A DNA stretch of 64,000 nt, from positions 186,001 through 250,000 of the forward strand of contig NZ_PDEQ01000005.1 of NCBI RefSeq assembly GCF_002554795.1. Direction: 5' to 3'. The DNA comes from Longibacter salinarum. Lineage in GTDB: Bacteria; Bacteroidota; Rhodothermia; Rhodothermales; Salinibacteraceae. Each line of letters starts with the position of its first letter. Position 1 is the stretch's first letter. Positions 1 through 64,000 of this stretch are shown piece after piece. A program made the position numbers and the translations under genes. The notes under the pieces are model-generated. The model was not told the DNA's origin, did not search any database, and was given only the letters and a program-made list of their open reading frames with translations.

Positions 1-1
1 T

Positions 2-541
2 CCGGATAGGCATCCGACGCACGGCTGGCAGGTTCGCATCAAACGCCAGAAAAAACAGCACACGAAGTACTTTTCGGACAAACGATTCGGGGGACGCGAG
101 GAGGCACTCTCGAAGGCAGTGGCATACCGGGATGAGTTGCTCGAAACGTTGCCGGATCCAATGGACCCCGTTCGCCGCTCGGCCGAAGCCCGCTCAAAGA
201 CCGGCGTGATTGGTCTCAACTTTTGCTGGAAGGATGACGGCAGCGGGACGCCGAAGCCGTACGTTCAGCTGAGCTGGCTGGAAGGCGACGGCACGCGACG
301 CAGCGCGGCCTACTCCGTCCGCAAGTGGAACCTTCGTCGAGCCGTCTGGAAGGCATGCGTCCGGCTTCACAAGGCGCGCGAGGAGCACAACAACGAGGTC
401 GACGAGGTCAACGACATGTTCCAGACCGCGTACCCGAACATCAAAGAGCAGTATGACCTTGGCCCCGACGGCAACGGGGTCTCTGAGGAGGAAATGGAGA
501 AGTCGACAGCCGAACCGGAGGTGGCTTCAATGGATGCGTGA
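2..541 (+). CDS. AP2-domain DNA-binding-like protein, 5' end beyond the window
   Basis: The frame is open from the first bases of the window to a TGA at 541, giving at least 179 residues; the true start lies to the left. The first visible part (GWQVRIKRQKKQHTKYFSD, then a stretch ending in YRDELLETLP) resembles the bacterial AP2 fold: three strands with basic and aromatic residues followed by an amphipathic helix. A second, more diverged copy seems to follow (about residues 60-120, with a YVQLSW strand and a WNLRRAVWKACVRLHKARE helix). Bacterial AP2 domains are DNA-binding modules, often found with homing endonucleases or mobile DNA; no nuclease motif is visible in this part. The C-terminal 45 residues are acidic. 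The stop codon abuts a 21-bp hairpin array. The GTG at 119 is not a convincing start because the AP2 motif begins upstream of it. Confidence 0.7.
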   Translation, partial: PDRHPTHGWQVRIKRQKKQHTKYFSDKRFGGREEALSKAVAYRDELLETLPDPMDPVRRSAEARSKTGVIGLNFCWKDDGSGTPKPYVQLSWLEGDGTRRSAAYSVRKWNLRRAVWKACVRLHKAREEHNNEVDEVNDMFQTAYPNIKEQYDLGPDGNGVSEEEMEKSTAEPEVASMDA

Positions 542-666
542 ATATACATCTTCGATGGATGAATATACATCTTTGATGTATGAGTGTGCCTCTGCGAGGC
601 ATGAGTGTGCCTCAGTGAGGCATGAGTGTGCCTCAGTGAGGCATGACTGTGCATCCTTGATAAGTC
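541..666. repeat. Six tandem 21-bp hairpin units with compensatory arm changes
   Basis: Six units of exactly 21 bp start at 541, 562, 583, 604, 625 and 646. In each unit positions 4-10 can pair with 14-20 around a three-base loop (11-13). Unit 2 pairs all seven positions; units 3, 4 and 5 pair six plus a G-T; unit 1 has one mismatch and unit 6 is decayed. Between units 2 and 3 the pairs at columns 6/18 (A-T to G-C) and 8/16 (A-T to C-G) change on both sides, and 4/20 goes from A-T to G-T, so the fold is kept while the sequence changes. Loop bases vary freely (TTC, TTT, TGC, AGT, AGT, CTT). Because 21 is a multiple of three, spurious open frames cross the array on both strands. The array lies between the AP2 gene stop and a terminator. 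Confidence 0.88.
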
Positions 667-685
667 CACGTTGTACGTAGCATGC

Positions 686-721
686 ACCGCGCACGTCCTA
701 CTGGGATGTGCGCGGTTTTTT
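686..721 (+). terminator. Strong intrinsic terminator after the AP2 gene and hairpin array
   Basis: ACCGCGCAC at 686-694 pairs with GTGCGCGGT at 708-716. Inner bases 695-698 and 704-707 extend this to about 13 bp with a five-base loop. A run of six T (716-721) follows. It should end transcripts that carry the AP2 gene and the hairpin array, so the array would form the 3' untranslated region of that message. Confidence 0.85.
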
Positions 722-799
722 GTGGGATCATGTGCTACGTCGTATGTTGACGGCCGCCTCGGTACACCGCTCGATTTTTCTTCCCCTCTCCGTCGCGCT

Positions 800-1597
800 A
801 TGTCTTCGCTGGTATCGGATCTTCGTAATGCGCGTTCGGGCACCGTTCTCGTGCAGTGGATGCGGGGACTTTCACTGCCCTTCCGATCCGTCGCTCTGCT
901 CTGGCGACATCGATCGCTCTGGAACTGGGCTGCGGCGCCGGCAATCATCGGTATCCTCCTTTTTACCGGCGTGGCCGTGGCCGCCGTCGCCTACTCCGAC
1001 GACCTGCTCGCCCTGTGGTGGACTCAGCCGACCTCCGAAGGGCTCTGGGGCGGCATCCTTCTCCTCGGATGGATCATCCTCTATGTGATCTTGATGCTGC
1101 TTGGTGTAGCCGGTGCCTACCTGACGGCCCTCCTCCTCGGCGGCATCGTCGCCAGTCCGTTCAACGATGCCCTCTCCATCCGCGCCGAAGACATCCTCAC
1201 CGGCGATTCGCCTTCTCCCGATGAGGTCTCGATGTGGACCGGTCTCGGACGCTCCCTCGTGAGCACGACGGCTGTGACGGTCGTCTACGTCCTGTGTGCG
1301 GTCCCGGTGCTGGCCCTCAACATCATTCCATGGATCGGCCCGCCCGTCGCAGCGGTCCTGCACGCCGGACTTGCGGCGTTCTTTCTCGGCCTCGAGTACG
1401 CCGATGTCGCCCTGGCCCGCTACGGACTCCGGTGGAAAGAAAAACTCGATCTGCTCAATCGCCACCGTCCGCTGGCGCTGGGCTTTGGCCTGAGCACGAG
1501 CCTGCTGTTCTGGATCCCGCTTCTGAACCTGGTGGTGATGCCTGTCGCCGTCGTTGGAGGGACCGCCCTGGGCCTCGCGCTGCATGAACCGAAATAA
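800..1597 (+). CDS. EI24/CysZ-family integral membrane protein
   Basis: The 265-residue protein has four to five hydrophobic segments (about residues 32-55, 75-105, 150-175, 180-200 and 230-262). The pattern fits the EI24 domain (Pfam family that includes sulfate permease CysZ): an N-terminal FPRSVALLW-type lead, a central LLLGGIVASPFNDALS stretch, and a C-terminal hydrophobic pair flanking YADVALARYGLRWKEKL. Family members sit in the inner membrane; CysZ carries sulfate, but the substrate here cannot be read from sequence. The start is taken as ATG 800; the longer frame from 671 runs through the upstream terminator and lacks family similarity. No cys genes are nearby, so a role in sulfur uptake is only possible. 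Confidence 0.72.
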   Translation: MSSLVSDLRNARSGTVLVQWMRGLSLPFRSVALLWRHRSLWNWAAAPAIIGILLFTGVAVAAVAYSDDLLALWWTQPTSEGLWGGILLLGWIILYVILMLLGVAGAYLTALLLGGIVASPFNDALSIRAEDILTGDSPSPDEVSMWTGLGRSLVSTTAVTVVYVLCAVPVLALNIIPWIGPPVAAVLHAGLAAFFLGLEYADVALARYGLRWKEKLDLLNRHRPLALGFGLSTSLLFWIPLLNLVVMPVAVVGGTALGLALHEPK

Positions 1598-1710
1598 GGA
1601 CGGGGCACTAGGATAAAGACGGCCTCAGATCGTCCGGCCCTCTACATTCCCGATCGCTCCTGAAGAAACCGGGCGGTGTAGTCATTTAGCGCGTGCGGAT
1701 CCGCGTCAAA

Positions 1711-2097
1711 ATGACGTGGTTTCGCCTGTGCGACTTCGGTGTCCCTGCGGGTCATCACAGTGATACAACGACTCGCGTTCAAATTGACCTCCTCCCTCGT
1801 GCCGTGCCTGACTCCAACCACGACACATACCTCGAGCAACGCGGCTTCAAACCGGAATGCAGCCTGCGTATCTTCGACCGGTCCGAGCGACGCGACCTGA
1901 AGCGGTACGGCCACTGGTTGCAGGCACTCGCCGATGGCACCATTCAGCCGGAATCGGAGGACCAGGAGCAGTTCGTCGACCTCGTCCATAACGACGAACG
2001 CCCGAACCCTGAGGAGGGAACGGGCGCATACTTCGCCGATCTGTGGTGGCGCTATCAACACCGCATCGAATGGGAGAAGGATAAGGCGAAGCACTAA
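1711..2097 (+). CDS. DUF413 (MaoP-like) small protein
   Basis: The C-terminal half (RGFKPECSLRIFDRSERRDL followed by a KRYGHWLQALADGTIQP stretch and an EDQEQFVDLV helix) fits DUF413, the family of the E. coli macrodomain Ori protein MaoP, in both length and spacing. The start is uncertain: ATG 1711 gives 128 residues, GTG 1804 gives 97, and GTG 1693 gives 134. The conserved part begins after residue 40 of the longest form, and the N-terminal region looks less like protein, so GTG 1804 may be the real start. No clear ribosome binding site helps. The last codons and stop already lie in the 7-bp repeat phase that continues downstream. A role in chromosome organisation is family knowledge only. 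Confidence 0.6.
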   Translation: MTWFRLCDFGVPAGHHSDTTTRVQIDLLPRAVPDSNHDTYLEQRGFKPECSLRIFDRSERRDLKRYGHWLQALADGTIQPESEDQEQFVDLVHNDERPNPEEGTGAYFADLWWRYQHRIEWEKDKAKH

Positions 2098-2209
2098 ATT
2101 CGAAGTGCTAAGTCGTTTGTTGTCGGTCGTTTGTGTTGAGCCAACCGAAAGAGAAATTCGCCCAACATACAAACGTACGAACGCTCAAACGCATCAACGT
2201 TGCTACGCT
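2084..2209. repeat. Heptamer then octamer tandem arrays between DUF413 gene and typA
   Basis: From 2084 to 2139 the sequence divides into eight in-phase 7-mers (for example GCACTAA 2091, ATTCGAA 2098, GTGCTAA 2105, then GTCGTTT at 2112 and again at 2126). From 2162 to 2209 it divides into 8-mers sharing AACG in the middle (for example CAAACGTA 2170, CGAACGCT 2178, CAAACGCA 2186). The heptamers begin inside the last codons of the DUF413 gene, and the octamers overlap the typA stop. The same word families recur at 33.4-33.8 kb and 52.3-52.6 kb. Confidence 0.7.
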
Positions 2210-4017
2210 GCCGTATTCGCGCGCTTGCGCTCCTTCGGATCGCGGTGACGCTTGCGCAGACGAAACGACTCCGGCGTGATTTCGATCAGTTCGTCGTCAC
2301 GGATAAACTCGATCGCTTCCTCCAGCGACATGTCGCGCGGCGGGGCCAGTCGCTCGAGCTCTTCACCGGCAGCGGCCCGCATGTTCGTCAGCTTCTTCTC
2401 CTTCGTCATGTTGACATCGAGGTTCTGCGGACGATTGTTTTCGCCCACGATCATGCCTTCGTAAACCCGTTCGCCCGGCGCGACGAAGAACTCGCCCCGA
2501 TCCTGCAGATTGAGGAGCGCATAGGCTGTCACCTTCCCTTTCCGATCGGCGACGAGAGCCCCGGTGGTGCGATGCGGAATCTCTCCTGCCCACTCGCCAA
2601 AGCGCTCGAAGCGATGCGTAAGGAGACCGGTGCCCTTCGTGTCCGTGAGGAACTTGGACCGGTAGCCGATCAAGCCACGGCTCGGCACCTCAAAGACGAG
2701 GCGCACTCGCCCACTTTCCTGGTGCTCCATGTGCTGGACCTGCCCCTTCCGTTCGCCGAGGCGCTCCATCACGACGCCGACGTACTCGTCTGGCACGTCG
2801 ATCTCCGTCCGCTCGTAGGGCTCGTGCTTCGTGCCGTCGATCTGCTTGGTAATAACCTGCGGCATACCGACGCACATCTCATACCCTTCGCGCCGCATCT
2901 GCTCGATCAGGATCGCCATCTGCAGCTCGCCGCGGCCGTACACGAGGAGGCGCTCCGGCGTGTTGGTGTCCTCCACACGAATCGCGAGGTTGTTGCGTGC
3001 CTCATCGAACAGGCGATCGCGGAGCTGGCGAGATGTGACGTAGTCACCCTCCTGGCCGCTGAACGGACCATCGTTCACGCGGAACTCCATCGACATCGTG
3101 GGCTCGTCGACGTGGAGCGGCTCCATCGGCTCCGGATCCTCCGCGGTCGATAGACTCTCGCCGAGACCAATGCCCTCCACCCCGGCGATGGCAACGATGT
3201 GGCCGGGACCGGCTTCTTCGGCTTCGACCCGAGACAGGCCCTCGTAGGTAAACAGAGCGGTGACTTCCGCCTGCTCGAAGGAGCCGTCGCGATGGCATAG
3301 GCTAATCTTTTGCCGGTTCTTGAGCGTGCCCTGCTCGACGCGCCCGACGGCGACCGGACCGAGGTAGTTGTCACGCTGAACGCTCGTTACAAGCACCTGA
3401 AGCGTCTCATCGGCAACCCCCGACGGAGCGGGGACCGTGTCGATGATCGTTTCGAACAGCGGGCGCAGATCCGTGAGCTCGCCATCCGGTTCGGTGGCAC
3501 ACTGTCCCTCCGTCGCGACGGTGTAGAGCACCGGGAAGTTGATCTGCTCCTCCGTTGCACCGAGATCAATGAACAGGTCGTAGATCGCGTCCAGCGTCTC
3601 GTCCGGACGTGCATCCTTCCGGTCGATCTTGTTCAGAACCACGATGGCAGGCAAATCCAGCTCCAGCGCTTTTTGCAGAACGAAGCGCGTCTGCGGCAGC
3701 GGACCTTCAGCAGCATCCACCAGGAGCATGATCCCGTCGACGAGCCGAAGCGTGCGCTCAACCTCACCGCCGAAGTCGGCGTGCCCCGGCGTGTCGACAA
3801 CATTGATCTTGAAGTCCTCGTAGCGAAGCGCCGTATTCTTCGCCATGATGGTGATGCCTTTCTCTCGCTCCAGATCCATGGAGTCCATCACGCGCTCCTG
3901 GACCTCCTCATTGTCACGAAAGGTACCGCTCTGCCAGAGCATGGCGTCGACCAGCGTGGTTTTGCCGTGATCGACGTGAGCGACAATAGCGATGTCGCGA
4001 AGATTCTGTTGCTGCAT
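2203..4017 (-). CDS. typA: Translational GTPase TypA/BipA
   Basis: At 604 residues this is a full-length TypA/BipA, a ribosome-associated GTPase that helps large-subunit assembly and stress or cold adaptation. The G domain shows [10 protein letters not shown] (P-loop, residues 13-22), the switch [10 protein letters not shown] (75-82) and NKID (129-132). EF-Tu-like domain 2 follows. The EF-G-like domains and the TypA-specific C-terminus are present ([20 protein letters not shown] and the closing [15 protein letters not shown] segment). The ATG at 4017 gives the expected N-terminus, [16 protein letters not shown]. The gene stands alone on the minus strand; 4018-4312 upstream must hold its promoter, but no convincing box was found. 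Confidence 0.97.
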
Positions 4018-4312
4018 GGGGACGAGACACGAGGGGCGAAGATTGCGTACAGCCTATGTCAACGTCCGCCCTACTCGATGTTTCCAACCGAGATGCGCGT
4101 TTGTTACGAAGATGGCAGGCCAGATCGTGTGGACGGACCGTCCAGGATCGGATGCGTCTACTGTTGAAAGGGCTTATTGGCTATAACAAAACGTGCTTCG
4201 ATGAGCGAGAGCGAGCGATGCGGCTCAACGCCGAAACCAGTCGGTGCAGCGCCCCGGAGGAAGTGCCCTTGGGGTGCCGCACGCAGTTCCAATGAGGGCT
4301 GGTTAGGGCCTC
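4018..4312. other. Intergenic, no gene seen
   Basis: About 295 bp lie between the typA start and the 3' end of the next minus-strand gene. Short open frames here have no protein-like features. No hairpin with a T-run and no clear promoter box was seen. Confidence 0.5.
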
Positions 4313-5008
4313 TTAGTTGCGTGGCTTCCTCGTGCGCGTGATGACCGGCATCGCGTCGTCGTACACCAGATCTACGAGTCGGGATGCGAGATCTTCTCGC
4401 CGTTCGCCAAAGTTCTCTCGGATCGTTTGATTGTTCAGGCTGACGACCACAGCATCTCCGGCTTCAGCCAGCCTCGGAAACGATAGCAGAGAGGCGAAGG
4501 TGTCGATCGTGTTCAGATTTTCCCGGCGGGGCAATCCGCCGTTCATGAGCACGTCTCTGGCGATCGGATTGTCGGTTCGCACCGTGAAGATGGAGATGTC
4601 CTCCTCATTTGCATTGGGCGACCGGTAAATGAAGTGTAGCTCCTCGATCGTCTCGATGAAGTCATCCTCGACGACGGCAAACTCATACTGGATAAACACA
4701 TGCGTCGCGCTGACGAGACCAAGCCCTGCCTCGTACAGGTCGTCCTCCAGTTCGCGGAGCGATTGCGTGGAGTCGCCGGGCTCTCGGCGGACGGTAACCG
4801 TGTCACTGGCCGACTCGAACGCCAGGACGAGAGAGTCGAGGAGGGCATATGCGGGCCCGTCCTCCTCGATGGGCTTCAATACCTCCACTCGCTGGCTCCA
4901 GCGCTGGGCCTGAGCCGGAAGAGCGGTCGCCCAGAGGACCAATATGCCGGCCACGAGAGCTATGGGCAGCTGTCGGCGGATGCTGATCTCGCGAAAGAAT
5001 GTTGACAT
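4313..5008 (-). CDS. Secreted protein of unknown function, paralogue of the next upstream gene
   Basis: The 231-residue product begins with a signal peptide (hydrophobic stretch LPIALVAGILVLWATALPAQAQ, predicted cut after AQA). The mature part shares an alignable pattern with the neighbour at 5248-5952: an RWSQR start, an FIQYEFAVVEDDFIE motif, an ELHFIYRSP motif, and a basic C-terminal region. No known domain was recognised. ATG 5008 is preferred over a TTG at 5023 because it leads straight into the signal peptide. The product is likely periplasmic or on the outer membrane. The pair looks like a tandem duplication. Confidence 0.75.
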   Translation of the reverse strand: MSTFFREISIRRQLPIALVAGILVLWATALPAQAQRWSQRVEVLKPIEEDGPAYALLDSLVLAFESASDTVTVRREPGDSTQSLRELEDDLYEAGLGLVSATHVFIQYEFAVVEDDFIETIEELHFIYRSPNANEEDISIFTVRTDNPIARDVLMNGGLPRRENLNTIDTFASLLSFPRLAEAGDAVVVSLNNQTIRENFGERREDLASRLVDLVYDDAMPVITRTRKPRN

Positions 5009-5166
5009 AGTGCGGGGTGGCAATTTGGGTCGGCGTGGAGGGGTGCAGGATAACGATACGTAAACTCACACCGTACCGCGTGCTCGTATCGACCGGAGTG
5101 ACCGATTCCTTTTTCTTCCCACCACTTCGTCCTATTGCCGCTGACGGTATCATCCTCAGGCGCATG

Positions 5167-5203
5167 CAAAAAGAATCGGCAGAGAGCGGTCCGCCCTCTG
5201 CCG
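5167..5203 (-). terminator. Intrinsic terminator after the 5248-5952 gene
   Basis: On the minus strand CGGCAGAG (5203-5196) pairs with CTCTGCCG (5184-5177), followed by a T-rich run (5172-5168). It lies 45 bp downstream of the stop of the 5248-5952 gene, so the two paralogues are probably separate transcripts. Confidence 0.75.
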
Positions 5204-5247
5204 TCTCGACCCGATATGAGGTGAATGATTCCACCCGTGCCATCCAC

Positions 5248-5952
5248 CTATTGTTGATCGGCAAGGATGCGGGTGTGATAGACCTTGTCCTTGTCGTAAA
5301 TAAACGCTTTAAGTTGGCGCATGAGCACTTTCCGACGCTGATCAAACCCCTCTCGCAGTTTCCGTTCAGCCACGCTGATGACGCGGACATTCTGATCGAG
5401 TGCGAGAGAAGGAAAAGAAATCTCATTCACGAAGTAATGGACGGTATCCAGGTTTCGCTCGTCCGGGATCCCCGAATTCCGCAGCACATTCGCAACCAAC
5501 TCGCGTTCCGCGTCCAGGTAGAGGATCGGAATATCCCCTTCGCCTGAAGACGCCGGTCGGTAGATCAGCTTGATGTCCTGGATCTCCTCGATGAACTCAT
5601 TGTCGACGACCTCAAACTCGTAGTCGATAAACAGCCGATTCGCGCTGTAGAGACCAACGCCTTCCTCCAGGAGAGAATCCGTCAGCGTCTGGATGTCCAT
5701 CAACTCTCCCTCCTTGGTGCGCCGCACCTGCAGTGTGTCGCTATTCCGCAGTCGTGCCGCGACCGTATCGATGAATGCGCGAGTCGACTGCCCCGGATTC
5801 ACGTCCGTCATGACCGTCGCCCGTTGACGCCACTGCTGCGCTTGTGCTGGCTGCAGCGCGCTCATGAGAAAAACACCCATCGCCGCAAACGCGACGATCC
5901 GAAAGAACCTCGTGCGGGTCCACTGATGCGTAGCGCGGAGGAAGGATTTCAT
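5248..5952 (-). CDS. Secreted protein of unknown function (paralogue)
   Basis: The 234-residue product starts at ATG 5952, directly before a signal peptide (hydrophobic stretch IVAFAAMGVFLMSALQPAQA). The open frame extends 60 codons further upstream, but that extension lacks protein-like composition. The mature protein resembles the 4313-5008 product: QQWRQR at the start, FIDYEFEVVDNEFIEEIQD, KLIYRP, then a basic, coiled-coil-like C-terminal part (KLREGFDQRRKVLMRQLKAF). No known family was recognised. It has its own terminator downstream. Confidence 0.75.
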   Translation of the reverse strand: MKSFLRATHQWTRTRFFRIVAFAAMGVFLMSALQPAQAQQWRQRATVMTDVNPGQSTRAFIDTVAARLRNSDTLQVRRTKEGELMDIQTLTDSLLEEGVGLYSANRLFIDYEFEVVDNEFIEEIQDIKLIYRPASSGEGDIPILYLDAERELVANVLRNSGIPDERNLDTVHYFVNEISFPSLALDQNVRVISVAERKLREGFDQRRKVLMRQLKAFIYDKDKVYHTRILADQQ

Positions 5953-6133
5953 AACTGATCGTCCATCCGTTCGAAGAATACCGTTCGTGTCCGTTTGTGC
6001 GCGGTATTCTTCGCCGACCATGCGGTTTCCCGTCCGCCCAAGTCGTTGAATGACTGTTAGAAATGCTGTGCGCGCTCCGATCCGTTGATTCACAGCACCG
6101 GTTGTCTCCGTGCTCCCGCCGCCGGGAACCACA

Positions 6134-8611
6134 TCAAGAGTTCAGAGCCACACCTCCCCGACGCACCGGCCCCGCCGGAAGCTGGATCGTAAAGGTGCTT
6201 CCTTCTCCTTTCGTACTTTCCACGTCGATTGTCCCACCCATGAGATCGACCAACCGGCGCACAATCGTCAATCCCAGCCCGCTCCCCTCATGTGAGCGTT
6301 CCGTTCCGGTGGACTCCTGTCGGAAGGCGCCAAAAAGTTGAGGGATCGCTGACGGAACCATCCCGATCCCCGTATCCTGAACGACTACAACGACCATGTC
6401 ATTCTCGGCGCGCACAGAGACGTTGACGCTTCCGCCTCGCTCTGTGAACTTGATCGCATTGTTCACCAGGTTGCCCAATACGCGGAAAAAGGCCATGGCG
6501 TCGAGCTGGCCTTCGACTGCATGGTCCGGCATCTCGACATGCAAATCGACTTCTTCCTCCTCGGCCCGAGGCTCCATCAGGGTAATCACCTCGCGGACTT
6601 CCTCGATGATGTTTACGGGCTCCGGGTTGAGTTGAAGATTCCCGGCCTCCAAACGCGACAACTGGAGCACGGAGTCGAGCGTCTCCATAAGACGGTGCCC
6701 GCTCCGAGAGATGAGGCGGGCAAGCTCATCGTGCGGCGATTGCGCCTCCGTCGCAAGTACATCCGCGAAGCCAAGAATGGCCGTTAGCGGCGTTCGGATC
6801 TCGTGACTCATATTCGCAAGGAACGCAGACTTCAGCCGGCTCATCTCTTCCGCCTCCTCCTTGGCTTCGACGAGATCCTCTTGATACTGCTTCTGCCGCA
6901 TGGCCAGGGCAATCAATCGGCCCACCTCGCGGGCAATGGCGACATCGTCGAAGGTAAAGGCATCCGGTTCATCATGTGCGATATTCAGGGCACCGACCGT
7001 GCGATTTTCCACGATCGCGGGAACGGAAATGAAGGACTGAATGCCCATTTTCTCCAATCGATTCAGGAGCGGGGACGACGTCGACAGTGTGTTGAGATCA
7101 GACACCCAACCGTCCCGACCGTGCCGAAGGTCATCGTAGGTGTGAAGCCACTCCAACGACAGCACGGTACCCTCATCGATCTCCTCATCACCGGGACTGC
7201 GTACGGCCAGCACCTCCGCATACCCTTTCTCTTCATGAAACGCGAGGATGGATGACCGTGTCTGCGAAACTGCGCGGGCGAGCGTATCGAGCGCGACCTG
7301 GCAGACGGTTTCAAGATCCGTCGTTTGAAGCGTAGCCTGGCTGATGTCGCTCAGAATTCGTAGTCGCTGGGCCGCAAACCGCAGTACATTCTCCGACTCG
7401 ACCTGCAATGTCACGTCACGAGAGGATGCTACGTACTCGATTCCCGCATCCGTCTCAGGATCACGAACGAGACGACCGGTCACCTCCAGCCACACGTAGT
7501 GCCCATCCTTGTGCAGGAAGCGGACACGCTCCTTGATGCGTGCATCTTCATCAAGGGCACGCCCGATCTGTTGATACAGTCCCAGATCCTCCGGATGCGT
7601 GATGTCGATAGCACGCGTCCCCATCAACTCCTCCGGCGTGTAGCCCAGTACGGACTCGACCGAGGGAGAAACGTAGTGGTACGTCGAGTCCATCGCATGG
7701 CGCGTGACGATATCGACGGAATGCTCAGCCAGAACGCGATAGAGTTCCTCACTCGCTTCCAGCGCAAACTGCGTCTCCTTGAGGTCTGTGATGTCGACAA
7801 TGATGTTGTCGTAGAACCGTACATTGGCATCTTCACCGTACGCCGGAAGACTCGTAAGAAGCCCCCAGAACGACGTGCCGTTACGGCGTCGAAAGTGGAC
7901 CTCCTCCCGATGCAAGAGCCCTTTCTCGCGGCGCTTCTCACGAAGCGTTTTTGCGTGCGAAGGGTTTACCAGTAACTGATCCGCATCGGTCGTACGCAGT
8001 GTTTCCGCCGAATACCCGAACAGACTGACCATCCCGGCGTCCGCCGCGAAGACGCCGTGCTCGGAAGTGCTACGATAGCGGCCAACCGTCTGACCAAGAT
8101 CCCCGACCGTATCGACCGGTTCGCCGACTTCACTCGTTCGCTGGGATGCCCGCTCGACAGAACGATTGGGCCCAACCACCTGCTCCTCCGACGTCTCAAT
8201 CCGATCGTCATCCCGAGAGACAAACGGAAAAGAGGTCCGCGTCAGAACGAAAACGACGGCGGGCGCCCGCTCGGTCGACGCATTGTGCGTTGATGGCCGG
8301 TGTGGATCGAATTCCACCCACTGAAGCGGTCGATTGGGACGCATCAGTCCTCGGATGAAGGAGCCGCTCTCGCCGCTGAACCCAATCGGATCATCGGGGG
8401 AAACGGCTCGGCCGTCCGGGCACAAACACGGACCGACCAGCTCGTGCACCGGACGCCCGACGGCCTCTTCCGGTACGCAGCCGAACATGGCGGCCGCTCC
8501 ATCGCTGCACTCAAGGATACGTCCATCCGACGCACAGACCAGCACACCGTCGGACATGGACGCCACGACGCTATACCAATCGATATCGTCCATCCAAGAA
8601 CGGCCGTCCAT
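6134..8611 (-). CDS. Multi-PAS/GAF sensor histidine kinase
   Basis: The 825-residue soluble kinase has no obvious membrane segment. Domains in order: PAS at about 10-125; PAS with PAC-like end at 175-280; PAS at 285-405 (YVSPSVESVLGYTPEELMG); GAF at about 425-575; HisKA at 590-660 with FLANMSHEIRTPLTAILGF, His603 being the predicted phosphorylation site; HATPase_c at 705-815 with NLVNNAIKF (N box), VQDTGIGM (G1) and GSGLGLTIV (G2). All catalytic motifs are intact. It should sense cytoplasmic small-molecule or redox signals and pass phosphate to a response regulator; no full response regulator lies next to it. The start is ATG 8611, with ATG 8593 as an alternative. A 634-bp spacer separates it from the divergent PAS-like gene. 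Confidence 0.92.
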   Translation of the reverse strand: MDGRSWMDDIDWYSVVASMSDGVLVCASDGRILECSDGAAAMFGCVPEEAVGRPVHELVGPCLCPDGRAVSPDDPIGFSGESGSFIRGLMRPNRPLQWVEFDPHRPSTHNASTERAPAVVFVLTRTSFPFVSRDDDRIETSEEQVVGPNRSVERASQRTSEVGEPVDTVGDLGQTVGRYRSTSEHGVFAADAGMVSLFGYSAETLRTTDADQLLVNPSHAKTLREKRREKGLLHREEVHFRRRNGTSFWGLLTSLPAYGEDANVRFYDNIIVDITDLKETQFALEASEELYRVLAEHSVDIVTRHAMDSTYHYVSPSVESVLGYTPEELMGTRAIDITHPEDLGLYQQIGRALDEDARIKERVRFLHKDGHYVWLEVTGRLVRDPETDAGIEYVASSRDVTLQVESENVLRFAAQRLRILSDISQATLQTTDLETVCQVALDTLARAVSQTRSSILAFHEEKGYAEVLAVRSPGDEEIDEGTVLSLEWLHTYDDLRHGRDGWVSDLNTLSTSSPLLNRLEKMGIQSFISVPAIVENRTVGALNIAHDEPDAFTFDDVAIAREVGRLIALAMRQKQYQEDLVEAKEEAEEMSRLKSAFLANMSHEIRTPLTAILGFADVLATEAQSPHDELARLISRSGHRLMETLDSVLQLSRLEAGNLQLNPEPVNIIEEVREVITLMEPRAEEEEVDLHVEMPDHAVEGQLDAMAFFRVLGNLVNNAIKFTERGGSVNVSVRAENDMVVVVVQDTGIGMVPSAIPQLFGAFRQESTGTERSHEGSGLGLTIVRRLVDLMGGTIDVESTKGEGSTFTIQLPAGPVRRGGVALNS

Positions 8612-9245
8612 GAGTCACAGCTTCCAGAAGAGGAGACGACGCAGAGATTCGGGAAGGTGCCGCACGATCCTGACCGCGGATTCAACGACCATAGAGTCTT
8701 TTCTCACGAATACAAACCCCCGAACGGTCGTCCGTACGGACTTCTTCGGTTGGCTCGGTAATATAGGAGGCCGGCTACTCACATTCATCTCGGTAGCGAG
8801 AATAGCGGCCAAGCAGCTTTACAGCGCCTCGGATGGAGCGCGGGAGAAAGGGAGCTCGGGCGGTCCGTACCGTTGGATGGCCGAAGGCTGTCCGGCAAAC
8901 GGGTTGTGAACGTACAAGAATGGTCATCCTGGACGCCTTCAATTTCCGGGCGTGATCGCGTACGATGACGGTGGAGCGCAATGTATCCAGAGGTCACGCC
9001 CCGCGTGGGAGAATCTATCACGTCAATCATGCGGAAAGCCGCACGTCGTACGTGTCCATCCGGCTTGACGGTCACGCGACCCATGTGTATCGTGTACCTG
9101 CCTGACGATGTCGTCTACACCGACGGCCACGTAGGGCCTACGGACCGATCTTGCCTTCTTTCTACGTGGTCTTCTGCGGGAGACGAAATGCAAGACCATC
9201 CGCCCGAGCCTTTGTTTTGCCATTTCCTCATCAGATGATCTACCG
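8612..9245. other. Long divergent spacer with a partial copy of the TIR element
   Basis: This 634-bp region between two divergently read signalling genes holds no convincing gene. At about 8858-8915 it matches the right end of the 13.3-13.5 kb element (GGTCCGTACCGTTGGAT, GCCGAAGGCTGTCCGGCAA). The matching left end was not found, so this looks like a solo end or a decayed copy. Confidence 0.5.
8858..8915 (+). repeat. Solo right end of the dispersed TIR element family
   Basis: The stretch shares about 40 nearly identical bases with 13444-13500, including GTTGGAT, GCCGAAGGCTGTCCG and the following CAAAC(A/G)GGTT. No left partner was seen in the spacer. Confidence 0.6.
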
Positions 9246-9656
9246 ATGATGGCTACGTCCGCTGTGCAACCGATTGCCCCCCCTGATTCAAATCCTGTTT
9301 TTTCGGACGCATTTTGGAAGCGCTTCCAGGACGACGAGAAGTTAACCCAATTCGTACCTCTTCTTACCCTCGATTCTGAGGGTACAGTTCAGTCGATAAC
9401 TCGCTCGGCACGGTCTCTCCTGGAATACGGACCGTCTCAGACCTTTGACCCTTATTTTTTCACGCACGTCCACGGACGCAACTTAAGGCGCGTCATGCAG
9501 GACCTCGCGCACATGGTCTGCCAACGGAAACAGCATGCTCGCTGGCTTCTTCGCCTTCGAACGGGGACCGGCCGGTGGCGGTGGTATAGAGCAACGGCCC
9601 TGAACCGACTGGACGCCCCGCAAGAACGTGTCTTCGTCCGCCTGGAACGGATTTGA
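9246..9656 (+). CDS. Small PAS-like sensory protein without output domain
   Basis: The 136-residue protein has an N-terminal low-complexity lead, then a PAS-like fold: FVPLLTLDSEGTVQSITRS (first strands), LLEYGPSQTFDPYFFTHVHG (helical core and the YFFTHVHGRNLRRV helix typical of PAS), and a C-terminal RTGTGRWRWYRATALNRLD / RVFVRLERI sheet. It has no kinase, HTH or cyclase part. Single PAS proteins usually act by binding partners; the kinases on either side are candidates. The start is ATG 9246 or ATG 9249. A bidirectional hairpin terminator follows. Confidence 0.65.
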   Translation: MMATSAVQPIAPPDSNPVFSDAFWKRFQDDEKLTQFVPLLTLDSEGTVQSITRSARSLLEYGPSQTFDPYFFTHVHGRNLRRVMQDLAHMVCQRKQHARWLLRLRTGTGRWRWYRATALNRLDAPQERVFVRLERI

Positions 9657-9683
9657 CGAACCTCCCAGTGACATTTCAAATGC

Positions 9684-9716
9684 AAAACGGCGGACCCGGG
9701 TCGGATCCGCCGTTTT
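9684..9716. terminator. Bidirectional intrinsic terminator between convergent genes
   Basis: AAAACGGCGGA (9684-9694) pairs with TCCGCCGTTTT (9706-9716). The stem is flanked by A and T runs, so it can stop the plus-strand PAS-like gene and also the minus-strand receiver gene that ends at 9804. Confidence 0.8.
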
Positions 9717-9803
9717 CTGTTGTGTGGAGGCATCCCGTACTGCGGCCCCAGCCCCCTCCGAGTGCGATGTGCGCAACCGGCGTCGCGGCAATCGCGGAAC
9801 AGA

Positions 9804-10283
9804 TTAGTCGGCCGGATGAAGTCGCTCAGATGCAGAGATCGAATCTGCCGCGCACGTCGGGGGAACGCGTGGGGAGTCAGCAAAAGAGACATCGCGCTCC
9901 ATCGGGTGCAGCGCAGGTCGGTTGAGCGTGCCTGCAATCTTGCGCAGACTTGGCAGTAACGATGGAGCTCCGTACGCACGAGAGACGCAAATGTCGGCCC
10001 CGGCCTCCTGTGCGACGGAAGGCGTTAGACCAGTCTGAAAGGCGGTTGCCACGAGAATTCGGGCATCCGGACACTGAGAGCGGAGGGCTCGAATCGGGGC
10101 ATCGCTCGCTCCGGCAAGACCCATCAGCACAATGTCCGGCTTCTTCCTGGACAGATCGTGCATCGCGGACTTGTATGTAGCAGCCGTCCCCACAATGGTT
10201 AAATTTGCCATTGGTCCCACAAGAAATCGAAAGCTCTCGCGGACCGCTGGATGCGGCTCAATGATGTAAATCCTGCGCGCCAT
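9804..10283 (-). CDS. Receiver-like (REC) protein lacking the phospho-acceptor aspartate
   Basis: The 159-residue product begins like a response regulator receiver: RRIYIIEPHPAVRESF, strand 3 PDIVLMGLAG, strand 4 DARILVATA, strand 5 GADICVSRAYG. In active receivers strand 3 reads LMD; here that Asp is Gly. The acidic pair after strand 1 is reduced to one Glu, and the strand 5 Lys is replaced. Phosphorylation in the usual way is therefore unlikely. There is no HTH output domain; the last 40 residues look disordered. Pseudo-receivers of this kind usually act by protein binding. ATG 10283 gives a canonical N-terminus. Confidence 0.7.
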   Translation of the reverse strand: MARRIYIIEPHPAVRESFRFLVGPMANLTIVGTAATYKSAMHDLSRKKPDIVLMGLAGASDAPIRALRSQCPDARILVATAFQTGLTPSVAQEAGADICVSRAYGAPSLLPSLRKIAGTLNRPALHPMERDVSFADSPRVPPTCAADSISASERLHPAD

Positions 10284-10776
10284 ATTTTCGTCTTCCCGGC
10301 ATCAGCGCCATAAAATTAGAACTGCGTTCTCCATCCATTTCTCCAAACTCTGTGCCACCAGAGTCGACAACGTGAAGTTACGTACTAGTCGCCATGCAGG
10401 CATTGGCGTTTCATCTTGAACCACACCGCCTGAGTAACGCGGTCATTCTTCCCAGACCAGACGGTACGACCCACGAAAATCGTCTTTTGGAGGCGACGAG
10501 GACGAATTTGGATTCATCCAGCCCGCGTGAGGTGCATCTCGCCTTCGCCCGAACATGTGTATTTAATGATCAATCTCACACATTATGTGATTTATTGTGA
10601 TCGCTACCCGAGTACGGGGTGTTGTGTCATCATATCAAACACCGTGTCCGCTAAACACGCATTGTGTGACGCCATCGAAGAGAAGACAATCGATCATGCG
10701 CCCGTGGATGATAACGCGCGGATAGCCGACGGTTACACTTGAGTTACTCCCTCTCGCCCTCTGGCTCTCTTTGTCC
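10284..10776. other. Divergent spacer with an AT-rich island
   Basis: No convincing gene was seen; the 68-codon frame at 10394 lacks any family signal. An AT-rich segment at about 10555-10610 carries imperfect inverted repeats (listed separately). The spacer must hold promoters for the receiver-like gene (leftward) and the kinase (rightward). Confidence 0.45.
10568..10602. promoter_or_regulatory. Candidate operator: nested inverted repeat in AT-rich island
   Basis: TCACA (10576-10580) and TGTGA (10586-10590) form an inverted repeat with a five-base spacer. They are flanked by GATCAAT on the left and an ATTGTGATC on the right, giving an imperfect palindrome of about 35 bp. The half-site resembles Crp/Fnr-type half-sites, but the arrangement is outward, so assignment to that family is doubtful. 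Confidence 0.35.
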
Positions 10777-12096
10777 ATGACCGCTCCGCATTCGTCGTCC
10801 AGTCCATTCGCTGGTGATGCAACCGTCAGCGAACGCGTACTGCTATTGCTGCCGGGCGTATCTCGAACACCTTCAATCCAATCGACGCTCGATGACGCTA
10901 GAATTTCAACGGAGAGCGTCGAGTCCATCGAGGAGTTGTACGCGGAACTACGGCATGGGGCCGGAGCGGTCATCGTAACAGACGAAGCGGTGACGGAACA
11001 TGCCGTCCAGCTCTTACTGCGCACGCTCAGTCGCCGACCGCCGTGGTCCAATTTGCCGATCATCGTGCTCACCCAGCGGCAGCCTCAGTCGCTTCCCGGG
11101 CTGGGCACACTCGACCTGTTCACGTCTGAAACGGGAGGCAACCTGACCGTTCTGGAATACCCGGTGCACCCCGTTACACTCACATCCGTCGTACAGTCCG
11201 CGCTCCGCGCCCGAAGACGTCAGTATCAGGTCCGCGATTTACTTGAGTGGTTGGAGGAAAAGAACGCAGCACTCGAAGCCAGCGAGGAGGCCCTGAGAGA
11301 AGCGAATCGCACGCTGGAGCAACGGGTCATGCACCGCACAGAGCAGGTCCGCGAGTTGGCCATGGCGGTCACCTCCGCTGAGCAGCGAGAACGCAACCGG
11401 ATCTCCCACATCCTGCATGACCACCTGCAGCAAATCATCCACAGCGCGAAGATGTGGGCGGAACTGGCTATTTCGGAGCCCGAAACGCGTGATGAGAGCC
11501 TTCCGCGTATTGTAAATCTACTCGGCGAAGCGCTCGACACCACGCGGTCTCTCACCGTCGACCTGAACCCGCCAGTGCTCGAAAAAAAGGGACTCGCTGC
11601 GGCTCTCCGCTGGTTATCCGACCGGTTCAAAAACCGACATGGTCTCACCGTTCACGTAGAACTCGGCGAGGACGTAGACGTGCCCGACAGCAACATACAG
11701 AACCTTCTCTTTCAACTCACGCGCGAGTTGCTCTTCAACGTGGTCAAGCACGCCGGCGTGGAGGAGGCCACCGTTCGCGCCCAAATGATTCCGGCTGGAG
11801 ACGTGCGCCTTCAGGCGCCGTTGGGGCACGATACAGGTCCTAGGGAGCTACAGACTCAACTGAACGAACATCAACAACACATCCGGATTGTCGTCGAGGA
11901 TAGAGGGACGGGCTTCGACCCGCAGAGCCAGTCTCCCATCGGACAGGGCCTCGCGAATGTCCGCAAGCGTCTGGAGCTTGCCGGGGGCCACTGCGAAATC
12001 GAGACCACTCCCGGCGACGGTACGACCATCACGGTCACGGCACCCGTACAGCAAGCGCGCACCCGATCGGACGCGTCAGCCTCGGAGGAGTCGTAG
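10777..12096 (+). CDS. NarL-type (HisKA_3) histidine kinase with N-terminal receiver-like domain
   Basis: The 439-residue protein has a receiver-like sensory domain at about 20-145 (ending AGAVIVTDEAVTEHA, then PPWSNLPIIVLT), a form often seen at the front of bacterial kinases. A coiled coil (150-200) is followed by a HisKA_3 dimerisation helix (ERNRISHILHDHLQQI, His214 as predicted acceptor). HATPase_c motifs are ELLFNVVKHAG, VEDRGTGFDP and GQGLANVRKRLELAGG. This kinase type normally pairs with LuxR/NarL-type response regulators; none lies in the window, and the neighbouring receiver protein is degenerate. The start is ATG 10777; a TTG two codons upstream is less likely. It converges with prs. 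Confidence 0.9.
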   Translation: MTAPHSSSSPFAGDATVSERVLLLLPGVSRTPSIQSTLDDARISTESVESIEELYAELRHGAGAVIVTDEAVTEHAVQLLLRTLSRRPPWSNLPIIVLTQRQPQSLPGLGTLDLFTSETGGNLTVLEYPVHPVTLTSVVQSALRARRRQYQVRDLLEWLEEKNAALEASEEALREANRTLEQRVMHRTEQVRELAMAVTSAEQRERNRISHILHDHLQQIIHSAKMWAELAISEPETRDESLPRIVNLLGEALDTTRSLTVDLNPPVLEKKGLAAALRWLSDRFKNRHGLTVHVELGEDVDVPDSNIQNLLFQLTRELLFNVVKHAGVEEATVRAQMIPAGDVRLQAPLGHDTGPRELQTQLNEHQQHIRIVVEDRGTGFDPQSQSPIGQGLANVRKRLELAGGHCEIETTPGDGTTITVTAPVQQARTRSDASASEES

Positions 12097-12120
12097 GCTC
12101 GATCAGCTCCCTCTTGCACG

Positions 12121-13125
12121 TCACGTAGACGTGGGCTCTTCTTCGATCGTATTGAGCGCTGCGACCGAACCTCCCGTATGGATCGCTGCGATCGCCCGCG
12201 CTACCCGTCCCGATGCATCGCACACCTCGAGCTTGGCGTGAGCTTTTGTGCCTTCCAGACGAAACGGTGGGATCGTGTTGGTCACGAAGGTGCGACTCAA
12301 CAGATCAGTGCCGATATTTTTCGCCGCGTTCCCGACGAAGACGCCGTGCGTCGCGACCGCATAGATCTCCTCCGCTCCCTCTCTCGCACAGGCCTCCGTC
12401 GCGCGGTGAATGGTTGTCCCCGTGCTGATCAGGTCATCCACGATGACCGCCACACGTCCGTCCACGTCGCCGACCAGACTTCCGCCCGTCAGCCGATTGT
12501 CCTGGCGAACTTTTTCTACGAATGCAACCGTCACCGCACGATCACCCCGCACACGCAGGGCCTTTGCAAAACGGTGAGCCCGCTTTACTCCGCCCTCATC
12601 CGGTGAAATCACGACAACCCCTCGTTCCCCAACCTCCCGAAGCACATGGTCGACGAGCAACGGACGAGCCTCCAGGTGATCGGTACGGACGCGGAAGGCA
12701 TTCTGAAAGGCAGCTAGATTGTGGACATCCATCGCCAGCACCCGGTCGACCCCGACCGCTTCGACCATCGCCGCCAAATAACGGGTCGTGACGGGATCAC
12801 GTGGCTTCGACTTTCGGTCTTTTCGCTGATAGCTGAGATACGGGAGCACCGCCGTCACGCGTGCCGCGGCCGCATCGCGCAGAGCCCCGCAGAAAAAAGC
12901 AAGCCGACAGAGCTTGTCATTCACGCTCAACTCGGGCGCGTCGTACATGGACTGCACGACATACACGTCTTTATCACGCACATTCGTGAGCGGACGCGTC
13001 GCGTGCTCTCCGTCGTCAAAATTATCTTCTGCGTGGTCTGAAAGCTCGGTGCCAAGGGACGTAGCAACCGAGCGACCGAATGCACGGGTTTCACTGAGGG
13101 CAAACAGGCAGAGGTCGTCCGTCAT
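12121..13125 (-). CDS. prs: Ribose-phosphate pyrophosphokinase (PRPP synthase)
   Basis: The 334-residue enzyme of the PRPP synthase family makes 5-phosphoribosyl-1-pyrophosphate from ribose 5-phosphate and ATP, feeding nucleotide, histidine and tryptophan synthesis. Visible motifs are PYLSYQRKDRKSKPRD (the flexible catalytic loop region), DVHNLAAFQNAF (pyrophosphate-side motif) and VAVIVDDLISTGTTI (PRPP-binding loop). The loop and the DVHN motif differ from the classical E. coli enzyme (there ARQDRR and DLHA), so this is a diverged subclass. A paralogous activity cannot be excluded. ATG 13125 is chosen because the 18 upstream codons of the open frame precede the conserved start. Confidence 0.85.
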   Translation of the reverse strand: MTDDLCLFALSETRAFGRSVATSLGTELSDHAEDNFDDGEHATRPLTNVRDKDVYVVQSMYDAPELSVNDKLCRLAFFCGALRDAAAARVTAVLPYLSYQRKDRKSKPRDPVTTRYLAAMVEAVGVDRVLAMDVHNLAAFQNAFRVRTDHLEARPLLVDHVLREVGERGVVVISPDEGGVKRAHRFAKALRVRGDRAVTVAFVEKVRQDNRLTGGSLVGDVDGRVAVIVDDLISTGTTIHRATEACAREGAEEIYAVATHGVFVGNAAKNIGTDLLSRTFVTNTIPPFRLEGTKAHAKLEVCDASGRVARAIAAIHTGGSVAALNTIEEEPTST

Positions 13126-13704
13126 CAGTAACGTTTGAAAGCAAAATGAGGGCGAAGCACGCACGTCCACAGTGTACAACCCGCCGCGGTAATACTGAAT
13201 CCAAATGATCGTGTCCGGATTCCGTGCCTCGGATGTAGGGTCGATTCGATCGAAAAAGGGGAAGAGACGCAGGAATCAACGTCTTCTGACACTTTCACAA
13301 CCTGTTTGGCGGATGGATCGCGAAAACGTGAGCGCCGTCTTTTATGGTGATTCGCAGGCCTGAAACGGGGAGCCTTTCACAATGACGTAGTCGACCCGGC
13401 TCGCGAGATCAACCAAGCCTCGTATTGCAAACGGAGCGAGGACCGACCGGCGGGAGGTCCGTACTGTTGGATCGCCGAAGGCTGTCCGCCAAACAGGTTC
13501 TCACGTCTGCGAAACGCTTCCACAGATGATCTTGACCCCGACATTGTCATTTGGATTTGGTGTAAGTGTCGATCAGGCTTCACTGAAGACGATGATTCTC
13601 GTTCCGCAATCGCCTCGCATTGTCGGCGGACGATCGAATCGCGAATCGCCGAGCAGCGGTTTCGGAACCGGGATTGAGCGACGCAAGACACCTCAGGGTA
13701 CGCG
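13126..13704. other. Spacer holding a full copy of the TIR element
   Basis: This 579-bp stretch has no convincing gene. Its central 210 bp form a repeat element with terminal inverted repeats (listed separately). Confidence 0.5.
13295..13504. repeat. MITE-like element with 15-bp perfect terminal inverted repeats
   Basis: AACCTGTTTGGCGGA (13299-13313) is exactly repeated in inverted form at 13485-13499. The first inner bases also match (TGGATCGC on the left, GGATCGCC on the right). The outer flanks share TCAC. An inner segment, GGACC (13440-13444) and GGTCC (13457-13461), can form a second hairpin. There is no open reading frame of note. A second copy is at 52354-52542 and a solo end at about 8858-8915. 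The size, TIRs and lack of coding fit a miniature inverted-repeat element, though no transposase is seen in the window. Confidence 0.75.
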
Positions 13705-16590
13705 TTATGCGTCGGCCTCGGCACGCATGTTTACGGCTTGAAGTGCCTTTTGCGTTGCCTCTGTCGCCACACTGCTCGCGCCGCGAATTTCTTGAAGTGA
13801 TGTGTGAGCCTCCTGCAAGAGTCGGTGCGCGTGCTCAAGCGAATCGCGTTCCAGAGCAATTTCACCGCGGATCCTCTGGAGCACATATCGACGCCAGTGC
13901 TCCTGGGCAGGGAGATCTTTGGCGTACAAGCGCGCACGACCTGCAATAGAAGCGGCACGATCGAGATCCCCGACGGCCGTAGCAATGTCTGCCCGAAGGA
14001 GACGCCCCCGAAAGAGTTCGACCTCCGACGTGTCGTCCTCTGTGCGGAAGTGACCTAGAGCCACCGTGGCTAGGGAATCAGCATCCTCATGACGCCCTTG
14101 CTCCAGCCGTAGTCGCCCCATCCGAAGAAGGACATCTCCACAGTCCGCGTTCGGCTTCTGGTTCAGAGACCGAAAGGCGTCTCTACTTTGCGTCAGGACA
14201 CCTTCTGCATCACTCAGACGGCCGAGATGCAAAAGGGTGGATCCATACTCTGCCTGCAGACGGGCTATTCTTTGGTCTGGGGCATCGTGAACGACCTGCA
14301 TCATCTCCAACGCTTCCGCAAACCGTCTACGGGCCCGGGCGAGGTCGCCTTGTTGATGCGCGTTCACCGCCAGATTGTGCAGTATGAGAGCGGTCTGAGG
14401 ATGTGGGCCATCTCTTGTTTGTTTCTCCATGTCGAGCGCACGCAAAAGCAGCGAATCCGCCGATTTATATTCGAACTGATTCGTGTACAGGCTACCCAGG
14501 TTGCTCATCCATCGAGCTCGCCTCGGATGATCTCGGCCGTACAGCGCGGTTCCCTCATCCAGAAGCCGAATGTACAGGCTTTCTGCCGCAGGATAGGCTC
14601 CTCGCTTGGCTTGCAGGATCGCAAGGTTGTTCAGGTTTGCGATCCGCCCCGGATGTGGACCGTCTGTGAGTGAATCGACGAGATGGAAAGACCGGCGCTG
14701 CACGGGCAGGGCCTCGTCAATTTTTCCCTGTGTCTTGAGAAGTGCAGCCAGATTAAAAAGAAGCTCCGCGGTCAAGATATTCGCTGTGTCCTGCCGGCTC
14801 CGATGCGCGCGGAGAGCCGTTCGAAGGCGCTGCTCGGCTGCCGGGGTATCTCCCAGCTTCCGGAGAATGAATCCGTGAAACATGAGTGCCTGAACGACGG
14901 TCGAGTCCGATCGCCCGCGGACGGCACGACGACCGGCTACGACGCGCTCCATCAACGTATCGGCCGCCTCGTATCGACCCTGATCGCGTTCGAGCAGACC
15001 GAGTGCCGACATACTCTTGAGTGTGGCCGGGTGGTCGTCGCCCCGCAGACGGGTCCGAAGCCGGACAGACGTCTGTAAAAGGGCTCGAGCCTTCTCAAAT
15101 TCGCCAAGGCGACGGTAGGTCTGCCCGAGAACGTGCGCCATCTGACCTTTTACGGACGGGTCATCCAGCGTCTCAAGCCTCTTTTGTCCCCGCTCGAGGA
15201 GCATACGAACGGACACCGTATCACCGGGTGCCAGATTGGGGTCGGCTGCTTCAAAAAGCCGCACGAGAAAGGCAGATACCTGCTCCGCTTTCTCCGCCTG
15301 GCGCTGGGCTGCATTCCGTTCCTGAACGATGACACTGGCAAAGGCGAGGGCGAGACAGATGACCGCCACACCCGTTGCCACGCCCCATCGATTTCGCCGA
15401 ACGAACTTTCGCGTTCGATATCCCCATGTTGCCGGGCGGGCTTCAATCGGTTCCGCGTCTTGATAACGCTGCAGGTCGCGCCGCATTGCATCTGGAGAGG
15501 CATAACGGCGGTCAGGTTCCTTCCGTAGCGCCTTCAGAACGATGGTGTCGAGGTCCCCTTTGAGGCGATGGGCATCGCCTCCTGTCGCTGCTCCCCGCGA
15601 CGAGGGTGCCTCCGGAGGCGTCTCCAGAATCTCTTTGTCAACCTGACCCCGGCTTTTGTCTCCTTGACCGAACGGCGGAGTACCCGTAAAGAGCTCGTAG
15701 GCGAGCACGCCGAGCTGGTAGGTATCGGTGGCAGTTGAGATCTCACGTTCCGTGATTTGCTCTGGCGCCGCATAGGCCGGCGTCATCAGGGCGCGCCCGG
15801 TCTGCGTCACAGGTCGCGTTACCGGCAGGTCGCCACCGAGAATTTTGGCGATTCCGAAGTCCAGTAGCTTGACGCGTGGCCCCGTCTCCGTCTCGGTCAC
15901 GAGCACGTTCGACGGCTTCAGGTCACGGTGAACAATCAGGTTCTGGTGAGCTGCGTAGACAGCAGTGATGACTTGCGTGAGCAAGTCTACCCGCTCGCTC
16001 ATTGTTAACGCGTTGTCATCCGCATAATCGGTGATGGGCGTACCGTCGACAAACTCCATCACGAGGTATGGACGACCGTCTTCGGTCACCCCTCCATCGA
16101 TGAGGCCAGCGATGTGCGGATGATCGAGGCTGGCGAGGACCTGTCGCTCCGTCCGGAAGCGCGTCTCCGTATCAGGGGAGACGATGCGCCGGCGAAGGAG
16201 CTTTACAGCAACGGGACGCTCGAACGCGCCGTCCGCTCGCTCGGCACGATAGACGACGCCCATTCCACCGGCGCCGATCTCCTCAAGAAGTCGGTAGCGT
16301 CCGACGACGGGTTGATTCTCCGCCACCGTTCGTGCACCCAAGCCGACGAATGGAAAAAGGCCTTGTCGGTGGGCGTCGTCGCCCGGTTGGGATGTACCCA
16401 GCCAGGCGGCCGCCCCTGCCTCCTCGTCGATTTTCCCATCTCGGAGTGCGTAGTAGAGGCTTTCCACCTCGGACCGGAGTGCCGGCTCCCCCGAGCAGCG
16501 ACTATCCAGCCATCCCCCTACATCATCCGGGGCCGCATCCAGAAGGTCATTCAGAATCTCCTTCGCACGCTCCCACTGCGTTTCGGTCAT
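13705..16590 (-). CDS. Membrane Ser/Thr protein kinase with TPR sensor region
   Basis: At 961 residues, this is a Hanks-type kinase. The kinase domain (about 97-370) shows YRLLEEIGAGGMGVVY (Gly loop), VAVKLL (ATP lysine), HRDLKPSNVLV (catalytic loop) and DFGIAKIL (Mg-binding). One membrane segment follows at about 400-420 (WGVATGVAVICLALAFASVIV). The outer part (430-950) is a run of TPR-like repeats (FEKARALLQTSVRLR, YEAADTLMERV, YPAAESLYIRLLDEG and others). The layout is kinase inside, TPR outside. The ECF sigma gene ends 59 bp upstream on the same strand, so the two are probably one operon and one pathway; this pairing is common in Bacteroidota and Acidobacteriota. The N-terminal 95 residues have no clear fold. 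Confidence 0.93.
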   Translation of the reverse strand: MTETQWERAKEILNDLLDAAPDDVGGWLDSRCSGEPALRSEVESLYYALRDGKIDEEAGAAAWLGTSQPGDDAHRQGLFPFVGLGARTVAENQPVVGRYRLLEEIGAGGMGVVYRAERADGAFERPVAVKLLRRRIVSPDTETRFRTERQVLASLDHPHIAGLIDGGVTEDGRPYLVMEFVDGTPITDYADDNALTMSERVDLLTQVITAVYAAHQNLIVHRDLKPSNVLVTETETGPRVKLLDFGIAKILGGDLPVTRPVTQTGRALMTPAYAAPEQITEREISTATDTYQLGVLAYELFTGTPPFGQGDKSRGQVDKEILETPPEAPSSRGAATGGDAHRLKGDLDTIVLKALRKEPDRRYASPDAMRRDLQRYQDAEPIEARPATWGYRTRKFVRRNRWGVATGVAVICLALAFASVIVQERNAAQRQAEKAEQVSAFLVRLFEAADPNLAPGDTVSVRMLLERGQKRLETLDDPSVKGQMAHVLGQTYRRLGEFEKARALLQTSVRLRTRLRGDDHPATLKSMSALGLLERDQGRYEAADTLMERVVAGRRAVRGRSDSTVVQALMFHGFILRKLGDTPAAEQRLRTALRAHRSRQDTANILTAELLFNLAALLKTQGKIDEALPVQRRSFHLVDSLTDGPHPGRIANLNNLAILQAKRGAYPAAESLYIRLLDEGTALYGRDHPRRARWMSNLGSLYTNQFEYKSADSLLLRALDMEKQTRDGPHPQTALILHNLAVNAHQQGDLARARRRFAEALEMMQVVHDAPDQRIARLQAEYGSTLLHLGRLSDAEGVLTQSRDAFRSLNQKPNADCGDVLLRMGRLRLEQGRHEDADSLATVALGHFRTEDDTSEVELFRGRLLRADIATAVGDLDRAASIAGRARLYAKDLPAQEHWRRYVLQRIRGEIALERDSLEHAHRLLQEAHTSLQEIRGASSVATEATQKALQAVNMRAEADA

Positions 16591-16649
16591 TGGATCGGTA
16601 CGGTGAGACTGGTTACAGCAAACAGACGAACACAGGTTTAGATGCGGAA

Positions 16650-17273
16650 TCAGCCGTGTCTGGTGGCGCTTCCCGAGTTAGCGTCTCGTGACGTTGGTTT
16701 ACCGCTTGCATGTGCGTCCATCTCTCGGTTCAGCCACGCACGTGCGGTGCGCCAGTCACGATTGACCGTGGACGACGACACACCAAGAACATCGGCGGTC
16801 TCTGCGATCGTGTAGCCGCCGAAGAAACGGCACTCGACCACCTTCGCCATCCGCTCATCCTGCTCTGCAAGACGGTTGAGGAGATCATCAACAAGTACGA
16901 CATCCTCCGGCCCAAGGTCGTCCCGCAGTGTTGCCTGCTCCAGATCGATGCGCGTACGGCTGCCGCCCCGTTTGTCGGCTGTCCGACGCCGGGCGACATC
17001 CACCAAAACTTGCCGCATGGCGCGCGCCGCCACGGCATAAAAATGCTGGCGATCCTTCCACTCGACCGCATGATGATCGACGAGCTTCTCGTACGCCTCG
17101 TGCACCAGTTCGGTGGTCTGAAACGGGTGATCGTGTCGCTCGCCGTGAAGCTGATTATGCGCGATCCGTCGGAGCTGATCGTACACAGCCTTCATGAGAT
17201 CATCCAGAGCATCCACGTCGCCACCACCAAGTAGTTGAAGAAGCTCGGTGACATCACGGGATTTATCGCTCAT
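16650..17273 (-). CDS. ECF RNA polymerase sigma factor, kinase-linked type
   Basis: The 207-residue protein matches the ECF subfamily often annotated TIGR02999: DVTELLQLLGGGDVDALDDL start, FQTTELVHEAYEKLVDHH (region 2), HFYAVAARAMRQVLVDVARRR, and region 4 with FFGGYTIAETADVLGVSSSTVNRDWRTARAWL, a clear HTH. There is no anti-sigma gene beside it; instead a Ser/Thr kinase-TPR gene follows at once, so control is likely through phosphorylation. The start is ATG 17273; 57 upstream codons in the same frame lack similarity. Confidence 0.92.
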   Translation of the reverse strand: MSDKSRDVTELLQLLGGGDVDALDDLMKAVYDQLRRIAHNQLHGERHDHPFQTTELVHEAYEKLVDHHAVEWKDRQHFYAVAARAMRQVLVDVARRRTADKRGGSRTRIDLEQATLRDDLGPEDVVLVDDLLNRLAEQDERMAKVVECRFFGGYTIAETADVLGVSSSTVNRDWRTARAWLNREMDAHASGKPTSRDANSGSATRHG

Positions 17274-17871
17274 AGAACACCTTGATATGCGCTGTAGACC
17301 GTGGACGAATGGACGGGAAGACATCGGTAATTGACAGGTCTTCACCGCTTTCAGCCCCCGCACCGTCCTGCTTAAAGGAGTCATGCGCCGACTGGAGACC
17401 TTCATAACGACCTCGTCCAATGGAGAGTCGATGTCTACAAACACCTCGTTACTCCTTCGTACATCAACCTCCCACTACGGCTTCTCGGTATGTTCACAAA
17501 CCGAGTGGGAGAAGCGATCGCTTTTTCGCGCATTAACCAGAGGCATGTCGCGGTCTACGAACCTGCTTGACAAAGCGCGACCGTGCCGAGGAATGGCCTT
17601 TGACCAAGGACGTGATATTCTGCCTCTGGCTTTTGTGATCCGTACGCCCAACAGGAGGCGAAGGCCGTACAGCCTGGACCGATGGATCGGTCATCTCTCA
17701 CGGAATTATGGATTCGACATCAGATTCCTGTACGTTTAAACTCGACACGCAAGGCACGGGCTGACAACCGATCGACGGCTGCCGCTGCAAAAGCGGTACA
17801 GACCACGGGAATCAAGCGACCCGCCTGGTCCCTACCACAGCACGCTTCCCTCACTTCCCCTCTTCCCCTAC
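17274..17871. other. Divergent spacer, no convincing gene
   Basis: 598 bp separate the sigma gene and the plus-strand secreted protein. A 118-codon frame at 17383-17739 has no recognisable domain and an unusual composition for this genome. No repeat or terminator stood out. Confidence 0.4.
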
Positions 17872-18480
17872 ATGTTCAACCTTACGTCTTCTGTAGCGGT
17901 CCGACGCGGCCTCGTACGCGTTGTATGCATCTTGCTTTTTGCTGCCGCCCTCGCCCCCGCGCAAGATGCGTTGGGACAGCGAAGCGAGCGGGCCCTCACC
18001 CGGCACGATGTGCGCGACTACATTCGCCTCCGTATCGATATCCATCAGAAGCAGGAGGAGATGAAGGCTAACGCTGATCAATACGACGGCGTGATCCACG
18101 CGTTCTTTCAGTGGCAGTCCGAATTTCTTCAGGAGCGAGGCCGCACGCGCAAGAGCTTCGAAGCGCTCGAAGAACGAATCATGCGTGCCGAAACAGCCCT
18201 AGAGATGGTTGCCGACTCCGCTGAATACCAGGCCGAACGCGAGCGAGACCTGAAAAGCATCGAGATGTCGAAGCACATGACCGAGTCCGAGAAGGAAGAG
18301 ATGCGCGCTCAGATGGCACGCATGGACTCGATCCGTCAGGCCCGGCACATCGATCCTACGCGCCGAGACTGGCCGGCGGTGCGCCCGTACGTTGAGGCCC
18401 TCGCCCACATGACCGACTACATTGCGCTCAATCGCCCCGACCCGCCCAACCTCGACAACTTCCCTCCGGCGCGTCAATAG
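17872..18480 (+). CDS. Secreted helical protein of unknown function
   Basis: The 202-residue product has a signal peptide (VRVVCILLFAAALAPAQDALG). The mature part is almost wholly helical and charged, with coiled-coil stretches (HDVRDYIRLRIDIHQKQEE, then FEALEERIMRAETALEMV and SEKEEMRAQMARMDSIRQ). The tail is Pro-rich. No family was recognised. It is probably periplasmic. It stands alone on the plus strand and converges with the T9SS gene, separated by 88 bp in which only a weak hairpin is visible. Confidence 0.7.
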   Translation: MFNLTSSVAVRRGLVRVVCILLFAAALAPAQDALGQRSERALTRHDVRDYIRLRIDIHQKQEEMKANADQYDGVIHAFFQWQSEFLQERGRTRKSFEALEERIMRAETALEMVADSAEYQAERERDLKSIEMSKHMTESEKEEMRAQMARMDSIRQARHIDPTRRDWPAVRPYVEALAHMTDYIALNRPDPPNLDNFPPARQ

Positions 18481-18568
18481 TTTCGCCGCTGTCGGCTTTT
18501 GCGGGGACGACTTTTTAGACGGTTCGACGGCCCCGCGTCCAGGCTCTCGAACAAAGACGCGTCCGCGG

Positions 18569-19801
18569 TCAGCGCACGACCGTCAGTTTGGTGGTCTTCA
18601 CATCGCCGCCGCTCTTGAGCCGCAGGAAGTAGACGCCGCTTGCGAGGTCAGACACGGTGAGCGTGCGCTTGTGCCTGCCGGCTTCGACTCCCGAAGCGAC
18701 AGAGGCGACGCGGCGTCCGAGCACGTCGTACAGGTCGAGACGGGCCTCTTCGGCCTGCTCCGGGATAGCAAACTCGACGGTGGCGCGCGTCCGGGCCGGA
18801 TTGGGATAGGTGCCCAGCAGCCGTGCCTCGTTCACCGCTGATCGGTCGATCACAATCGGATCAGACACACTCTTCGAACCGTCAACGTCGATCTGCTGAA
18901 GGCGATATGCCACGGAGTCTGCTGCGAACGGAAACGTCGCATCCTCGAAGCGATAGGCCTGCGCCTCCGTCGTGGTGCCGCCGGACGCACGGCTTTCCAC
19001 AAAGCCTACCTCTCGCCAGGGCCCCATGCCGTCCGATTGCCGCTGGACCCGAAAGCCCGCGTTTCCGGACTCCGACAGGGTGCGCCAGGTCAGACGAACC
19101 CCGTCTCCATCGCGCACGCCAGAGAAGTCGGCGAGTTCGACGGGAAGCGGGCTCGACGCACCACCGAGCGTCCACCGGCTGAAGGTGGTAATCCCCGAGA
19201 GGGTGACCGTGTTGTCCCCCGTCGATGCCGTACTACGGGAGTCCGCACCTTCCGGCGTCCAGGATGCTCCGCTATCGGTCGACCGAAAGAGCTCCAGGTC
19301 CGGCTCTGCGAGGCCATTCAGCTCCGCATCGTGGTAGGTAAACGCGAGCGTCGCATCGAGTCCGCTGCCGCCCTGTGTCGAAGAGACGTCGTAATACCGG
19401 CGGATCGACGTGTTGCCGTTCGAGGCGGTTTGCACGGCGTGACCGCGCGTGATGGTGACGTCCCCAAGATCTGTAGAGGCTGTGAGGATCGCTCCCAGGC
19501 CCGCGGGATTCGCCGACGCAGGGTTCGAGAGGTCGCGTGTTGCAATGAGGATCCCACCTGCGACGCGGCCCGCGGAGACTTCATTCAGACGAGCCGTCGC
19601 GTTGACCCCACCGAGATCCATTTCACCTCCTTCCAGGTCAAGGACAGCACCGTTCTGAACCTGCAGGGTCGCACCACTTTCGACGTTCAGGGTCTGAGCG
19701 GTGGCTGGCCGTATGTGAAAGAGACCGAGCGCCAGAATCGTGAGCGCCGTAGAGAGCGTCAGCGACAAGACGGAAGAGACGTGTCGACGCAAAAATTCCA
19801 T
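18569..19801 (-). CDS. Secreted protein with T9SS type A sorting domain
   Basis: The 410-residue product has a signal peptide starting at ATG 19801 (LTLSTALTILALGLFHIRPATAQ). An N-terminal repetitive stretch (LNVESGATLQVQNGAVLDLEGGEMDL) looks like beta-helix rungs. A middle immunoglobulin/FN3-like part contains LPVELADFSGVRDGDGVRL, a phrase common just before T9SS tails. The C-terminus (LGTYPNPARTRATVEFAIP, LYDVLGRRVASV, GVYFLRLKSG, TTKLTVVR) is a classic type A sorting domain for export through the type IX system. It has no enzyme motif. It should be an exported surface or extracellular protein, and it implies T9SS genes elsewhere in the genome. Confidence 0.88.
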   Translation of the reverse strand: MEFLRRHVSSVLSLTLSTALTILALGLFHIRPATAQTLNVESGATLQVQNGAVLDLEGGEMDLGGVNATARLNEVSAGRVAGGILIATRDLSNPASANPAGLGAILTASTDLGDVTITRGHAVQTASNGNTSIRRYYDVSSTQGGSGLDATLAFTYHDAELNGLAEPDLELFRSTDSGASWTPEGADSRSTASTGDNTVTLSGITTFSRWTLGGASSPLPVELADFSGVRDGDGVRLTWRTLSESGNAGFRVQRQSDGMGPWREVGFVESRASGGTTTEAQAYRFEDATFPFAADSVAYRLQQIDVDGSKSVSDPIVIDRSAVNEARLLGTYPNPARTRATVEFAIPEQAEEARLDLYDVLGRRVASVASGVEAGRHKRTLTVSDLASGVYFLRLKSGGDVKTTKLTVVR

Positions 19802-19862
19802 AAGAGCGTTGGGAATGAAAATACAAAAGCTGTTGGACATCGAGATGAGCAGACCGGGCAAA

Positions 19863-21512
19863 TCAGGAGCGGGCCTGGGGAACACGTTCGGTTCGGCGCG
19901 ACAGGAGGAGACCGCCGATGCCACCAACCGCGCAGGCCAGAAGCATCGCAACGCCCCACGGTCCCATCATTCCAGCTAGGTCCGGCGTCGGCGCCTCGAC
20001 CTGTTCTTCCAAGGCGTTGAGGCGCTGTTGAATGGCGGCGTTCTCCGCTTTGAGCGCGTCGAGCTGTGACTGCTTCTTCTGAAGTTTGGTCTGGAATCGT
20101 CGCTCAAGAGCTGTTTCGTGCCCCATGCCTACAGCGGCCACCACGGTACCGGTACCCTCCGTGGCTTTCTTCGCCCACGCTCGGCCGGCCACGGGACCGT
20201 GTTCGTCCATCCGGTATGCTTCCGGCGCGACGGCACGGGCCGTTCCGTCTGCTTGACCGCTGGCAACAAGGAGATCTCCCACGGAGACCGTACCTCGCAC
20301 CTTCACGGGGACCTGTCCGATGAAGGCCACCGGAACGCGATCGCCGCTGGCGTCCGGCTTGACATTCCCCGTCATCGCCGCCTGGTCGCTCACGATCATG
20401 AGTCGGTCTGCACCGTTCGTGTTGAGCTTGACCTGACCGCCGCGAACAGCCACCAGATCTCCAGCTTCAGGACGGGACGCACCTGTGGCGACGGGCAGTT
20501 CCTCCGCGAAGTCAGCGCCAGCAGAGGTATAGTTGACACCGCCAGACCCATTGCCCTCGACTGTGCCGACCGTCGTGCCCGACCCGTCGTAGAAGCTAAC
20601 GTAGGTGACGCCGCTCCCCGGATTCTGCGGTCCCGCCTGCAGACCGAGGACGTCGGGTTTGGAGCCGCTGCTCGTGTTCTCGAAGAGCACCATGTTGGCC
20701 TTGGGGCTGTCACCAACGCCCGCGTTGCCCTTATCCTTCGCGACGTAGAGGCGAAGATCTTCCGGATCGGAGGGGCCGACCGCGAGATCGCCATCCCTCT
20801 TCAGGACCATAGCATCAGCGCGGCTACCGGAGGATCCGTTACCAGCCACGAGTAAGCTGGCATCGCTTGACGTGTTGGCACTGTTGTATGAACCGATCGA
20901 GACAGAGTGATCGGAGGTCGCGATCGTCGACACGCCCATTGCTACGGCAAATTGGCCACTGGCCTCCGTTTCTCTACCAGACGAGAGAGATGCAGTACCA
21001 CTCGCAGTCGCACGATCTCCCACCGCAAACGCGCCGTACGCGCCGCTTGCCGTCGCATAATTTCCCATTGCAATGGAGCCAAACACGCCGCTGGCGGTCG
21101 ACGCATTACCGATGGCGAACGCGTGGGACGCACTGGCCGTCGCATGCTGCCCTATTGCGGTGGAAGCAAAGGCGCTAGCCTCGGTGTCGTATCCGACCGC
21201 GAAGGAGTGATGCCCAACATTTGATGCATTCCATTCAGAACCGCCGGGATCGGTTATTTCTCCTGCACGGAATGCAGCTTTTGCCGGATACCACATCAGG
21301 CGGGTTCCGGCCCCTTCTGCCGGAATCGAATCATTCTCGGTCCCGTCGTCAACGTACGTGCCCGGAATGTAAAACCCTCCGTCAGCGTTGAGCTGGAGAC
21401 GAGTATCTCCGTTACCGTTTTCAATGGTCGTTGTCGGGGTCTGCCCATAGGCCACGCTCGTCAGAAGCAGCGAAAATGCGAACAGTAGAGTCGCGCGTAT
21501 AATCGTGCGCAT
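19863..21512 (-). CDS. YadA-head-like surface protein with coiled coil and C-terminal membrane anchor
   Basis: The 549-residue product starts at ATG 21512 with a signal peptide. It then carries TTIENGNGDTRLQLNADGGF, a phrase shared with the next gene. Residues about 90-210 are a run of YadA/Hep_Hag-type repeats (HSFAVGYDTEASA, STAIGQHATAS, HAFAIGNASTAS and others) that form left-handed beta-rolls in trimeric adhesins. The following region (FAEELPVATGASRPEAGDLV and VPVAFIGQVPVKVRGTVSVG) resembles the Peptidase_G2 autoprocessing domain of phage tail proteins; this is a tentative match. A coiled coil (RFQTKLQKKQSQLDALKAEN) and a hydrophobic anchor with a basic tail (VAMLLACAVGGIGGLLLSRR) close it. 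There is no YadA barrel anchor. Confidence 0.75.
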   Translation of the reverse strand: MRTIIRATLLFAFSLLLTSVAYGQTPTTTIENGNGDTRLQLNADGGFYIPGTYVDDGTENDSIPAEGAGTRLMWYPAKAAFRAGEITDPGGSEWNASNVGHHSFAVGYDTEASAFASTAIGQHATASASHAFAIGNASTASGVFGSIAMGNYATASGAYGAFAVGDRATASGTASLSSGRETEASGQFAVAMGVSTIATSDHSVSIGSYNSANTSSDASLLVAGNGSSGSRADAMVLKRDGDLAVGPSDPEDLRLYVAKDKGNAGVGDSPKANMVLFENTSSGSKPDVLGLQAGPQNPGSGVTYVSFYDGSGTTVGTVEGNGSGGVNYTSAGADFAEELPVATGASRPEAGDLVAVRGGQVKLNTNGADRLMIVSDQAAMTGNVKPDASGDRVPVAFIGQVPVKVRGTVSVGDLLVASGQADGTARAVAPEAYRMDEHGPVAGRAWAKKATEGTGTVVAAVGMGHETALERRFQTKLQKKQSQLDALKAENAAIQQRLNALEEQVEAPTPDLAGMMGPWGVAMLLACAVGGIGGLLLSRRTERVPQARS

Positions 21513-21564
21513 AGTATGGAAGGAGGTGGAAGAAGATTTGCACGCGAAAGACGGAGAGACGGAT

Positions 21565-22884
21565 TTACAGACGGCGTCGCACGAACAATCCTGCACCGAG
21601 CAGGCCGACGACGAGGACAGCCAGTAGACCTGTACCAGATTTGGTCAGGCCGGCGAGAAACGAATGACCTGTTTCAGACTCAAGGCGCGCCATCCGTTCT
21701 TTCAGATGAGCGAGTTCTTGCTGTTCTTTCTCGACGCGCTGAAGCCGCTGTTCCAGCGAGTCGATGGTTGACTGCTGCTCCTGCATGCCTTTTATGAGGA
21801 CAGCTGTCAGCTTCGAATACGAAAGAGAGAGATGATCGTCTTCCTTGCCGCTGACAAGTGCAGGAAACTCTTTCTGTACGTCCTGCGCGATCAGACCGAT
21901 CTGGTCACCGGCGGGATGCGTCGACTGATTTTTAAACTGAAAGCGAACGGGACGAAGCCGCGATAGCTTCTGCAGCGCGCCGTCGCCGAGTGGCTGAATC
22001 GACGATTTGAGGCGGCGATCCGAGCTTTCGGTGAGCGAACCACTGATCGTCATATCGCCACTTGGATACAGCACCAGTGCGTCCGACGGCGTGCCCGGAG
22101 TGCCGTTTCCGGCCACGAACAGTGGACCCGTGAACGGGTCCGAGTCATCATTTCCCCGGTTTTTGTCGTTACTCGCGCCGATTGTGAGTGAGTTCGCCGT
22201 CGCGGCGGTCGTTCGAAGTCCCACTGCTGTCGCAGCGAAGGCCGTGGCACGTGAAAAGTTGCCCATAGCTACCGCCGCCTCAGCCGTTGCCCTCGTTTCT
22301 CGGTTCATCGCCACGGAATAGTCACCGCTGGCCGTCGCGAAGCTACCCATCGCTATGGCAGCCTCTCCGCTCGCGCTCGTGATTTCACTTTCGCTCTGAC
22401 CGGGCCCACCGATCGCAACGGAGTGTTCGCCCGTTGCTTCGGTTCTGTTGCCCGCGGCCATCGAGGCGATGCCACTTGCCTTCGTGTTCACCCCGAACGC
22501 AGCAGAATAGTCTCCGACATTGGGCGGATCCCAAAACACATTGTAGTCCGGAGCAATGAGGGGATCGATGTCGAACACCCGTCCGGCTCGAACGGCGGCC
22601 TTCGCCGGGTACCACATCAGCCGCGTCCCCTGGCCCGTGGTGGGAATCGAGTCCGCCGGCGTCGCTGACCCAAATGCTCCGGGGACAAGCAAACCTCCGT
22701 CAACATTCACCTGCAGACGGGTATCCCCGTTGTCATTCTGGATCGTGGTCACAGGGGATGGACTCTGCGCCTGTGCGGGCACCGAGCAAAGAAGAACGAT
22801 TGCTAGAACGGCGAGCAGCGGACCGCAAATGGGCCCATCGGTGAGCAGACGACGAGAAGGCAGACGGGTCCCGAGGGAGGTCAT
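21565..22884 (-). CDS. YadA-head-like surface protein with S74 chaperone domain and C-terminal membrane anchor
   Basis: The 439-residue product has a signal peptide from ATG 22884 and the same TTIQNDNGDTRLQVNVDGG opening and GTRLMWYPAKAA phrase as its neighbour. YadA-type head repeats fill about residues 120-245. The segment SDRRLKSSIQPLGDGALQKL, then GLIAQDVQKEFPALV and LSYSKLTAVLIKGMQEQ, is a Peptidase_S74 intramolecular chaperone domain as found at the end of phage tail spikes. A coiled coil and a hydrophobic C-terminal segment with an RRRL tail follow. In known S74 proteins the chaperone trims itself off after trimer assembly. Here the anchor lies beyond it. The gene is 53 bp upstream of its paralogue on the same strand. 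Confidence 0.82.
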   Translation of the reverse strand: MTSLGTRLPSRRLLTDGPICGPLLAVLAIVLLCSVPAQAQSPSPVTTIQNDNGDTRLQVNVDGGLLVPGAFGSATPADSIPTTGQGTRLMWYPAKAAVRAGRVFDIDPLIAPDYNVFWDPPNVGDYSAAFGVNTKASGIASMAAGNRTEATGEHSVAIGGPGQSESEITSASGEAAIAMGSFATASGDYSVAMNRETRATAEAAVAMGNFSRATAFAATAVGLRTTAATANSLTIGASNDKNRGNDDSDPFTGPLFVAGNGTPGTPSDALVLYPSGDMTISGSLTESSDRRLKSSIQPLGDGALQKLSRLRPVRFQFKNQSTHPAGDQIGLIAQDVQKEFPALVSGKEDDHLSLSYSKLTAVLIKGMQEQQSTIDSLEQRLQRVEKEQQELAHLKERMARLESETGHSFLAGLTKSGTGLLAVLVVGLLGAGLFVRRRL

Positions 22885-22995
22885 AATTGGCAGGCGGAGC
22901 AATTCGAAGGAGGTAACGGAGCGGCACCGAAGCGGAACGAGCACGAGCACCATGCCTCACGTAGAGGCTCGCGTTCCACCTGGGTAGCGCCGGGG

Positions 22996-23024
22996 GCTAG
23001 ATCGAAGGAGAGCCCTGATCTAGC
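22996..23024. other. Hairpin in the 5' leader of the S74 surface gene
   Basis: GCTAGATC (22996-23003) pairs with GATCTAGC (23017-23024). If the promoter near 23080 is real, this hairpin lies in the untranslated leader of the gene starting at 22884. Confidence 0.5.
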
Positions 23025-23073
23025 AAGTACTCCTCCAATGGGTAATGCGTAGCGCCAATCAAACCTCTCCCAC

Positions 23074-23095
23074 TACAAATGTAACGGATCCGTTA
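23074..23095 (-). promoter_or_regulatory. Candidate promoter with overlapping palindromic operator
   Basis: On the minus strand TAACGGATCCGTTA (23095-23082) is a perfect 14-bp palindrome. Its final TA overlaps TACATTTG (23083-23076), which matches the TAnnTTTG -7 box described for Bacteroidota. A factor on the palindrome would cover the promoter. No clear -33 element was seen. Confidence 0.4.
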
Positions 23096-23193
23096 TCCCA
23101 TTTTTATCCTTCCTCGTCTTCCATAGAGCCACTCTCGTTATGCACCTCTGCTGTCAGGCAGCCTGCCTTCTCAGAATCTTTGGTGCAGGCAAT

Positions 23194-23220
23194 CACACAG
23201 CTCCTTCGGGAAGCTGTGTG
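23194..23220. other. Hairpin with a CUUCGG tetraloop
   Basis: CACACAGCT (23194-23202) pairs with AGCTGTGTG (23212-23220), and the inner CC-TTCG-GG is the exceptionally stable UUCG tetraloop. No T-run follows on the plus strand, so it is not a simple terminator. Its transcript, if any, is unknown. Confidence 0.5.
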
Positions 23221-23426
23221 CACGCTCGTGACTCGACGCACAGGCTATCAACGACGATTGTCCGTAGGTCTTGCTTACGGATGGACGTTCTTCTTCCTCA
23301 GCACGGATGACGGCAAGCGCCTTTGGTGATCAAGCGACCTGGCTCGACAGAGAGAAGAGATGCTAGACTTATCCGAATCTAATCTACTCAGAGCCGTCTT
23401 GCTCAGAGTCAGTCGCGAGGCCACAG

Positions 23427-23460
23427 AAAAGCGCCGAGCTCAAGGTTGAACTCGGCGCGG
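23427..23460 (-). terminator. Intrinsic terminator of ruvA
   Basis: On the minus strand GCGCCGAG (23460-23453) pairs with CTCGGCGC (23440-23433) with extra inner pairs TTCA/TGAA-like, followed by TTTTC. It lies 34 bp past the ruvA stop. Confidence 0.75.
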
Positions 23461-23493
23461 CGGGAACGACTCTAAATGTGCTGTGGTGCGGTC

Positions 23494-24102
23494 TCAACTG
23501 TTCTTGGCACTGAGCGCCTTCCGCACCAGCGCATCCGCGGACTGCACGCCCGGATCGTCGCGAAGTGCCTTGCGGATCGCGCGCTCGGCGTCCGCGCGGC
23601 TGAAGCCTAGCTCACGGAGCGCCTCTAATGCATCGGCCCGAGCGCTCGCGCGGGCTTCCGATCCCCCCGTCAGCGGAGCGCTGCCGTCGAACACATCGAG
23701 GTCCTCGAACCGGTCGCGCAGCTCAACGATTAGGCGATCCGCGGTCTTGCGGCCCACACCCGAGATTTCGGTGAGCCGGCTGGAGTCGCCTTCGACCACG
23801 TGATCCCGCAGCTCGGTCGGCGTCATCGCGGACAGGGCCGACAATGCGAGTTTCGGCCCAACGCGGGAGACCCCCAGCATCGTCTCGAACACGGCTTTCT
23901 CCGCGGTCGAACTGAACCCGTACAGCGCCTCCGCATCCTCGCGCAGGTAGTGGTACGTGTGCAGCTTCACGTCCTCGCCTTTCTTGGGAAGAGAGTCGTA
24001 CGTCGACGTCGGAATCTGGACTTCATACCCCAGACCATTCACATCGATAATGACGGACTCCGGACTCTTCTCAACGAGGGTGCCAGATACGTAGGCGATC
24101 AT
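23494..24102 (-). CDS. ruvA: Holliday junction branch migration protein RuvA
   Basis: The 202-residue protein is the junction-binding subunit of the RuvAB motor for recombination and repair. The OB-fold N-terminus starts MIAYVSGTLVEKSPESVIID; HhH motifs are seen at FETMLGVSRVGPKLALSAL and LTEISGVGRKTADRLIVEL; the C-terminal RuvB-contacting helices follow a short linker (ARADALEALRELGFSRADAE). Length and domain order are normal. ATG 24102 gives the canonical start; the frame extends 21 codons further without similarity. ruvB is not in the window. The gene has its own terminator. Confidence 0.95.
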   Translation of the reverse strand: MIAYVSGTLVEKSPESVIIDVNGLGYEVQIPTSTYDSLPKKGEDVKLHTYHYLREDAEALYGFSSTAEKAVFETMLGVSRVGPKLALSALSAMTPTELRDHVVEGDSSRLTEISGVGRKTADRLIVELRDRFEDLDVFDGSAPLTGGSEARASARADALEALRELGFSRADAERAIRKALRDDPGVQSADALVRKALSAKNS

Positions 24103-24251
24103 GTAGGAAAAGGGGCGTGCGGGGAAATGAAGGTGCGTGTGCGTCAGGGTAGGTCGCGCAGTCACGTACGGACAGACGCCGGAAGCGTTGCCGGTAAAGG
24201 ATCAGGCGCGTTCAGCATGCTGCGAGTGAAGCCGGGACAGAGAACCGTACG

Positions 24252-24286
24252 AAAAAAGCGCCTGCTGCCGCGAGGGCAACAGGCGC
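24252..24286 (-). terminator. Intrinsic terminator closing the nuo cluster
   Basis: On the minus strand GCGCCTGTTGCC (24286-24275) pairs with GGCAGCAGGCGC (24269-24258), followed by six T (24257-24252). This ends transcription from nuoG and separates it from ruvA. Confidence 0.85.
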
Positions 24287-24322
24287 CTGAATTCCGCAGT
24301 GCGTCCTGCTCAAAACGACCAT

Positions 24323-24350
24323 TTCGCACTTCGACTTTCGACCTTCCAAT
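24323..24350. repeat. Four in-phase heptamers between nuoG stop and its terminator
   Basis: On the plus strand TTCGCAC (24323), TTCGACT (24330), TTCGACC (24337) and TTCCAAT (24344) follow each other without gap, three bases from the nuoG stop codon. The same TTCGCAC word lies at the 3' end of the TonB receptor gene. Confidence 0.65.
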
Positions 24351-24353
24351 TTG

Positions 24354-26093
24354 CTACGCCGTTTGTCCGGCTTCGACGTCTTCCAACTGGAGGCCCTGAA
24401 GCCCCATTGCGTCGTACGTCGCTCCTTCGAAGGCGGGATTCGTGGACTGCAGTTCGTCCATGATCTGCTTCGGCCCCTTCTCGTAGTCCATCTCGGATCC
24501 GAGGCGGCGAGCAATCTCCGGGAGGCTCTCCCAGCCGGGCTTGCAATTCACCCGATTGCTCTCATTGTGCCAGCGGTCGAACGGCGTGCCGTGTTCATCT
24601 TCGCGGCTCTTGCCCATCTCGAGCATCAGCGTCCGGTTGACGCCCTGGATTTCCTTCGCCGGGCGCACGCGCTGAGCGCGACCATTCTGGTTGATGTAGG
24701 TGCCAACCGTTTCGACAACCATGGCCGCCGGGATCGCTACGTTCGTTGCCGGCAGCGTCTCGTTCGTCGTGTTGTAGTAATGGAGGATGACGTCGACATC
24801 CGCAAGCTCGTCGACCGAGCAGAGCCCCGAGCCGACGAGATCATCTTCGAGAACATAGACCGCATCGTACTCGCCATTCGCCAGTTGCGTGCCGAGCAGC
24901 TCCGTATCGACAGCCGTCATTCCGAGGCGTTCACAACCCTGAGCGTTTGGCGTCTTGTCATCCGTGATGAGCCAGTCGTCGCCGGCGCCTTTTTCGACGT
25001 GCGGAATATACTGCGGCGTATCGACGCCGAGCGCCTCCGCGAGCTGAACCAGCAGATAGTTGTCCTCGACTGTGGCGTTGGCCGAGCCAAGCAACAGCGT
25101 GCGCTCCGGATCGGCTTGGCCGAGCATGGCCGCTGCGCGTGCGTAGGCCTGTTGCCAGGACACCGACTGTAGCTCGCCCTCCTGACGCACTTCCGGCCCT
25201 TCGGGACGATCCTCGTTGAAGCGATCGTAGATGAGGCGGTCTTCATCCGGCAGCCAGTACTCGTTGACGTTCAGGTTCTGGCGAGGCGTAATGCGCAGCA
25301 CCAGGTTGTCGCGGACCCAGTAGTGGCAGTTGGCACCCGTCGCGTTCGTCGTCACAATGGACGGCGTCGAACTCATCTCCCAAATCCGCGCCTTAAAGCG
25401 GAAATCCGTCGCGGTAAGCGCGCCGACCGGGCAGATATCGATCGTGTTCATCGAGTACGGATCGTCGAACTCTTCGCCCGGAGCCGTAACCGGGTAGTTC
25501 TTGACGCCGCGCTGGTTGATCGTCAGCTGGCAAGAGCCCGAGACCTCTTCGGTAAAGCGCGTGCAGCGCGTGCAGTTGATGCAACGCTCCGCATCGAGCG
25601 TGACGCGCGGACCGAGCTTGACGCGCTTGGGCTTGTGGACCTTGCGGAATTCAAAGCGCGACCCTTCGGGGCCGTACTTGTACGCCTGAATCTGCAGCGG
25701 ACAGTGCCCGGCCTGGTCGCAGATGGGGCAATCGAGCGGGTGGTTGATCAGGAGAAACTCGAGCGTGTCCTTTTGCGCCTCCTCGACCTCCTCGTTGCTC
25801 CGCTGGGTCTTGACGACCATCCCGTCCTGCACATCAACCGTGCAGCTGGCCTGCATCTTGGGGAAGAACTGGATGACCGGCTCCCCGTTTTCGTCTGTTT
25901 CGACCTCTCCCGTGGAGCGGTCTTTCTTCGGCATGCCAACCTTCACCAGGCACTGGCGGCAGTTGGCCGGGATCGACATCGCCGGGTGGTAGCAGAAGTG
26001 CGGCAACTCGATGCCCTGGTCCAGACAGAACTGGAGCAGCTTGTGCTCCCCTTCATACTCGTACGTCGTTCCGTCGATGGTTACGGTAGGCAT
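24354..26093 (-). CDS. nuoG: NADH-quinone oxidoreductase subunit G, short form
   Basis: The 579-residue iron-sulfur subunit belongs to the peripheral arm of complex I. The N-terminal [2Fe-2S] ferredoxin part has CLDQGIELPHFCYHPAM and NCRQCLVKV; an NADH_dhqG [4Fe-4S] part has HPLDCPICDQAGHCPLQ; further cysteines CINCTRC and DICPVGALT hold one more cluster. A molybdopterin-oxidoreductase-like domain follows but is cut short compared with the roughly 900-residue E. coli protein, as in many Bacteroidota. ATG 26093 (MPTVTIDG) is chosen; 11 upstream codons look non-native. It is the last gene of nuoA-G, followed by a heptamer array and a terminator. No nuoH follows. Confidence 0.95.
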   Translation of the reverse strand: MPTVTIDGTTYEYEGEHKLLQFCLDQGIELPHFCYHPAMSIPANCRQCLVKVGMPKKDRSTGEVETDENGEPVIQFFPKMQASCTVDVQDGMVVKTQRSNEEVEEAQKDTLEFLLINHPLDCPICDQAGHCPLQIQAYKYGPEGSRFEFRKVHKPKRVKLGPRVTLDAERCINCTRCTRFTEEVSGSCQLTINQRGVKNYPVTAPGEEFDDPYSMNTIDICPVGALTATDFRFKARIWEMSSTPSIVTTNATGANCHYWVRDNLVLRITPRQNLNVNEYWLPDEDRLIYDRFNEDRPEGPEVRQEGELQSVSWQQAYARAAAMLGQADPERTLLLGSANATVEDNYLLVQLAEALGVDTPQYIPHVEKGAGDDWLITDDKTPNAQGCERLGMTAVDTELLGTQLANGEYDAVYVLEDDLVGSGLCSVDELADVDVILHYYNTTNETLPATNVAIPAAMVVETVGTYINQNGRAQRVRPAKEIQGVNRTLMLEMGKSREDEHGTPFDRWHNESNRVNCKPGWESLPEIARRLGSEMDYEKGPKQIMDELQSTNPAFEGATYDAMGLQGLQLEDVEAGQTA

Positions 26094-26301
26094 AGTCGGT
26101 CCAGTCGGTTCGTTGTGCCGGGACAATGCCCCAGCCGGGGTCGATAATGTGGGATACGGTAACGTACGGCAGAGACGGGTTAACGCTCCACCATTTCGTT
26201 ACGGATTCAAAGGATGTTCCGTTTTTCCAGGCGTTGCAACTGCCGGTTCCGTCTCGCACCGTGCGTTCCGTTCGGAACGAAAAGCAGTGCGAATGCGCGG
26301 G

Positions 26302-26808
26302 CTAACGATCAGTTAAGGCGATACCTCGGGCGGCGATCTGAACCTCAACGCTGTCGGGGCGCGGCGCACCGTCGGCCTCGTAATGATCGCGTTCCCGTTC
26401 GGGGAGTGTGTGAACACGCACTGTGCCCTTCACGACCGCGGTACCCGTCGCCTCGGTCGGAAGTGTGAACGCGTATCCGCCGCTATCACGGTGCGGGACA
26501 AACACACGAACCGGCGGCTTATCGCCAGCATCCATGGCCATCCAGCACCCTTTCTTCTGACATACCTGTGCGATACGGCCCCGCGTGGTCACGGACTCAC
26601 CGTCGTACGCGGTGGGTCGTTCTGCGATGCTCGCAACATCCACCGCCGCATCCGGGTCAACGCTCTCACCGAACGTTTTGTCCACAGGGATCGGCCCCGG
26701 GTCGTCCGGATCCGTCGCCTCCGGTTCACTCCGGCAGCCAGCAAGCACCAGTAATACCGACACCGTCAGGATCGTAGCATACAGGCCAGAGGCAACACGA
26801 AGCTTCAT
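26302..26808 (-). CDS. DUF4920 lipoprotein inside the nuo cluster
   Basis: The 168-residue product starts at ATG 26808 with a lipoprotein signal (TILTVSVLLVLAGC, cysteine as lipid site) and a Pro/Asp-rich linker. The fold region matches DUF4920: TRGRIAQVCQKKGCWMAM followed by VRVFVPH and a VVKGTVRVHTL strand. The paired cysteines in VCQKKGCW suggest metal or redox binding, which is unproven. It sits between nuoF and nuoG in the same direction, with gaps of 89 and 208 bp, but is not a known complex I subunit. It is probably exported and tethered to a membrane. Confidence 0.8.
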   Translation of the reverse strand: MKLRVASGLYATILTVSVLLVLAGCRSEPEATDPDDPGPIPVDKTFGESVDPDAAVDVASIAERPTAYDGESVTTRGRIAQVCQKKGCWMAMDAGDKPPVRVFVPHRDSGGYAFTLPTEATGTAVVKGTVRVHTLPERERDHYEADGAPRPDSVEVQIAARGIALTDR

Positions 26809-26897
26809 CAGCGAATACCGGTCGAGTGGAATTGTCGGTCGAGTCTCTCGTGCATCGCTGTGATAGAACAGCACGTAGAGTCCGCTATCAACGTCAG

Positions 26898-28262
26898 TTA
26901 CGCTTCGGTCGCGGGTGCAGCACTTTCCGTTCCGGACGACACATCCGCGCTGACCGGGTGAACGGACGCTTTGCACTTCGCTTCAAACTCTTCGCGGAAG
27001 CGCTTGAGCGTGTATTGCACCGGCCACGCGGCGGCATCAGCGAAGGCGCAGATCGTCCGGCCTTCCATCTGCCCGCAGAGATCGAGCAGCAGGTCGAGGT
27101 CGCGCATCTGCCCTTCGCCCTCATCGATCCGCGTCACGATATTCTCCAGCCAGCCCGTTCCTTCACGGCACGGCGTGCACTGCCCGCAGCTCTCGTGCGA
27201 GTAGAAATGGGTCACACGGCGCAGGTAGGACACCATGTCGGTATCCTCGTCGAGCACGAGCATGCCAGCCGTACCCATCATCGATCCGGCTTCTCGAAGG
27301 CTCTCAGCGTCCATCGTCACGCCGTCGCACTGATCCGCGCGAAGGGGCGGCGTCGAGCTTCCGCCCGGGACCAGAGCCTTGAACTTCTTGCCGTTGCGCA
27401 TCCCGCCGCAGACCTCATCGATGAGGTCGGAGATCAGCATGCCGGTCGGGTATTCGTAGACGCCCGGCCGGTTGACGTGACCACTGATACCGTACAGCAC
27501 CGGTCCCGGGTGCTTCTCCGCACCGGTGTTGGCGAACCAGTCCGCGCCCTTCTCGATGATGAGCGGGACGCAGGCGAGCGTTTCGACGTTGTTGATCGTC
27601 GTCGGCTTGCTCCACGCGCCAACCTGTGCGGGGAACGGGGGCTTGTAGCGAGGATAGCCACGCTTGCCTTCGAGCGAGTTCAGCAGGCTGGTCTCCTCGC
27701 CGCAGATGTACGCACCGGCGCCCTTGTGGATGACGATGTCCATGGAGAAGTCTGTCCCCATGATGTTGTCGCCAACCAGGTTCTGGTCGTAGAGCTTCTC
27801 CAGTTCCTTCTCCATGTGCTGGATCCAGTCGGCGTACTCGCCGCGGACGTACACGTAGCAGGCGTCGATCGACATGGCGTACCCCGCAATCAGGATGCCC
27901 TCAAACATGAGGTGCGGGTTGTACTCCATGAGCTGCCGGTCCTTGAACGTGCCCGGCTCGCTCTCGTCCGCATTACAGGCGAGGTAGCGGGGGCGATCGT
28001 CGGGCTCCGGCATAAAGCTCCACTTCATGCCCGTGGAGAAGCCGGCGCCACCGCGACCGCGGAGACCGGATTCCTTGACCGCATTGGTGACATCGCCCGG
28101 CTCGATCGCTTTCTCCTCAAGAACCTTGCGGAGACGGTCGTAGCCGCCCTCGTTTTTGTAGACCTCCAGCTTGTGCAGGTCACGGACTGGGGGCAGGAGG
28201 ACGCGTTCGTAATTGCGCCAGTCCCCGGCTTTTGATTGCGGACTCCCGTTGGTGGCTTCCAT
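26898..28262 (-). CDS. nuoF: NADH-quinone oxidoreductase subunit F
   Basis: The 454-residue protein is the NADH- and FMN-binding subunit of complex I. It shows GLRGRGGAGFSTGMKW (NADH/FMN glycine-rich loop), CNADESEPGTFKDR (FMN site), GAGAYICGEETSLLNSLEG, and the cluster N3 motif ESCGQCTPCREGTGWL. Length is as expected. The start ATG 28262 is 13 residues upstream of the first conserved block. The gene is read after a small membrane-protein gene (28337-28801), which splits it from nuoE. Confidence 0.96.
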   Translation of the reverse strand: MEATNGSPQSKAGDWRNYERVLLPPVRDLHKLEVYKNEGGYDRLRKVLEEKAIEPGDVTNAVKESGLRGRGGAGFSTGMKWSFMPEPDDRPRYLACNADESEPGTFKDRQLMEYNPHLMFEGILIAGYAMSIDACYVYVRGEYADWIQHMEKELEKLYDQNLVGDNIMGTDFSMDIVIHKGAGAYICGEETSLLNSLEGKRGYPRYKPPFPAQVGAWSKPTTINNVETLACVPLIIEKGADWFANTGAEKHPGPVLYGISGHVNRPGVYEYPTGMLISDLIDEVCGGMRNGKKFKALVPGGSSTPPLRADQCDGVTMDAESLREAGSMMGTAGMLVLDEDTDMVSYLRRVTHFYSHESCGQCTPCREGTGWLENIVTRIDEGEGQMRDLDLLLDLCGQMEGRTICAFADAAAWPVQYTLKRFREEFEAKCKASVHPVSADVSSGTESAAPATEA

Positions 28263-28336
28263 GGATCAGAGGTTGAGTCTCGGGTGGGGAATGTCGGTAA
28301 AGGTCGGAAGGTCGGTGTGGCCGTCGTCCCGCTAGG

Positions 28337-28801
28337 TCAGGCTGCGGTGTCCGCAGTGTCGGCCGGGGTGGAATTAGGGGGCGCTGGCAGGTCGGCGAGG
28401 ACGCTGTAGCAGAGTCGCTTCTTGCGCCAGTCGATGTACACGTAGGCGGCAATGGCCATGTGAACCGCGGCAATAGCACAGGCCGCTGCAATCACGCCGA
28501 TGAGTTCGATCGGTTCGAGGTTGTTTACGCGGCGAAAGAACTCGTAGAGCCCTGCGGTCGGGAGCACGACGGACATCACCGTCATGATGATGCCGAGCGC
28601 GTACACGTACGTCTTGCTGTCCTCCAGCGACCGGAAGCGTCTCTTAGCGTAGGGTACGTCGCCCCCACGAAGTCGGTCGGCCGTGTCTTCATCCGCCCCC
28701 AGCGCATCGACCAATCTCACGCGTGCTGATGCGCAGTCGTCGAGGTCAGGTGCACCCGAAGGATCGGAGAATGCGCCAGCGTCAGATGCGTCCATGAGCA
28801 T
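28337..28801 (-). CDS. Small membrane protein between nuoE and nuoF
   Basis: The 154-residue product (149 if ATG 28795... region MDASD is used, two codons later) has an acidic N-terminal half, then two membrane segments (about residues 67-88, YVYALGIIMTVMSVVLPTAG, and 99-121, LIGVIAAACAIAAVHMAIAA) and a short basic loop with a Pro-rich tail. No family was recognised. It has a helical hairpin layout with the N-terminus probably in the cytoplasm. It lies 31 bp after nuoE and 74 bp before nuoF on the same strand, so it is very likely co-transcribed with complex I. It could be an accessory or assembly factor, which is a guess from position only. Confidence 0.65.
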   Translation of the reverse strand: MLMDASDAGAFSDPSGAPDLDDCASARVRLVDALGADEDTADRLRGGDVPYAKRRFRSLEDSKTYVYALGIIMTVMSVVLPTAGLYEFFRRVNNLEPIELIGVIAAACAIAAVHMAIAAYVYIDWRKKRLCYSVLADLPAPPNSTPADTADTAA

Positions 28802-28832
28802 ACCGGATCAGGTACGGCGACGGCGTCGGTGT

Positions 28833-29510
28833 CTACTTGATCGCTTCCGAGCGCGGCTGCGTCTTGTACGTCTCCGTCGTCTCAGCATCGGAACGGCGGT
28901 TGCCGCCCATCTCGTCTTCGTCCTGCGGCAGGGTTACAGACGTAAACTTCGGCATCTCGCCTTTCTTCAGTTTGTCCACCAGTTCGTCCACCTTTTCCTT
29001 CGTGAGGTTGTGGACGTACGGGCCGTTCGTGACCTGCATCATCGGGGCGGAACCGCAGCAGCCGAGGCATTCGACCTCCTGCAGCGTGAACATGCCGTCG
29101 TCGGTCGTTTCGCCGGCGTGGATGTCCAGTTTCTCCTCCAGGTAGTGGAGAATGTCGTAGCCACCGGTAAACTGGCAGGTGAAGCACGTGCAGACGTCAA
29201 GGACGAATTTGCCCTGCTCCTCCTTGTAGTACTGCGTGTAGAACGTGGCAACGCCGAATGCCTTCGAGAACGGCATGTCGAGCGTGTCCGCGCAGAGCTG
29301 GATCACCTCCGGCGGGAGGAAACCAAACTTCTCCTGCGCGATCCAGAGAACCCGCATAATCGCCGCGTCCGGCTCCGGGTACTGGGCCTTGTAGCGATCG
29401 ATCTGCTCTTTCTCCTCATCCGTCCAGACGAGCTCGTCTTCAGAAAAGACGGGATCTGGATTCTGGTCCGGAAGCTCGACGACCGGCCGCTGAATGTCGA
29501 ATTGACTCAT
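28833..29510 (-). CDS. nuoE: NADH-quinone oxidoreductase subunit E
   Basis: This 225-residue thioredoxin-like subunit holds the [2Fe-2S] cluster N1a. The ligands are present: CTCFTC (first pair, C-x4-C) and ECLGCCGSAPMM (second pair, C-x3-C). Helical N-terminal part IDRYKAQYPEPDAAIMRVLW and ALGVATFYTQYY-like region (AFGVATFYTQYYKEE) are typical. The tail beyond the fold is 30 residues of charged, probably disordered sequence. It partners with NuoF in electron entry from NADH. Confidence 0.95.
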   Translation of the reverse strand: MSQFDIQRPVVELPDQNPDPVFSEDELVWTDEEKEQIDRYKAQYPEPDAAIMRVLWIAQEKFGFLPPEVIQLCADTLDMPFSKAFGVATFYTQYYKEEQGKFVLDVCTCFTCQFTGGYDILHYLEEKLDIHAGETTDDGMFTLQEVECLGCCGSAPMMQVTNGPYVHNLTKEKVDELVDKLKKGEMPKFTSVTLPQDEDEMGGNRRSDAETTETYKTQPRSEAIK

Positions 29511-29537
29511 GTTGTACGCGCGAAGGTTGGGAAGAAC

Positions 29538-29561
29538 GAATGTGTGAACGTGTGAACGTGA
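29538..29561. repeat. Three in-phase octamers between nuoD and nuoE
   Basis: GAATGTGT (29538), GAACGTGT (29546) and GAACGTGA (29554) follow without gap in the 88-bp space between nuoE and nuoD. The GAACG word belongs to the AACG octamer family seen elsewhere in the window, here in reverse orientation. Confidence 0.5.
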
Positions 29562-29598
29562 AGGCCCTCCACTCCTTCAGACACTCACACATGCGGAC

Positions 29599-30945
29599 TT
29601 ATTTGTCGGCTTCGCCCATCACGGGGTCAATCGAGCCGATAATGACGACGGTATCTGCGACGAGGGAGCCCTCCATAATGTACTCCATGCCCTGCAGGTT
29701 GGTAAACGAGGGCGCATTGATCCGTACGCGGAAGGGGCGGCCGGTGCCGTCGCTCGTCAGGTAAAAGCCGAGTTCGCCTTTCGGACTCTCGACCGCGTGG
29801 TACGCGTTGGCCCCCTTCGGCGCCTGCGTGCCCACATCGGTGTACATGAAGTCGTGAATCATGCCTTCCATCGAGTAATAAACCTCGTCCTTCGATGGAT
29901 ACGCCTGCTTGGCGTCGTCGGCGCGGACCGGGCCCTCCGGCATCCGGTCGAGGCACTGCTCGATGATTCGAATGCTCTGCTCCATCTCCTCCAGGCGGAG
30001 GAAGTACCGGGCGAGGCAATCGCCTTCCTCGCGGATCGGGATGGTGAAGTCGACTTCGTCGTACTTGAGGTACGGCTCGAAGCGGCGAATGTCGTACTCA
30101 ACGCCGGAGCCGCGCAGGTTCGGCCCGGTCATACCAAGCTCGATGGCCTCCTCCTTCGTGATCCGGCCGACGTCCTTATTCCGCTCGATCCAGATGCGGT
30201 TTCGGTTCAGGAATTTCTGCCAGCGGGCGAGCTCCTCCTTGAAGCTGTCGCAGAAGGCGCGGATAAGCTCGAACGAACGCGGCGTCAAATCCGACGCCAC
30301 CCCGCCAATGCGAGAGTGGCTGACGGTAAACCGTGCACCGGCAACCTCGTCAAAGATCGAGTAGATGTCCTCCCGCTGCTGGAAGGTCCAGAGGAAGCCG
30401 GACACCGCGCCCGCGTCCATCAGACCCACACCGAGCCAGAGGCAGTGCGACGAGATTCGCGCCAGCTCGCACATGATCATGCGAATCCATTCGGCGCGCT
30501 CCGGGATTTCGATGCCCGCGAGTTTCTCCACCGCCAGGCACCAGGCGACGTTGTTGGAGTAGGGCGACAGGTAGTCCATGCGGTCGGTGTACGGCATGAA
30601 CTCCTGATACGTCTTCGACTCGGCCAGCTTCTCGATCCCGCGGTGCAGGTAGCCGATGTCGAGGACCGCCTTCTCGATGGTTTCGCCGTCGAGCTTGACG
30701 ACGCAGCGGAGCACACCGTGGGTGGCCGGGTGCTGCGGTCCCATGTTGAGGATCATCTCGTGCTCGAGCGGATCGACCTCCGACCATTCGGTCGCGGCCA
30801 TCCCACCGTCACCCTCCGCCGCGCGTTTTTCCTCGATCCACGCGTGCTTGGCGTCGAGGCGCTCGTAGATCTTCTCGTTATGCTTCGGCCAGAAGCGGAA
30901 CTTGTCGCCGAAGTCGAGACCGGGAAATTGAGGGGCCGTGGCCAT
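29599..30945 (-). CDS. nuoD: NADH-quinone oxidoreductase subunit D
   Basis: The 448-residue protein is the 49-kDa subunit that builds the quinone pocket. Conserved runs are LNMGPQHPATHGVLR, LDIGYLHRGIEKLAE, YTDRMDYLSPYSNN, GRITKEEAIELGMTGPNLRG and the closing GSIDPVMGEADK. The N-terminal 60 residues extend a little beyond the usual length. It is a separate gene from nuoC, not a CD fusion. The start is ATG 30945. Confidence 0.96.
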   Translation of the reverse strand: MATAPQFPGLDFGDKFRFWPKHNEKIYERLDAKHAWIEEKRAAEGDGGMAATEWSEVDPLEHEMILNMGPQHPATHGVLRCVVKLDGETIEKAVLDIGYLHRGIEKLAESKTYQEFMPYTDRMDYLSPYSNNVAWCLAVEKLAGIEIPERAEWIRMIMCELARISSHCLWLGVGLMDAGAVSGFLWTFQQREDIYSIFDEVAGARFTVSHSRIGGVASDLTPRSFELIRAFCDSFKEELARWQKFLNRNRIWIERNKDVGRITKEEAIELGMTGPNLRGSGVEYDIRRFEPYLKYDEVDFTIPIREEGDCLARYFLRLEEMEQSIRIIEQCLDRMPEGPVRADDAKQAYPSKDEVYYSMEGMIHDFMYTDVGTQAPKGANAYHAVESPKGELGFYLTSDGTGRPFRVRINAPSFTNLQGMEYIMEGSLVADTVVIIGSIDPVMGEADK

Positions 30946-31009
30946 GGGGAGTTGCTATTGGCGTGTGGTGCGTTTCAACGCTCAGACGGTAGCGCGTCTC
31001 GAACGTTCG

Positions 31010-31732
31010 TTATTCGTTATCCGTGTCGTCGGCGTAGTCCGACTTCGGCTCCAGGTAACTTTTCGTGGGCTTCGAGCCGTGTGCTGCGGCGAAGGGGTCC
31101 ATCGTGAGCTCGCCCTCCGGCGTCTGCGGTGGAAGCGGAAGCGAACCCGGAACGCCGAGAAGCGGAAATTCCTTGCGGAGTGGGTGATACTCGAAGTCCT
31201 CCGGCATGTACATGCGCCGCAGGTCCGGATGCCCGTCGAATTTGATGCCGAGCATGTCGTAGGCTTCGCGCTCGTTCCAGTTCGCGGCGCGGTACACCTG
31301 CGTGACGCTCGGCACGCTCAGATCGTCCTCCTCGATGCGGATCTTGACACGAATTCGTTTGCCACGCTCCAGCGAGACGAGGTTGTAGAACATCTCGTAG
31401 CGCTCGTCCTCGGTGAAGCGGTCGATGCCGCCACAATCGGAGAAGTAGTTAAACCCCAGATCGTCGCGGAGGAACTGGCAGACCTCGCGTATTTTCTCCT
31501 TCTCAACGAAGACCGTGTCTTCGCCCGCGTAGGTTTCCACGTTCCAGACGACATCGCCAAACTCGTCGACGAGGGCCTTGATGACGTCCGGGATCCGGGT
31601 TGCCCCCTTGGCATGTGGATTCGACTCCGAGTCGTCGGCCCGGGCCTCATCCATCGGGGTGTAGTAGAACTTCAGCGCTTCGTGCTCGCGCTTCTCTTGT
31701 TTCGGCTGTGCGTTGCGTTCGTCGTCGCGCAT
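31010..31732 (-). CDS. nuoC: NADH-quinone oxidoreductase subunit C
   Basis: The 240-residue protein is the 30-kDa subunit of the peripheral arm. Family motifs are YFSDCGGIDRFTEDERYEM, NWNEREAYDMLGIKFDGHPD and LRRMYMPEDFEYHPLRKEFP. About 40 residues at the N-terminus are charged and less conserved. The C-terminal end (after LLGVPGSLPLPPQ) is extended and acidic. Spacing to nuoB and nuoD is about 60 bp, as expected in an operon. Confidence 0.94.
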   Translation of the reverse strand: MRDDERNAQPKQEKREHEALKFYYTPMDEARADDSESNPHAKGATRIPDVIKALVDEFGDVVWNVETYAGEDTVFVEKEKIREVCQFLRDDLGFNYFSDCGGIDRFTEDERYEMFYNLVSLERGKRIRVKIRIEEDDLSVPSVTQVYRAANWNEREAYDMLGIKFDGHPDLRRMYMPEDFEYHPLRKEFPLLGVPGSLPLPPQTPEGELTMDPFAAAHGSKPTKSYLEPKSDYADDTDNE

Positions 31733-31792
31733 GAACGGGTGCGGGCGCGAATGGAAAATGGTGCGAAAGGGGGCAGCGTCGGATCCGCTGTG

Positions 31793-32440
31793 CTACGCCT
31801 TCATCGGCGCCGTTTTCGACTTGCGGGTCGCGTCGTCGGCTTTGGCACCGGGCGCTTCTACGATGAAATTCGGCGTCTTCGGCTTCTCAAGCTGACCGGG
31901 GAACTTGCTGCTGTTCTCGTGCACGATCGGTGCGCGCTCGACCAGCGGGCCGTCGGTGTAATCCTGCAGCACCGAGTACTCGTTACGGATTTTCTCCTGG
32001 ATGTCCATTAGTGCGTGCAGGACGGCTTCCGGCCGCGGCGGACATCCGGGGATGTAGACATCGACCGGCAGGAAGTTGTCGATACCCTGAACGACGCCGT
32101 AGCAGCGGTGCATCCCGCCCGTCGACGCGCAGGCTCCCATCGCGATGCACCACTTCGGATCCGGCATCTGGTCCCAGACGCGGCGGATCGCGTGGCTCAT
32201 TTTGTAGGAGCACCAGCCGGCGACGATCATCAGGTCGGCCTGACGGGGAGAGAACCGCATGGCCTCACTCCCGAAGCGTGCCGCATCGTACTTCGGTCCG
32301 GCAAACGCCATCATCTCGATCGCGCAACAGGCCAACCCCATAGGCATCGGCATCAGCGAGTTGGAGCGCGCCCAGTTGAGAACCGCATCGACGCGTGTGG
32401 TGAAAAAGCCCTCACCACCGGACGGAGTCATTCCAGCCAT
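31793..32440 (-). CDS. nuoB: NADH-quinone oxidoreductase subunit B
   Basis: This 215-residue subunit carries cluster N2, the last centre before quinone. The ligands are [12 protein letters not shown] (two adjacent Cys), [15 protein letters not shown] and [14 protein letters not shown] 32440 gives [18 protein letters not shown], a normal start; the frame is open for another 75 codons upstream without similarity, so the 346-bp gap to nuoA is treated as non-coding. The C-terminal 55 residues after the core (from [10 protein letters not shown]) are longer than in E. coli. Confidence 0.95.
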
Positions 32441-32786
32441 GATAATATCTGCATTGGTGTAAATATCGGCGCCTGCTTGTACGACACCGCATGACCCGAA
32501 GATGCATGAGCAGGTCGAATTCGGGGCAACCGTGCGATGCGTTCGGTTCCCGGCGGACGGGCCGGGTGCGGCGATGAAAATCTCGGCGTGGGGGGTGAAA
32601 GCGAAGGGGGCGCCGTTGGAAAACGAGGGGATCCGTTGCGCCAGACCGCTTCCGGCCCTGAGCACTGCTGGTATGGTCAGTGCCGTTTCCCTGTTTCAGC
32701 CAAGAGTGAAACGAGATCGGCCATTACACGGCCTATTCACGGACTGCTGCCGATCCGGGCGGCCGTAAGACGCGCCGGCCTTCCGC
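32441..32786. other. Unusually long gap between nuoB and nuoA
   Basis: 346 bp with no convincing gene on either strand. The nuoB frame stays open for 75 codons into it, but without similarity to the family. No terminator-like hairpin was seen, so read-through from nuoA into nuoB is plausible. Confidence 0.4.
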
Positions 32787-33161
32787 CTACTGCTCGAAGT
32801 CCAGCCCACCTTTCTTGATATCGTAGACGAGCCCGATCGCGAGGATGGCCGCAAAGATCGTAACGACAATCATCACGCCGAGGGCTGCTCCACCTGCGAT
32901 GAAGTCGTGGAAACTCACCGCCCACGGATACATGAAGACGACCTCGACGTCAAAGACGATAAAAATCATTGCGACGAGGTAAAACTTCACGGAGTACCGT
33001 TCGCGGGCACTGCCGATCGGATCCATCCCACTCTCATACGGCGACTGCTTGATGCGATTGGGACGCTTCGGCCCCACGAGCTCGGCCGCCTTCAGCAGTG
33101 TGAGGGCGAGGCCGGTGGCAATCGCAATGGTGATGTACAGCGGGATGAAATCTCCAAACAT
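32787..33161 (-). CDS. nuoA: NADH-quinone oxidoreductase subunit A
   Basis: The 124-residue membrane subunit has three transmembrane helices (about 5-25, 63-85, 92-114). The family block is present: YESGMDPIGSARERYSVKF, then FYLVAMIFIVFDVEVVFMYPWA. ATG 33161 is preferred because the longer frame (to 33344) adds 61 residues beyond the usual family length. It is the first gene of the nuo cluster; the promoter should lie in the repeat-rich region upstream (33162-33787). Confidence 0.92.
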   Translation of the reverse strand: MFGDFIPLYITIAIATGLALTLLKAAELVGPKRPNRIKQSPYESGMDPIGSARERYSVKFYLVAMIFIVFDVEVVFMYPWAVSFHDFIAGGAALGVMIVVTIFAAILAIGLVYDIKKGGLDFEQ

Positions 33162-33363
33162 GACTCGGAGCGGGCAGAAAACCAGGAAGGTCCATCGGAT
33201 AATCGCACCCATCGTGCGCCCCGCCCAGTCAGGCAGGATCGGAGCAGGCGTTCCGTGACGCAAGGATGCGATAGGCAGGTATGCATGGTACGCATCTGCT
33301 TCCACGGGTGCAAAAGCCGCACCTCTCTGCATTCCGAAGAGCACATGAAATGGGAGTCTGGCA

Positions 33364-33511
33364 ATGCGAAGGGCTAAGTGCGAAAAGGAGAATGTGAATG
33401 GTCGATTGTGGATTGAGGATAGTGAATTGGACCGATCTTTCGGGCGTGATGCAGTCCTCCGCCTCCGGAGTCTTGATTGTTTGTCGTCGGTGGTTCGTGG
33501 TCTATGGGATT
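33364..33511. repeat. Heptamer arrays, left block of the nuoA upstream region
   Basis: Three sets keep an exact 7-bp phase. At 33364-33384: ATGCGAA, GGGCTAA and GTGCGAA. At 33388-33429: six words including TGAATGG, TCGATTG and TGGATTG, the reverse complement of the CAATCC family. At 33470-33511: six words including TTGTTTG, TCGTCGG and TGGTTCG, close to words at 2112-2139. Orientation is opposite to the block at 33583-33673. Confidence 0.7.
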
Positions 33512-33582
33512 GGCTTCTAAGCGCGCAGATACGTTTGAACGTTTGCCACCCGATCGTGCCTCCACCAGATCGCCGTAACTCT

Positions 33583-33713
33583 CAATCCCTAATCCGCAAT
33601 CCCAAATACGTAATCCTCAATCCTTAATCCGTAACCCCTAACCCAAAATCCCCAATCCTTAATTCGCAATCCCCAACGTCTCAACGAATCAACGTTCTAA
33701 CGTTGTAACGCAA
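33583..33713. repeat. Thirteen tandem heptamers then five octamers
   Basis: From 33583 to 33673 there are thirteen gap-free 7-mers of consensus (C/T)AATCCN, for example CAATCCC (33583), TAATCCG (33590), TAATCCT (33611), CAATCCT (33618) and TAACCCC (33632). Then five gap-free 8-mers of consensus (C/T)AACGNNN run from 33674 to 33713. Individual words differ by several substitutions, yet no insertion or deletion breaks either phase. Words of the same two families recur at 52552-52646 in the reverse order (octamers first). Confidence 0.85.
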
Positions 33714-33755
33714 AAATGCCAGGCCCGACCGGGGCACCCCCGACCGGACCTGGCA
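33712..33755 (-). terminator. Intrinsic terminator of the TonB receptor gene
   Basis: On the minus strand TGCCAGG (33755-33749) pairs with CCTGGCA (33723-33717), with inner GGGG/CCCC pairs near the loop, followed by five T (33716-33712). It lies 33 bp past the receptor stop. Confidence 0.85.
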
Positions 33756-33760
33756 ATCCC

Positions 33761-33788
33761 TTCGCACTTCAAATTTCGCACTTCGCAC
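33761..33788. repeat. Four heptamers between TonB receptor stop and terminator
   Basis: TTCGCAC (33761), TTCAAAT (33768), TTCGCAC (33775) and TTCGCAC (33782) follow without gap and touch the stop codon of the minus-strand receptor gene. The order stop, TTCGCAC array, terminator repeats what is seen after nuoG. Confidence 0.75.
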
Positions 33789-36763
33789 TAGAAGCTGTAT
33801 TGCATCCGGCCGAAGACGGCCAGGCCGAGCTCCGGTGCACCGGCGAATTCTCTGTGCTCATTGTTGAGGATATTCTTGCCTGTGACGTCGACGCGCAGAC
33901 CCGGGATCGACTGCACCTTGTAGCCCATGCGGGCGTCGAGCAGGAAATACGAGTCCACGGACCCGACGTACGGTCCGGTTTCCACCGGGAAGCCTTCGAC
34001 GTAGTTACCGGTCATCCCAAACGAGAAGCCGTTGTCGAAGCGGTAATCGAACCCGCTCTTGAATTTGAACGCCGGAGCATTGAGCGCGAGGCTCAACGAC
34101 GTGTTGGTCTCGTCGAGCTCTTCGTTGTCGAAGAAGTCATCGCTCAGGAACGACGTGTTCGCGAAAATGGCGAACGCATCCGTTGCCTGCAGTGTCACGG
34201 AGATATCGGTACCGTAGTACGACACCTCACCGAAGTTGCGGTAGCTGAGGAAGCCACCCACCTCATTGCCCGCACCGCCGCCGGGAAGGACTTCCTGATC
34301 CGGTTGGATGATGCCGGTCGGCGTGTCACCCAAACCATTTCCAACGACCCCACCCAGAAGGTCGGCAACGTCCCCGGGAGCAAGGCCACTATTCGCCAAA
34401 TCGTTTAGTAGGCTTTGCACCGTACCATCGCTCGTCGTGCCAAAAATCTCATCCAGTTCGCCGGCAACATCAGCCGTCAGTCCCTGTGCCTGCAGGTACG
34501 CGAGCGGGCTTTCGATCACCAGCGGACCGACGAAGTCTTTTTTCGTCTCGTAGTACCCGTCGATCTGCACGATGAGTCGATCAGAGACAATACCCTTGTA
34601 GCCGACCTCAAAGGTCTGCGTCGTCGTCTGTTCAATCGGAGCGATATCAACCGGCCCATCGACGACCGAGTAGCCCTGTGCACTGGCATCCGGAATTCCA
34701 AACACTACGGCCTCGCCGTTTTCGTTCACCGTGCGACCGCCGAAGAAGCCAAGTCGGTTGGGCTCCTGGGCCATGTAGCCGAAGAGCGATCCGAGAAGAC
34801 CAATTTGCTGTGACGTCAGACCCGCACCGGATAGCTGTTGCTGCACTCCCTGTGTAAACTGCCCCGTCTGCGGATTCAGGGATCCCTGCGCAACTGCAGC
34901 ATAATACGGCAGGAGAGGCAGATTATTCACGTCCAGATTCAGCCCGAAGAATCCCTGAACTGGAAACGAGTACTTGATCTCATTCGACTGGCGGAAATTG
35001 TCGAACGTGTACCCGTCTGCCGCGCCGAGCCCCCGGAAAACAAGGTCAAACCCACCGGGCAGCGGCTGCCGCTGTGCTTCTACGTCGAGGAAAAGCGAGT
35101 TGGTACCGGGCGAGGAAAACGAACGGTTGTAGCTTCCTCGCAACGTGTTCGTCGGCGTCGCCTTGTAGACCAGCGCGACACGCGGCGACAGTTGCACCTC
35201 CTCCACCACGTTGTTGTAATCGGCGCGAGCGGCGAGCGTGAGTGCAAATTTCTCGCTCAGATCCGTCGTCGTCTGCGTATATGCGCCGTACTCCTGAATC
35301 AGATCGTCGTCTTCGTTTCGCCCGACGATCTGACTGTTCGTTCGCGGCACCGTGATGTCACTGTCGGCACCAATAATAACCTGCGTGCTGATCGATGAGG
35401 CGCTGAAGTCATACTGAATCTGGTTGTTATACTGCACGCTCTGGTCGCGCACCAGGTTGCCGCCACCGTACACGTAGGTGTCGGGGCCGCCGTCGTTGAC
35501 GTTGATGTACGACTGCGCGAAGAGCCCGCCCGACTGTACGCGCAACTGGCCATAGTAGTAGCCGAATCCTTCCGCCTGCAGCGTACCGATCCCGGACTGC
35601 ACAGCACCCGTCAGTTCGGCGTAGCCACCATTGAGCGAGATCGTCGTATTGTCGCCCGGCTGGTACTGCAGCAGGCCGTTCACATTGACCTTGCTGTAGA
35701 TGTCCTCGCGACGGAGCCGGGCTGCGTCTGCCTGACCGTCGCCATCCGTATCGATGCGATCGAAGCTGCGCCCCTCGAGTGCCGGATCATCCAGGTCCTG
35801 GTACACGCGGTAGCGGGAAATCTCGAGCGAGTCTGGGCGATCGTTGATGTCAAGCTCCCAGTCCTCGGCGCGGGCGTACTGCCCCGTGACCTTATAGCCC
35901 CAGTTATCGCTGAACGTACCGGCGTGGCGGAACTGCCCCCCGAAGAACTGACGCGACCCACCCGATACCGCGACGGTCGTGCCGGGATAGTTGAACGGGT
36001 CCTTCGTGAAGTAGTGAATCACGCCGCTGTCGACGCCTGGTCCGTACAGCGCTGACCCCGGTCCGCGCACGACCTCCACGCGCTCGACGTCGACCGTCAT
36101 ATTGGGCATGATGCTGTGCACGTTCACGCCGAGCGAGGGAACCGACGCCTGCCGATAGTCGGTCAGCACGAACGCGGAGCCGCTGAACGCCTCGTTGAAT
36201 CCACGAAGCACCACCTCGCGCCGGTCGATGCCGGTCTGCGCCATGTCGACACCTGGCGTGGCGCGGAGCACTTCCACCGACGAGGTCGACACCGTCGCCT
36301 CGATCTCATCCGGCTGCAGCACCGAAATAGAGGCCGGCGCATCCAGTATCTTCTCCTGACGACGCGACGCCGAGACGACGACCTGATCCAGGCTGGCCGT
36401 CTGAATCTTGAGCGCCACAGCGAGCTCGGCCATCTCGCCCTCTTCGACTGTCACCGGCAGCTCCTGCGACTGGTAGCCCACGAAACGAAACTCCACCAGG
36501 TACCGACCGGGATCGATACCGGAGATCGAGTAGGTGCCATCGGGATTGGTGGCGGTGCCGCGGACGATGTCGGGCGAACCTTCTGCTCGAACGGCAATGT
36601 TGGCGCCAACCAGCGGCGATCGGTCGTCGGCGTCACGAACCATGCCCTCGATTCCGGTTTGCTGGGCATAAGCGATGTCAGGGGCACCGGCCATCCAGAG
36701 GAGCAGCACCAACGCTGCGAGCCACGGGGGGACGAAGGGGGTCAAACTCACGCGTGCGTTCAT
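33788..36763 (-). CDS. TonB-dependent outer-membrane receptor
   Basis: The 991-residue receptor has a signal peptide from ATG 36763 (LAALVLLLWMAGAPDIAYAQ). A CarboxypepD_reg-like domain follows at about 38-125 (IEGMVRDADDRSPLVGANI, YLVEFRFVGYQSQEL). The plug domain has VVVSASRRQEKILDAPASI and VEVVRGPGSALYGPGVDSG. A beta-barrel fills the rest, with a terminal aromatic residue (FGRMQYSF). The ligand is unknown: barrel loops are rich in Asn, Gly and Gln, and no SusD partner is next to it, so this is likely a siderophore, cobalamin or peptide receptor rather than a polysaccharide pair. The downstream M19 dipeptidase is not co-oriented as a downstream partner (it lies upstream on the same strand). 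Confidence 0.93.
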   Translation of the reverse strand: MNARVSLTPFVPPWLAALVLLLWMAGAPDIAYAQQTGIEGMVRDADDRSPLVGANIAVRAEGSPDIVRGTATNPDGTYSISGIDPGRYLVEFRFVGYQSQELPVTVEEGEMAELAVALKIQTASLDQVVVSASRRQEKILDAPASISVLQPDEIEATVSTSSVEVLRATPGVDMAQTGIDRREVVLRGFNEAFSGSAFVLTDYRQASVPSLGVNVHSIMPNMTVDVERVEVVRGPGSALYGPGVDSGVIHYFTKDPFNYPGTTVAVSGGSRQFFGGQFRHAGTFSDNWGYKVTGQYARAEDWELDINDRPDSLEISRYRVYQDLDDPALEGRSFDRIDTDGDGQADAARLRREDIYSKVNVNGLLQYQPGDNTTISLNGGYAELTGAVQSGIGTLQAEGFGYYYGQLRVQSGGLFAQSYINVNDGGPDTYVYGGGNLVRDQSVQYNNQIQYDFSASSISTQVIIGADSDITVPRTNSQIVGRNEDDDLIQEYGAYTQTTTDLSEKFALTLAARADYNNVVEEVQLSPRVALVYKATPTNTLRGSYNRSFSSPGTNSLFLDVEAQRQPLPGGFDLVFRGLGAADGYTFDNFRQSNEIKYSFPVQGFFGLNLDVNNLPLLPYYAAVAQGSLNPQTGQFTQGVQQQLSGAGLTSQQIGLLGSLFGYMAQEPNRLGFFGGRTVNENGEAVVFGIPDASAQGYSVVDGPVDIAPIEQTTTQTFEVGYKGIVSDRLIVQIDGYYETKKDFVGPLVIESPLAYLQAQGLTADVAGELDEIFGTTSDGTVQSLLNDLANSGLAPGDVADLLGGVVGNGLGDTPTGIIQPDQEVLPGGGAGNEVGGFLSYRNFGEVSYYGTDISVTLQATDAFAIFANTSFLSDDFFDNEELDETNTSLSLALNAPAFKFKSGFDYRFDNGFSFGMTGNYVEGFPVETGPYVGSVDSYFLLDARMGYKVQSIPGLRVDVTGKNILNNEHREFAGAPELGLAVFGRMQYSF

Positions 36764-37272
36764 GTTTGCTAGTATCGAGGGGTCAATCAACGAATCCGGA
36801 TTGTGGAGAAAAGCGCTTCCTGCTGACGTTTCGATTCGGAAATATCGCTACAGGAAACGGGCAGACGTGGGTATGTAGGGAAGCGAATGAAATGCGTAAT
36901 TCACCATGCGACCGCACGACACAATCTTAGTGACGGCGACAACTCTATGTACGAAATGAGAACTCCACAATCAAAGAAACGTGAAGATTCTCCCGGTGTC
37001 CGAGCACGACCACCATTCGTTTTGCCACGATGATGGGCGTTTAGATGGAGCACGGATGAACACGATCAAGCTTTGAGGGATCCAGGTCGCCCGTAAAGGT
37101 GTGGAGGATCAACCCGGGTCTTTCTGGACCATTCTCTAAAAGAAAGGCCCCCCGGAAATGAACACACTGGATAGCGCCACAGAGGACCGCTCCCGCCACG
37201 CGATAAAGTTCCTTCCCAACCCAGCGCCGAGGGTCGATTCGTTTTGTCATTGCCAACGGCGCACGCTGCTTT
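36764..37272. other. Spacer with no convincing gene
   Basis: 509 bp between the receptor start and the dipeptidase stop. A 71-codon minus-strand frame at 37041-37256 has third-position GC near 50%, lower than real genes here, and no recognisable family, so it is not called. No clear promoter box was found. Confidence 0.4.
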
Positions 37273-38445
37273 TCACCGAACCGGCAACGTACGTCGGAGC
37301 AGCCGAACGACGTTGCCGCCCATAATCCGACGGATTTCGCTTTCGGAAAACCCTTCTTCCAGTAATGCGTCCGTCAATACAGAGAGTCCGCCCGCATCGA
37401 ATGGGGGAGTGACCGTCCCATCGAAGTCGCTTCCGAGGGCGACATGCTCCACGCCGACGAGATCGGCAACATGACGCATTGCTCGCGCAATCGCAGATGG
37501 ATCGGTGCTGCACACGACCGACGGCCACGTCCCGACGCCAATCACACCATCTCGGGCGGCGATGGCGCGAATCTGCCGATCCGACAGGTTGCGCGGCGTA
37601 TCGCACGTGGCACGGACGCCGGTATGTGACACAACAACCGGGCGATCGGTCATCGCCAGAACCTCGTCGATCACCTCTGTCGAGGCATGCGCCAGGTCGA
37701 TGAGAAGCTTCCGCTCCTCCAGCCTCCGCACGACCGAGCGGCCGAACGGCGTCAGTCCTCCCTTCTCCATTCCGGTCGCCGATCCGCCAAGTCCATTGTC
37801 GTGCAGGTGAAGCAGGCCCATCATCCGGAAGCCGGCATCGGCCAGCACGTCCACGTTGTCGATATCTCCCTCCAGCGCGTGCAATCCCTCGATCGCGAGG
37901 ATACCAGCAACCCGGTTCGGCTCATCAACCCGGGCCATCATGGCGTTCTCCAGATCTGCCTGCGTGCGAACGATGGTGAGCTTATCGCCAGAGCGGTCGG
38001 CAAAGTCATGCAGGCGCTTGGACTGATAGAGCGCGCGCTGCAGTAGACTCGTCCACGTCCCGATCGGCCACCGCTGGGCGGCCACGAGGTAGGTGATTTG
38101 ATCCGAATCGGACGGCGTGCCCTGGTAGCTTCCCGTCGGCACCTTCGTCACGACCGAAAAGGTCTGGAGTCCGACATTTCCGGTTTGAAGCCGATCCAGA
38201 TCTGAGTGGCCCCGCTCGTACGACGACAGCAGATCTCGATTCCAGAGTAGAAAATCGTTGTGGAGGTCCGCCACCATGAGACGCTCGTGCAATGCCTTAC
38301 CGGCATCCGACGCCCGAAACGGTGGCTCAACACTTGTATCGTTGTACCGCGCATCGACGAGCGGCGCGACGACGAAGAAAAACCCGATGACAGCCAGAAG
38401 CAGAAGGACGGAAACGACGTACGCAGCAACTCGAAGCATAGACAT
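37273..38445 (-). CDS. M19-family membrane dipeptidase
   Basis: The 390-residue zinc dipeptidase resembles the renal dipeptidase family. An N-terminal membrane segment (VAAYVVSVLLLLAVIGFFFVV) anchors or exports it. Zinc and catalytic motifs are DLHNDFLLWN (His-x-Asp), EGLHAL (bridging Glu), GLLHLHDNGLGG, IDLAHASTEVID, VVSHTGVRATCDTPRN and LGSDFDGTVTPP. These enzymes cut dipeptides, including ones with D-residues, and act in the periplasm or at the surface. ATG 38445 is chosen, with ATG 38439 as an alternative. It lies 95 bp upstream of nothing related; the TolC gene stop is at 38541 on the same strand. Confidence 0.92.
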   Translation of the reverse strand: MSMLRVAAYVVSVLLLLAVIGFFFVVAPLVDARYNDTSVEPPFRASDAGKALHERLMVADLHNDFLLWNRDLLSSYERGHSDLDRLQTGNVGLQTFSVVTKVPTGSYQGTPSDSDQITYLVAAQRWPIGTWTSLLQRALYQSKRLHDFADRSGDKLTIVRTQADLENAMMARVDEPNRVAGILAIEGLHALEGDIDNVDVLADAGFRMMGLLHLHDNGLGGSATGMEKGGLTPFGRSVVRRLEERKLLIDLAHASTEVIDEVLAMTDRPVVVSHTGVRATCDTPRNLSDRQIRAIAARDGVIGVGTWPSVVCSTDPSAIARAMRHVADLVGVEHVALGSDFDGTVTPPFDAGGLSVLTDALLEEGFSESEIRRIMGGNVVRLLRRTLPVR

Positions 38446-38540
38446 TTTTCGGCATCGTCCGGGGCTCACGCGAAAACGAGTGGTTTCGCGAACATACCGC
38501 TTCTTTTCCTGAATTGCAGGTGTTGTACCACATCGACCCG

Positions 38541-40019
38541 TTAGTTCTGCATCGCCAGATCTGAAAGTGTCAGTCGACGAAGGGTGTAATACTCGACCCA
38601 GAAATTACGGAGCGTTTGCGCATATGCGCGCCGGGCCTGGTCTTTCTCACGCTGCGCGTTGAACAGGTCCGTGATGCTGATTTTACCGACCGTGTAGCGA
38701 TTCCGAGACACCTCAAATCGGCGGCGCGCGACGGTCGCCGCCCGTTCCGCCGTCTGCACCTGATCGCGAAGCTGCTTCACGCGGAGCACCTGGAAGTACA
38801 CCTCGTCCTCCAGCTCCTCGCGCTTCCGTTCGTTATCGATGCGCGTGCGCTCCAGCTCAGCCTCCGCCGCTTCCACGCCCTCGCTGCCCCGCCCCCAGCG
38901 GTACAGCGGCATGCGAAAACTGATGCCGAATTGCTGCTGATCCAGCGGATTCCGGTACGCATCGTCAAGGGATGGCGCCGACTGGTTGAGCCCGTATCGC
39001 GCGATGAGCGTTGCCGAGAATCCGGTGCGTCCCTTCGCCTCGGCGACGTCGCTCTGCGCCAGCACCATCCCCCGTTCGAGTTCGGCGAAATCCGGGCGTC
39101 GTGAGCGTGCCCGCTCCACGGCCACGTCCGGCGAAATCTCAACCGGGGGCAATTTTTCGGGCGGCCGAGCATGTGCTAGACTTCGCGCCTCCCTTCCAAG
39201 CGTGCGCTGAAGAGCCTGACGCGCCTGCTCGAGCTCGATCTGAGCCTCCTGCCGGGCGGTCTTCGCATTCAGCAACTCCAGCTCCGTCTGTAGCAGCTCG
39301 TTCTCGGCAATGCGTCCGATGTCGAATCGTCCCTGCGACAGCGTGTAGATCGTGTCGTTGACCGCCACGTTGAAGTCCGCAATCTCTGCGTTGATTTGCG
39401 CGATGTAGAGCGCGAAGTAGCGGTCGGCCGTGGTCACGGCTACGCGAGCGAGATCCTCATTGAGCGTCTTATTCGCGACCTCAAGCTGGAGCGGAGCGAG
39501 GCGGCGACCCCAGCGGTCGCTATTGTACTGAAAAAGCGGTTGCTCCAACCCAATCGAGAATGGCGATGTCTGCCACTGCTGGAAATTGGCACGGTCCCCA
39601 AACTGATTTACGCGGCTGAGCCCGGACCGAACGTTGATTTCCGTTCCGGTCCACGGGAGGACCTGCTCCAGGCTCAGGTTTGCTCTCGAAAAAGTCCGGC
39701 TCTGCTCAACGTAGCGGACGGAACCATCATCCTGAACGACGTCCGTAATGGATCGCTCAAGTCCCGGTGCGCTTCCGGTTAACGCAAGTGACGGAAGATA
39801 GGCAGCCTGCGTCGCGTTGAATTGCGCTTCATCTGATCGGTATGCCAGTCGAGCCGAGGCGGCAGCGGGGCTCTCCGACTGTGCGCGGGCGATGGCCGCC
39901 TGCAGCGAAAGGGAGTCGGACGATGCCGGACGTATCTCCGAGCGGAGGGAGGGCTGCTGTGCCCACCCGTTCACTACGCCGGGGAGAAGACAGACGAAGA
40001 TGAGAACAGACACTCTCAT
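38541..40019 (-). CDS. TolC-family outer-membrane efflux protein
   Basis: The 492-residue OEP-family protein has a signal peptide from ATG 40019 (VSVLIFVCLLPGVVNGWAQ). Two OEP repeats are visible: SLQAAIARAQSESPAAASAR through the helical barrel, then a second half with VAVERARSRRPDFAELERG. Long helices (LLQTELELLNAKTARQEAQI, QVQTAERAATVARRRFEV) and YTVGKISITDLFNAQRE are family hallmarks. It should form the outer-membrane channel of a tripartite exporter with the permease and adaptor genes upstream in the same operon (gap 75 bp). Confidence 0.93.
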   Translation of the reverse strand: MRVSVLIFVCLLPGVVNGWAQQPSLRSEIRPASSDSLSLQAAIARAQSESPAAASARLAYRSDEAQFNATQAAYLPSLALTGSAPGLERSITDVVQDDGSVRYVEQSRTFSRANLSLEQVLPWTGTEINVRSGLSRVNQFGDRANFQQWQTSPFSIGLEQPLFQYNSDRWGRRLAPLQLEVANKTLNEDLARVAVTTADRYFALYIAQINAEIADFNVAVNDTIYTLSQGRFDIGRIAENELLQTELELLNAKTARQEAQIELEQARQALQRTLGREARSLAHARPPEKLPPVEISPDVAVERARSRRPDFAELERGMVLAQSDVAEAKGRTGFSATLIARYGLNQSAPSLDDAYRNPLDQQQFGISFRMPLYRWGRGSEGVEAAEAELERTRIDNERKREELEDEVYFQVLRVKQLRDQVQTAERAATVARRRFEVSRNRYTVGKISITDLFNAQREKDQARRAYAQTLRNFWVEYYTLRRLTLSDLAMQN

Positions 40020-40094
40020 ATGAACCGGGACGAAGCGAATACGGGTAAACACGGGACGTTCGGGCATGCGCGGATGGTTTCGCGTGCCGACGTA

Positions 40095-41447
40095 TTATTC
40101 GTGGCGAAGAGCGACCACCGGGTCACGCTCCGCGGCCCGCTTGGCAGGCAAGTAGCCGAACAGGAGCCCGACGCCAGCAGACACCACGAAGGCGAGAAGC
40201 ACCGCGGGTAGCGTTACGATCGTCGGGATGTCGGTCGCAGCCTCGATGCCAACGCTAATAGCGATTCCGAGGCAAATGCCCACCACGCCGCCAATGCTCG
40301 AAATCGACAGCGCCTCGACCACGAACTGAACCGTGATATCCCACTGCGTCGCCCCGACGGCCCGACGAACTCCGATCTCACGGATGCGCTCCATCACCGA
40401 CGCCAGCATGATGTTCATGATGCCGATGCCACCGACGATGAGCGAAATCGACGCAATGGCGGCGAGGACAACGTTGAAAACGGTTTGCGTGCGACGCTCC
40501 TGGGCAAGTAGTTGCTCGGGGACGACGACCTGGTAGTCGACGACATCATTGTGCCTTCGCTTCAACATACGATCGACCACCTCCGCTACAGGGCGAACGT
40601 ATCCCGATCCCGCCGTGCGGACAACCAGCCGGTCGATCTGATGGCCGACCTCCATCTCCGCCCCTCGGTAGCCGCGCCGTTGCGCGAAACGGGTCGAGTT
40701 GGCATCGCGAGCGGCCGCCTCAAGATCGCGACGACTCAGGCGCGACCGGTCGACATACCGGGTAAGTAGCGTCGACAACGGCGTGTAGATATCGTAGTCG
40801 TAGTCGCGCAACCCCAGCGACTGCCGACTCTCTTTTGACAATCCCCGCGGCTGCATGACCCCGATCACGGTCAGCCAGATGTCACCCACCTTGATTCGTC
40901 CGCCGATCGCTTCCTCTTTGGGGAAAAACCGGGCTTTGACCTTCTGCCCGATGACGGCGACAGGTTTTGCGGTGCGAAGATGGTCGTCCGTAATGGCCGT
41001 TCCCTCCGCGACGTCAACCGACGAATGGAAGTATGCCGGCGTCACGCCCACGATCTTCGTCGTGCGTCGAATCCCCGCCTGAATGGCGGTCGTCTCGAAG
41101 ACCGTTTCCGGACTGATGCTTTCCACCCCTGGCACGATGTCCTCGATGCTTCGAGCATCCGCAAGCGTGAGTCCGGGTGAGTAGGGGCGCGAGCCGTCTT
41201 CTTCTGCATCGTCCTCCGATACCGTGCCCTGCTCCTGCTCGACGATCGGCGTGACGATGACGTTCGTCGCTCCGAGAATGCGAATCTGCCGCAGGATCTC
41301 CTGCTCTGCGCCATGACCGATCGCGAGCATCGCGATGACCGAGCCCACCCCAAAGATGATACCGAGCGAGGTAAGAGCGGCGCGGAGCTTGTTTTGCGCG
41401 ATGGCCTCGAACGCGTTCGTAACGTTGTACGTCAGTTTTTCTAGCAC
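40095..41447 (-). CDS. MacB-type ABC transporter permease
   Basis: The 450-residue permease has the MacB/FtsX layout: a first membrane helix near the N-terminus (LRAALTSLGIIFGVGSVIAMLA), a long periplasmic MacB core (about 50-310), and three C-terminal helices (VVLAAIASISLIVGGIGIMN, ISSIGGVVGICLGIAISVGI, LLAFVVSAGVGLLFGYLPA). The start is a GTG at 41447. In MacB the ATPase is fused or encoded nearby; here it is not fused, and no ATPase lies in the window. It works with the TolC and adaptor genes, probably to export a peptide, lipid or toxic compound. Confidence 0.92.
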   Translation of the reverse strand: MLEKLTYNVTNAFEAIAQNKLRAALTSLGIIFGVGSVIAMLAIGHGAEQEILRQIRILGATNVIVTPIVEQEQGTVSEDDAEEDGSRPYSPGLTLADARSIEDIVPGVESISPETVFETTAIQAGIRRTTKIVGVTPAYFHSSVDVAEGTAITDDHLRTAKPVAVIGQKVKARFFPKEEAIGGRIKVGDIWLTVIGVMQPRGLSKESRQSLGLRDYDYDIYTPLSTLLTRYVDRSRLSRRDLEAAARDANSTRFAQRRGYRGAEMEVGHQIDRLVVRTAGSGYVRPVAEVVDRMLKRRHNDVVDYQVVVPEQLLAQERRTQTVFNVVLAAIASISLIVGGIGIMNIMLASVMERIREIGVRRAVGATQWDITVQFVVEALSISSIGGVVGICLGIAISVGIEAATDIPTIVTLPAVLLAFVVSAGVGLLFGYLPAKRAAERDPVVALRHE

Positions 41448-41487
41448 GACGAAGAGGGAAGCGTTGACTCAGTTCGGGAGGGACACG

Positions 41488-42849
41488 CTACCTGCTTCCG
41501 CCGGGGGGCGGCAGAGGAGAATTGACAAACAGCGCCCCGGTCCCCCCGCTGCCAGACCCATCGGCGGACGCCGAACGGGCGTCCTCAGAACGCGGTTGCG
41601 CAGCCTTCAATCGGTGAAGAGGCAAATCCGACGTATCCCGTGGGATGGAAAGAAAAATTCGATCCTTCGGCTGCACCCCCTGCTCGACGATGGCGCTGTT
41701 GTCGTTAATCAGTCCGACGTTCACTTCCTGGCGCACGACGCCGCTGCCTTCGCGGAGAAAAACATACGTCAGCGAGTCGCCCTCTGAATGCAGCGTTTCG
41801 ATTGGGACGTGAAGCGCGCGCTCCCGCTGTGCGACCAGGATCGTGTTGCTCGTCGTCATCGCTGGGCGAAGCGTCGAGTCCGACCCGGCAATCTCAACGA
41901 TGACCTCGAACACCTTCGCGTCGCTGTTTGGGCGCTGCTGACCGATGTTCGCTACTTTCGAGACCCGACCGGACAGCTTCTTGTCCGGATCGGCATCGAG
42001 CCCGATCGTGACCTGTTGCCCCGGCTGCAGCTTCTGAACGTCGACCTCGTTCACGAACGTCACCGACTCCATCACCGACAAATCCGGCAGCGTTGCCACG
42101 ACCGGATCACCGTAGCGCGTGCTGCTTCCCTCCGTTACCTTATCGCCCTTCCAATCACGGTGATAGACAACCATTCCAGACGTGGGCGCACGGATCGTGA
42201 ACTTGTTGCTCAACTCGTTCAATTGCTCCATCTGCCGCCGGTCTTCAAGCAACTCCGCCTCCACCTCGCGCATCGTCGCCTCCGCTCGCCGAACCTTCGT
42301 CTTATAATTGACCTGGGCCTTCTCATAATCGCGCTGCGCGCGCTCGTACTCGATCTCTGCCCGGCGCTGCACGGACGGGGCCTCGTACTGCGACTGCTCT
42401 TTATTTAACTTCGCCTCCTCCATCACAAACCGGAGGTCGACGATGGCATCACGAGCCTCGCTGAGGGTAAGCGTCGTATCCAACTGCGCCTGTTCGAACT
42501 TCGAACTTGACTTCTGGAGACTGAGCCGCGCCTCTTCCGTTTTCTCCTGCAGGGGCGAACGGTCCAGCTCTGCCACAAAATCTCCGGAATCAACCTCCGT
42601 TCCTTCATCTACAAGCTTCGCAATCTCCATTTCAAAAATACGAACCCGACTGGCCCCCGACGGGCCCTTGATCTGAACCGAGTTCTTCGCCTGGAGCTCA
42701 CCGGTCGTCGTCACCTCCACACGAAAAGGTCCCACATCCGGCGTCGTAGTTAACGGCTTCGACACGACACCTTCGTCGCCCGTCCACCACCCAACGCCGA
42801 CTAGCAGGACAAGCACCAAAAATCCGATTGCGTACGTACGTCTTTGCAT
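41488..42849 (-). CDS. Periplasmic adaptor (HlyD/MacA-type) of an efflux system
   Basis: The 453-residue membrane-fusion protein has a single N-terminal membrane segment (TYAIGFLVLVLLVGVGWWTG). A barrel-sandwich lead (VTTTGELQAKNSVQIKGPSG) is followed by a long coiled-coil hairpin (about 115-230; YERAQRDYEKAQVNYKTKVR), the return lipoyl half (FTIRAPTSGMVVYHRD), a beta-barrel domain and a membrane-proximal domain. The C-terminal 35 residues are low-complexity (SADGSGSGGTG). ATG 42849 is preferred over the 15-codon longer form. It is the first gene of the three-gene set; the gap to the permease is 40 bp. Confidence 0.92.
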   Translation of the reverse strand: MQRRTYAIGFLVLVLLVGVGWWTGDEGVVSKPLTTTPDVGPFRVEVTTTGELQAKNSVQIKGPSGASRVRIFEMEIAKLVDEGTEVDSGDFVAELDRSPLQEKTEEARLSLQKSSSKFEQAQLDTTLTLSEARDAIVDLRFVMEEAKLNKEQSQYEAPSVQRRAEIEYERAQRDYEKAQVNYKTKVRRAEATMREVEAELLEDRRQMEQLNELSNKFTIRAPTSGMVVYHRDWKGDKVTEGSSTRYGDPVVATLPDLSVMESVTFVNEVDVQKLQPGQQVTIGLDADPDKKLSGRVSKVANIGQQRPNSDAKVFEVIVEIAGSDSTLRPAMTTSNTILVAQRERALHVPIETLHSEGDSLTYVFLREGSGVVRQEVNVGLINDNSAIVEQGVQPKDRIFLSIPRDTSDLPLHRLKAAQPRSEDARSASADGSGSGGTGALFVNSPLPPPGGSR

Positions 42850-43347
42850 CGGTCGTTCACGCGGCAACACGGGGGTAAAGATGGGAATGCGCACAGGACA
42901 GCGTCCCTCGCGCCGTCGTCAATACGCAGGCTATACATCGACAAGACTTCTGCCGAACGATACTCTGCCATGACCCGCCCACAATTTCGAGACGAGTTGA
43001 ATAACACAATTAGCACAGCAGTCCTTCTGACAAGTATACCATATAAACGTTCCACAGAATCTTTCGGCTAAGCTCATACACTGTATGTATTTCTGAATAG
43101 AGCATTAGCGCACAATAAAATATCCAATCATCACTGCCCGCCGGGTAGACTTCTACGTAGTTTACTATGTCGAGGCGACAGGCTCTCCTTGCCGGACGGG
43201 TTCGGGTTGCGCGAGCTTGATCCAGCCTTCGGATACCGGCAGGAACTGGCAGAAAGACGCACGGGTTGGCGGACACGAACCTGTCGGCCTTCCCCCTCTC
43301 TCCCCGACGGGCCCCGGTTCGTTCCCGCTTTTCGTACAACTGTCCTT
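42850..43347. other. AT-rich divergent regulatory region
   Basis: 498 bp lie between the divergent efflux operon and the membrane regulator gene. The part from about 42960 to 43170 is clearly more AT-rich than its surroundings and holds small inverted repeats, for example CATACA-C-TGTATG at 43075-43087. It probably carries both promoters. The regulator frame is open to 43189, but this extension is not protein-like. Confidence 0.5.
43075..43087. promoter_or_regulatory. Candidate operator palindrome in the efflux/regulator spacer
   Basis: CATACA (43075-43080), a central C, and TGTATG (43082-43087) make a perfect 13-bp palindrome in an AT-rich island between divergent genes. The OmpR-type winged helix encoded alongside prefers direct repeats, so another factor could be the reader. 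Confidence 0.3.
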
Positions 43348-45603
43348 ATGCGTCACGACTCGCTAGACGCCTCTCTCCCCGGTCAACGATTTAAAGTTGG
43401 AGACTGGACGGTGGAGCCGTTGCTCAACCAGGTGACCCGCAACGGAGAGAAGCATCGACTGGAGCCGAAGGTGATGGATGTGCTGTGCCTTCTGGCCTCC
43501 AAGGTGGGAGAAACGGTTACCAAAGAGGAGTTCATGGACGTCGTCTGGGCAGACACCGTCGTCACGCCCGACGTCCTCTCGCGCTGCATCTCGGAGCTCC
43601 GCAAGACCCTCGGCGATGATTCCCGAAATCCGAGGTATGTCGAAACGATTCGAAAGACCGGGTATCGCCTGATTGCCCCGGTCGAACCGCTCCCGTCGGA
43701 TGCGTCGGATGCCACGTCCTCGTTTCGCACGGAAGAATCGGGCGTGGAAGAGCCCGACACACCGACGGACACAGCACGGAGAACCATCTCATCGATCAGC
43801 CGGCCACTTGCGTCGAGCGACTCGATTCTCACGTCGCCGCACACGTGGGTTGTCCTCGTGCTCGTCCTCATCGCTGCCGGCGTGATCGCATGGCGCGTGC
43901 TGCTCCCCGCCCCGCCAGCCGGCCCGCCGCCGCAGCCGACGCCGCTGACGAGCTTCCCCGGACAGGAGCTATACCCGGCGCTCTCCGCCGACGGCGAACG
44001 GACGATCTTCGCCTGGAATCGTGATGACGAGCCGACCGCCCTCTTCCTTCGTCAGGCCGGCGCGGAAACACCCCTTCAGCTGACAAACGGTCCACTCGAC
44101 TGGTCACCCGCATGGTCACCCAACCGACGGTTCCTCGCCTTTGCCCGGGAAGAAAGCGGTCGAAACGGCGTGTTCGTGGTCCCATCCATCGGTGGTAGCG
44201 CGCGCCAGATTGCGGATCTCGGCGTTCGGGAGATCGACCGTGTGGCGTGGTCGCCGGACACCTCGGCCAATCATCTCGTTATTTCCGCTCAGATCGGCCC
44301 GTTTCGCCCGTACGCACTCTTTCTGGCCCCCCTCGACCGCGATACCCTCGTTCAGTTAACGTCGCCCCCAGCGCAGAGCCTCGGGGACCGGCACCCTGCC
44401 TTTTCTCCCGACGGTAAGCGCGTCGCCTTCACGCGTAGCCTTTCCACGCAGACGCAGGACACCTACCTGCTGTCGCTGTCGGACACGACCATTTCGCGCG
44501 TCACGCAGGATAGCTCGGTCATCACGGGACTGGACTGGCTGACCACAGATGAGCTCGTCATCGCTTCCCGCCGGGGTGGTTCGTCCGCCCTCTGGCGCGT
44601 TCCGCTGGACGGCGACGATCCGGCCTGGCTCACCGACGCCGGCGAAGGGGTCGATATTCTGCATCCATCGATCGCACGGGATGTCGGCCAGATTGCGTAC
44701 GCGCGACAGATGCTGCATACCAACATCTGGTCGCTTCGTGGCACGTCGGCCGAGGCCCTGATCTCGTCAACGCAGTGGGACTCGCACCCTGACATTTCAC
44801 CGGACGACGAGCACGTCGCGTTCGTATCCCAACGATCCGGGAGTCCGCAGGTCTGGACGGTGGCGGCCGACGGCGAGAGCCCGTCTCAACTCACCTCAAT
44901 GCGTTCGACCGCCATCAGCACACCACGGTGGTCGCCTTCCGGAGAGAAGATCTGTTTCGTAGCGAGGGAAAACGGTCGGTCGAGTCTCTTCCTCGTTGAT
45001 GCTGAGGGAGGACCTGTAACGCGTCTTACCTCGGCTGAAACGGTGGACCGGATGCCGCACTGGGGTCAAGATGGCCGGCACATCTACTTCAGTTCCGCAC
45101 GCAAGGGTGCATGGTCCGTCTGGCGGATTCGCGTCGAGGACGGAACGATCCAGCGGGTGACTCCCTTTCCGGCACTCGCCGCGCAAGAGCATCCGGACGG
45201 TTCTTCGCTGTACGTCGTTCGCCCCGACACTCTTGGCATCTGGCGCTATCCGCTTCGCGAGACCGTTGTCGACACGGCGAGCTCCGATTCTCTCGCGGTC
45301 CCCTCCTCCATTCTCGACACGTCTGCAGCACCGATCCGTGTCGTCCCGGATTTTTCGCCACGCGAATACGCTAACTGGCGCGCTACGAATGTCGGGGTCG
45401 TTGCGCTCGATCGTTCCCGCGATCAGATCACCGTGCGGCGGTATCCTCCAGGCGGAGGTGAAGGCATCGTCCTCCACGTGCTGGGTCACGTCCCTGAACA
45501 CCCGGCTCTGGCGGTATCACCCGACGCGCGATGGGTACTTCTTTCCCGTCACGACCAGCGGGAGAGTGATATCGTCTACCTCGATATGGACTCGGACGAG
45601 TAG
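43348..45603 (+). CDS. CadC-like membrane transcription regulator with WD40-like (TolB/PD40) repeats
   Basis: The 751-residue protein has an OmpR/PhoB-type winged helix at about 10-108 (DWTVEPLLNQVTRNGEKHRL, EPKVMDVLCLLASKVGETVT, RKTLGDDSRNPRYVETIRK). One membrane segment follows at about 175-198 (TWVVLVLVLIAAGVIAWRVL). The outer part holds PD40/TolB beta-propeller repeats (ALSADGERTIFAWNRDD, PAWSPNRRFLAFARE, PAFSPDGKRVAFTRS, DISPDDEHVAFVSQ). So a periplasmic propeller senses a signal and a cytoplasmic wing binds DNA, as in CadC and ToxR. It is divergent from the efflux operon, which is its likeliest target by position. ATG 43348 is chosen at the start of the conserved domain. Confidence 0.9.
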   Translation: MRHDSLDASLPGQRFKVGDWTVEPLLNQVTRNGEKHRLEPKVMDVLCLLASKVGETVTKEEFMDVVWADTVVTPDVLSRCISELRKTLGDDSRNPRYVETIRKTGYRLIAPVEPLPSDASDATSSFRTEESGVEEPDTPTDTARRTISSISRPLASSDSILTSPHTWVVLVLVLIAAGVIAWRVLLPAPPAGPPPQPTPLTSFPGQELYPALSADGERTIFAWNRDDEPTALFLRQAGAETPLQLTNGPLDWSPAWSPNRRFLAFAREESGRNGVFVVPSIGGSARQIADLGVREIDRVAWSPDTSANHLVISAQIGPFRPYALFLAPLDRDTLVQLTSPPAQSLGDRHPAFSPDGKRVAFTRSLSTQTQDTYLLSLSDTTISRVTQDSSVITGLDWLTTDELVIASRRGGSSALWRVPLDGDDPAWLTDAGEGVDILHPSIARDVGQIAYARQMLHTNIWSLRGTSAEALISSTQWDSHPDISPDDEHVAFVSQRSGSPQVWTVAADGESPSQLTSMRSTAISTPRWSPSGEKICFVARENGRSSLFLVDAEGGPVTRLTSAETVDRMPHWGQDGRHIYFSSARKGAWSVWRIRVEDGTIQRVTPFPALAAQEHPDGSSLYVVRPDTLGIWRYPLRETVVDTASSDSLAVPSSILDTSAAPIRVVPDFSPREYANWRATNVGVVALDRSRDQITVRRYPPGGGEGIVLHVLGHVPEHPALAVSPDARWVLLSRHDQRESDIVYLDMDSDE

Positions 45604-45940
45604 AACAGCTCGCCCTTTTTGACCCGATTGCGACCGGCTCGCGGTTTCCTCTTTCTCCGCGACCGTTTCTTTATTCCAACATTCTAACCCGCGCTTACTC
45701 TTTCCTTAGAACCTTTAGGTTCATGAGGATTGCTACTGAATCTACTGAGCGCAGATTTAGGATGTCAGATCGCAAAAGTCTTAGGTCGGCGAAAAACGAA
45801 TCATCAGGCGAATTACGGCAAACCATTCGGCCATCCTAAGAGCATATCCGCGAACGGCCCGGTTGCAATGAGCGACATCAAACGAGATATACCTGCAACA
45901 CTCGTTCCGTCCTTCTACCGTACCGCTTATAGCGACCGTC
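45604..45940. other. Spacer upstream of the fasciclin gene
   Basis: 337 bp with no convincing gene. A GAACC-TTTA-GGTTC inverted repeat is at 45709-45722. Otherwise nothing stood out; the promoter of the fasciclin gene should lie here. Confidence 0.4.
45709..45722. promoter_or_regulatory. Small inverted repeat upstream of the fasciclin gene
   Basis: GAACC and GGTTC flank TTTA. It could be an operator half-site pair or a weak hairpin; there is no further support. Confidence 0.25.
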
Positions 45941-46765
45941 ATGCCTGCACATTCCGCATTGCAGTCCCGACTCACTTTATTCACCGCGTCACTGATCGCG
46001 ACGATCGTAGCTGCGCTCGTCCTGCTGCCCGTCATGGCTCATGCACAGAACGAAGACGAGCCTCGTAAGGACCGGTCGAATCAAGCCACATCCGATGCTC
46101 GCATGCAAGATGCAGCACAATCGGGTACCAAGCCATTGCTTGAAACGCTTGAAGAGAAGCAGTCCTACAGCACGTTCGTCGATGCGATGAAATCGACCGG
46201 TCTTGCCAACGCGCTCAGCTCCGGCGGCCCGTACACCATCTTTGCACCGACTAACCAGGCGTTCCAATCGCTCGATACAGACCTGTCCAGCCTGAGCGAC
46301 CAGGAGCTTGTCACGATTCTTCGTCGACACATCGTGGTCGGCAACGTACCATCCGGTAAGCTCAATGGGCAGTCGACGCTTCGCGTGACGACGGGCGATC
46401 AGCTTGCTATCGGTGAAAACGGTGCGACGGTCGGAGACGCCCGCATTGAAACGCCCGACATCAAAGCGACCAACGGCGTCGCGCACGGTATCGATAAGGT
46501 CCTGATGCCGGCGGCGAACGAAGGCGGAGAGCAGGTGCGTCGTCCGTCCGAGAAACCTCCGATGGATAAACCGGAGAAGCCCGAAGAAGACACGTCCACC
46601 GCTGGGACTCCGCCGATGATGAGCGACCTTCGGATGCCAGCTGTACGGATAGACACGACCGAAAAAGACACCACGGAGAAAGACACGACAGACACGACCG
46701 ATGCCGTCATCGGCAGCATCGCCGTCGATCGTCAATCCCTTGCGGACGCCGGCTTGATGCGTTAG
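45941..46765 (+). CDS. Secreted fasciclin-domain protein
   Basis: The 274-residue product has a signal peptide (LTLFTASLIATIVAALVLLPVMAHAQ). One FAS1 domain spans about 65-185: LLETLEEKQSYSTFVDAMKS, GGPYTIFAPTNQAFQSLD, LRRHIVVGNVPSGKL, and the closing TNGVAHGIDKVLMP. The C-terminal 85 residues are low-complexity, rich in Pro, Lys, Glu, Asp and Thr, with a TTEKD pentad repeat. FAS1 proteins usually mediate adhesion. The stop is followed by a double-hairpin terminator. Confidence 0.9.
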   Translation: MPAHSALQSRLTLFTASLIATIVAALVLLPVMAHAQNEDEPRKDRSNQATSDARMQDAAQSGTKPLLETLEEKQSYSTFVDAMKSTGLANALSSGGPYTIFAPTNQAFQSLDTDLSSLSDQELVTILRRHIVVGNVPSGKLNGQSTLRVTTGDQLAIGENGATVGDARIETPDIKATNGVAHGIDKVLMPAANEGGEQVRRPSEKPPMDKPEKPEEDTSTAGTPPMMSDLRMPAVRIDTTEKDTTEKDTTDTTDAVIGSIAVDRQSLADAGLMR

Positions 46766-46796
46766 CTCACGCATCTTCGGCTTAGCGTCCGTACGT

Positions 46797-46868
46797 CGCC
46801 CGGTCTGGAGTATCGGGTAACGGCTACTGGAGAGAGGGCCGTTACCAGTCTCCGACCGGGCGTTTTTT
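46797..46868 (+). terminator. Nested double-hairpin intrinsic terminator
   Basis: An outer stem pairs 46797-46810 with 46850-46862 (13 pairs with one bulged T) and is followed by six T (46863-46868). Inside it a second complete stem, GGTAACGGC (46816-46824) with GCCGTTACC (46838-46846), stands on its own. It follows the fasciclin stop by 31 bp and precedes the next gene by 64 bp. Confidence 0.85.
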
Positions 46869-46932
46869 ATCTGCATCGTCCGCGGGTCACCGCGATGGTT
46901 GTTCTCACATTCCCCTACATGAGACACAGATC

Positions 46933-47310
46933 ATGAGCCTACACGTAAATCCTTCGCCCCGTACTTCTCGTGCCCGGATCGTCTCGGACCTGCGACTCAC
47001 CGGAGCACGGTCAACGTCGCCATCGATCACGCCGCGTCGCGGCTCCTCCGAGGTGACCGTTCAATTCGCCGGCATCTGGGATAGCAGCACACGCGACACC
47101 GTCCTTCGAGCCATCGGATTCGTAGAAGATCAATTCACCGACCTCTTACCGCAGGACGATCCCCGCTGGGTCATCGTTCGGAGTCGGACGCCGAAAGGCT
47201 TTCACGTTGTGGGACATCGCGTCGGCATCTCGGCCGTCTTTGAACACACCGACGTGAACGGGCTATCACTCGCGATCCGCCACCATTTCACAAGCCGCTT
47301 AAAGGCATAA
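46933..47310 (+). CDS. Small protein of unknown function
   Basis: The 125-residue protein has a disordered Arg/Ser/Thr-rich start and a folded-looking C-terminal half (SSEVTVQFAGIWDSSTRDTV, VLRAIGFVEDQFTDLLPQDD, HVVGHRVGISAVFEHTD, LSLAIRHHFTSRLKA). It has no signal peptide or membrane helix. No family was recognised. It lies directly after the double-hairpin terminator and 142 bp before the lysine-pathway fusion gene. Confidence 0.55.
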   Translation: MSLHVNPSPRTSRARIVSDLRLTGARSTSPSITPRRGSSEVTVQFAGIWDSSTRDTVLRAIGFVEDQFTDLLPQDDPRWVIVRSRTPKGFHVVGHRVGISAVFEHTDVNGLSLAIRHHFTSRLKA

Positions 47311-47452
47311 TCAGATGCTCGCCCTGGATCCGGCCTGCGGATTTCTGACGAACCCGACACGTGTCTCGACAACACGCCGCGAGTTCGGACCCGTGGTACG
47401 GGGGCTAAGGTAAGGACAGCGTCGTATTTGCTTCCCTCGACCTGTCTGCTTC

Positions 47453-50047
47453 ATGCCCGACGCCTCATCCTGGATTGTTCTGAAGTTCGGTGGTACGAGC
47501 GTTTCCACGCCGGACCGCTGGAAAACCATCGCCCACATTGCTCGACGCTATCGCGATGATGGAGTCCGCCCTCTCCTCGTGTGCTCGGCATTGTCCGGTA
47601 TTTCCGACAAGCTGGAGATGCTTGCCGATCCCGATGCGGAGGCGGCGCCGGACGATGTACTGGCTGCCATCCGAACTCAACACCTGGAATTGGCGGAGCG
47701 CATCGGCGTGGATGGCGAGACCACGCTCGGTGCTAGTTTCGCTGTGCTCGAGGAACGAGTTGAGGCAGTGAACGCGTCCGGCCGAATCCACCCGCAGCAG
47801 CACGCGGAGATTTTGGCCATGGGCGAGCTCATGTCCACGCGACTCGGAAGCGCCTTCCTCGCTACGCAGGGCCTCACACCGCACTGGATGGATGCGCGAG
47901 AGGTCCTGCGGGCTGAGGATGAAGCCCACGTGGCTCCGGCCCGACGCTATTTGTCGGCAACCTGCGCCGCGTATCCCGACGGTGTCCTCCAGAACCACCT
48001 CGACGGCCAGGACGCCGACGTTTTCATCACGCAGGGCTTTATCGCGAGCAATCCCGTGGGCGAAACGGTTCTCCTCGGCCGCGGAGGGTCGGATACATCC
48101 GCCGCGTATTTCGCCGCCAAGCTCGAAGCAGAGCGGCTCGAAATCTGGACGGATGTCCCGGGCATGTTCACCTCGAACCCGCGCGACATCCCGTCGGCTC
48201 GCCTCCTGAGGCAACTCACGTACGCCGAAGCCCAGGAGCTGGCGACGATGGGAGCGACGGTCCTCCACCCGCGCTGCCTCGCGCCCGTTCGGCGATATCA
48301 GATCCCGCTCCACGTCCGCTCGACGGACGCACCAGACCTGGAGGGAACGGTCGTTTCAGATGCCGTGCCGCACGACGGTCCTGAAGTCAAAGCCATCTCG
48401 TCGAAAGATGGAGTCACCGTCGTCTCGATGGAGACGCTTGGCATGTGGCAACAGGTCGGATTTCTGGCCGACGTCTTCCAGATTTTCAAGCACCACGGAC
48501 TCTCGGTCGACCTCGTGGCCACATCCGAGGCCAACGTCACGGTCACGCTCGATCCGATGGCGAATGCGCTCGACCCGGACGTGCTCGACCGGCTCCTTCA
48601 CGACCTCAGCGCGTACTGCGAGCCGAAAATCATCGAGTCGTGTGCGGTGGTGAGCCTCGTCGGCCGTCACATTCGTTCGATGCTGCACGAGCTCGGCCCG
48701 GCCTTCGAGGTCTTTGACGAACAGAACGTACATCTCGTATCGCAGGCTGCCTCGGATCTCAACTTCGGCTTCGTCGTCGACGAGGACCAGGCCGAACGCC
48801 TCGTGCGACAACTCCACAGGCAGCTCTTCGCCACTCGAGCCCCGGACGCGACGTTTGGACCGAGCTGGCAGGAACTCTTTGACGCCGAGCCCTCGAAGAC
48901 GAGCGGCGCCTGGTGGCGCGATCGTCGCGATGAGCTGCTCTCGATCGTGAAAGCATCCGGAGAGCCGTCGTACGTCTACGACGAGGACACGCTGCGACGA
49001 AACGCACGCCACGTCCGACGCCTCGGCGCACTCGACCGGACCTACTACGCGGTCAAGGCCAACCCGCACCCGCGTGTGCTGGAAATTCTGGCTAACGAGG
49101 GCATCGCCTTCGAGTGTGTCTCGCCTGGTGAAGTGCAGCGGGTACGTGAGGTACTGCCCGATCTACCGGCGGATCGCATCCTCTTTCAGCCCAACTTTGC
49201 GGCGATCCACGAATACGCGGACGCATTCGACGAAGGCGTCCACGTGACGCTCGACAATGTCGAGCCGCTCGCGCGGCACCCGGAGGTCTTTGCCGAGCAG
49301 GATCTGTTCGTGCGCGTTGATCCCGGCCGGGGTCACGGGCATCATCGCCACGTCCGAACGGCCGGGGCCCAGTCCAAATTCGGCATCGTCCCAGACGAAC
49401 TGCCCCGCCTCCGCCGCCTCGCCAACCAATGCAACTGCACGGTCCGCGGACTGCACGTTCACGTCGGCAGCGGCATCACAGATGCCGGCACGTGGCCGGA
49501 TATCGCCGGTTTCCTGGCGTCGCTTGCCGCCGACTTCCCCAATGTACGGACGCTCAACGTGGGCGGCGGGCTCGGCGTACCCGAACGCCCGAACGCAACC
49601 CCGCTCGACCTCGGCATTCTGGACAAGCGCCTCAGCGAGTTCAAACAGCAGCATGCGTACGATCTCTGGATGGAACCCGGTCGCTTCCTCGTTGCCGAGG
49701 CGGGCGTCATGCTCGCGCCGGTGACCCAGACGAAATCGAAAGGTTCAGTCCACTACGTCGGACTCGGAACGGGCATGAACAGCCTCATCCGTCCGGCACT
49801 CTACGGCTCGTACCACGAGATCGTGAACCTGTCGCGCCTGGGCGAACCGCTCTCTATGACCGCGGACGTGGTGGGACCTATCTGCGAGAGTGGCGATGTC
49901 CTCGGCCGCAGCCGCCGACTACCAGACACCATGCCGGGCGACATCATCCTCATCGCAACGGCCGGAGCCTACGGCGCGAGCATGAGCAACCACTACAACC
50001 TCCGTACGCCGGCGCGGGAAACCATCCTCGAGACGGTTTCGGCCTGA
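47453..50047 (+). CDS. lysAC: Bifunctional aspartate kinase / diaminopimelate decarboxylase
   Basis: The 864-residue fusion joins the first and last steps of lysine synthesis. The N-terminal aspartokinase (about 1-460) shows VLKFGGTSVSTPDRWKTI, LLGRGGSDTSAAYFAAKL, EIWTDVPGMFTSNPRDIP and ATMGATVLHPRCLAP, then ACT domains (VSMETLGMWQQVGFLADVF, SVDLVATSEANVTVTLDP) that give feedback control. The C-terminal PLP decarboxylase has YYAVKANPHPRVLEIL (Lys535 binding PLP), HVHVGSGITDAG, NVGGGLGVPERPNA, WMEPGRFLVAEAG, and SGDVLGRSRRLPD (the conserved Cys region reads CESGDVL). Such fusions occur in several lineages. No lysine riboswitch was recognised upstream. ATG 47453 is right before VLKFGGTS. Confidence 0.95.
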   Translation: MPDASSWIVLKFGGTSVSTPDRWKTIAHIARRYRDDGVRPLLVCSALSGISDKLEMLADPDAEAAPDDVLAAIRTQHLELAERIGVDGETTLGASFAVLEERVEAVNASGRIHPQQHAEILAMGELMSTRLGSAFLATQGLTPHWMDAREVLRAEDEAHVAPARRYLSATCAAYPDGVLQNHLDGQDADVFITQGFIASNPVGETVLLGRGGSDTSAAYFAAKLEAERLEIWTDVPGMFTSNPRDIPSARLLRQLTYAEAQELATMGATVLHPRCLAPVRRYQIPLHVRSTDAPDLEGTVVSDAVPHDGPEVKAISSKDGVTVVSMETLGMWQQVGFLADVFQIFKHHGLSVDLVATSEANVTVTLDPMANALDPDVLDRLLHDLSAYCEPKIIESCAVVSLVGRHIRSMLHELGPAFEVFDEQNVHLVSQAASDLNFGFVVDEDQAERLVRQLHRQLFATRAPDATFGPSWQELFDAEPSKTSGAWWRDRRDELLSIVKASGEPSYVYDEDTLRRNARHVRRLGALDRTYYAVKANPHPRVLEILANEGIAFECVSPGEVQRVREVLPDLPADRILFQPNFAAIHEYADAFDEGVHVTLDNVEPLARHPEVFAEQDLFVRVDPGRGHGHHRHVRTAGAQSKFGIVPDELPRLRRLANQCNCTVRGLHVHVGSGITDAGTWPDIAGFLASLAADFPNVRTLNVGGGLGVPERPNATPLDLGILDKRLSEFKQQHAYDLWMEPGRFLVAEAGVMLAPVTQTKSKGSVHYVGLGTGMNSLIRPALYGSYHEIVNLSRLGEPLSMTADVVGPICESGDVLGRSRRLPDTMPGDIILIATAGAYGASMSNHYNLRTPARETILETVSA

Positions 50048-50120
50048 TCATGCATTTTCCAACAGCGGCACGCTGCTCGAACGGAGCAGAACGCCATCCG
50101 GTCGAAGACGAATCCTCCCG

Positions 50121-50336
50121 TCATCCACTCGATGCTTTCTTTCGGCGCGTCGAAAGACCAAAGGGCAGGTAGATCGGGCAGGAACCGACGCTGCTGGTCA
50201 GTATGAAGGCAATCGCGATAATGCCGAGGATGGTGGCGGTCAGACCGGAGATCTGACCGGTAACGTAGAGCACACCGATCAGCACGGCGATGCTCACGCG
50301 AATGATTCGGTCGAGGGTACCCATGTTCTTTTTCAT
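50121..50336 (-). CDS. DUF2892 (YgaP-type) small membrane protein
   Basis: The 71-residue protein matches DUF2892: MKKNMGTLDRIIRVSIAVL opening, two membrane helices (about 13-30 and 34-52) and a SSVGSCPIYLPFG block ending in a basic tail. The SCPIY cysteine is conserved in the family. In other bacteria the domain is often fused to rhodanese in sulfur-related proteins. It stands alone here. A consensus Crp/Fnr-type site lies about 80 bp upstream. Confidence 0.9.
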   Translation of the reverse strand: MKKNMGTLDRIIRVSIAVLIGVLYVTGQISGLTATILGIIAIAFILTSSVGSCPIYLPFGLSTRRKKASSG

Positions 50337-50370
50337 AACAATCGGCCTTCCGTGGGTGAGAAAAGATGGA

Positions 50371-50396
50371 CTCGTATCACACCGTCATTATACGAG
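50371..50396. promoter_or_regulatory. Inverted repeat upstream of the DUF2892 gene
   Basis: CTCGTAT (50371-50377) and ATACGAG (50390-50396) form a perfect 7-bp inverted repeat with a 12-bp spacer, 35 bp upstream of the start codon, where an operator would overlap the promoter. Confidence 0.4.
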
Positions 50397-50414
50397 GCTT
50401 TCGACGCCACGATC

Positions 50415-50430
50415 TGTGATCTGTGTCACA
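50415..50430. promoter_or_regulatory. Consensus Crp/Fnr-family binding site
   Basis: TGTGA (50415-50419), six bases, TCACA (50426-50430) is an exact match to the Crp consensus half-sites. It lies 79 bp from the DUF2892 start and about 190 bp from the RqcH start, so it could act on either. Confidence 0.5.
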
Positions 50431-50620
50431 TAGACAACGTCGCGGGCCCGCTGTACCCTATGACCGACTCTGACGCTTAAGAGTTGCAGCGTTGATTTCC
50501 ATTCTCTAGCATCTACGCTCCGCACCGCAGCCCTCATTCGCTCTGGCGAACGAATTGACGCATGAGGCGTGCGAGGTGGATGCCTCTCCTGCTCTGCCTC
50601 CCGGACGCTTCCTTCTCCCT

Positions 50621-52270
50621 GTGGTCGATAGCTACTTTACGTTGCGCGCCCTCGTCCGTGAATGGCAAACGGACCTCATCGGCACGACCATCATCGACGC
50701 GTACTCGCAGTCGAAAAATGAGCTGACGCTCGCCATGGCCGATGGAAAAAACGAGTGGATGCTGCGAAGCTCGATCCAGCGGCCGATGATCTTCATCTTC
50801 CGCACGGACCGCTACTCCAAAGCGCGCAGGAACGTCGCCACCCTCTTCCCAGACGCCTCCGACCGGAAGATCACGGATGTCAGAATCGCCGATCGCGACC
50901 GGATGCTCTACCTCGACCTGGAGGGTGGATACCGGTTTCAGTGGCAACTCTTCGGGGCCCGCGCCAACGCGTTTCTGATCGACGAAAACGACAGGACCGC
51001 CGAAGCCTTCCAGAATGACGAGAAATATTCGGGGGACGAGGCACCCAGTCCACGAGCCGCTCCCATGCCGGAGACGTTCGCCGACTTCGAGGATCGCTGG
51101 CGCACCAATAGAAACTCGACGCGGCAGGCGATCCAGTCGGCCGTGCCTCTCTTCGGCCGGCTCCCAGCGCAGGAAACGGTTTTCCGCGCGGGCGTCGAGA
51201 CAGACGACCCGGCCGACACAACCGAAGACGAACGCCGGGCTCTCTTCGACGCGTCGCAGGACCTGATTGCCGACTTCGAGAACCCGTTGCCCGTCATCTA
51301 CGGCAGCGGACAGTTCCCCGACGCGTTCGCCCTCGCCCCGATGCACCATCTAGACGCGAATGGCGCCAAATCGGAGACCTTCGACACCGTCGATCACGCG
51401 GTGGCTTCGTTCGTGAAACGGAAGCTGGCCGAACGGCACTACCACCGGCTGTACGACTCGCTCGAGAACGCACTCCGCGAAGCCGCCGAGCATTACCGCG
51501 AGAGCGCGGACCGCATGCTGGAGGAGCTCTCGAATGAAAGCCGAGCCGACCGCTATGAGCGCTGGGGACACCTTCTGATGGCGCAGCAGAACGCCGTCGA
51601 TCCGGGCGACGAGGAGGTCACTCTGCCGGATCTGTTCGAGGATGGACAACCGGTCACCATTCCGCTCGACCCCGCGAAGTCGGTCGTCGAGAACGCCCAA
51701 TATTACTACGCTCGCGCCCGGCGAACCCGGCGATCTCGAGAGGAAGCCGAGTCCCGTCTGGAGGAGACGATGGAGCGGGCCGAGCAGGCGAAGGCCCTCC
51801 ACGATGAGATTTCGGAGATCGACACGCTCAGCGGCATAAAGGACTTTCGCAAGGAGCGGGAGGCGGATGTCGCGCCGTTCGTCGATCGCCAGGACACGAA
51901 CGTCGATACCTTTCCCTTTCGGCGCTTTGATCTGGGCGACGGCTTCGAGGTGTGGGTGGGCAAAAATGCACGGCAAAACGACGAACTCACCTTCCACGTG
52001 GCGCAGAAATACGACCTGTGGATGCACGCTCGCGGCGTTCCGGGCTCCCACACGGTCTTGCACCTACCCAACCGCGATGCCGAACCCGGACGGCGCCGAA
52101 AGCACGTCGCCGCATCGATCGCCGCCTACTATAGCAAGGCGCGCGGCAGCGGCCTCGTGCCGGTCATGATGACGCGACGCAAGTACGTCCGCAGCCCCAA
52201 AGGTGCCGCACCGGGGGCGGTACGGGTTGATCGGGAAGAGGTGCTCCTCGTCGAGCCAGGACTTCCTTAG
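50621..52270 (+). CDS. rqcH: RqcH/NFACT-family ribosome quality control protein
   Basis: The 549-residue protein (from GTG 50621) has the NFACT architecture. NFACT-N begins VDSYFTLRALVREWQTDLIG and continues through the LDLEGGYRFQWQLFGARANA strand region. A central long coiled coil follows (about 370-420, with YARARRTRRSREEAESRLEE). The C-terminal NFACT-R domain has WVGKNARQNDELTFHVAQKY, DLWMHARGVPGSHTVLH and KYVRSPKGAAPGAVRVDRE. RqcH binds stalled large subunits and helps add C-terminal alanine tails; in older annotation it is called fibronectin-binding protein. A TTG at 50555 would add 22 residues, but the family begins at the GTG chosen. A repeat island follows the stop. Confidence 0.88.
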   Translation: MVDSYFTLRALVREWQTDLIGTTIIDAYSQSKNELTLAMADGKNEWMLRSSIQRPMIFIFRTDRYSKARRNVATLFPDASDRKITDVRIADRDRMLYLDLEGGYRFQWQLFGARANAFLIDENDRTAEAFQNDEKYSGDEAPSPRAAPMPETFADFEDRWRTNRNSTRQAIQSAVPLFGRLPAQETVFRAGVETDDPADTTEDERRALFDASQDLIADFENPLPVIYGSGQFPDAFALAPMHHLDANGAKSETFDTVDHAVASFVKRKLAERHYHRLYDSLENALREAAEHYRESADRMLEELSNESRADRYERWGHLLMAQQNAVDPGDEEVTLPDLFEDGQPVTIPLDPAKSVVENAQYYYARARRTRRSREEAESRLEETMERAEQAKALHDEISEIDTLSGIKDFRKEREADVAPFVDRQDTNVDTFPFRRFDLGDGFEVWVGKNARQNDELTFHVAQKYDLWMHARGVPGSHTVLHLPNRDAEPGRRRKHVAASIAAYYSKARGSGLVPVMMTRRKYVRSPKGAAPGAVRVDREEVLLVEPGLP

Positions 52271-52305
52271 GGTTCAGGGTTCAACGTTCAGGGTTCAACG
52301 TTCAA
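52271..52305. repeat. Five in-phase heptamers after the rqcH stop
   Basis: GGTTCAG (52271), GGTTCAA (52278), CGTTCAG (52285), GGTTCAA (52292) and CGTTCAA (52299) run without gap, starting at the base after the stop codon. Confidence 0.8.
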
Positions 52306-52307
52306 GA

Positions 52308-52343
52308 CAAACCACCGTCGCACGGCCGTGCGACGGTGGTTTG
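52308..52343. repeat. Perfect 36-bp palindrome (REP-like)
   Basis: Each half is 18 bp, with no loop; the centre reads GCACGGCCGTGC. The core ACCGTCGCA-GG is shared with a palindrome at 62195-62228, while the outer arms differ between the two copies but stay paired. There is no T-run, so it is not a classical terminator, although it may act as an RNA 3'-end barrier for rqcH. Confidence 0.85.
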
Positions 52344-52353
52344 ATACGTTCAT

Positions 52354-52542
52354 AATCTGCTTGGCGGATGGATCACGAGAAAAACTGAGTGCTAAGGTTC
52401 ACGTCCCAGGTCATCGTTCGCCACGGACGCAGTCGACACGGTGAGCGACATCCACGACGTCTCACTGTTGTGATCGTCGAGAGGACCGACCGTCGGGACG
52501 TCCGTTCCCTTGGGTGGCCGGCAACTGTCCGCCAAACAGATT
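52354..52542. repeat. Second full copy of the MITE-like TIR element
   Basis: The left end AATCTGCTTGGCGGA (52354-52368) matches the inverted right end at 52528-52542 with one mismatch. As in the 13.3 kb copy, TGGATC follows the left TIR; inner GAGGACCGACC and CGGGA words are shared; and CTCAC follows the right end. At 189 bp it is about 20 bp shorter. It has no coding potential. Confidence 0.75.
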
Positions 52543-52551
52543 CTCACCAAC

Positions 52552-52646
52552 CAACGAGTTAACGTCACGTCCAACGGTTCAACGGTACAACGTCTTAACG
52601 ACCCAACATCTCAACTCACAATCCACAATCCACCATTCACAGTCGA
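52552..52646. repeat. Octamer then heptamer array upstream of mltG
   Basis: Octamers of the (C/T)AACGNNN family run from 52552 (CAACGAGT, TAACGTCA), are broken by four bases, then continue 52572-52611 (CAACGGTT, CAACGGTA, CAACGTCT and others). Five heptamers follow (52612-52646; CAATCCA twice). The order is the reverse of the array at 33583-33713. Confidence 0.75.
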
Positions 52647-52730
52647 CCATAAAGAACAGAACGCGAGGCCTGAATCTTGCGTAATCACTGTGCGGAATCT
52701 CCCTCTATTTTGCCAGTTGCTCTTTTCTGA

Positions 52731-53780
52731 ATGACCGTTAGCAAGCGCCTTATTTACGTTGCGGCCGGGCTCGTTGGGCTCGCCGCTCTCCTTGCCGGAA
52801 TCGGCGCGTGGATCGTCTTCGGCCCGAACACCCCGGCATACGAGGGCGAACGCACGGTCACAATTCCCCAGCGGGATTTCGACGCAGCCGTGGACTCCCT
52901 CGATGCCGCCGGTCTGCTAGCGTCGGAGTCGACGTTTCGCCTGGTTGCGAACGCTACCGGCTGGGACCAGCAGATCAAGCCGGGCCACTACGCCTTCGCC
53001 TCGGGCGTCTCATCGTACGACATCCTCGACACGATCCGGAAAGGACTGCAAACGCCGGTCCGCGTAACCATTCCGCCCGGGCGTGGTCCCCGCATCGTGG
53101 CCGCGGTGATGGGGCGCAACCTGAAGTTCTCGAAGGATGACTTCCTCTCCACGCTTCACGACAGCACCCTTGCGCGCGAGCTCGACGTAGACCCGGGTCA
53201 TCTCTTCGGATACATGCTTCCGGCGACCTACGAGTTCTACTGGCAGACGCCCGCAGATGAGATCGTCCGGCGCGTCAAACAACACTTCGACGCGTTCTAC
53301 CAACGCGAGCTGGCCGATGCCGCAGCCGATGTCGGACTCACGAAGCTCGAGGTGCTAACGCTCGCATCCATCGTGGAATGGGAGGCGTACGTCGAGGAGG
53401 AAAAGAAAACGATCGCCGGCGTCTACATGAATCGTCTCGAGGATCAATGGCCGCTGCAGGCCGACCCGACGATTCAGTACGTGCTCATCGATACGAAGGG
53501 AAGCCGCACGAGCCGCGTGCTGTACGAACACCTCGAAATTGAGCACCCGTACAACACATACATCAACGGCGGCCTGCCGCCCGGACCGATCACCAATCCG
53601 GCACGATCTACCCTTCGGGCGGCGGCCAGCCCGGAATCGCACAACTACTACTTCTTTGCTGCGGACGGCTCGGGCGGACACCGGTTCAGCCGAACGCTCC
53701 GCGAGCACAACCAGGCGGCCCGAGAATACCACAGGAAGCTGGACGAGTGGGAGCGCGAGCGGGAAGAACAGGAAGAATAG
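52731..53780 (+). CDS. mltG: Endolytic murein transglycosylase MltG
   Basis: The 349-residue YceG/MltG protein cuts nascent glycan strands and may end their elongation. There is one N-terminal membrane helix (LIYVAAGLVGLAALLAGIG), a LysM-like part (RTVTIPQRDFDAAVDSLDAA), then the catalytic domain with LTLASIVEWEAYVEEEKKT (catalytic Glu), IAGVYMNRLEDQWPLQADP, NTYINGGLPPGPITNP and AAASPESHNYYFFAADGSG. The highly charged tail is short. ATG 52731 places the membrane helix at the very start. The repeat island separates it from rqcH. Confidence 0.95.
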   Translation: MTVSKRLIYVAAGLVGLAALLAGIGAWIVFGPNTPAYEGERTVTIPQRDFDAAVDSLDAAGLLASESTFRLVANATGWDQQIKPGHYAFASGVSSYDILDTIRKGLQTPVRVTIPPGRGPRIVAAVMGRNLKFSKDDFLSTLHDSTLARELDVDPGHLFGYMLPATYEFYWQTPADEIVRRVKQHFDAFYQRELADAAADVGLTKLEVLTLASIVEWEAYVEEEKKTIAGVYMNRLEDQWPLQADPTIQYVLIDTKGSRTSRVLYEHLEIEHPYNTYINGGLPPGPITNPARSTLRAAASPESHNYYFFAADGSGGHRFSRTLREHNQAAREYHRKLDEWEREREEQEE

Positions 53781-53841
53781 TCGACCCCCCACTGCGCGCA
53801 ATCCGTGGCTACAAGTGTCGAAACGTGCGCGCACCCCAATC

Positions 53842-53876
53842 AAAAGCACCGCCGCCCCTGACCAGGACGACGGTGC
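53842..53876 (-). terminator. Intrinsic terminator of the OmpP1-type porin gene
   Basis: On the minus strand GCACCGTCG (53876-53868) pairs with CGGCGGTGC (53854-53846) in eight of nine positions, followed by TTTTG. It lies 39 bp past the stop of the porin gene. Confidence 0.65.
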
Positions 53877-53914
53877 CGCGACGTGTATCGGTTGTTTGCT
53901 TCTGAGGCGTGTCG

Positions 53915-55627
53915 CTAGAATTTAAACGTCATGCCGAGCATGAACAGGTTGCGCACCAGGTCTTGCTGAATGGTCGGCGGCGCATACACTGCAGTGTCGA
54001 GCGGCGGCTGGACGTTGCCGAGATTACCAGTCGCGGTCGTATTGTACGGTTGAAACGAATCGTCCATCCGCTCCTGCATCCAGCCCACATCAATGCGAAA
54101 CTGATCGTTGACCGCGTAGCCGAGTCCGCCGGACACATACAGCCGGTCCCGTTCCGTCGAGTTAGCGACCGCACGTCCTTCGCGCGGATCCGGACGGTAG
54201 GCCAGTCCACCTCGAAGGGCCAACCCCTGCTCCAGTCGGTACTCCACGCCACCGCGCAGGTTAAAGACGTACGAGTAGTTGTCGTCGATAGCGTCCTGGA
54301 TCGAGGCAACGCCAAACGCAGGACCCGTCGTCGCCTCATCGACATCGAGTTGCGACCAGTCCACAAACTCGACATCAGCGCTCAGCAGAAGGTTGTCGGT
54401 GTCATACTCCATACCTGCACTCAGGCGGAGGGGCGTTCGCGTTTCATACTCGATCCGCCCTCGTCCTTCCGACTGAAACGTGTTGTCCATCCCATAGGAC
54501 AGCACGCCGCCCTGGTCGAACGTCGTCTGGACGGCTGCCAGCGTGTACGTCCGATCCACCGAGGTCCATGTCGGAGACTCGAACGACACCCCGAACTTGA
54601 TCGCGTCGGCGAGTTTTGCTGAGACGCCCAGGCGCATGTTGAATCCAACGATATCGTCCTGATATCCGTCCCGATAGAGGATCTGGTCGAGTCCCGTGTA
54701 GACCGTATTCCCGCGGATGACCTCGTAGTTGTCGTTGCCGCCCTGATCGATCTCGATCAGCTCCTGTCGAAATTCGTAGGAGCCGAAGATAACGTTCGCA
54801 CCTCCACCGACCATAACGTTTTCGGCCGCCTCGAATGCCGCACCAAAAGCTACCTCGTTGATGCTTCCATCCCGGTTCACTTCGCCGATCTGACGGATTT
54901 GCGTCCCTGGAAAGACCGCTGGTTCGAAGGGATAGTCGCCGTTTTGAAAGGCTCCGTTGAAAAACTCGATGGCCCCACCCTCATAAGCGATGAACGCCCT
55001 CGGCGACTCGAAGAAGTCGATTTCGCCCGTCGGGAAGCCAACGTCCTGAATGTTAGGCAACAGCGAACCGGTGACCGACGTCCCTTCGGCCTGCCCCTCG
55101 TACTCCACCTCCTGTGTAAAGTCTGCCGAGCGGTGATAGGACGCCGCAAAGGTCAGACTGCCGCGAACCGTCGGCACCTTGTAGACGGCATCGAAGTTCG
55201 AAAGTGTCGTGTTCGGAGTGCTGGCCTCCAGATCGAAGCCGGAACCCGACCCCGGAGGTTGATAGGCCGCGTTGGTCTGCGCCGTCAGAATGCTGAATCC
55301 TCCGCCGGCCTGCGACGACGACGCCCAACCAAGTCCAGCCGGGTTCGTGTACAGCGCGCTGGCGTCGCCCGTACCGGCGACACCTGCACCGGCGCGCCCG
55401 ATCGACCGAGCCGTCACACCCGGAAGACGTTCCGAAAAGCGAAAGATGTCATCCGCATCCGGTACGTCGGTCCGTGCGTTTATCAGGCCGCGATCGCGCA
55501 CCTGCCCGACGGCCGGTGCCACATCGGCCACCGCGAACAGGAGAAGGACGAGCGTTAGACTCGTGCACCAAAACCACTGCGAGCGGCAAGAGCCTGAATC
55601 ATCGGAGTACTGTGTGTCGGTTTTCAT
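53915..55627 (-). CDS. OmpP1/FadL-type outer-membrane transport protein
   Basis: The 570-residue beta-barrel protein has a signal-like N-terminus (TSLTLVLLLFAVADVAPAVG). The family signature follows: GRAGAGVAGTGDASALYTNP, then AGLGWASSSQ. The middle has strands with AFGAAFEAAENVMVGGGAN and AKLADAIKFGVSFESPTW, and the end returns to short alternating strands (YAVNDQFRIDVGWMQERMD, NLFMLGMTFKF with a terminal Phe). FadL-type barrels admit hydrophobic molecules such as fatty acids or aromatics. No metabolic partner lies nearby. Confidence 0.87.
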   Translation of the reverse strand: MKTDTQYSDDSGSCRSQWFWCTSLTLVLLLFAVADVAPAVGQVRDRGLINARTDVPDADDIFRFSERLPGVTARSIGRAGAGVAGTGDASALYTNPAGLGWASSSQAGGGFSILTAQTNAAYQPPGSGSGFDLEASTPNTTLSNFDAVYKVPTVRGSLTFAASYHRSADFTQEVEYEGQAEGTSVTGSLLPNIQDVGFPTGEIDFFESPRAFIAYEGGAIEFFNGAFQNGDYPFEPAVFPGTQIRQIGEVNRDGSINEVAFGAAFEAAENVMVGGGANVIFGSYEFRQELIEIDQGGNDNYEVIRGNTVYTGLDQILYRDGYQDDIVGFNMRLGVSAKLADAIKFGVSFESPTWTSVDRTYTLAAVQTTFDQGGVLSYGMDNTFQSEGRGRIEYETRTPLRLSAGMEYDTDNLLLSADVEFVDWSQLDVDEATTGPAFGVASIQDAIDDNYSYVFNLRGGVEYRLEQGLALRGGLAYRPDPREGRAVANSTERDRLYVSGGLGYAVNDQFRIDVGWMQERMDDSFQPYNTTATGNLGNVQPPLDTAVYAPPTIQQDLVRNLFMLGMTFKF

Positions 55628-55771
55628 AAGTCGATTGAAACCGGTGGGTTACAGACAAGGGGAGTTGAAAGCCAAGGGCATAGAAAGGGCCCGTGGCACG
55701 AGTACACGGGCCCGGATGAAGCGTCACGTAGCGGTCCGCTGACCGTGCGAACCAGTGTTCACTGTGCGGGA

Positions 55772-57433
55772 CTAATTGTCGTTATCGCGACTGGAGGACC
55801 GACGCTTCGATGAGCGGTCGGAGGAGCGGCGACTGCGACTGGAGGACGCTCGACTTTTCGAGCGCGTCCGGCGCGACGATTTTGCCTTGCTCCGGCTGCG
55901 AGAGGTACGCGATGTCGCCCGGCTACGGGTTCGACGACTCCGTGACTTTGACGCGCGGCTGCGATCTCGCGTTGAACGGGTTCGAGCAGAACGGCTGCGT
56001 GTTTTTGTGGCTCGGCTACGCGACTTCGTTGCCCGGCTCCGCACGCGGCGAGACGAACGACTTTTCACGGCATCGTCGGAGCGCCGGGACTCGCGGGTCG
56101 TCCGGGCCGAACCATCGGAGCGCGAGCGCCGCGTCCGGTCGTAGCTACGGGAACGGTCGCGGGAGCGGCTGCGATCATAGCTCCTCTTATCGTCGCTTCG
56201 ACGGGAGCGGTCGTAACTTCGGTCGTAGCTGCTCGAGCGATCGTAACGTCGAGACCGATCATAACTACGTGAGCGGGCATCGGAGCTCCGGGACCGGTCG
56301 TAGCTCCGGTCATAGCGTGTCTCCGAGGATGCGCCCCGTCCGACGCGGCCGGATCCTGTTCGGACGATCCCACGCTTGTCGTCGCTTCGCCGAGATCGTG
56401 CAGAGCGCGATCCATCGTCCGAGCGTCCACTACGCCCAGTACGAGCGCGTGAGTTGTTGCCGTCGTCGCGAGACGAGCGGGCATTACCCGAGCGGCCAGC
56501 ATCACCGCGGTCGCTGCCTCGGTTGGCGGATCGACCCGCGCGGCCAGAGTTCGACGAGCGACCCGTGCGAGCAGCGCTCCGATCATCACCCGAGCGGGAG
56601 CTCGAGCGGGCAGATCGTCCGTTACTGCCGGAACGGCTGCGGGTGGTGCCGGCGGATTGACCGTCGTCGCCGCCGCGCGCACTTCGTCCTACGCGACCGC
56701 TGCTACCGGAGCGGGATGTTGCAGATCGTTGTTCACTTCGCGCGCTCGATGCTGAGGAGCGACCCGTCCGGCCCGATGTCGCGGTGCGGCCAATACGTGC
56801 GGTTCGGACGTTGTTGTCCGTCTGGCGGCCCGCCGTTGCGCTTCGCCCGGTGCGACCCGTGTTCGTATTGCGCGGAACCGTGTATCGGTCGCGATCGCGG
56901 CGGTAGTTGTAATAGCCGTCGCGGTACCCGCTATAGTAGTAATCGGACGGTCGATACCAGCGGTACCGATTCCGCTGATAGTACAGGCCGTTCCAGTAAT
57001 AGCGACCGGAGCCGTAGTAGTAGCGCGAATAGGAGTAGTAGGGGGAATATCGATGGTACGGCCGGCGGTAATAATTGTAGTACGGATCGCCCCAGCGGAA
57101 CGACACGGAGAAGCTTACCCCGGAATAAAACGGATCGTAGACGAAGGGGTCGTAAAACGGGTCGTAGTAGATCGGGTCATACAGCGTCAGATACCGATAA
57201 TGGCGGACGCGATACCGATCGTAGGCATCATGTCGGTCGTACCGGCGGTCATATTCGCGACGGTATTCATCTGCATATCCTCGATCCGCGTACACCCGAT
57301 CGTCGCGGCGCTCCTCCTCGACCGTGGCGAGTTGCGTATAACACCCCGTCAGACTCGTCGCAGCTACGAGAATAGCAAGAACACCCGCCAGGTGGCGAAG
57401 TCCTCGAAATGTGGGAGTCGGTAATCGTGTCAT
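55772..57433 (-). CDS. Lipoprotein with Tyr-rich then Arg/Ser-rich low-complexity body
   Basis: The 553-residue product has a lipoprotein signal (LAILVAATSLTGC, Cys about residue 31). Residues about 45-190 are extremely rich in Tyr, Arg and Asp (RYYYGSGRYYWNGLYYQ and DPFYDPFVYDPFYSG). From about 195 to the end it is almost only Arg, Ser, Asp, Thr, Gly and Lys, with motifs such as YDRSYDRSR, TGRSG and SRSRRTRSRA, looking like the RS domains of eukaryotic splicing factors. Charge is very positive. There is no folded enzyme domain. It would be exported and lipid-anchored, so binding to acidic polymers or cell-surface glycans is possible. ATG 57433 is five codons inside the longest frame. Confidence 0.8.
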   Translation of the reverse strand: MTRLPTPTFRGLRHLAGVLAILVAATSLTGCYTQLATVEEERRDDRVYADRGYADEYRREYDRRYDRHDAYDRYRVRHYRYLTLYDPIYYDPFYDPFVYDPFYSGVSFSVSFRWGDPYYNYYRRPYHRYSPYYSYSRYYYGSGRYYWNGLYYQRNRYRWYRPSDYYYSGYRDGYYNYRRDRDRYTVPRNTNTGRTGRSATAGRQTDNNVRTARIGRTATSGRTGRSSASSARSEQRSATSRSGSSGRVGRSARGGDDGQSAGTTRSRSGSNGRSARSSSRSGDDRSAARTGRSSNSGRAGRSANRGSDRGDAGRSGNARSSRDDGNNSRARTGRSGRSDDGSRSARSRRSDDKRGIVRTGSGRVGRGASSETRYDRSYDRSRSSDARSRSYDRSRRYDRSSSYDRSYDRSRRSDDKRSYDRSRSRDRSRSYDRTRRSRSDGSARTTRESRRSDDAVKSRSSRRVRSRATKSRSRATKTRSRSARTRSTRDRSRASKSRSRRTRSRATSRTSRSRSKAKSSRRTRSKSRASSSRSRRSSDRSSKRRSSSRDNDN

Positions 57434-57636
57434 GATGGGGCCTCGCATGTGAGCCGCGATCCGTTTTTCTTAGTTAATGCTTAGACGCATTTGTTTTCCC
57501 AAAAGTTCGCGAGATGGGAAGGCGTCAGATCTTTCACTTTCTTAGCCGCTTCATCACCGAAGAAGGTAACATGGCTTTTGATCCGGAACGGACACACCGT
57601 CGCATCACCGGCGTCCCCTGGTCCGGTCTACTCTTC

Positions 57637-60408
57637 CTACCCGGTCGTACCGAGCCCGTTGGCGATAGCATTGACGGTCAGCAACAGCTTCAATAGCAGA
57701 TCCTCATTCTCGGCCCCCCGACCCGCTCGCCATTCTCGAAGCAGATCGACCTGCTGATGGTGAAGCCGGTTGAGCCCTTCCTGGCGCAGGTTCAAAAACT
57801 GCTGCACATTGGGCCGCTTCTCCGCCAGCGAACCGGAGTAGATGCACTCAAGCATTCGGCGCGTCCGATCGTACTCGTCTTCGACCTTTGTCATGACACG
57901 CCTGCGGAGGTCGTGGTCTTCCACGAGTCCGGCATACTGCCGCATAATCTCTGGATTCGCCGTGGCCAGGCTCGTCGCGACGTTGCTGATGATGTAGTGC
58001 AGCGGCGACCAGATGAAGTTCTGCTCCTTCACCGTCTCGAATGCATCCGGGTGTTCGTTCTGCAGCCACTCCAGTGCCGTCCCGGTGCCGTACCAACCCG
58101 ACAGGTAAAAGCGGGCCTGACTCCAGCTGAACACCCACGGAATCGCCCGCAGGTCGGCGATGGTCTGCTTGCCTGTTCGGCGTGCCGGACGCGACCCGAT
58201 CCGGCTGGCTTCGATTGCGTCGATCGGCGTCGCCTTCCGGAAGAACGGGACGAATCCATCTGTATGGATGAGACGCTGGTATGCCGCGCGGCTCTTCGCT
58301 GCCATGTCGTCGAGCGTCGACTCCAGTGCGTGCTTCTTTTTTCGAGTATGACGCTGCCGAGCCGTGGCGCCGGTGGTGCCGGCGATCAGCAACTCGAGGT
58401 GGTAGGCGGCATTCAGCCGGTTCGCATACTTCTGTGCAATCGTTTCGCCCTGTTCGGTGAGTCGCAGATCTCCCTGAAGCGAGGAGTGCGGGAGCGCGTT
58501 AATGAATCGGTGCGTCGGTCCGGCGCCCCGGCTGATCGTTCCTCCGCGTCCGTGGAAGAAACGAACACGCACGCCGTGCTCTCTTCCGACACTGGCGAGG
58601 GCATCCTGCCCACGATAGAGATTCCACAGACTCGAGACGATGCCGCCGTCCTTGTTGCTGTCACTGTACCCGATCATCACCTGCTGCACGGGCTCGGTGG
58701 TGCCTTGCTCCTCCTGAAGGTGGGCGAGACTCCGCTGCGTAAGCGAGTGCGATAGGAAATCGTCCAGGATGTCCGGCGCGTTGTGCAGGTCGTCGATTGT
58801 CTCGAAGAGTGGCACAACCGGGAGGCGACACACGAGCCCGTCCTCCGTCTGCGCTGTCAGACCGGTCTCACGCGCCAGGAGGTACACCACGAGGAGATCC
58901 GAAAGGCTCCGCGTCATACTTATGATGAGCGCCCCAATTCCATGCGGACCGTACTGTTTGATGTACCACGACACCTCTCGATAGGCATCGAGAACCGCCT
59001 GCGCCTGCGGCCCGAGCTCCATGTCCGGGTGCGTCAGCGGGCGCGGCGAGGACAGCTCCTCATTTAGAAAGTTGAGGCGCTGAGCCTCATCCCACTCGAG
59101 AAACGCCTCACCGTCCATGCCAGCCGCCGACATGAGCTGGGCGACGGCCTCATCGTGAAACTGGCTGTTCTGCCGGATGTCGAGTGCGGCCAGATGGAAC
59201 CCAAACGTCTGAACGGTTCGCAAGACAGGATCAAGATCACGGTGCGCGATGCGATCTGCCTTGACGGCCAGAAGCTGCTCCCGCAGAAAAGACAGGTCGT
59301 CTTCGAGTGCATCGGCTGCGTCGTAGGCCTGCGGATGATCGGACAGCGCCCCATCCTCGATCGGAAGACGTGCGATCATCAGGTTGACGAACTGACGCCA
59401 CGGTTCGTCCGGATTCCGCTCCACCGCATGCCGCCCTCTTTTCCCAAGGGCATTGGCGACCGCCTCGACCTTTGCGTGGAGAGGCTCCGGCGGATCTTGC
59501 AGGAACTCCGACAGGCTGAGCCGCCGCGTTAGGTCCGTCAGCTTTTCCTTGAGAAGCTGCAGCGCGTTGATCCGAAGCTCAGCGAGCGTTTCGCGCGTGG
59601 TGTCGGACGTGACGAGCGGGTGTCCGTCCCGGTCGCCTCCCACCCAGTTGCCGAAGCGGAGACTCGGCTGACCATCCGGACGATCCAGAAGGTCCGCATC
59701 GAAATCCATCTCGTCCCACGCCACCCTCAGCCGGCGATCCAACTCCGGGAGGGCGTCGGGGAAGACATTGCGGAGGTAATGAATGACGTTGCGCCGCTCC
59801 GACGCCAGATCTGGCTTTTCCAAATAAATCTCGCCGGTCCGCCAGAGGCGCTCGAGCTCCAACTTCATCGACTCCCGAATTTCGCGGCGCTCGGACGGCG
59901 TCCACATGTCGTTTTCGCGCTCCACGAGCAGCAGGTATATCCGGCGGTGATGCTCCAATACAGTTGCCCGTTTGGCTTCCGTCGGGTGCGCGGTGAGGAC
60001 GGGCTCCACCCGCACATCCTCGAGTACCTCCGCGATCTCTTCGCCCGATAGGCCTCGCTCCTTGAGGCGCTGTAGATTTTGCTGCCACAGGCCCGAGACG
60101 TTGGCCAGTTTGCCCTCATGCTCAAGGCGACGCCGAAGCTGGACCGCCGCATTTTCCTCGACCATGCTCAGGAGTTGAAACGCGATCGAGTAGCTCTGCG
60201 CGGTCCGCCGTGGGCGGCTCGTCTTTCCGGCCGACTCGCCCTGTTCGCTCCAGGGCAACCGCTGAGCGAGTTTCTCTTCGCCGAGCTCCCGCAACACCTC
60301 GCGGAAACAATCCATCACAAACTGCAGATCCTGATGAATCTTCTCCGCGCTCTCTTTAAGCCGTGTACGGGGAATCATGGGCTCGGTCGCGTCTTGAATC
60401 GAGGGCAT
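57637..60408 (-). CDS. ppc: Phosphoenolpyruvate carboxylase
   Basis: The 923-residue enzyme turns PEP and bicarbonate into oxaloacetate, refilling the TCA cycle and aspartate family (which includes the lysAC pathway). Signatures are VEPVLTAHPTEAKRATVLEH (catalytic His), WVGGDRDGHPLV, MIGYSDSNKDGGIVSSLW and RVRFFHGRGGTISRGAGP. The C-terminus NAIANGLGTTG ends with the conserved Gly. Length is typical of bacterial PEPC. ATG 60408 leads into a normal N-terminal helix. It stands alone on the minus strand. Confidence 0.96.
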   Translation of the reverse strand: MPSIQDATEPMIPRTRLKESAEKIHQDLQFVMDCFREVLRELGEEKLAQRLPWSEQGESAGKTSRPRRTAQSYSIAFQLLSMVEENAAVQLRRRLEHEGKLANVSGLWQQNLQRLKERGLSGEEIAEVLEDVRVEPVLTAHPTEAKRATVLEHHRRIYLLLVERENDMWTPSERREIRESMKLELERLWRTGEIYLEKPDLASERRNVIHYLRNVFPDALPELDRRLRVAWDEMDFDADLLDRPDGQPSLRFGNWVGGDRDGHPLVTSDTTRETLAELRINALQLLKEKLTDLTRRLSLSEFLQDPPEPLHAKVEAVANALGKRGRHAVERNPDEPWRQFVNLMIARLPIEDGALSDHPQAYDAADALEDDLSFLREQLLAVKADRIAHRDLDPVLRTVQTFGFHLAALDIRQNSQFHDEAVAQLMSAAGMDGEAFLEWDEAQRLNFLNEELSSPRPLTHPDMELGPQAQAVLDAYREVSWYIKQYGPHGIGALIISMTRSLSDLLVVYLLARETGLTAQTEDGLVCRLPVVPLFETIDDLHNAPDILDDFLSHSLTQRSLAHLQEEQGTTEPVQQVMIGYSDSNKDGGIVSSLWNLYRGQDALASVGREHGVRVRFFHGRGGTISRGAGPTHRFINALPHSSLQGDLRLTEQGETIAQKYANRLNAAYHLELLIAGTTGATARQRHTRKKKHALESTLDDMAAKSRAAYQRLIHTDGFVPFFRKATPIDAIEASRIGSRPARRTGKQTIADLRAIPWVFSWSQARFYLSGWYGTGTALEWLQNEHPDAFETVKEQNFIWSPLHYIISNVATSLATANPEIMRQYAGLVEDHDLRRRVMTKVEDEYDRTRRMLECIYSGSLAEKRPNVQQFLNLRQEGLNRLHHQQVDLLREWRAGRGAENEDLLLKLLLTVNAIANGLGTTG

Positions 60409-60558
60409 GTGAGTCGTTCGAATCGACCGTTTATCTCCCCCGTTCCGCCCGTAGCGCGACGCGTTCGTATCTTAACGTGGAGGCTATGCAAACTGGATTC
60501 CTTCACCGGAATACACCTTGCGACGTGACAAGCAGAGCGACTCAGAAGTTTTCCTACA

Positions 60559-61008
60559 TCAACGGTTTCCGTTGTCCATGTCAGCCGCGATGAGCCAGCG
60601 GCCGTCCGGTCCCCGCTCCAGCGTGAGAATGAACTTGCCCGCATCCGGCCACTTCGGCGTCGACGTGTAGCCTCCCACAATGTAGGCGACCGACCCGGAT
60701 TCTTCGTACGATAGCGCACGCAGGTGCAGCCGCCCGCCGGACTCCCGGTAGGCCTCTTCGATGGCCTCGCGTCCCCGCACCGGCGGGTGACCGGGCCGTA
60801 GCACGAACCCATCCTCCGTAAAGAGCACCGCCAGAGCCTGCGCGTCGTGATTGCGCCATGCCTGCTCGTAGTCGCGGAGCACACGGTCGAACTCGGGCGG
60901 TAGCGTGATGGACGCGTGTTGGTTCGTCGCCGAGGAATCCGCCTCCTGGGAGAACGCAGTAGACACCGAGATCAGGCTGCAAAGCATCACGATCAGAAAC
61001 GTGCGCAT
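60559..61008 (-). CDS. Secreted DUF4440/SnoaL-like (NTF2 fold) protein
   Basis: The 149-residue product starts at ATG 61008 with a signal peptide (TFLIVMLCSLISVSTAFSQ). The NTF2-like fold is visible: FDRVLRDYEQAWRNHDAQAL helix, FTEDGFVLRPGHPPVRGREAI, EEAYRESGGRLHLRALSY, AYIVGGYTSTPKWPDAGKF and LERGPDGRWLIAADMDNGNR strands. Members of DUF4440 range from enzymes to binding proteins. No catalytic residues can be assigned. It lies upstream of ppc but 150 bp away. Confidence 0.85.
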   Translation of the reverse strand: MRTFLIVMLCSLISVSTAFSQEADSSATNQHASITLPPEFDRVLRDYEQAWRNHDAQALAVLFTEDGFVLRPGHPPVRGREAIEEAYRESGGRLHLRALSYEESGSVAYIVGGYTSTPKWPDAGKFILTLERGPDGRWLIAADMDNGNR

Positions 61009-61063
61009 GGGAAGCATTCGATCATGTTCATAGAATAAACAGTCGTGTCAGAGAAACGTGGCG

Positions 61064-61501
61064 CTATTCGGCCAGGCGAGGGCGCAAATATCGCCGGCTC
61101 GACGACACAGAGGCGAGCCCGAGAATAGCCAGCCCCAGCAGACCGTATATCGGCTGGAGCGGCGGAGTGGGCTGGTAGCCGATCACCAATATCTCGACGC
61201 CGATCCAGACGACGAGGGCGAAACCGACGGAGAGCGAAGCAAGCCACGCCCCCTGCCAGCGCTGCCGTATGCCGTACCAGACCACGACCGGGTACAGGCC
61301 AAGCACGATAAAGAGAATGACGCCCGGCATCAGGTAGGAATCAAACGGGGAACCGTCCAACCACTCGATCGGGATGGCGAGGGACGCACCGCTCGGATCG
61401 AGGATCAGACCGATTCCACCCGCGAGGCCGCTCACACCTTGGAACAGAACCGCTGCGGCAAGGAATCGAACGGATACGGGTCGTCTATTTTCAGTCTCCA
61501 T
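61064..61501 (-). CDS. Small four-helix membrane protein
   Basis: The 145-residue product has four membrane segments (about 12-33, 56-75, 84-103 and 118-135: LMPGVILFIVLGLYPVVVWY and IYGLLGLAILGLASVSSSR). It has a short basic start and a basic tail. No family was recognised. It is read in the same direction as the cupin gene 39 bp upstream of its start, so they are probably co-transcribed. Confidence 0.65.
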   Translation of the reverse strand: METENRRPVSVRFLAAAVLFQGVSGLAGGIGLILDPSGASLAIPIEWLDGSPFDSYLMPGVILFIVLGLYPVVVWYGIRQRWQGAWLASLSVGFALVVWIGVEILVIGYQPTPPLQPIYGLLGLAILGLASVSSSRRYLRPRLAE

Positions 61502-61540
61502 GATCGTGTGATTCGGGAATCGAGGTCCGGGTCCGAAACG

Positions 61541-62071
61541 CTATTCCTCATCGTCTGCCTGCCAACTCCGGTGTAGTGGGCAGTCCGTGGGGTCGCTGAA
61601 ATACCCGCAGTCGTCGCAGCGAACGACACCCGGTTCGTGGCTCAGGTTCGTCTTTACGACGAGCGAAGCGGCGCGGCGACCAACCTCCGGGCGAATCCGG
61701 TGGCACTGACCGGGCGGGAGCACCGCCGTCTCGTATTGCTTCACCTCGCGGGTCTGCAGAGCGCCGTCGTCGAGGTACTCCATCGTCAATTGACCCTGGA
61801 ACGTGACGTAGACCTCGGTGCTGCCGGGATGATAGCCGGGGACGGCGGCTTTGGGATTGTCTTCCGGAAGGACCGACAGCAGCACGCCAACGTCTTCACT
61901 CCCGAAGCAAAAGTCGTTGTCTACCCGCGAGCCACAAAGGTAGACAGCCGACTCCCCGCTCGCCCGCATCCCCTCCAGTAAAACGTCGAGGCCGTGGCCG
62001 TCCGACGCCAGCGCCTCTCGGATAAGCTCCGACTGCGTCTCGTAGCGTTCCTCCTCGCTCCACTTCTCCAT
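61541..62071 (-). CDS. Cupin-fold protein with C-terminal metal-binding knuckle
   Basis: The 176-residue product has a cupin-like barrel in the centre: VPGYHPGSTEVYVTFQGQLT (His/Glu ligands typical of cupin motif 1) and LPPGQCHRIRPEVGRRA (motif 2). The end adds CDDCGYFSDPTDCPLH, with two C-x-x-C-like pairs that should bind zinc, as in a rubredoxin-like or zinc-ribbon knuckle. 3-hydroxyanthranilate dioxygenases share this cupin plus rubredoxin-like layout, but overall similarity is not clear enough to name the reaction. There is no signal peptide. Confidence 0.7.
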   Translation of the reverse strand: MEKWSEEERYETQSELIREALASDGHGLDVLLEGMRASGESAVYLCGSRVDNDFCFGSEDVGVLLSVLPEDNPKAAVPGYHPGSTEVYVTFQGQLTMEYLDDGALQTREVKQYETAVLPPGQCHRIRPEVGRRAASLVVKTNLSHEPGVVRCDDCGYFSDPTDCPLHRSWQADDEE

Positions 62072-62808
62072 AGTTCGATGCTATTGACTGGATGAGAGAT
62101 CGCGTCCGAGTGGTTTATGGCAGCGTCGGCGCATAGTAAGGAAATAGCAGGTCAGCGCACGTGATCGCACAATCCACCCGAGGCGTACGCATTGTCCCTA
62201 CCGTCGCATGGCCGTGCGACGGTAGGGAGGTCACATCGACCGGTCTGCTGCGTTCATCTCCAACCGGCGAAGCCAACATTTGCATCAACCAGAAAGTAGA
62301 CTGCCGATTGCTGCAAAGACAAGAAGTGCGGGAGACTCGCTCAAGCACAAGATCACGTATGGACGAGAGAGGACGACCAGAAATAAACCTGCTGGGCCAA
62401 CTCACACGGAAAAGAGATGGCTATTGGCTGATCTGTAAGCAGTGCGTGTCGCAGCAATCACTCCGCTTCTCCGGGTAGCACAAGCTCATCTAGCGAAACA
62501 GAAGACGGACCCGATCGCCGTTTGACCCGGCCTGTCTCGCGCTCGCCACATTGTAGCCAACAGCCGGCAGACTATATTACAACCGAATGAACTAATGTAT
62601 AGTTTACCTTCTTATGTCGTACAATAACAAGTACAACAACCCCACCTACTGAACCTCGGCATAGAAACGGGAGACGCTTCCCTCTGTCTTCTGCTATCTT
62701 TCCTGGCAGACGGTCCCGCGCGGTGTGCACATCCCGGCGGATCCATTGTTCAGCGAACGCACCGGCCCGCACCAAAGGCTCTCTTCGCTCCAATCTGATT
62801 TGCGCTTC
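62072..62808. other. Long spacer with a REP-like palindrome and AT-rich end
   Basis: 737 bp with no convincing gene. It holds the second palindrome of the CCGTCGCA family (62195-62228). An AT-rich stretch at about 62570-62650 precedes the beta-lactamase-like gene and may carry its promoter. Confidence 0.45.
62195..62228. repeat. 34-bp palindrome related to that at 52308
   Basis: The arms TCCCTACCGTCGCATGG and CCGTGCGACGGTAGGGA pair with one T-G exception. The ACCGTCGCA core equals that of 52308-52343; the outer bases differ (TCCCT against CAAACC) but still pair. Confidence 0.8.
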
Positions 62809-64000
62809 ATGTCCATTTTTTGCGCTCCCGCACGTGCTGCCCGTTCGATGGCTCTCCTGTGGATGCTCCTTCTTCCATTCTCGTCCGTTGCCCAGACCCA
62901 GACGATGACGCCGTCCTCGGAGAGTCGCCTTCTGATCGAACAGGCGTCGAAAGTAGCCAACCTCTTCAGCGACAACCCCAGAGAGAGACTTCGGGAAACG
63001 CTCGGAGAGCCGGAACCGGACGTTCCGGATGCAGACGCGGACAGCTATCGTCGACTGTTTTCTCCCGGCTTCCTGGCCAACGTTTCTAGCGTTCAGTTGA
63101 CGACTATCTTTACAGAGTACCACCAAAAGTATGGCGTTGTCGACGACGTCCAGCTCCGACGCGCCGAAAATACGACGACCGGATCCTTCTACTTTGTGTT
63201 CAGTGAGGGATTTCGCATTCCGGTCAGGACGTTGAGCATCGAGTCGCGTCCTCCTCACCGGATTACGGGACTGTTTTTCGGACCTGCCGAGCCCGTTCAG
63301 CGAGCGTCGTCTCTCGATGAGATCACCGACCGGTTTGCAGAGCTACCTGGCCACGCCTCGTTTGTCGTGGCCCGAACTGATTCAGCAGGTCGTTCGAGCG
63401 TCCGCCTGGAGGAGGAGACACAGGATGACGGCGCGTTGAGCATGATTGCCTCATACCAGGAGAAAAACTCGCTGGCCATCGGATCTGCTTTCAAATTGTA
63501 CGTGCTCGGCGCGCTGACGGCGGACATTGAGGCGGGCCGCCGGTCGTGGGACGACGTAATCATGTTGACCGAAGATGCACGGTCGTTCCCTTCCGGATTT
63601 CTGCACACGTGGCCTGGCGGCTCTCCGCTCACGCTCCGCACACTTGCCACCCTCATGATCTCGCAGAGCGACAACACAGCCACGGACGCCCTTATCCGAG
63701 AACTCGGGCGACGCGCCGTTGAGGAGATGCTTGAGCCAATGGGCCATGCATCGCCGGGCCAAAACACTCCGTTTCTCACGACGCGGGAGTTCTTCGCGCT
63801 GAAGCACGACTCGACGCAGGCCGACGCGTACGCTGCCGCTGCCGTCGAGCAAAAACGCCAGATGCTCGACGGCGAGATCGCGCAAATGAGTCATGAGGAC
63901 ATCTCCATCCAGTTTGCGAGCCCCAACCGAATCGACACGGTCGAGTGGTTCGCTTCCGGCGCCGACCTCGCGCGGGCTCTTGCCTGGTTCACGAGGGACA
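62809..64000 (+). CDS. Class A beta-lactamase-fold serine hydrolase, 3' end beyond the window
   Basis: The frame is open from ATG 62809 to the right edge (397 residues so far). A signal peptide is present (MALLWMLLLPFSSVAQTQ; ATG 62848 is an alternative start). Residues about 40-150 form a separate domain (NPRERLRETLGEPEPDV, SPGFLANVSSVQLTTIF). The second domain has the serine-lysine dyad SAFK (Ser226, Lys229) and SDN (287-289), in the order and spacing of class A beta-lactamases. The KTG motif would lie outside the window. Proteins with an N-terminal extra domain are often not true resistance enzymes, so activity on beta-lactams is open. Confidence 0.82.
   Translation, partial: MSIFCAPARAARSMALLWMLLLPFSSVAQTQTMTPSSESRLLIEQASKVANLFSDNPRERLRETLGEPEPDVPDADADSYRRLFSPGFLANVSSVQLTTIFTEYHQKYGVVDDVQLRRAENTTTGSFYFVFSEGFRIPVRTLSIESRPPHRITGLFFGPAEPVQRASSLDEITDRFAELPGHASFVVARTDSAGRSSVRLEEETQDDGALSMIASYQEKNSLAIGSAFKLYVLGALTADIEAGRRSWDDVIMLTEDARSFPSGFLHTWPGGSPLTLRTLATLMISQSDNTATDALIRELGRRAVEEMLEPMGHASPGQNTPFLTTREFFALKHDSTQADAYAAAAVEQKRQMLDGEIAQMSHEDISIQFASPNRIDTVEWFASGADLARALAWFTRD

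Follow-up and report, generated by a model that had tools for sequence, protein, structure and literature searches.

The spacer between nuoA and a TonB-dependent receptor gene of Longibacter salinarum (33162-33787 of the window, the whole 64,000-nucleotide stretch of DNA analysed here) carries short tandem words that hold a strict 7-bp or 8-bp phase. This raises the question of what kind of process makes such arrays and sets their orientation. Both flanking genes are on the minus strand: nuoA, for NADH-quinone oxidoreductase subunit A, on the left (32787-33161; Pfam Oxidored_q4, 3.5e-33), and the receptor gene on the right (33788-36763, a gene call; Pfam TonB_dep_Rec, 2e-17, and Plug, 1.2e-13), whose stop codon is at 33788.

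From left to right, the spacer contains a G-arm of degenerate heptamers (33366-33428; lag-7 score 13.9), with its G-rich strand on the plus strand and running outward from nuoA, and a weak extension of this arm, also on the plus strand (33464-33506; lag-7 score 8.9; TCTTGAT TGTTTGT CGTCGGT GGTTCGT). A core without repeats (33507-33583) includes the switch from G to C, with the peak of cumulative G-C at 33545. The G strand of the C-arm is the minus strand; this arm consists of 13 degenerate heptamers of the GGATTG family (33584-33675; lag-7 score 35.5), followed by minus-strand octamers of the CGTTGNNA family, which read CAACGNNN on the plus strand (33672-33720; lag-8 score 15.2). Between these octamers and a last mini-array is placed an intrinsic terminator hairpin of the receptor gene, read from sequence on the minus strand (33718-33754), with its T-run appearing as AAAAA at 33712-33716 on the plus strand. 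The mini-array, of minus-strand GTGCGAA heptamers (TTCGCAC on plus; 33758-33788), abuts the receptor stop codon.

The first-pass annotation had proposed 13 heptamers at 33583-33673 and five octamers at 33674-33713 in strict phase, and both segments surpass all of their 2000 dinucleotide shuffles. Lag-7 identity in the first is 0.679, as compared to 0.307 ± 0.056 in shuffles of the segment; lag-8 identity in the second is 0.688, as compared to 0.250 ± 0.082. The inversion that it described for the left-hand arrays is correct, with G-rich words to the left and C-rich words to the right of the cumulative G-C peak. The heptamers proposed on the left are distinct from shuffles at 33388-33429 (lag-7 identity 0.600, p ≤ 0.0005) and weak at 33470-33511 (0.543, p about 0.01). 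Phase-variation (contingency) SSR have near-perfect units in or beside surface genes and alter frame or promoter spacing; the class was rejected here because units of the window arrays are only about 65-70% alike and the arrays are not inside genes.

A second locus in the window has a comparable layout. A plus-strand G-arm of GTTCAGG/GTTCAAC heptamers (52267-52304) begins at a stop codon, and a minus-strand C-arm (52569-52639) lies upstream of the next gene. In the latter, CAACGNNN octamers are followed by CAATCCA heptamers, so that the octamer-then-heptamer mix of the nuoA spacer is seen again.

These arrays are a feature of the genome and not of two loci. Together with the window, 40 further stretches were sampled, amounting to 858 kb out of a genome of 4.4 Mb. 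Array density in this sample may be too high, as part of the stretches had been selected by their match to a query. At a score threshold of 15, a maximal-segment scan at lags 4-30 found 28 lag-7 arrays and 27 lag-8 arrays, while dinucleotide shuffles gave 0 and 0. The large excess is repeated at the multiples 14, 16, 21, 24 and 28, and no excess is present at lags 10, 11, 13, 17, 19, 20, 22 or 23 in the same 858 kb; lags divisible by 3 carry the expected codon signal. The expectation of the first-pass annotation that the lag-7/lag-8 signal would exceed random sequence genome-wide thus passed. When a codon model is used to define the genes, 69 of the 70 arrays scoring at least 13 are intergenic.

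The words fall into about five families, to which arrays were assigned by nearest reference word, mostly with 0-1 mismatch: the heptamers GTTCAGR, GGATTGR and GCGAAGT, and the octamers GTNTGRAN and CGTTGNNA. Four consecutive GTTCANN units have 254 matches in this genome (overlapping matches counted) and 81 in the sister species (G001); they are absent from five other genomes of the family, and the reversed control was found nowhere. Arrays contain 3-28 units, with no peak at four. Blocks of several units are also copied, as where TTCGCACTTCGACC is repeated over 116 bp.

Two other dispersed elements were observed in the spacers. A near-perfect palindrome, CCGTCGCACGGCCGTGCGACGG, is shared by the two species and often separates a G-arm from a C-arm (window 52306-52341; L057:9160-9200; L070:6324-6343; L078:4096-4115); it may act as a terminator or represent a REP-like element. 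The other is MITE-like, about 150-210 bp long, and has the ends CTGTTTGGCGGA...TCCGCCAAACAG (for example at window 13302, L074:4611, L078:9174 and L045:11662). Copies retaining both ends number at least 8 in the sampled genome and 1 in the sister sample, and the element sometimes lies where the G and C arrays of a pair meet.

The common property of the arrays is their polarity. On either side of a spacer, the G-rich strand (G/T-rich and C-poor; G 0.42, C 0.10) leads away, 5' to 3', from the gene that is closest, and the arrays fill intergenic DNA up to a stop codon or to the region upstream of a start. On the plus strand of L. salinarum, G-left, G-right, C-left and C-right arrays number 37, 1, 4 and 29 (Fisher 1.6e-14); the sister species gives 33, 3, 6 and 24 (Fisher 1.8e-9). 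Spacers with both polarities are ordered G then C in 46/46 cases in the two species. The inverse orientation had been noticed at the nuoA locus beforehand, but its near-exceptionless character across the genome had been missed. As the polarity is present in tandem, convergent and divergent spacers, it is set by the gene border, not by gene direction. Most G-strand arrays near a stop codon begin 0-10 bp past it, and start-side arrays, in which the antisense strand is the G-rich one, mostly stand 75-200 bp before the start. In a test free of gene models, which took ORFs of 150 aa or more, the stop abuts the 5' end of the G strand as compared to the C strand at 22:2 in L. salinarum and 35:1 in the sister.

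Base composition accounts for part of this pattern. In both species pooled, arrays are outward-G at 80:10 at stops and 49:4 at starts. Windows with strong G/C skew but no array give, for stops and starts respectively, 57:45 and 150:43 in L. salinarum and 21:15 and 67:41 in array-less relatives. Stop-side polarity is therefore a property of the arrays (80:10 against 57:45), and start-side polarity is in part background composition. Each word family obeys the polarity, including the GTTCA arrays (31:3 G-outward); supply of stop codons was rejected as its cause, since stops in these arrays sit on the C strand. The two arms of one spacer belong to the same word family in 4/46 cases, with 7.9 expected. 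That the arms are usually different words rules out a hairpin between them. REP/BIME or MITE identity, which calls for a palindromic unit or terminal inverted repeats, was rejected on the same count.

Comparison with the sister species separates what is conserved from what is not. Among 111 orthologous spacers, arrays are present in both species in 13, in L. salinarum only in 10, in the sister only in 4, and in neither in 84 (p 6e-8); for spacers of at least 120 bp, the counts are 12, 9, 4 and 39 (p 8e-5). The 13 shared spacers contain 17 arms of equal polarity common to both species, 6 of the same word family and 11 of different families; the period differs (7 as compared to 8) in 5/17. The period changes are firmer than the word changes because the family labels rest on simple patterns. 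Thus, arms persist at orthologous sites with the same polarity, and unit number, word and period turn over. At L075_2760, an arm pair fills a 235-bp gap from stop to ATG, a distance of 31 bp in the sister, and at L057_9106 the last codons of a gene are replaced by an array.

The nuoA spacer follows this pattern. Read in the sister from two contigs, both ending in repeats, it has the same architecture of G-arm, core, C-arm, octamer remnant, terminator and post-stop heptamers, written in other words: GGGCGAA heptamers at the G-arm position and ATTCCCA/ATCCCTA heptamers at the C-arm position. The receptor terminator hairpin and its T-run are retained, and the post-stop heptamers are longer. Both here and at L069_11906, the large arm is placed beyond the conserved intrinsic terminator. 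Sister contigs C360 and C342 (L079, L304) end inside arrays, suggesting that short-read assemblies break there and that array counts from draft genomes are likely low.

Two interpretations offered by the first-pass annotation fare less well than its observations. Comparing orthologous spacers between species, where it had suggested strains, reveals that unit number does change. A spacing function is unsupported, as orthologous spacers vary in unit number, word family and period, and fixed spacing is disfavoured accordingly. Growth by copying followed by substitution only is ruled out by this turnover of words and periods together with the copied multi-unit blocks; the lexicon shared among arrays is a further point against it.

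The polarity extends beyond the two species. An octamer pattern, for which base counting gives about 0.02 expected chance matches in the collection, and whose word itself is not claimed to be special, located 80 loci in other phyla. These include Chloroflexi, Planctomycetota, Saprospiraceae, Verrucomicrobia, Tariuqbacter, Cyanobacteria, Kiritimatiellae, Elusimicrobia and Chlamydiota. At these loci, long-ORF stops abut the G strand as compared to the C strand at 43:5 in the test free of gene models, and adjacent arrays of opposite polarity are ordered G to C in 25 cases and C to G in 4. Although selected by an octamer, the loci also have an excess of lag-7 arrays. Four consecutive GGATT words fail as a phylum-wide marker, being present in only 5/118 genomes, with the reversed control word equally common. 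Nearer relatives are mostly poor in arrays. Among the other genera sampled from the family or order, five have none to speak of and G003 has few heptamer arrays. Strong GGCTNNN heptamer arrays were observed in G033, of another family of the same order (L125, L127, L128), in which octamer arrays are absent. Polarity counts, resting on very few arrays, are 1:1 in each of G033 and G003. Sequence upstream of starts was also observed to be C-rich over G (sense) in several array-less genera of the family (L111-L122, L131-L145).

Several known repeats resemble these arrays in part. As in intergenic heptamer SSR of the STRR/GGGNATC type, units are dispersed and head to tail, with 69/70 arrays intergenic; unit length is not confined to 7, with 27 lag-8 arrays beside 28 lag-7 arrays. 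The STRR heptanucleotide repeats of Calothrix and Nostoc, reportedly described by Mazel in 1990, are likewise short tandem heptamers with several words per genome. The octamers, strong degeneracy and polarity found here were not found described for STRR in the portions of that literature available. The proposal that the present arrays form a separate, more degenerate family of mixed 7/8 period, unlike single-word STRR, is supported genome-wide.

The closest precedent in position is the GGGNATC/GGGGAYT heptamers of Xanthomonas and Nostoc, for which G4 was discussed and no function found (Rehm et al. 2015, PMC4692102). These too are dispersed intergenic heptamers varying in unit number and sequence between species at conserved sites, and their almost exclusive placement on the side of the 5' neighbouring ORF, whatever its orientation, is the same polarity as observed here. 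In contrast to their single G-tract word and preference for four units, the present arrays have about five families, several without G tracts, two periods, degenerate units and swaps of word and period at orthologous sites. TAACTGA direct repeats of Beggiatoaceae, Cyanobacteria and Bacteroidetes, proposed as translation sites (MacGregor 2015, PMC4679880), share the occurrence of heptamer arrays in distant phyla, indels in 7-nt steps and mixing with other heptamers. They stand in sense directly before start codons, whereas here the sense strand of an array ahead of a start is the C-rich one, and arrays adjoin stops instead. In Geobacter metallireducens, tandem hepta- and octanucleotide elements were read as regulator sites (PMC2700814); in the accessible part of that report, some are paired on opposite strands, and, unlike here, they have a fixed four or five units and no general polarity rule is stated. 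Within the open-licence literature, from which older work is possibly missing, the octamer partner class, the further phyla and the swaps of word and period at conserved sites appear to be new. The same appears true of a rule independent of word, period and gene orientation.

What mechanism could conserve polarity while replacing sequence? If a spacer is broken, the outward-running strand would form the 3' tail on either side, and the polarity would mark precisely this strand. We therefore tentatively favour recombinational copying from GT-rich 3' tails, as a possible rather than a probable explanation of the arrays. RecA prefers TGG-repeat, Chi-like single-stranded DNA (PMC3763553). Loading best on G/T-rich tails, it would allow a tail to invade the sister copy, or another array of the same words, out of register, and to copy units by synthesis-dependent annealing. 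Whether in register or not, and at times with another array as template, copying would lengthen arrays in whole units, spread a small lexicon and swap words, leaving polarity unchanged; arrays in which the other strand formed the 3' tail would gain fewer units and erode. Borders would be set by purifying selection on coding sequence, promoters and terminators, and the arrays would for the most part be a side product of repair, playing no role specific to any gene. Consistent with this proposal, the excess is limited to lags 7, 8 and their multiples, polarity at stops is array-specific, sites are conserved through word turnover, and words are independent in each arm. It leaves the choice of periods 7 and 8 and of words unaccounted for, and start-end polarity is partly background composition (non-array windows 150:43). 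As array-poor relatives presumably own the same repair genes, a lineage-specific trigger is also missing.

A second, rather doubtful reading is that transcription drives the arrays. Untranslated RNA leaving a gene, as read-through past the stop or antisense from promoters, would form R-loops wherever the outward strand is rich in G; the exposed strand would slip in replication, so that only G-outward arrays expand. The start of G-arms immediately past the stop codon, where translation ends, and the C-poor, G-rich outward strand fit this reading. So does the distribution of arrays in L. salinarum, as convergent spacers bear them most often (13/46, as compared to 25/315 tandem and 7/81 divergent). 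However, divergent spacers also follow the polarity, and, counted per gene end, arms on the start side are almost as common as those on the stop side (32 on 477 start ends and 39 on 407 stop ends in L. salinarum; 26/254 and 40/214 in the sister). The large arms beyond conserved terminators at nuoA and L069_11906 further disfavour a purely transcriptional cause.

The order itself may instead be selected. A G-first, C-last arrangement would pause or end stray transcription from either side, through G-rich pausing and then a C-rich Rho-loading stretch, with selection acting on order and not on word. We consider both this boundary role and its pausing-then-Rho sequence unlikely. An order without exception in 46 spacers despite word turnover, retention of array sites between species beyond the effect of length, and enrichment in convergent spacers are in its favour. 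Against it, the genes orthologous to those flanking the 10 spacers with arrays in L. salinarum only manage without arrays, the arm pair at L075_2760 parts two genes closely adjacent in the sister, and some array spacers also contain a hairpin terminator.

Neutral slippage of local sequence, with polarity inherited from the base composition of the spacer, is less plausible again. C-richness upstream of starts is indeed a family-wide background that includes array-less relatives, but the background past stops is near neutral where the arrays are strongly polar, and local seeds would not yield the same five words at dozens of loci. G-quadruplex elements, as proposed for GGGNATC, would fold the G strand into a G4 that acts in transcription or protects the flanks. 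This is quite improbable: the polarity reported by Rehm et al. is the same and some words contain GG (GGATTGG, GTTCAGG), but families without G tracts (CGTTGNNA, GACGTTTG variants, GCGAAGT) obey the rule too and no preference for four units is present, leaving G4 unsupported as a general cause.

Most remote of all is a reading of the arms as bacterial equivalents of interstitial telomere-like repeats, in which a templated enzyme would add 7-/8-nt G-rich words at a break and, in a step we hold equally far-fetched, words added to both 3' ends would be joined head to head to give G left and C right; if true, a few templates would explain the small lexicon, the 7/8 mix, the degenerate but phased units, the back-to-back arms with hardly any unique DNA between them and the swaps of word and period, but much of this is also explained by recombinational copying, and no age gradient along the arms, as predicted by terminal addition, was detected (62 as compared to 44, p 0.10).

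Earlier heptamer reports proceeded lineage by lineage, each with its own word and its own proposed function. Taken together, the data suggest one phenomenon in several phyla: degenerate period-7/8 arrays with the G-rich strand outward from the flanking gene. A rule that outlives its sequence points to a strand-polar process, whether repair, transcription or selection, that shapes bacterial spacers.
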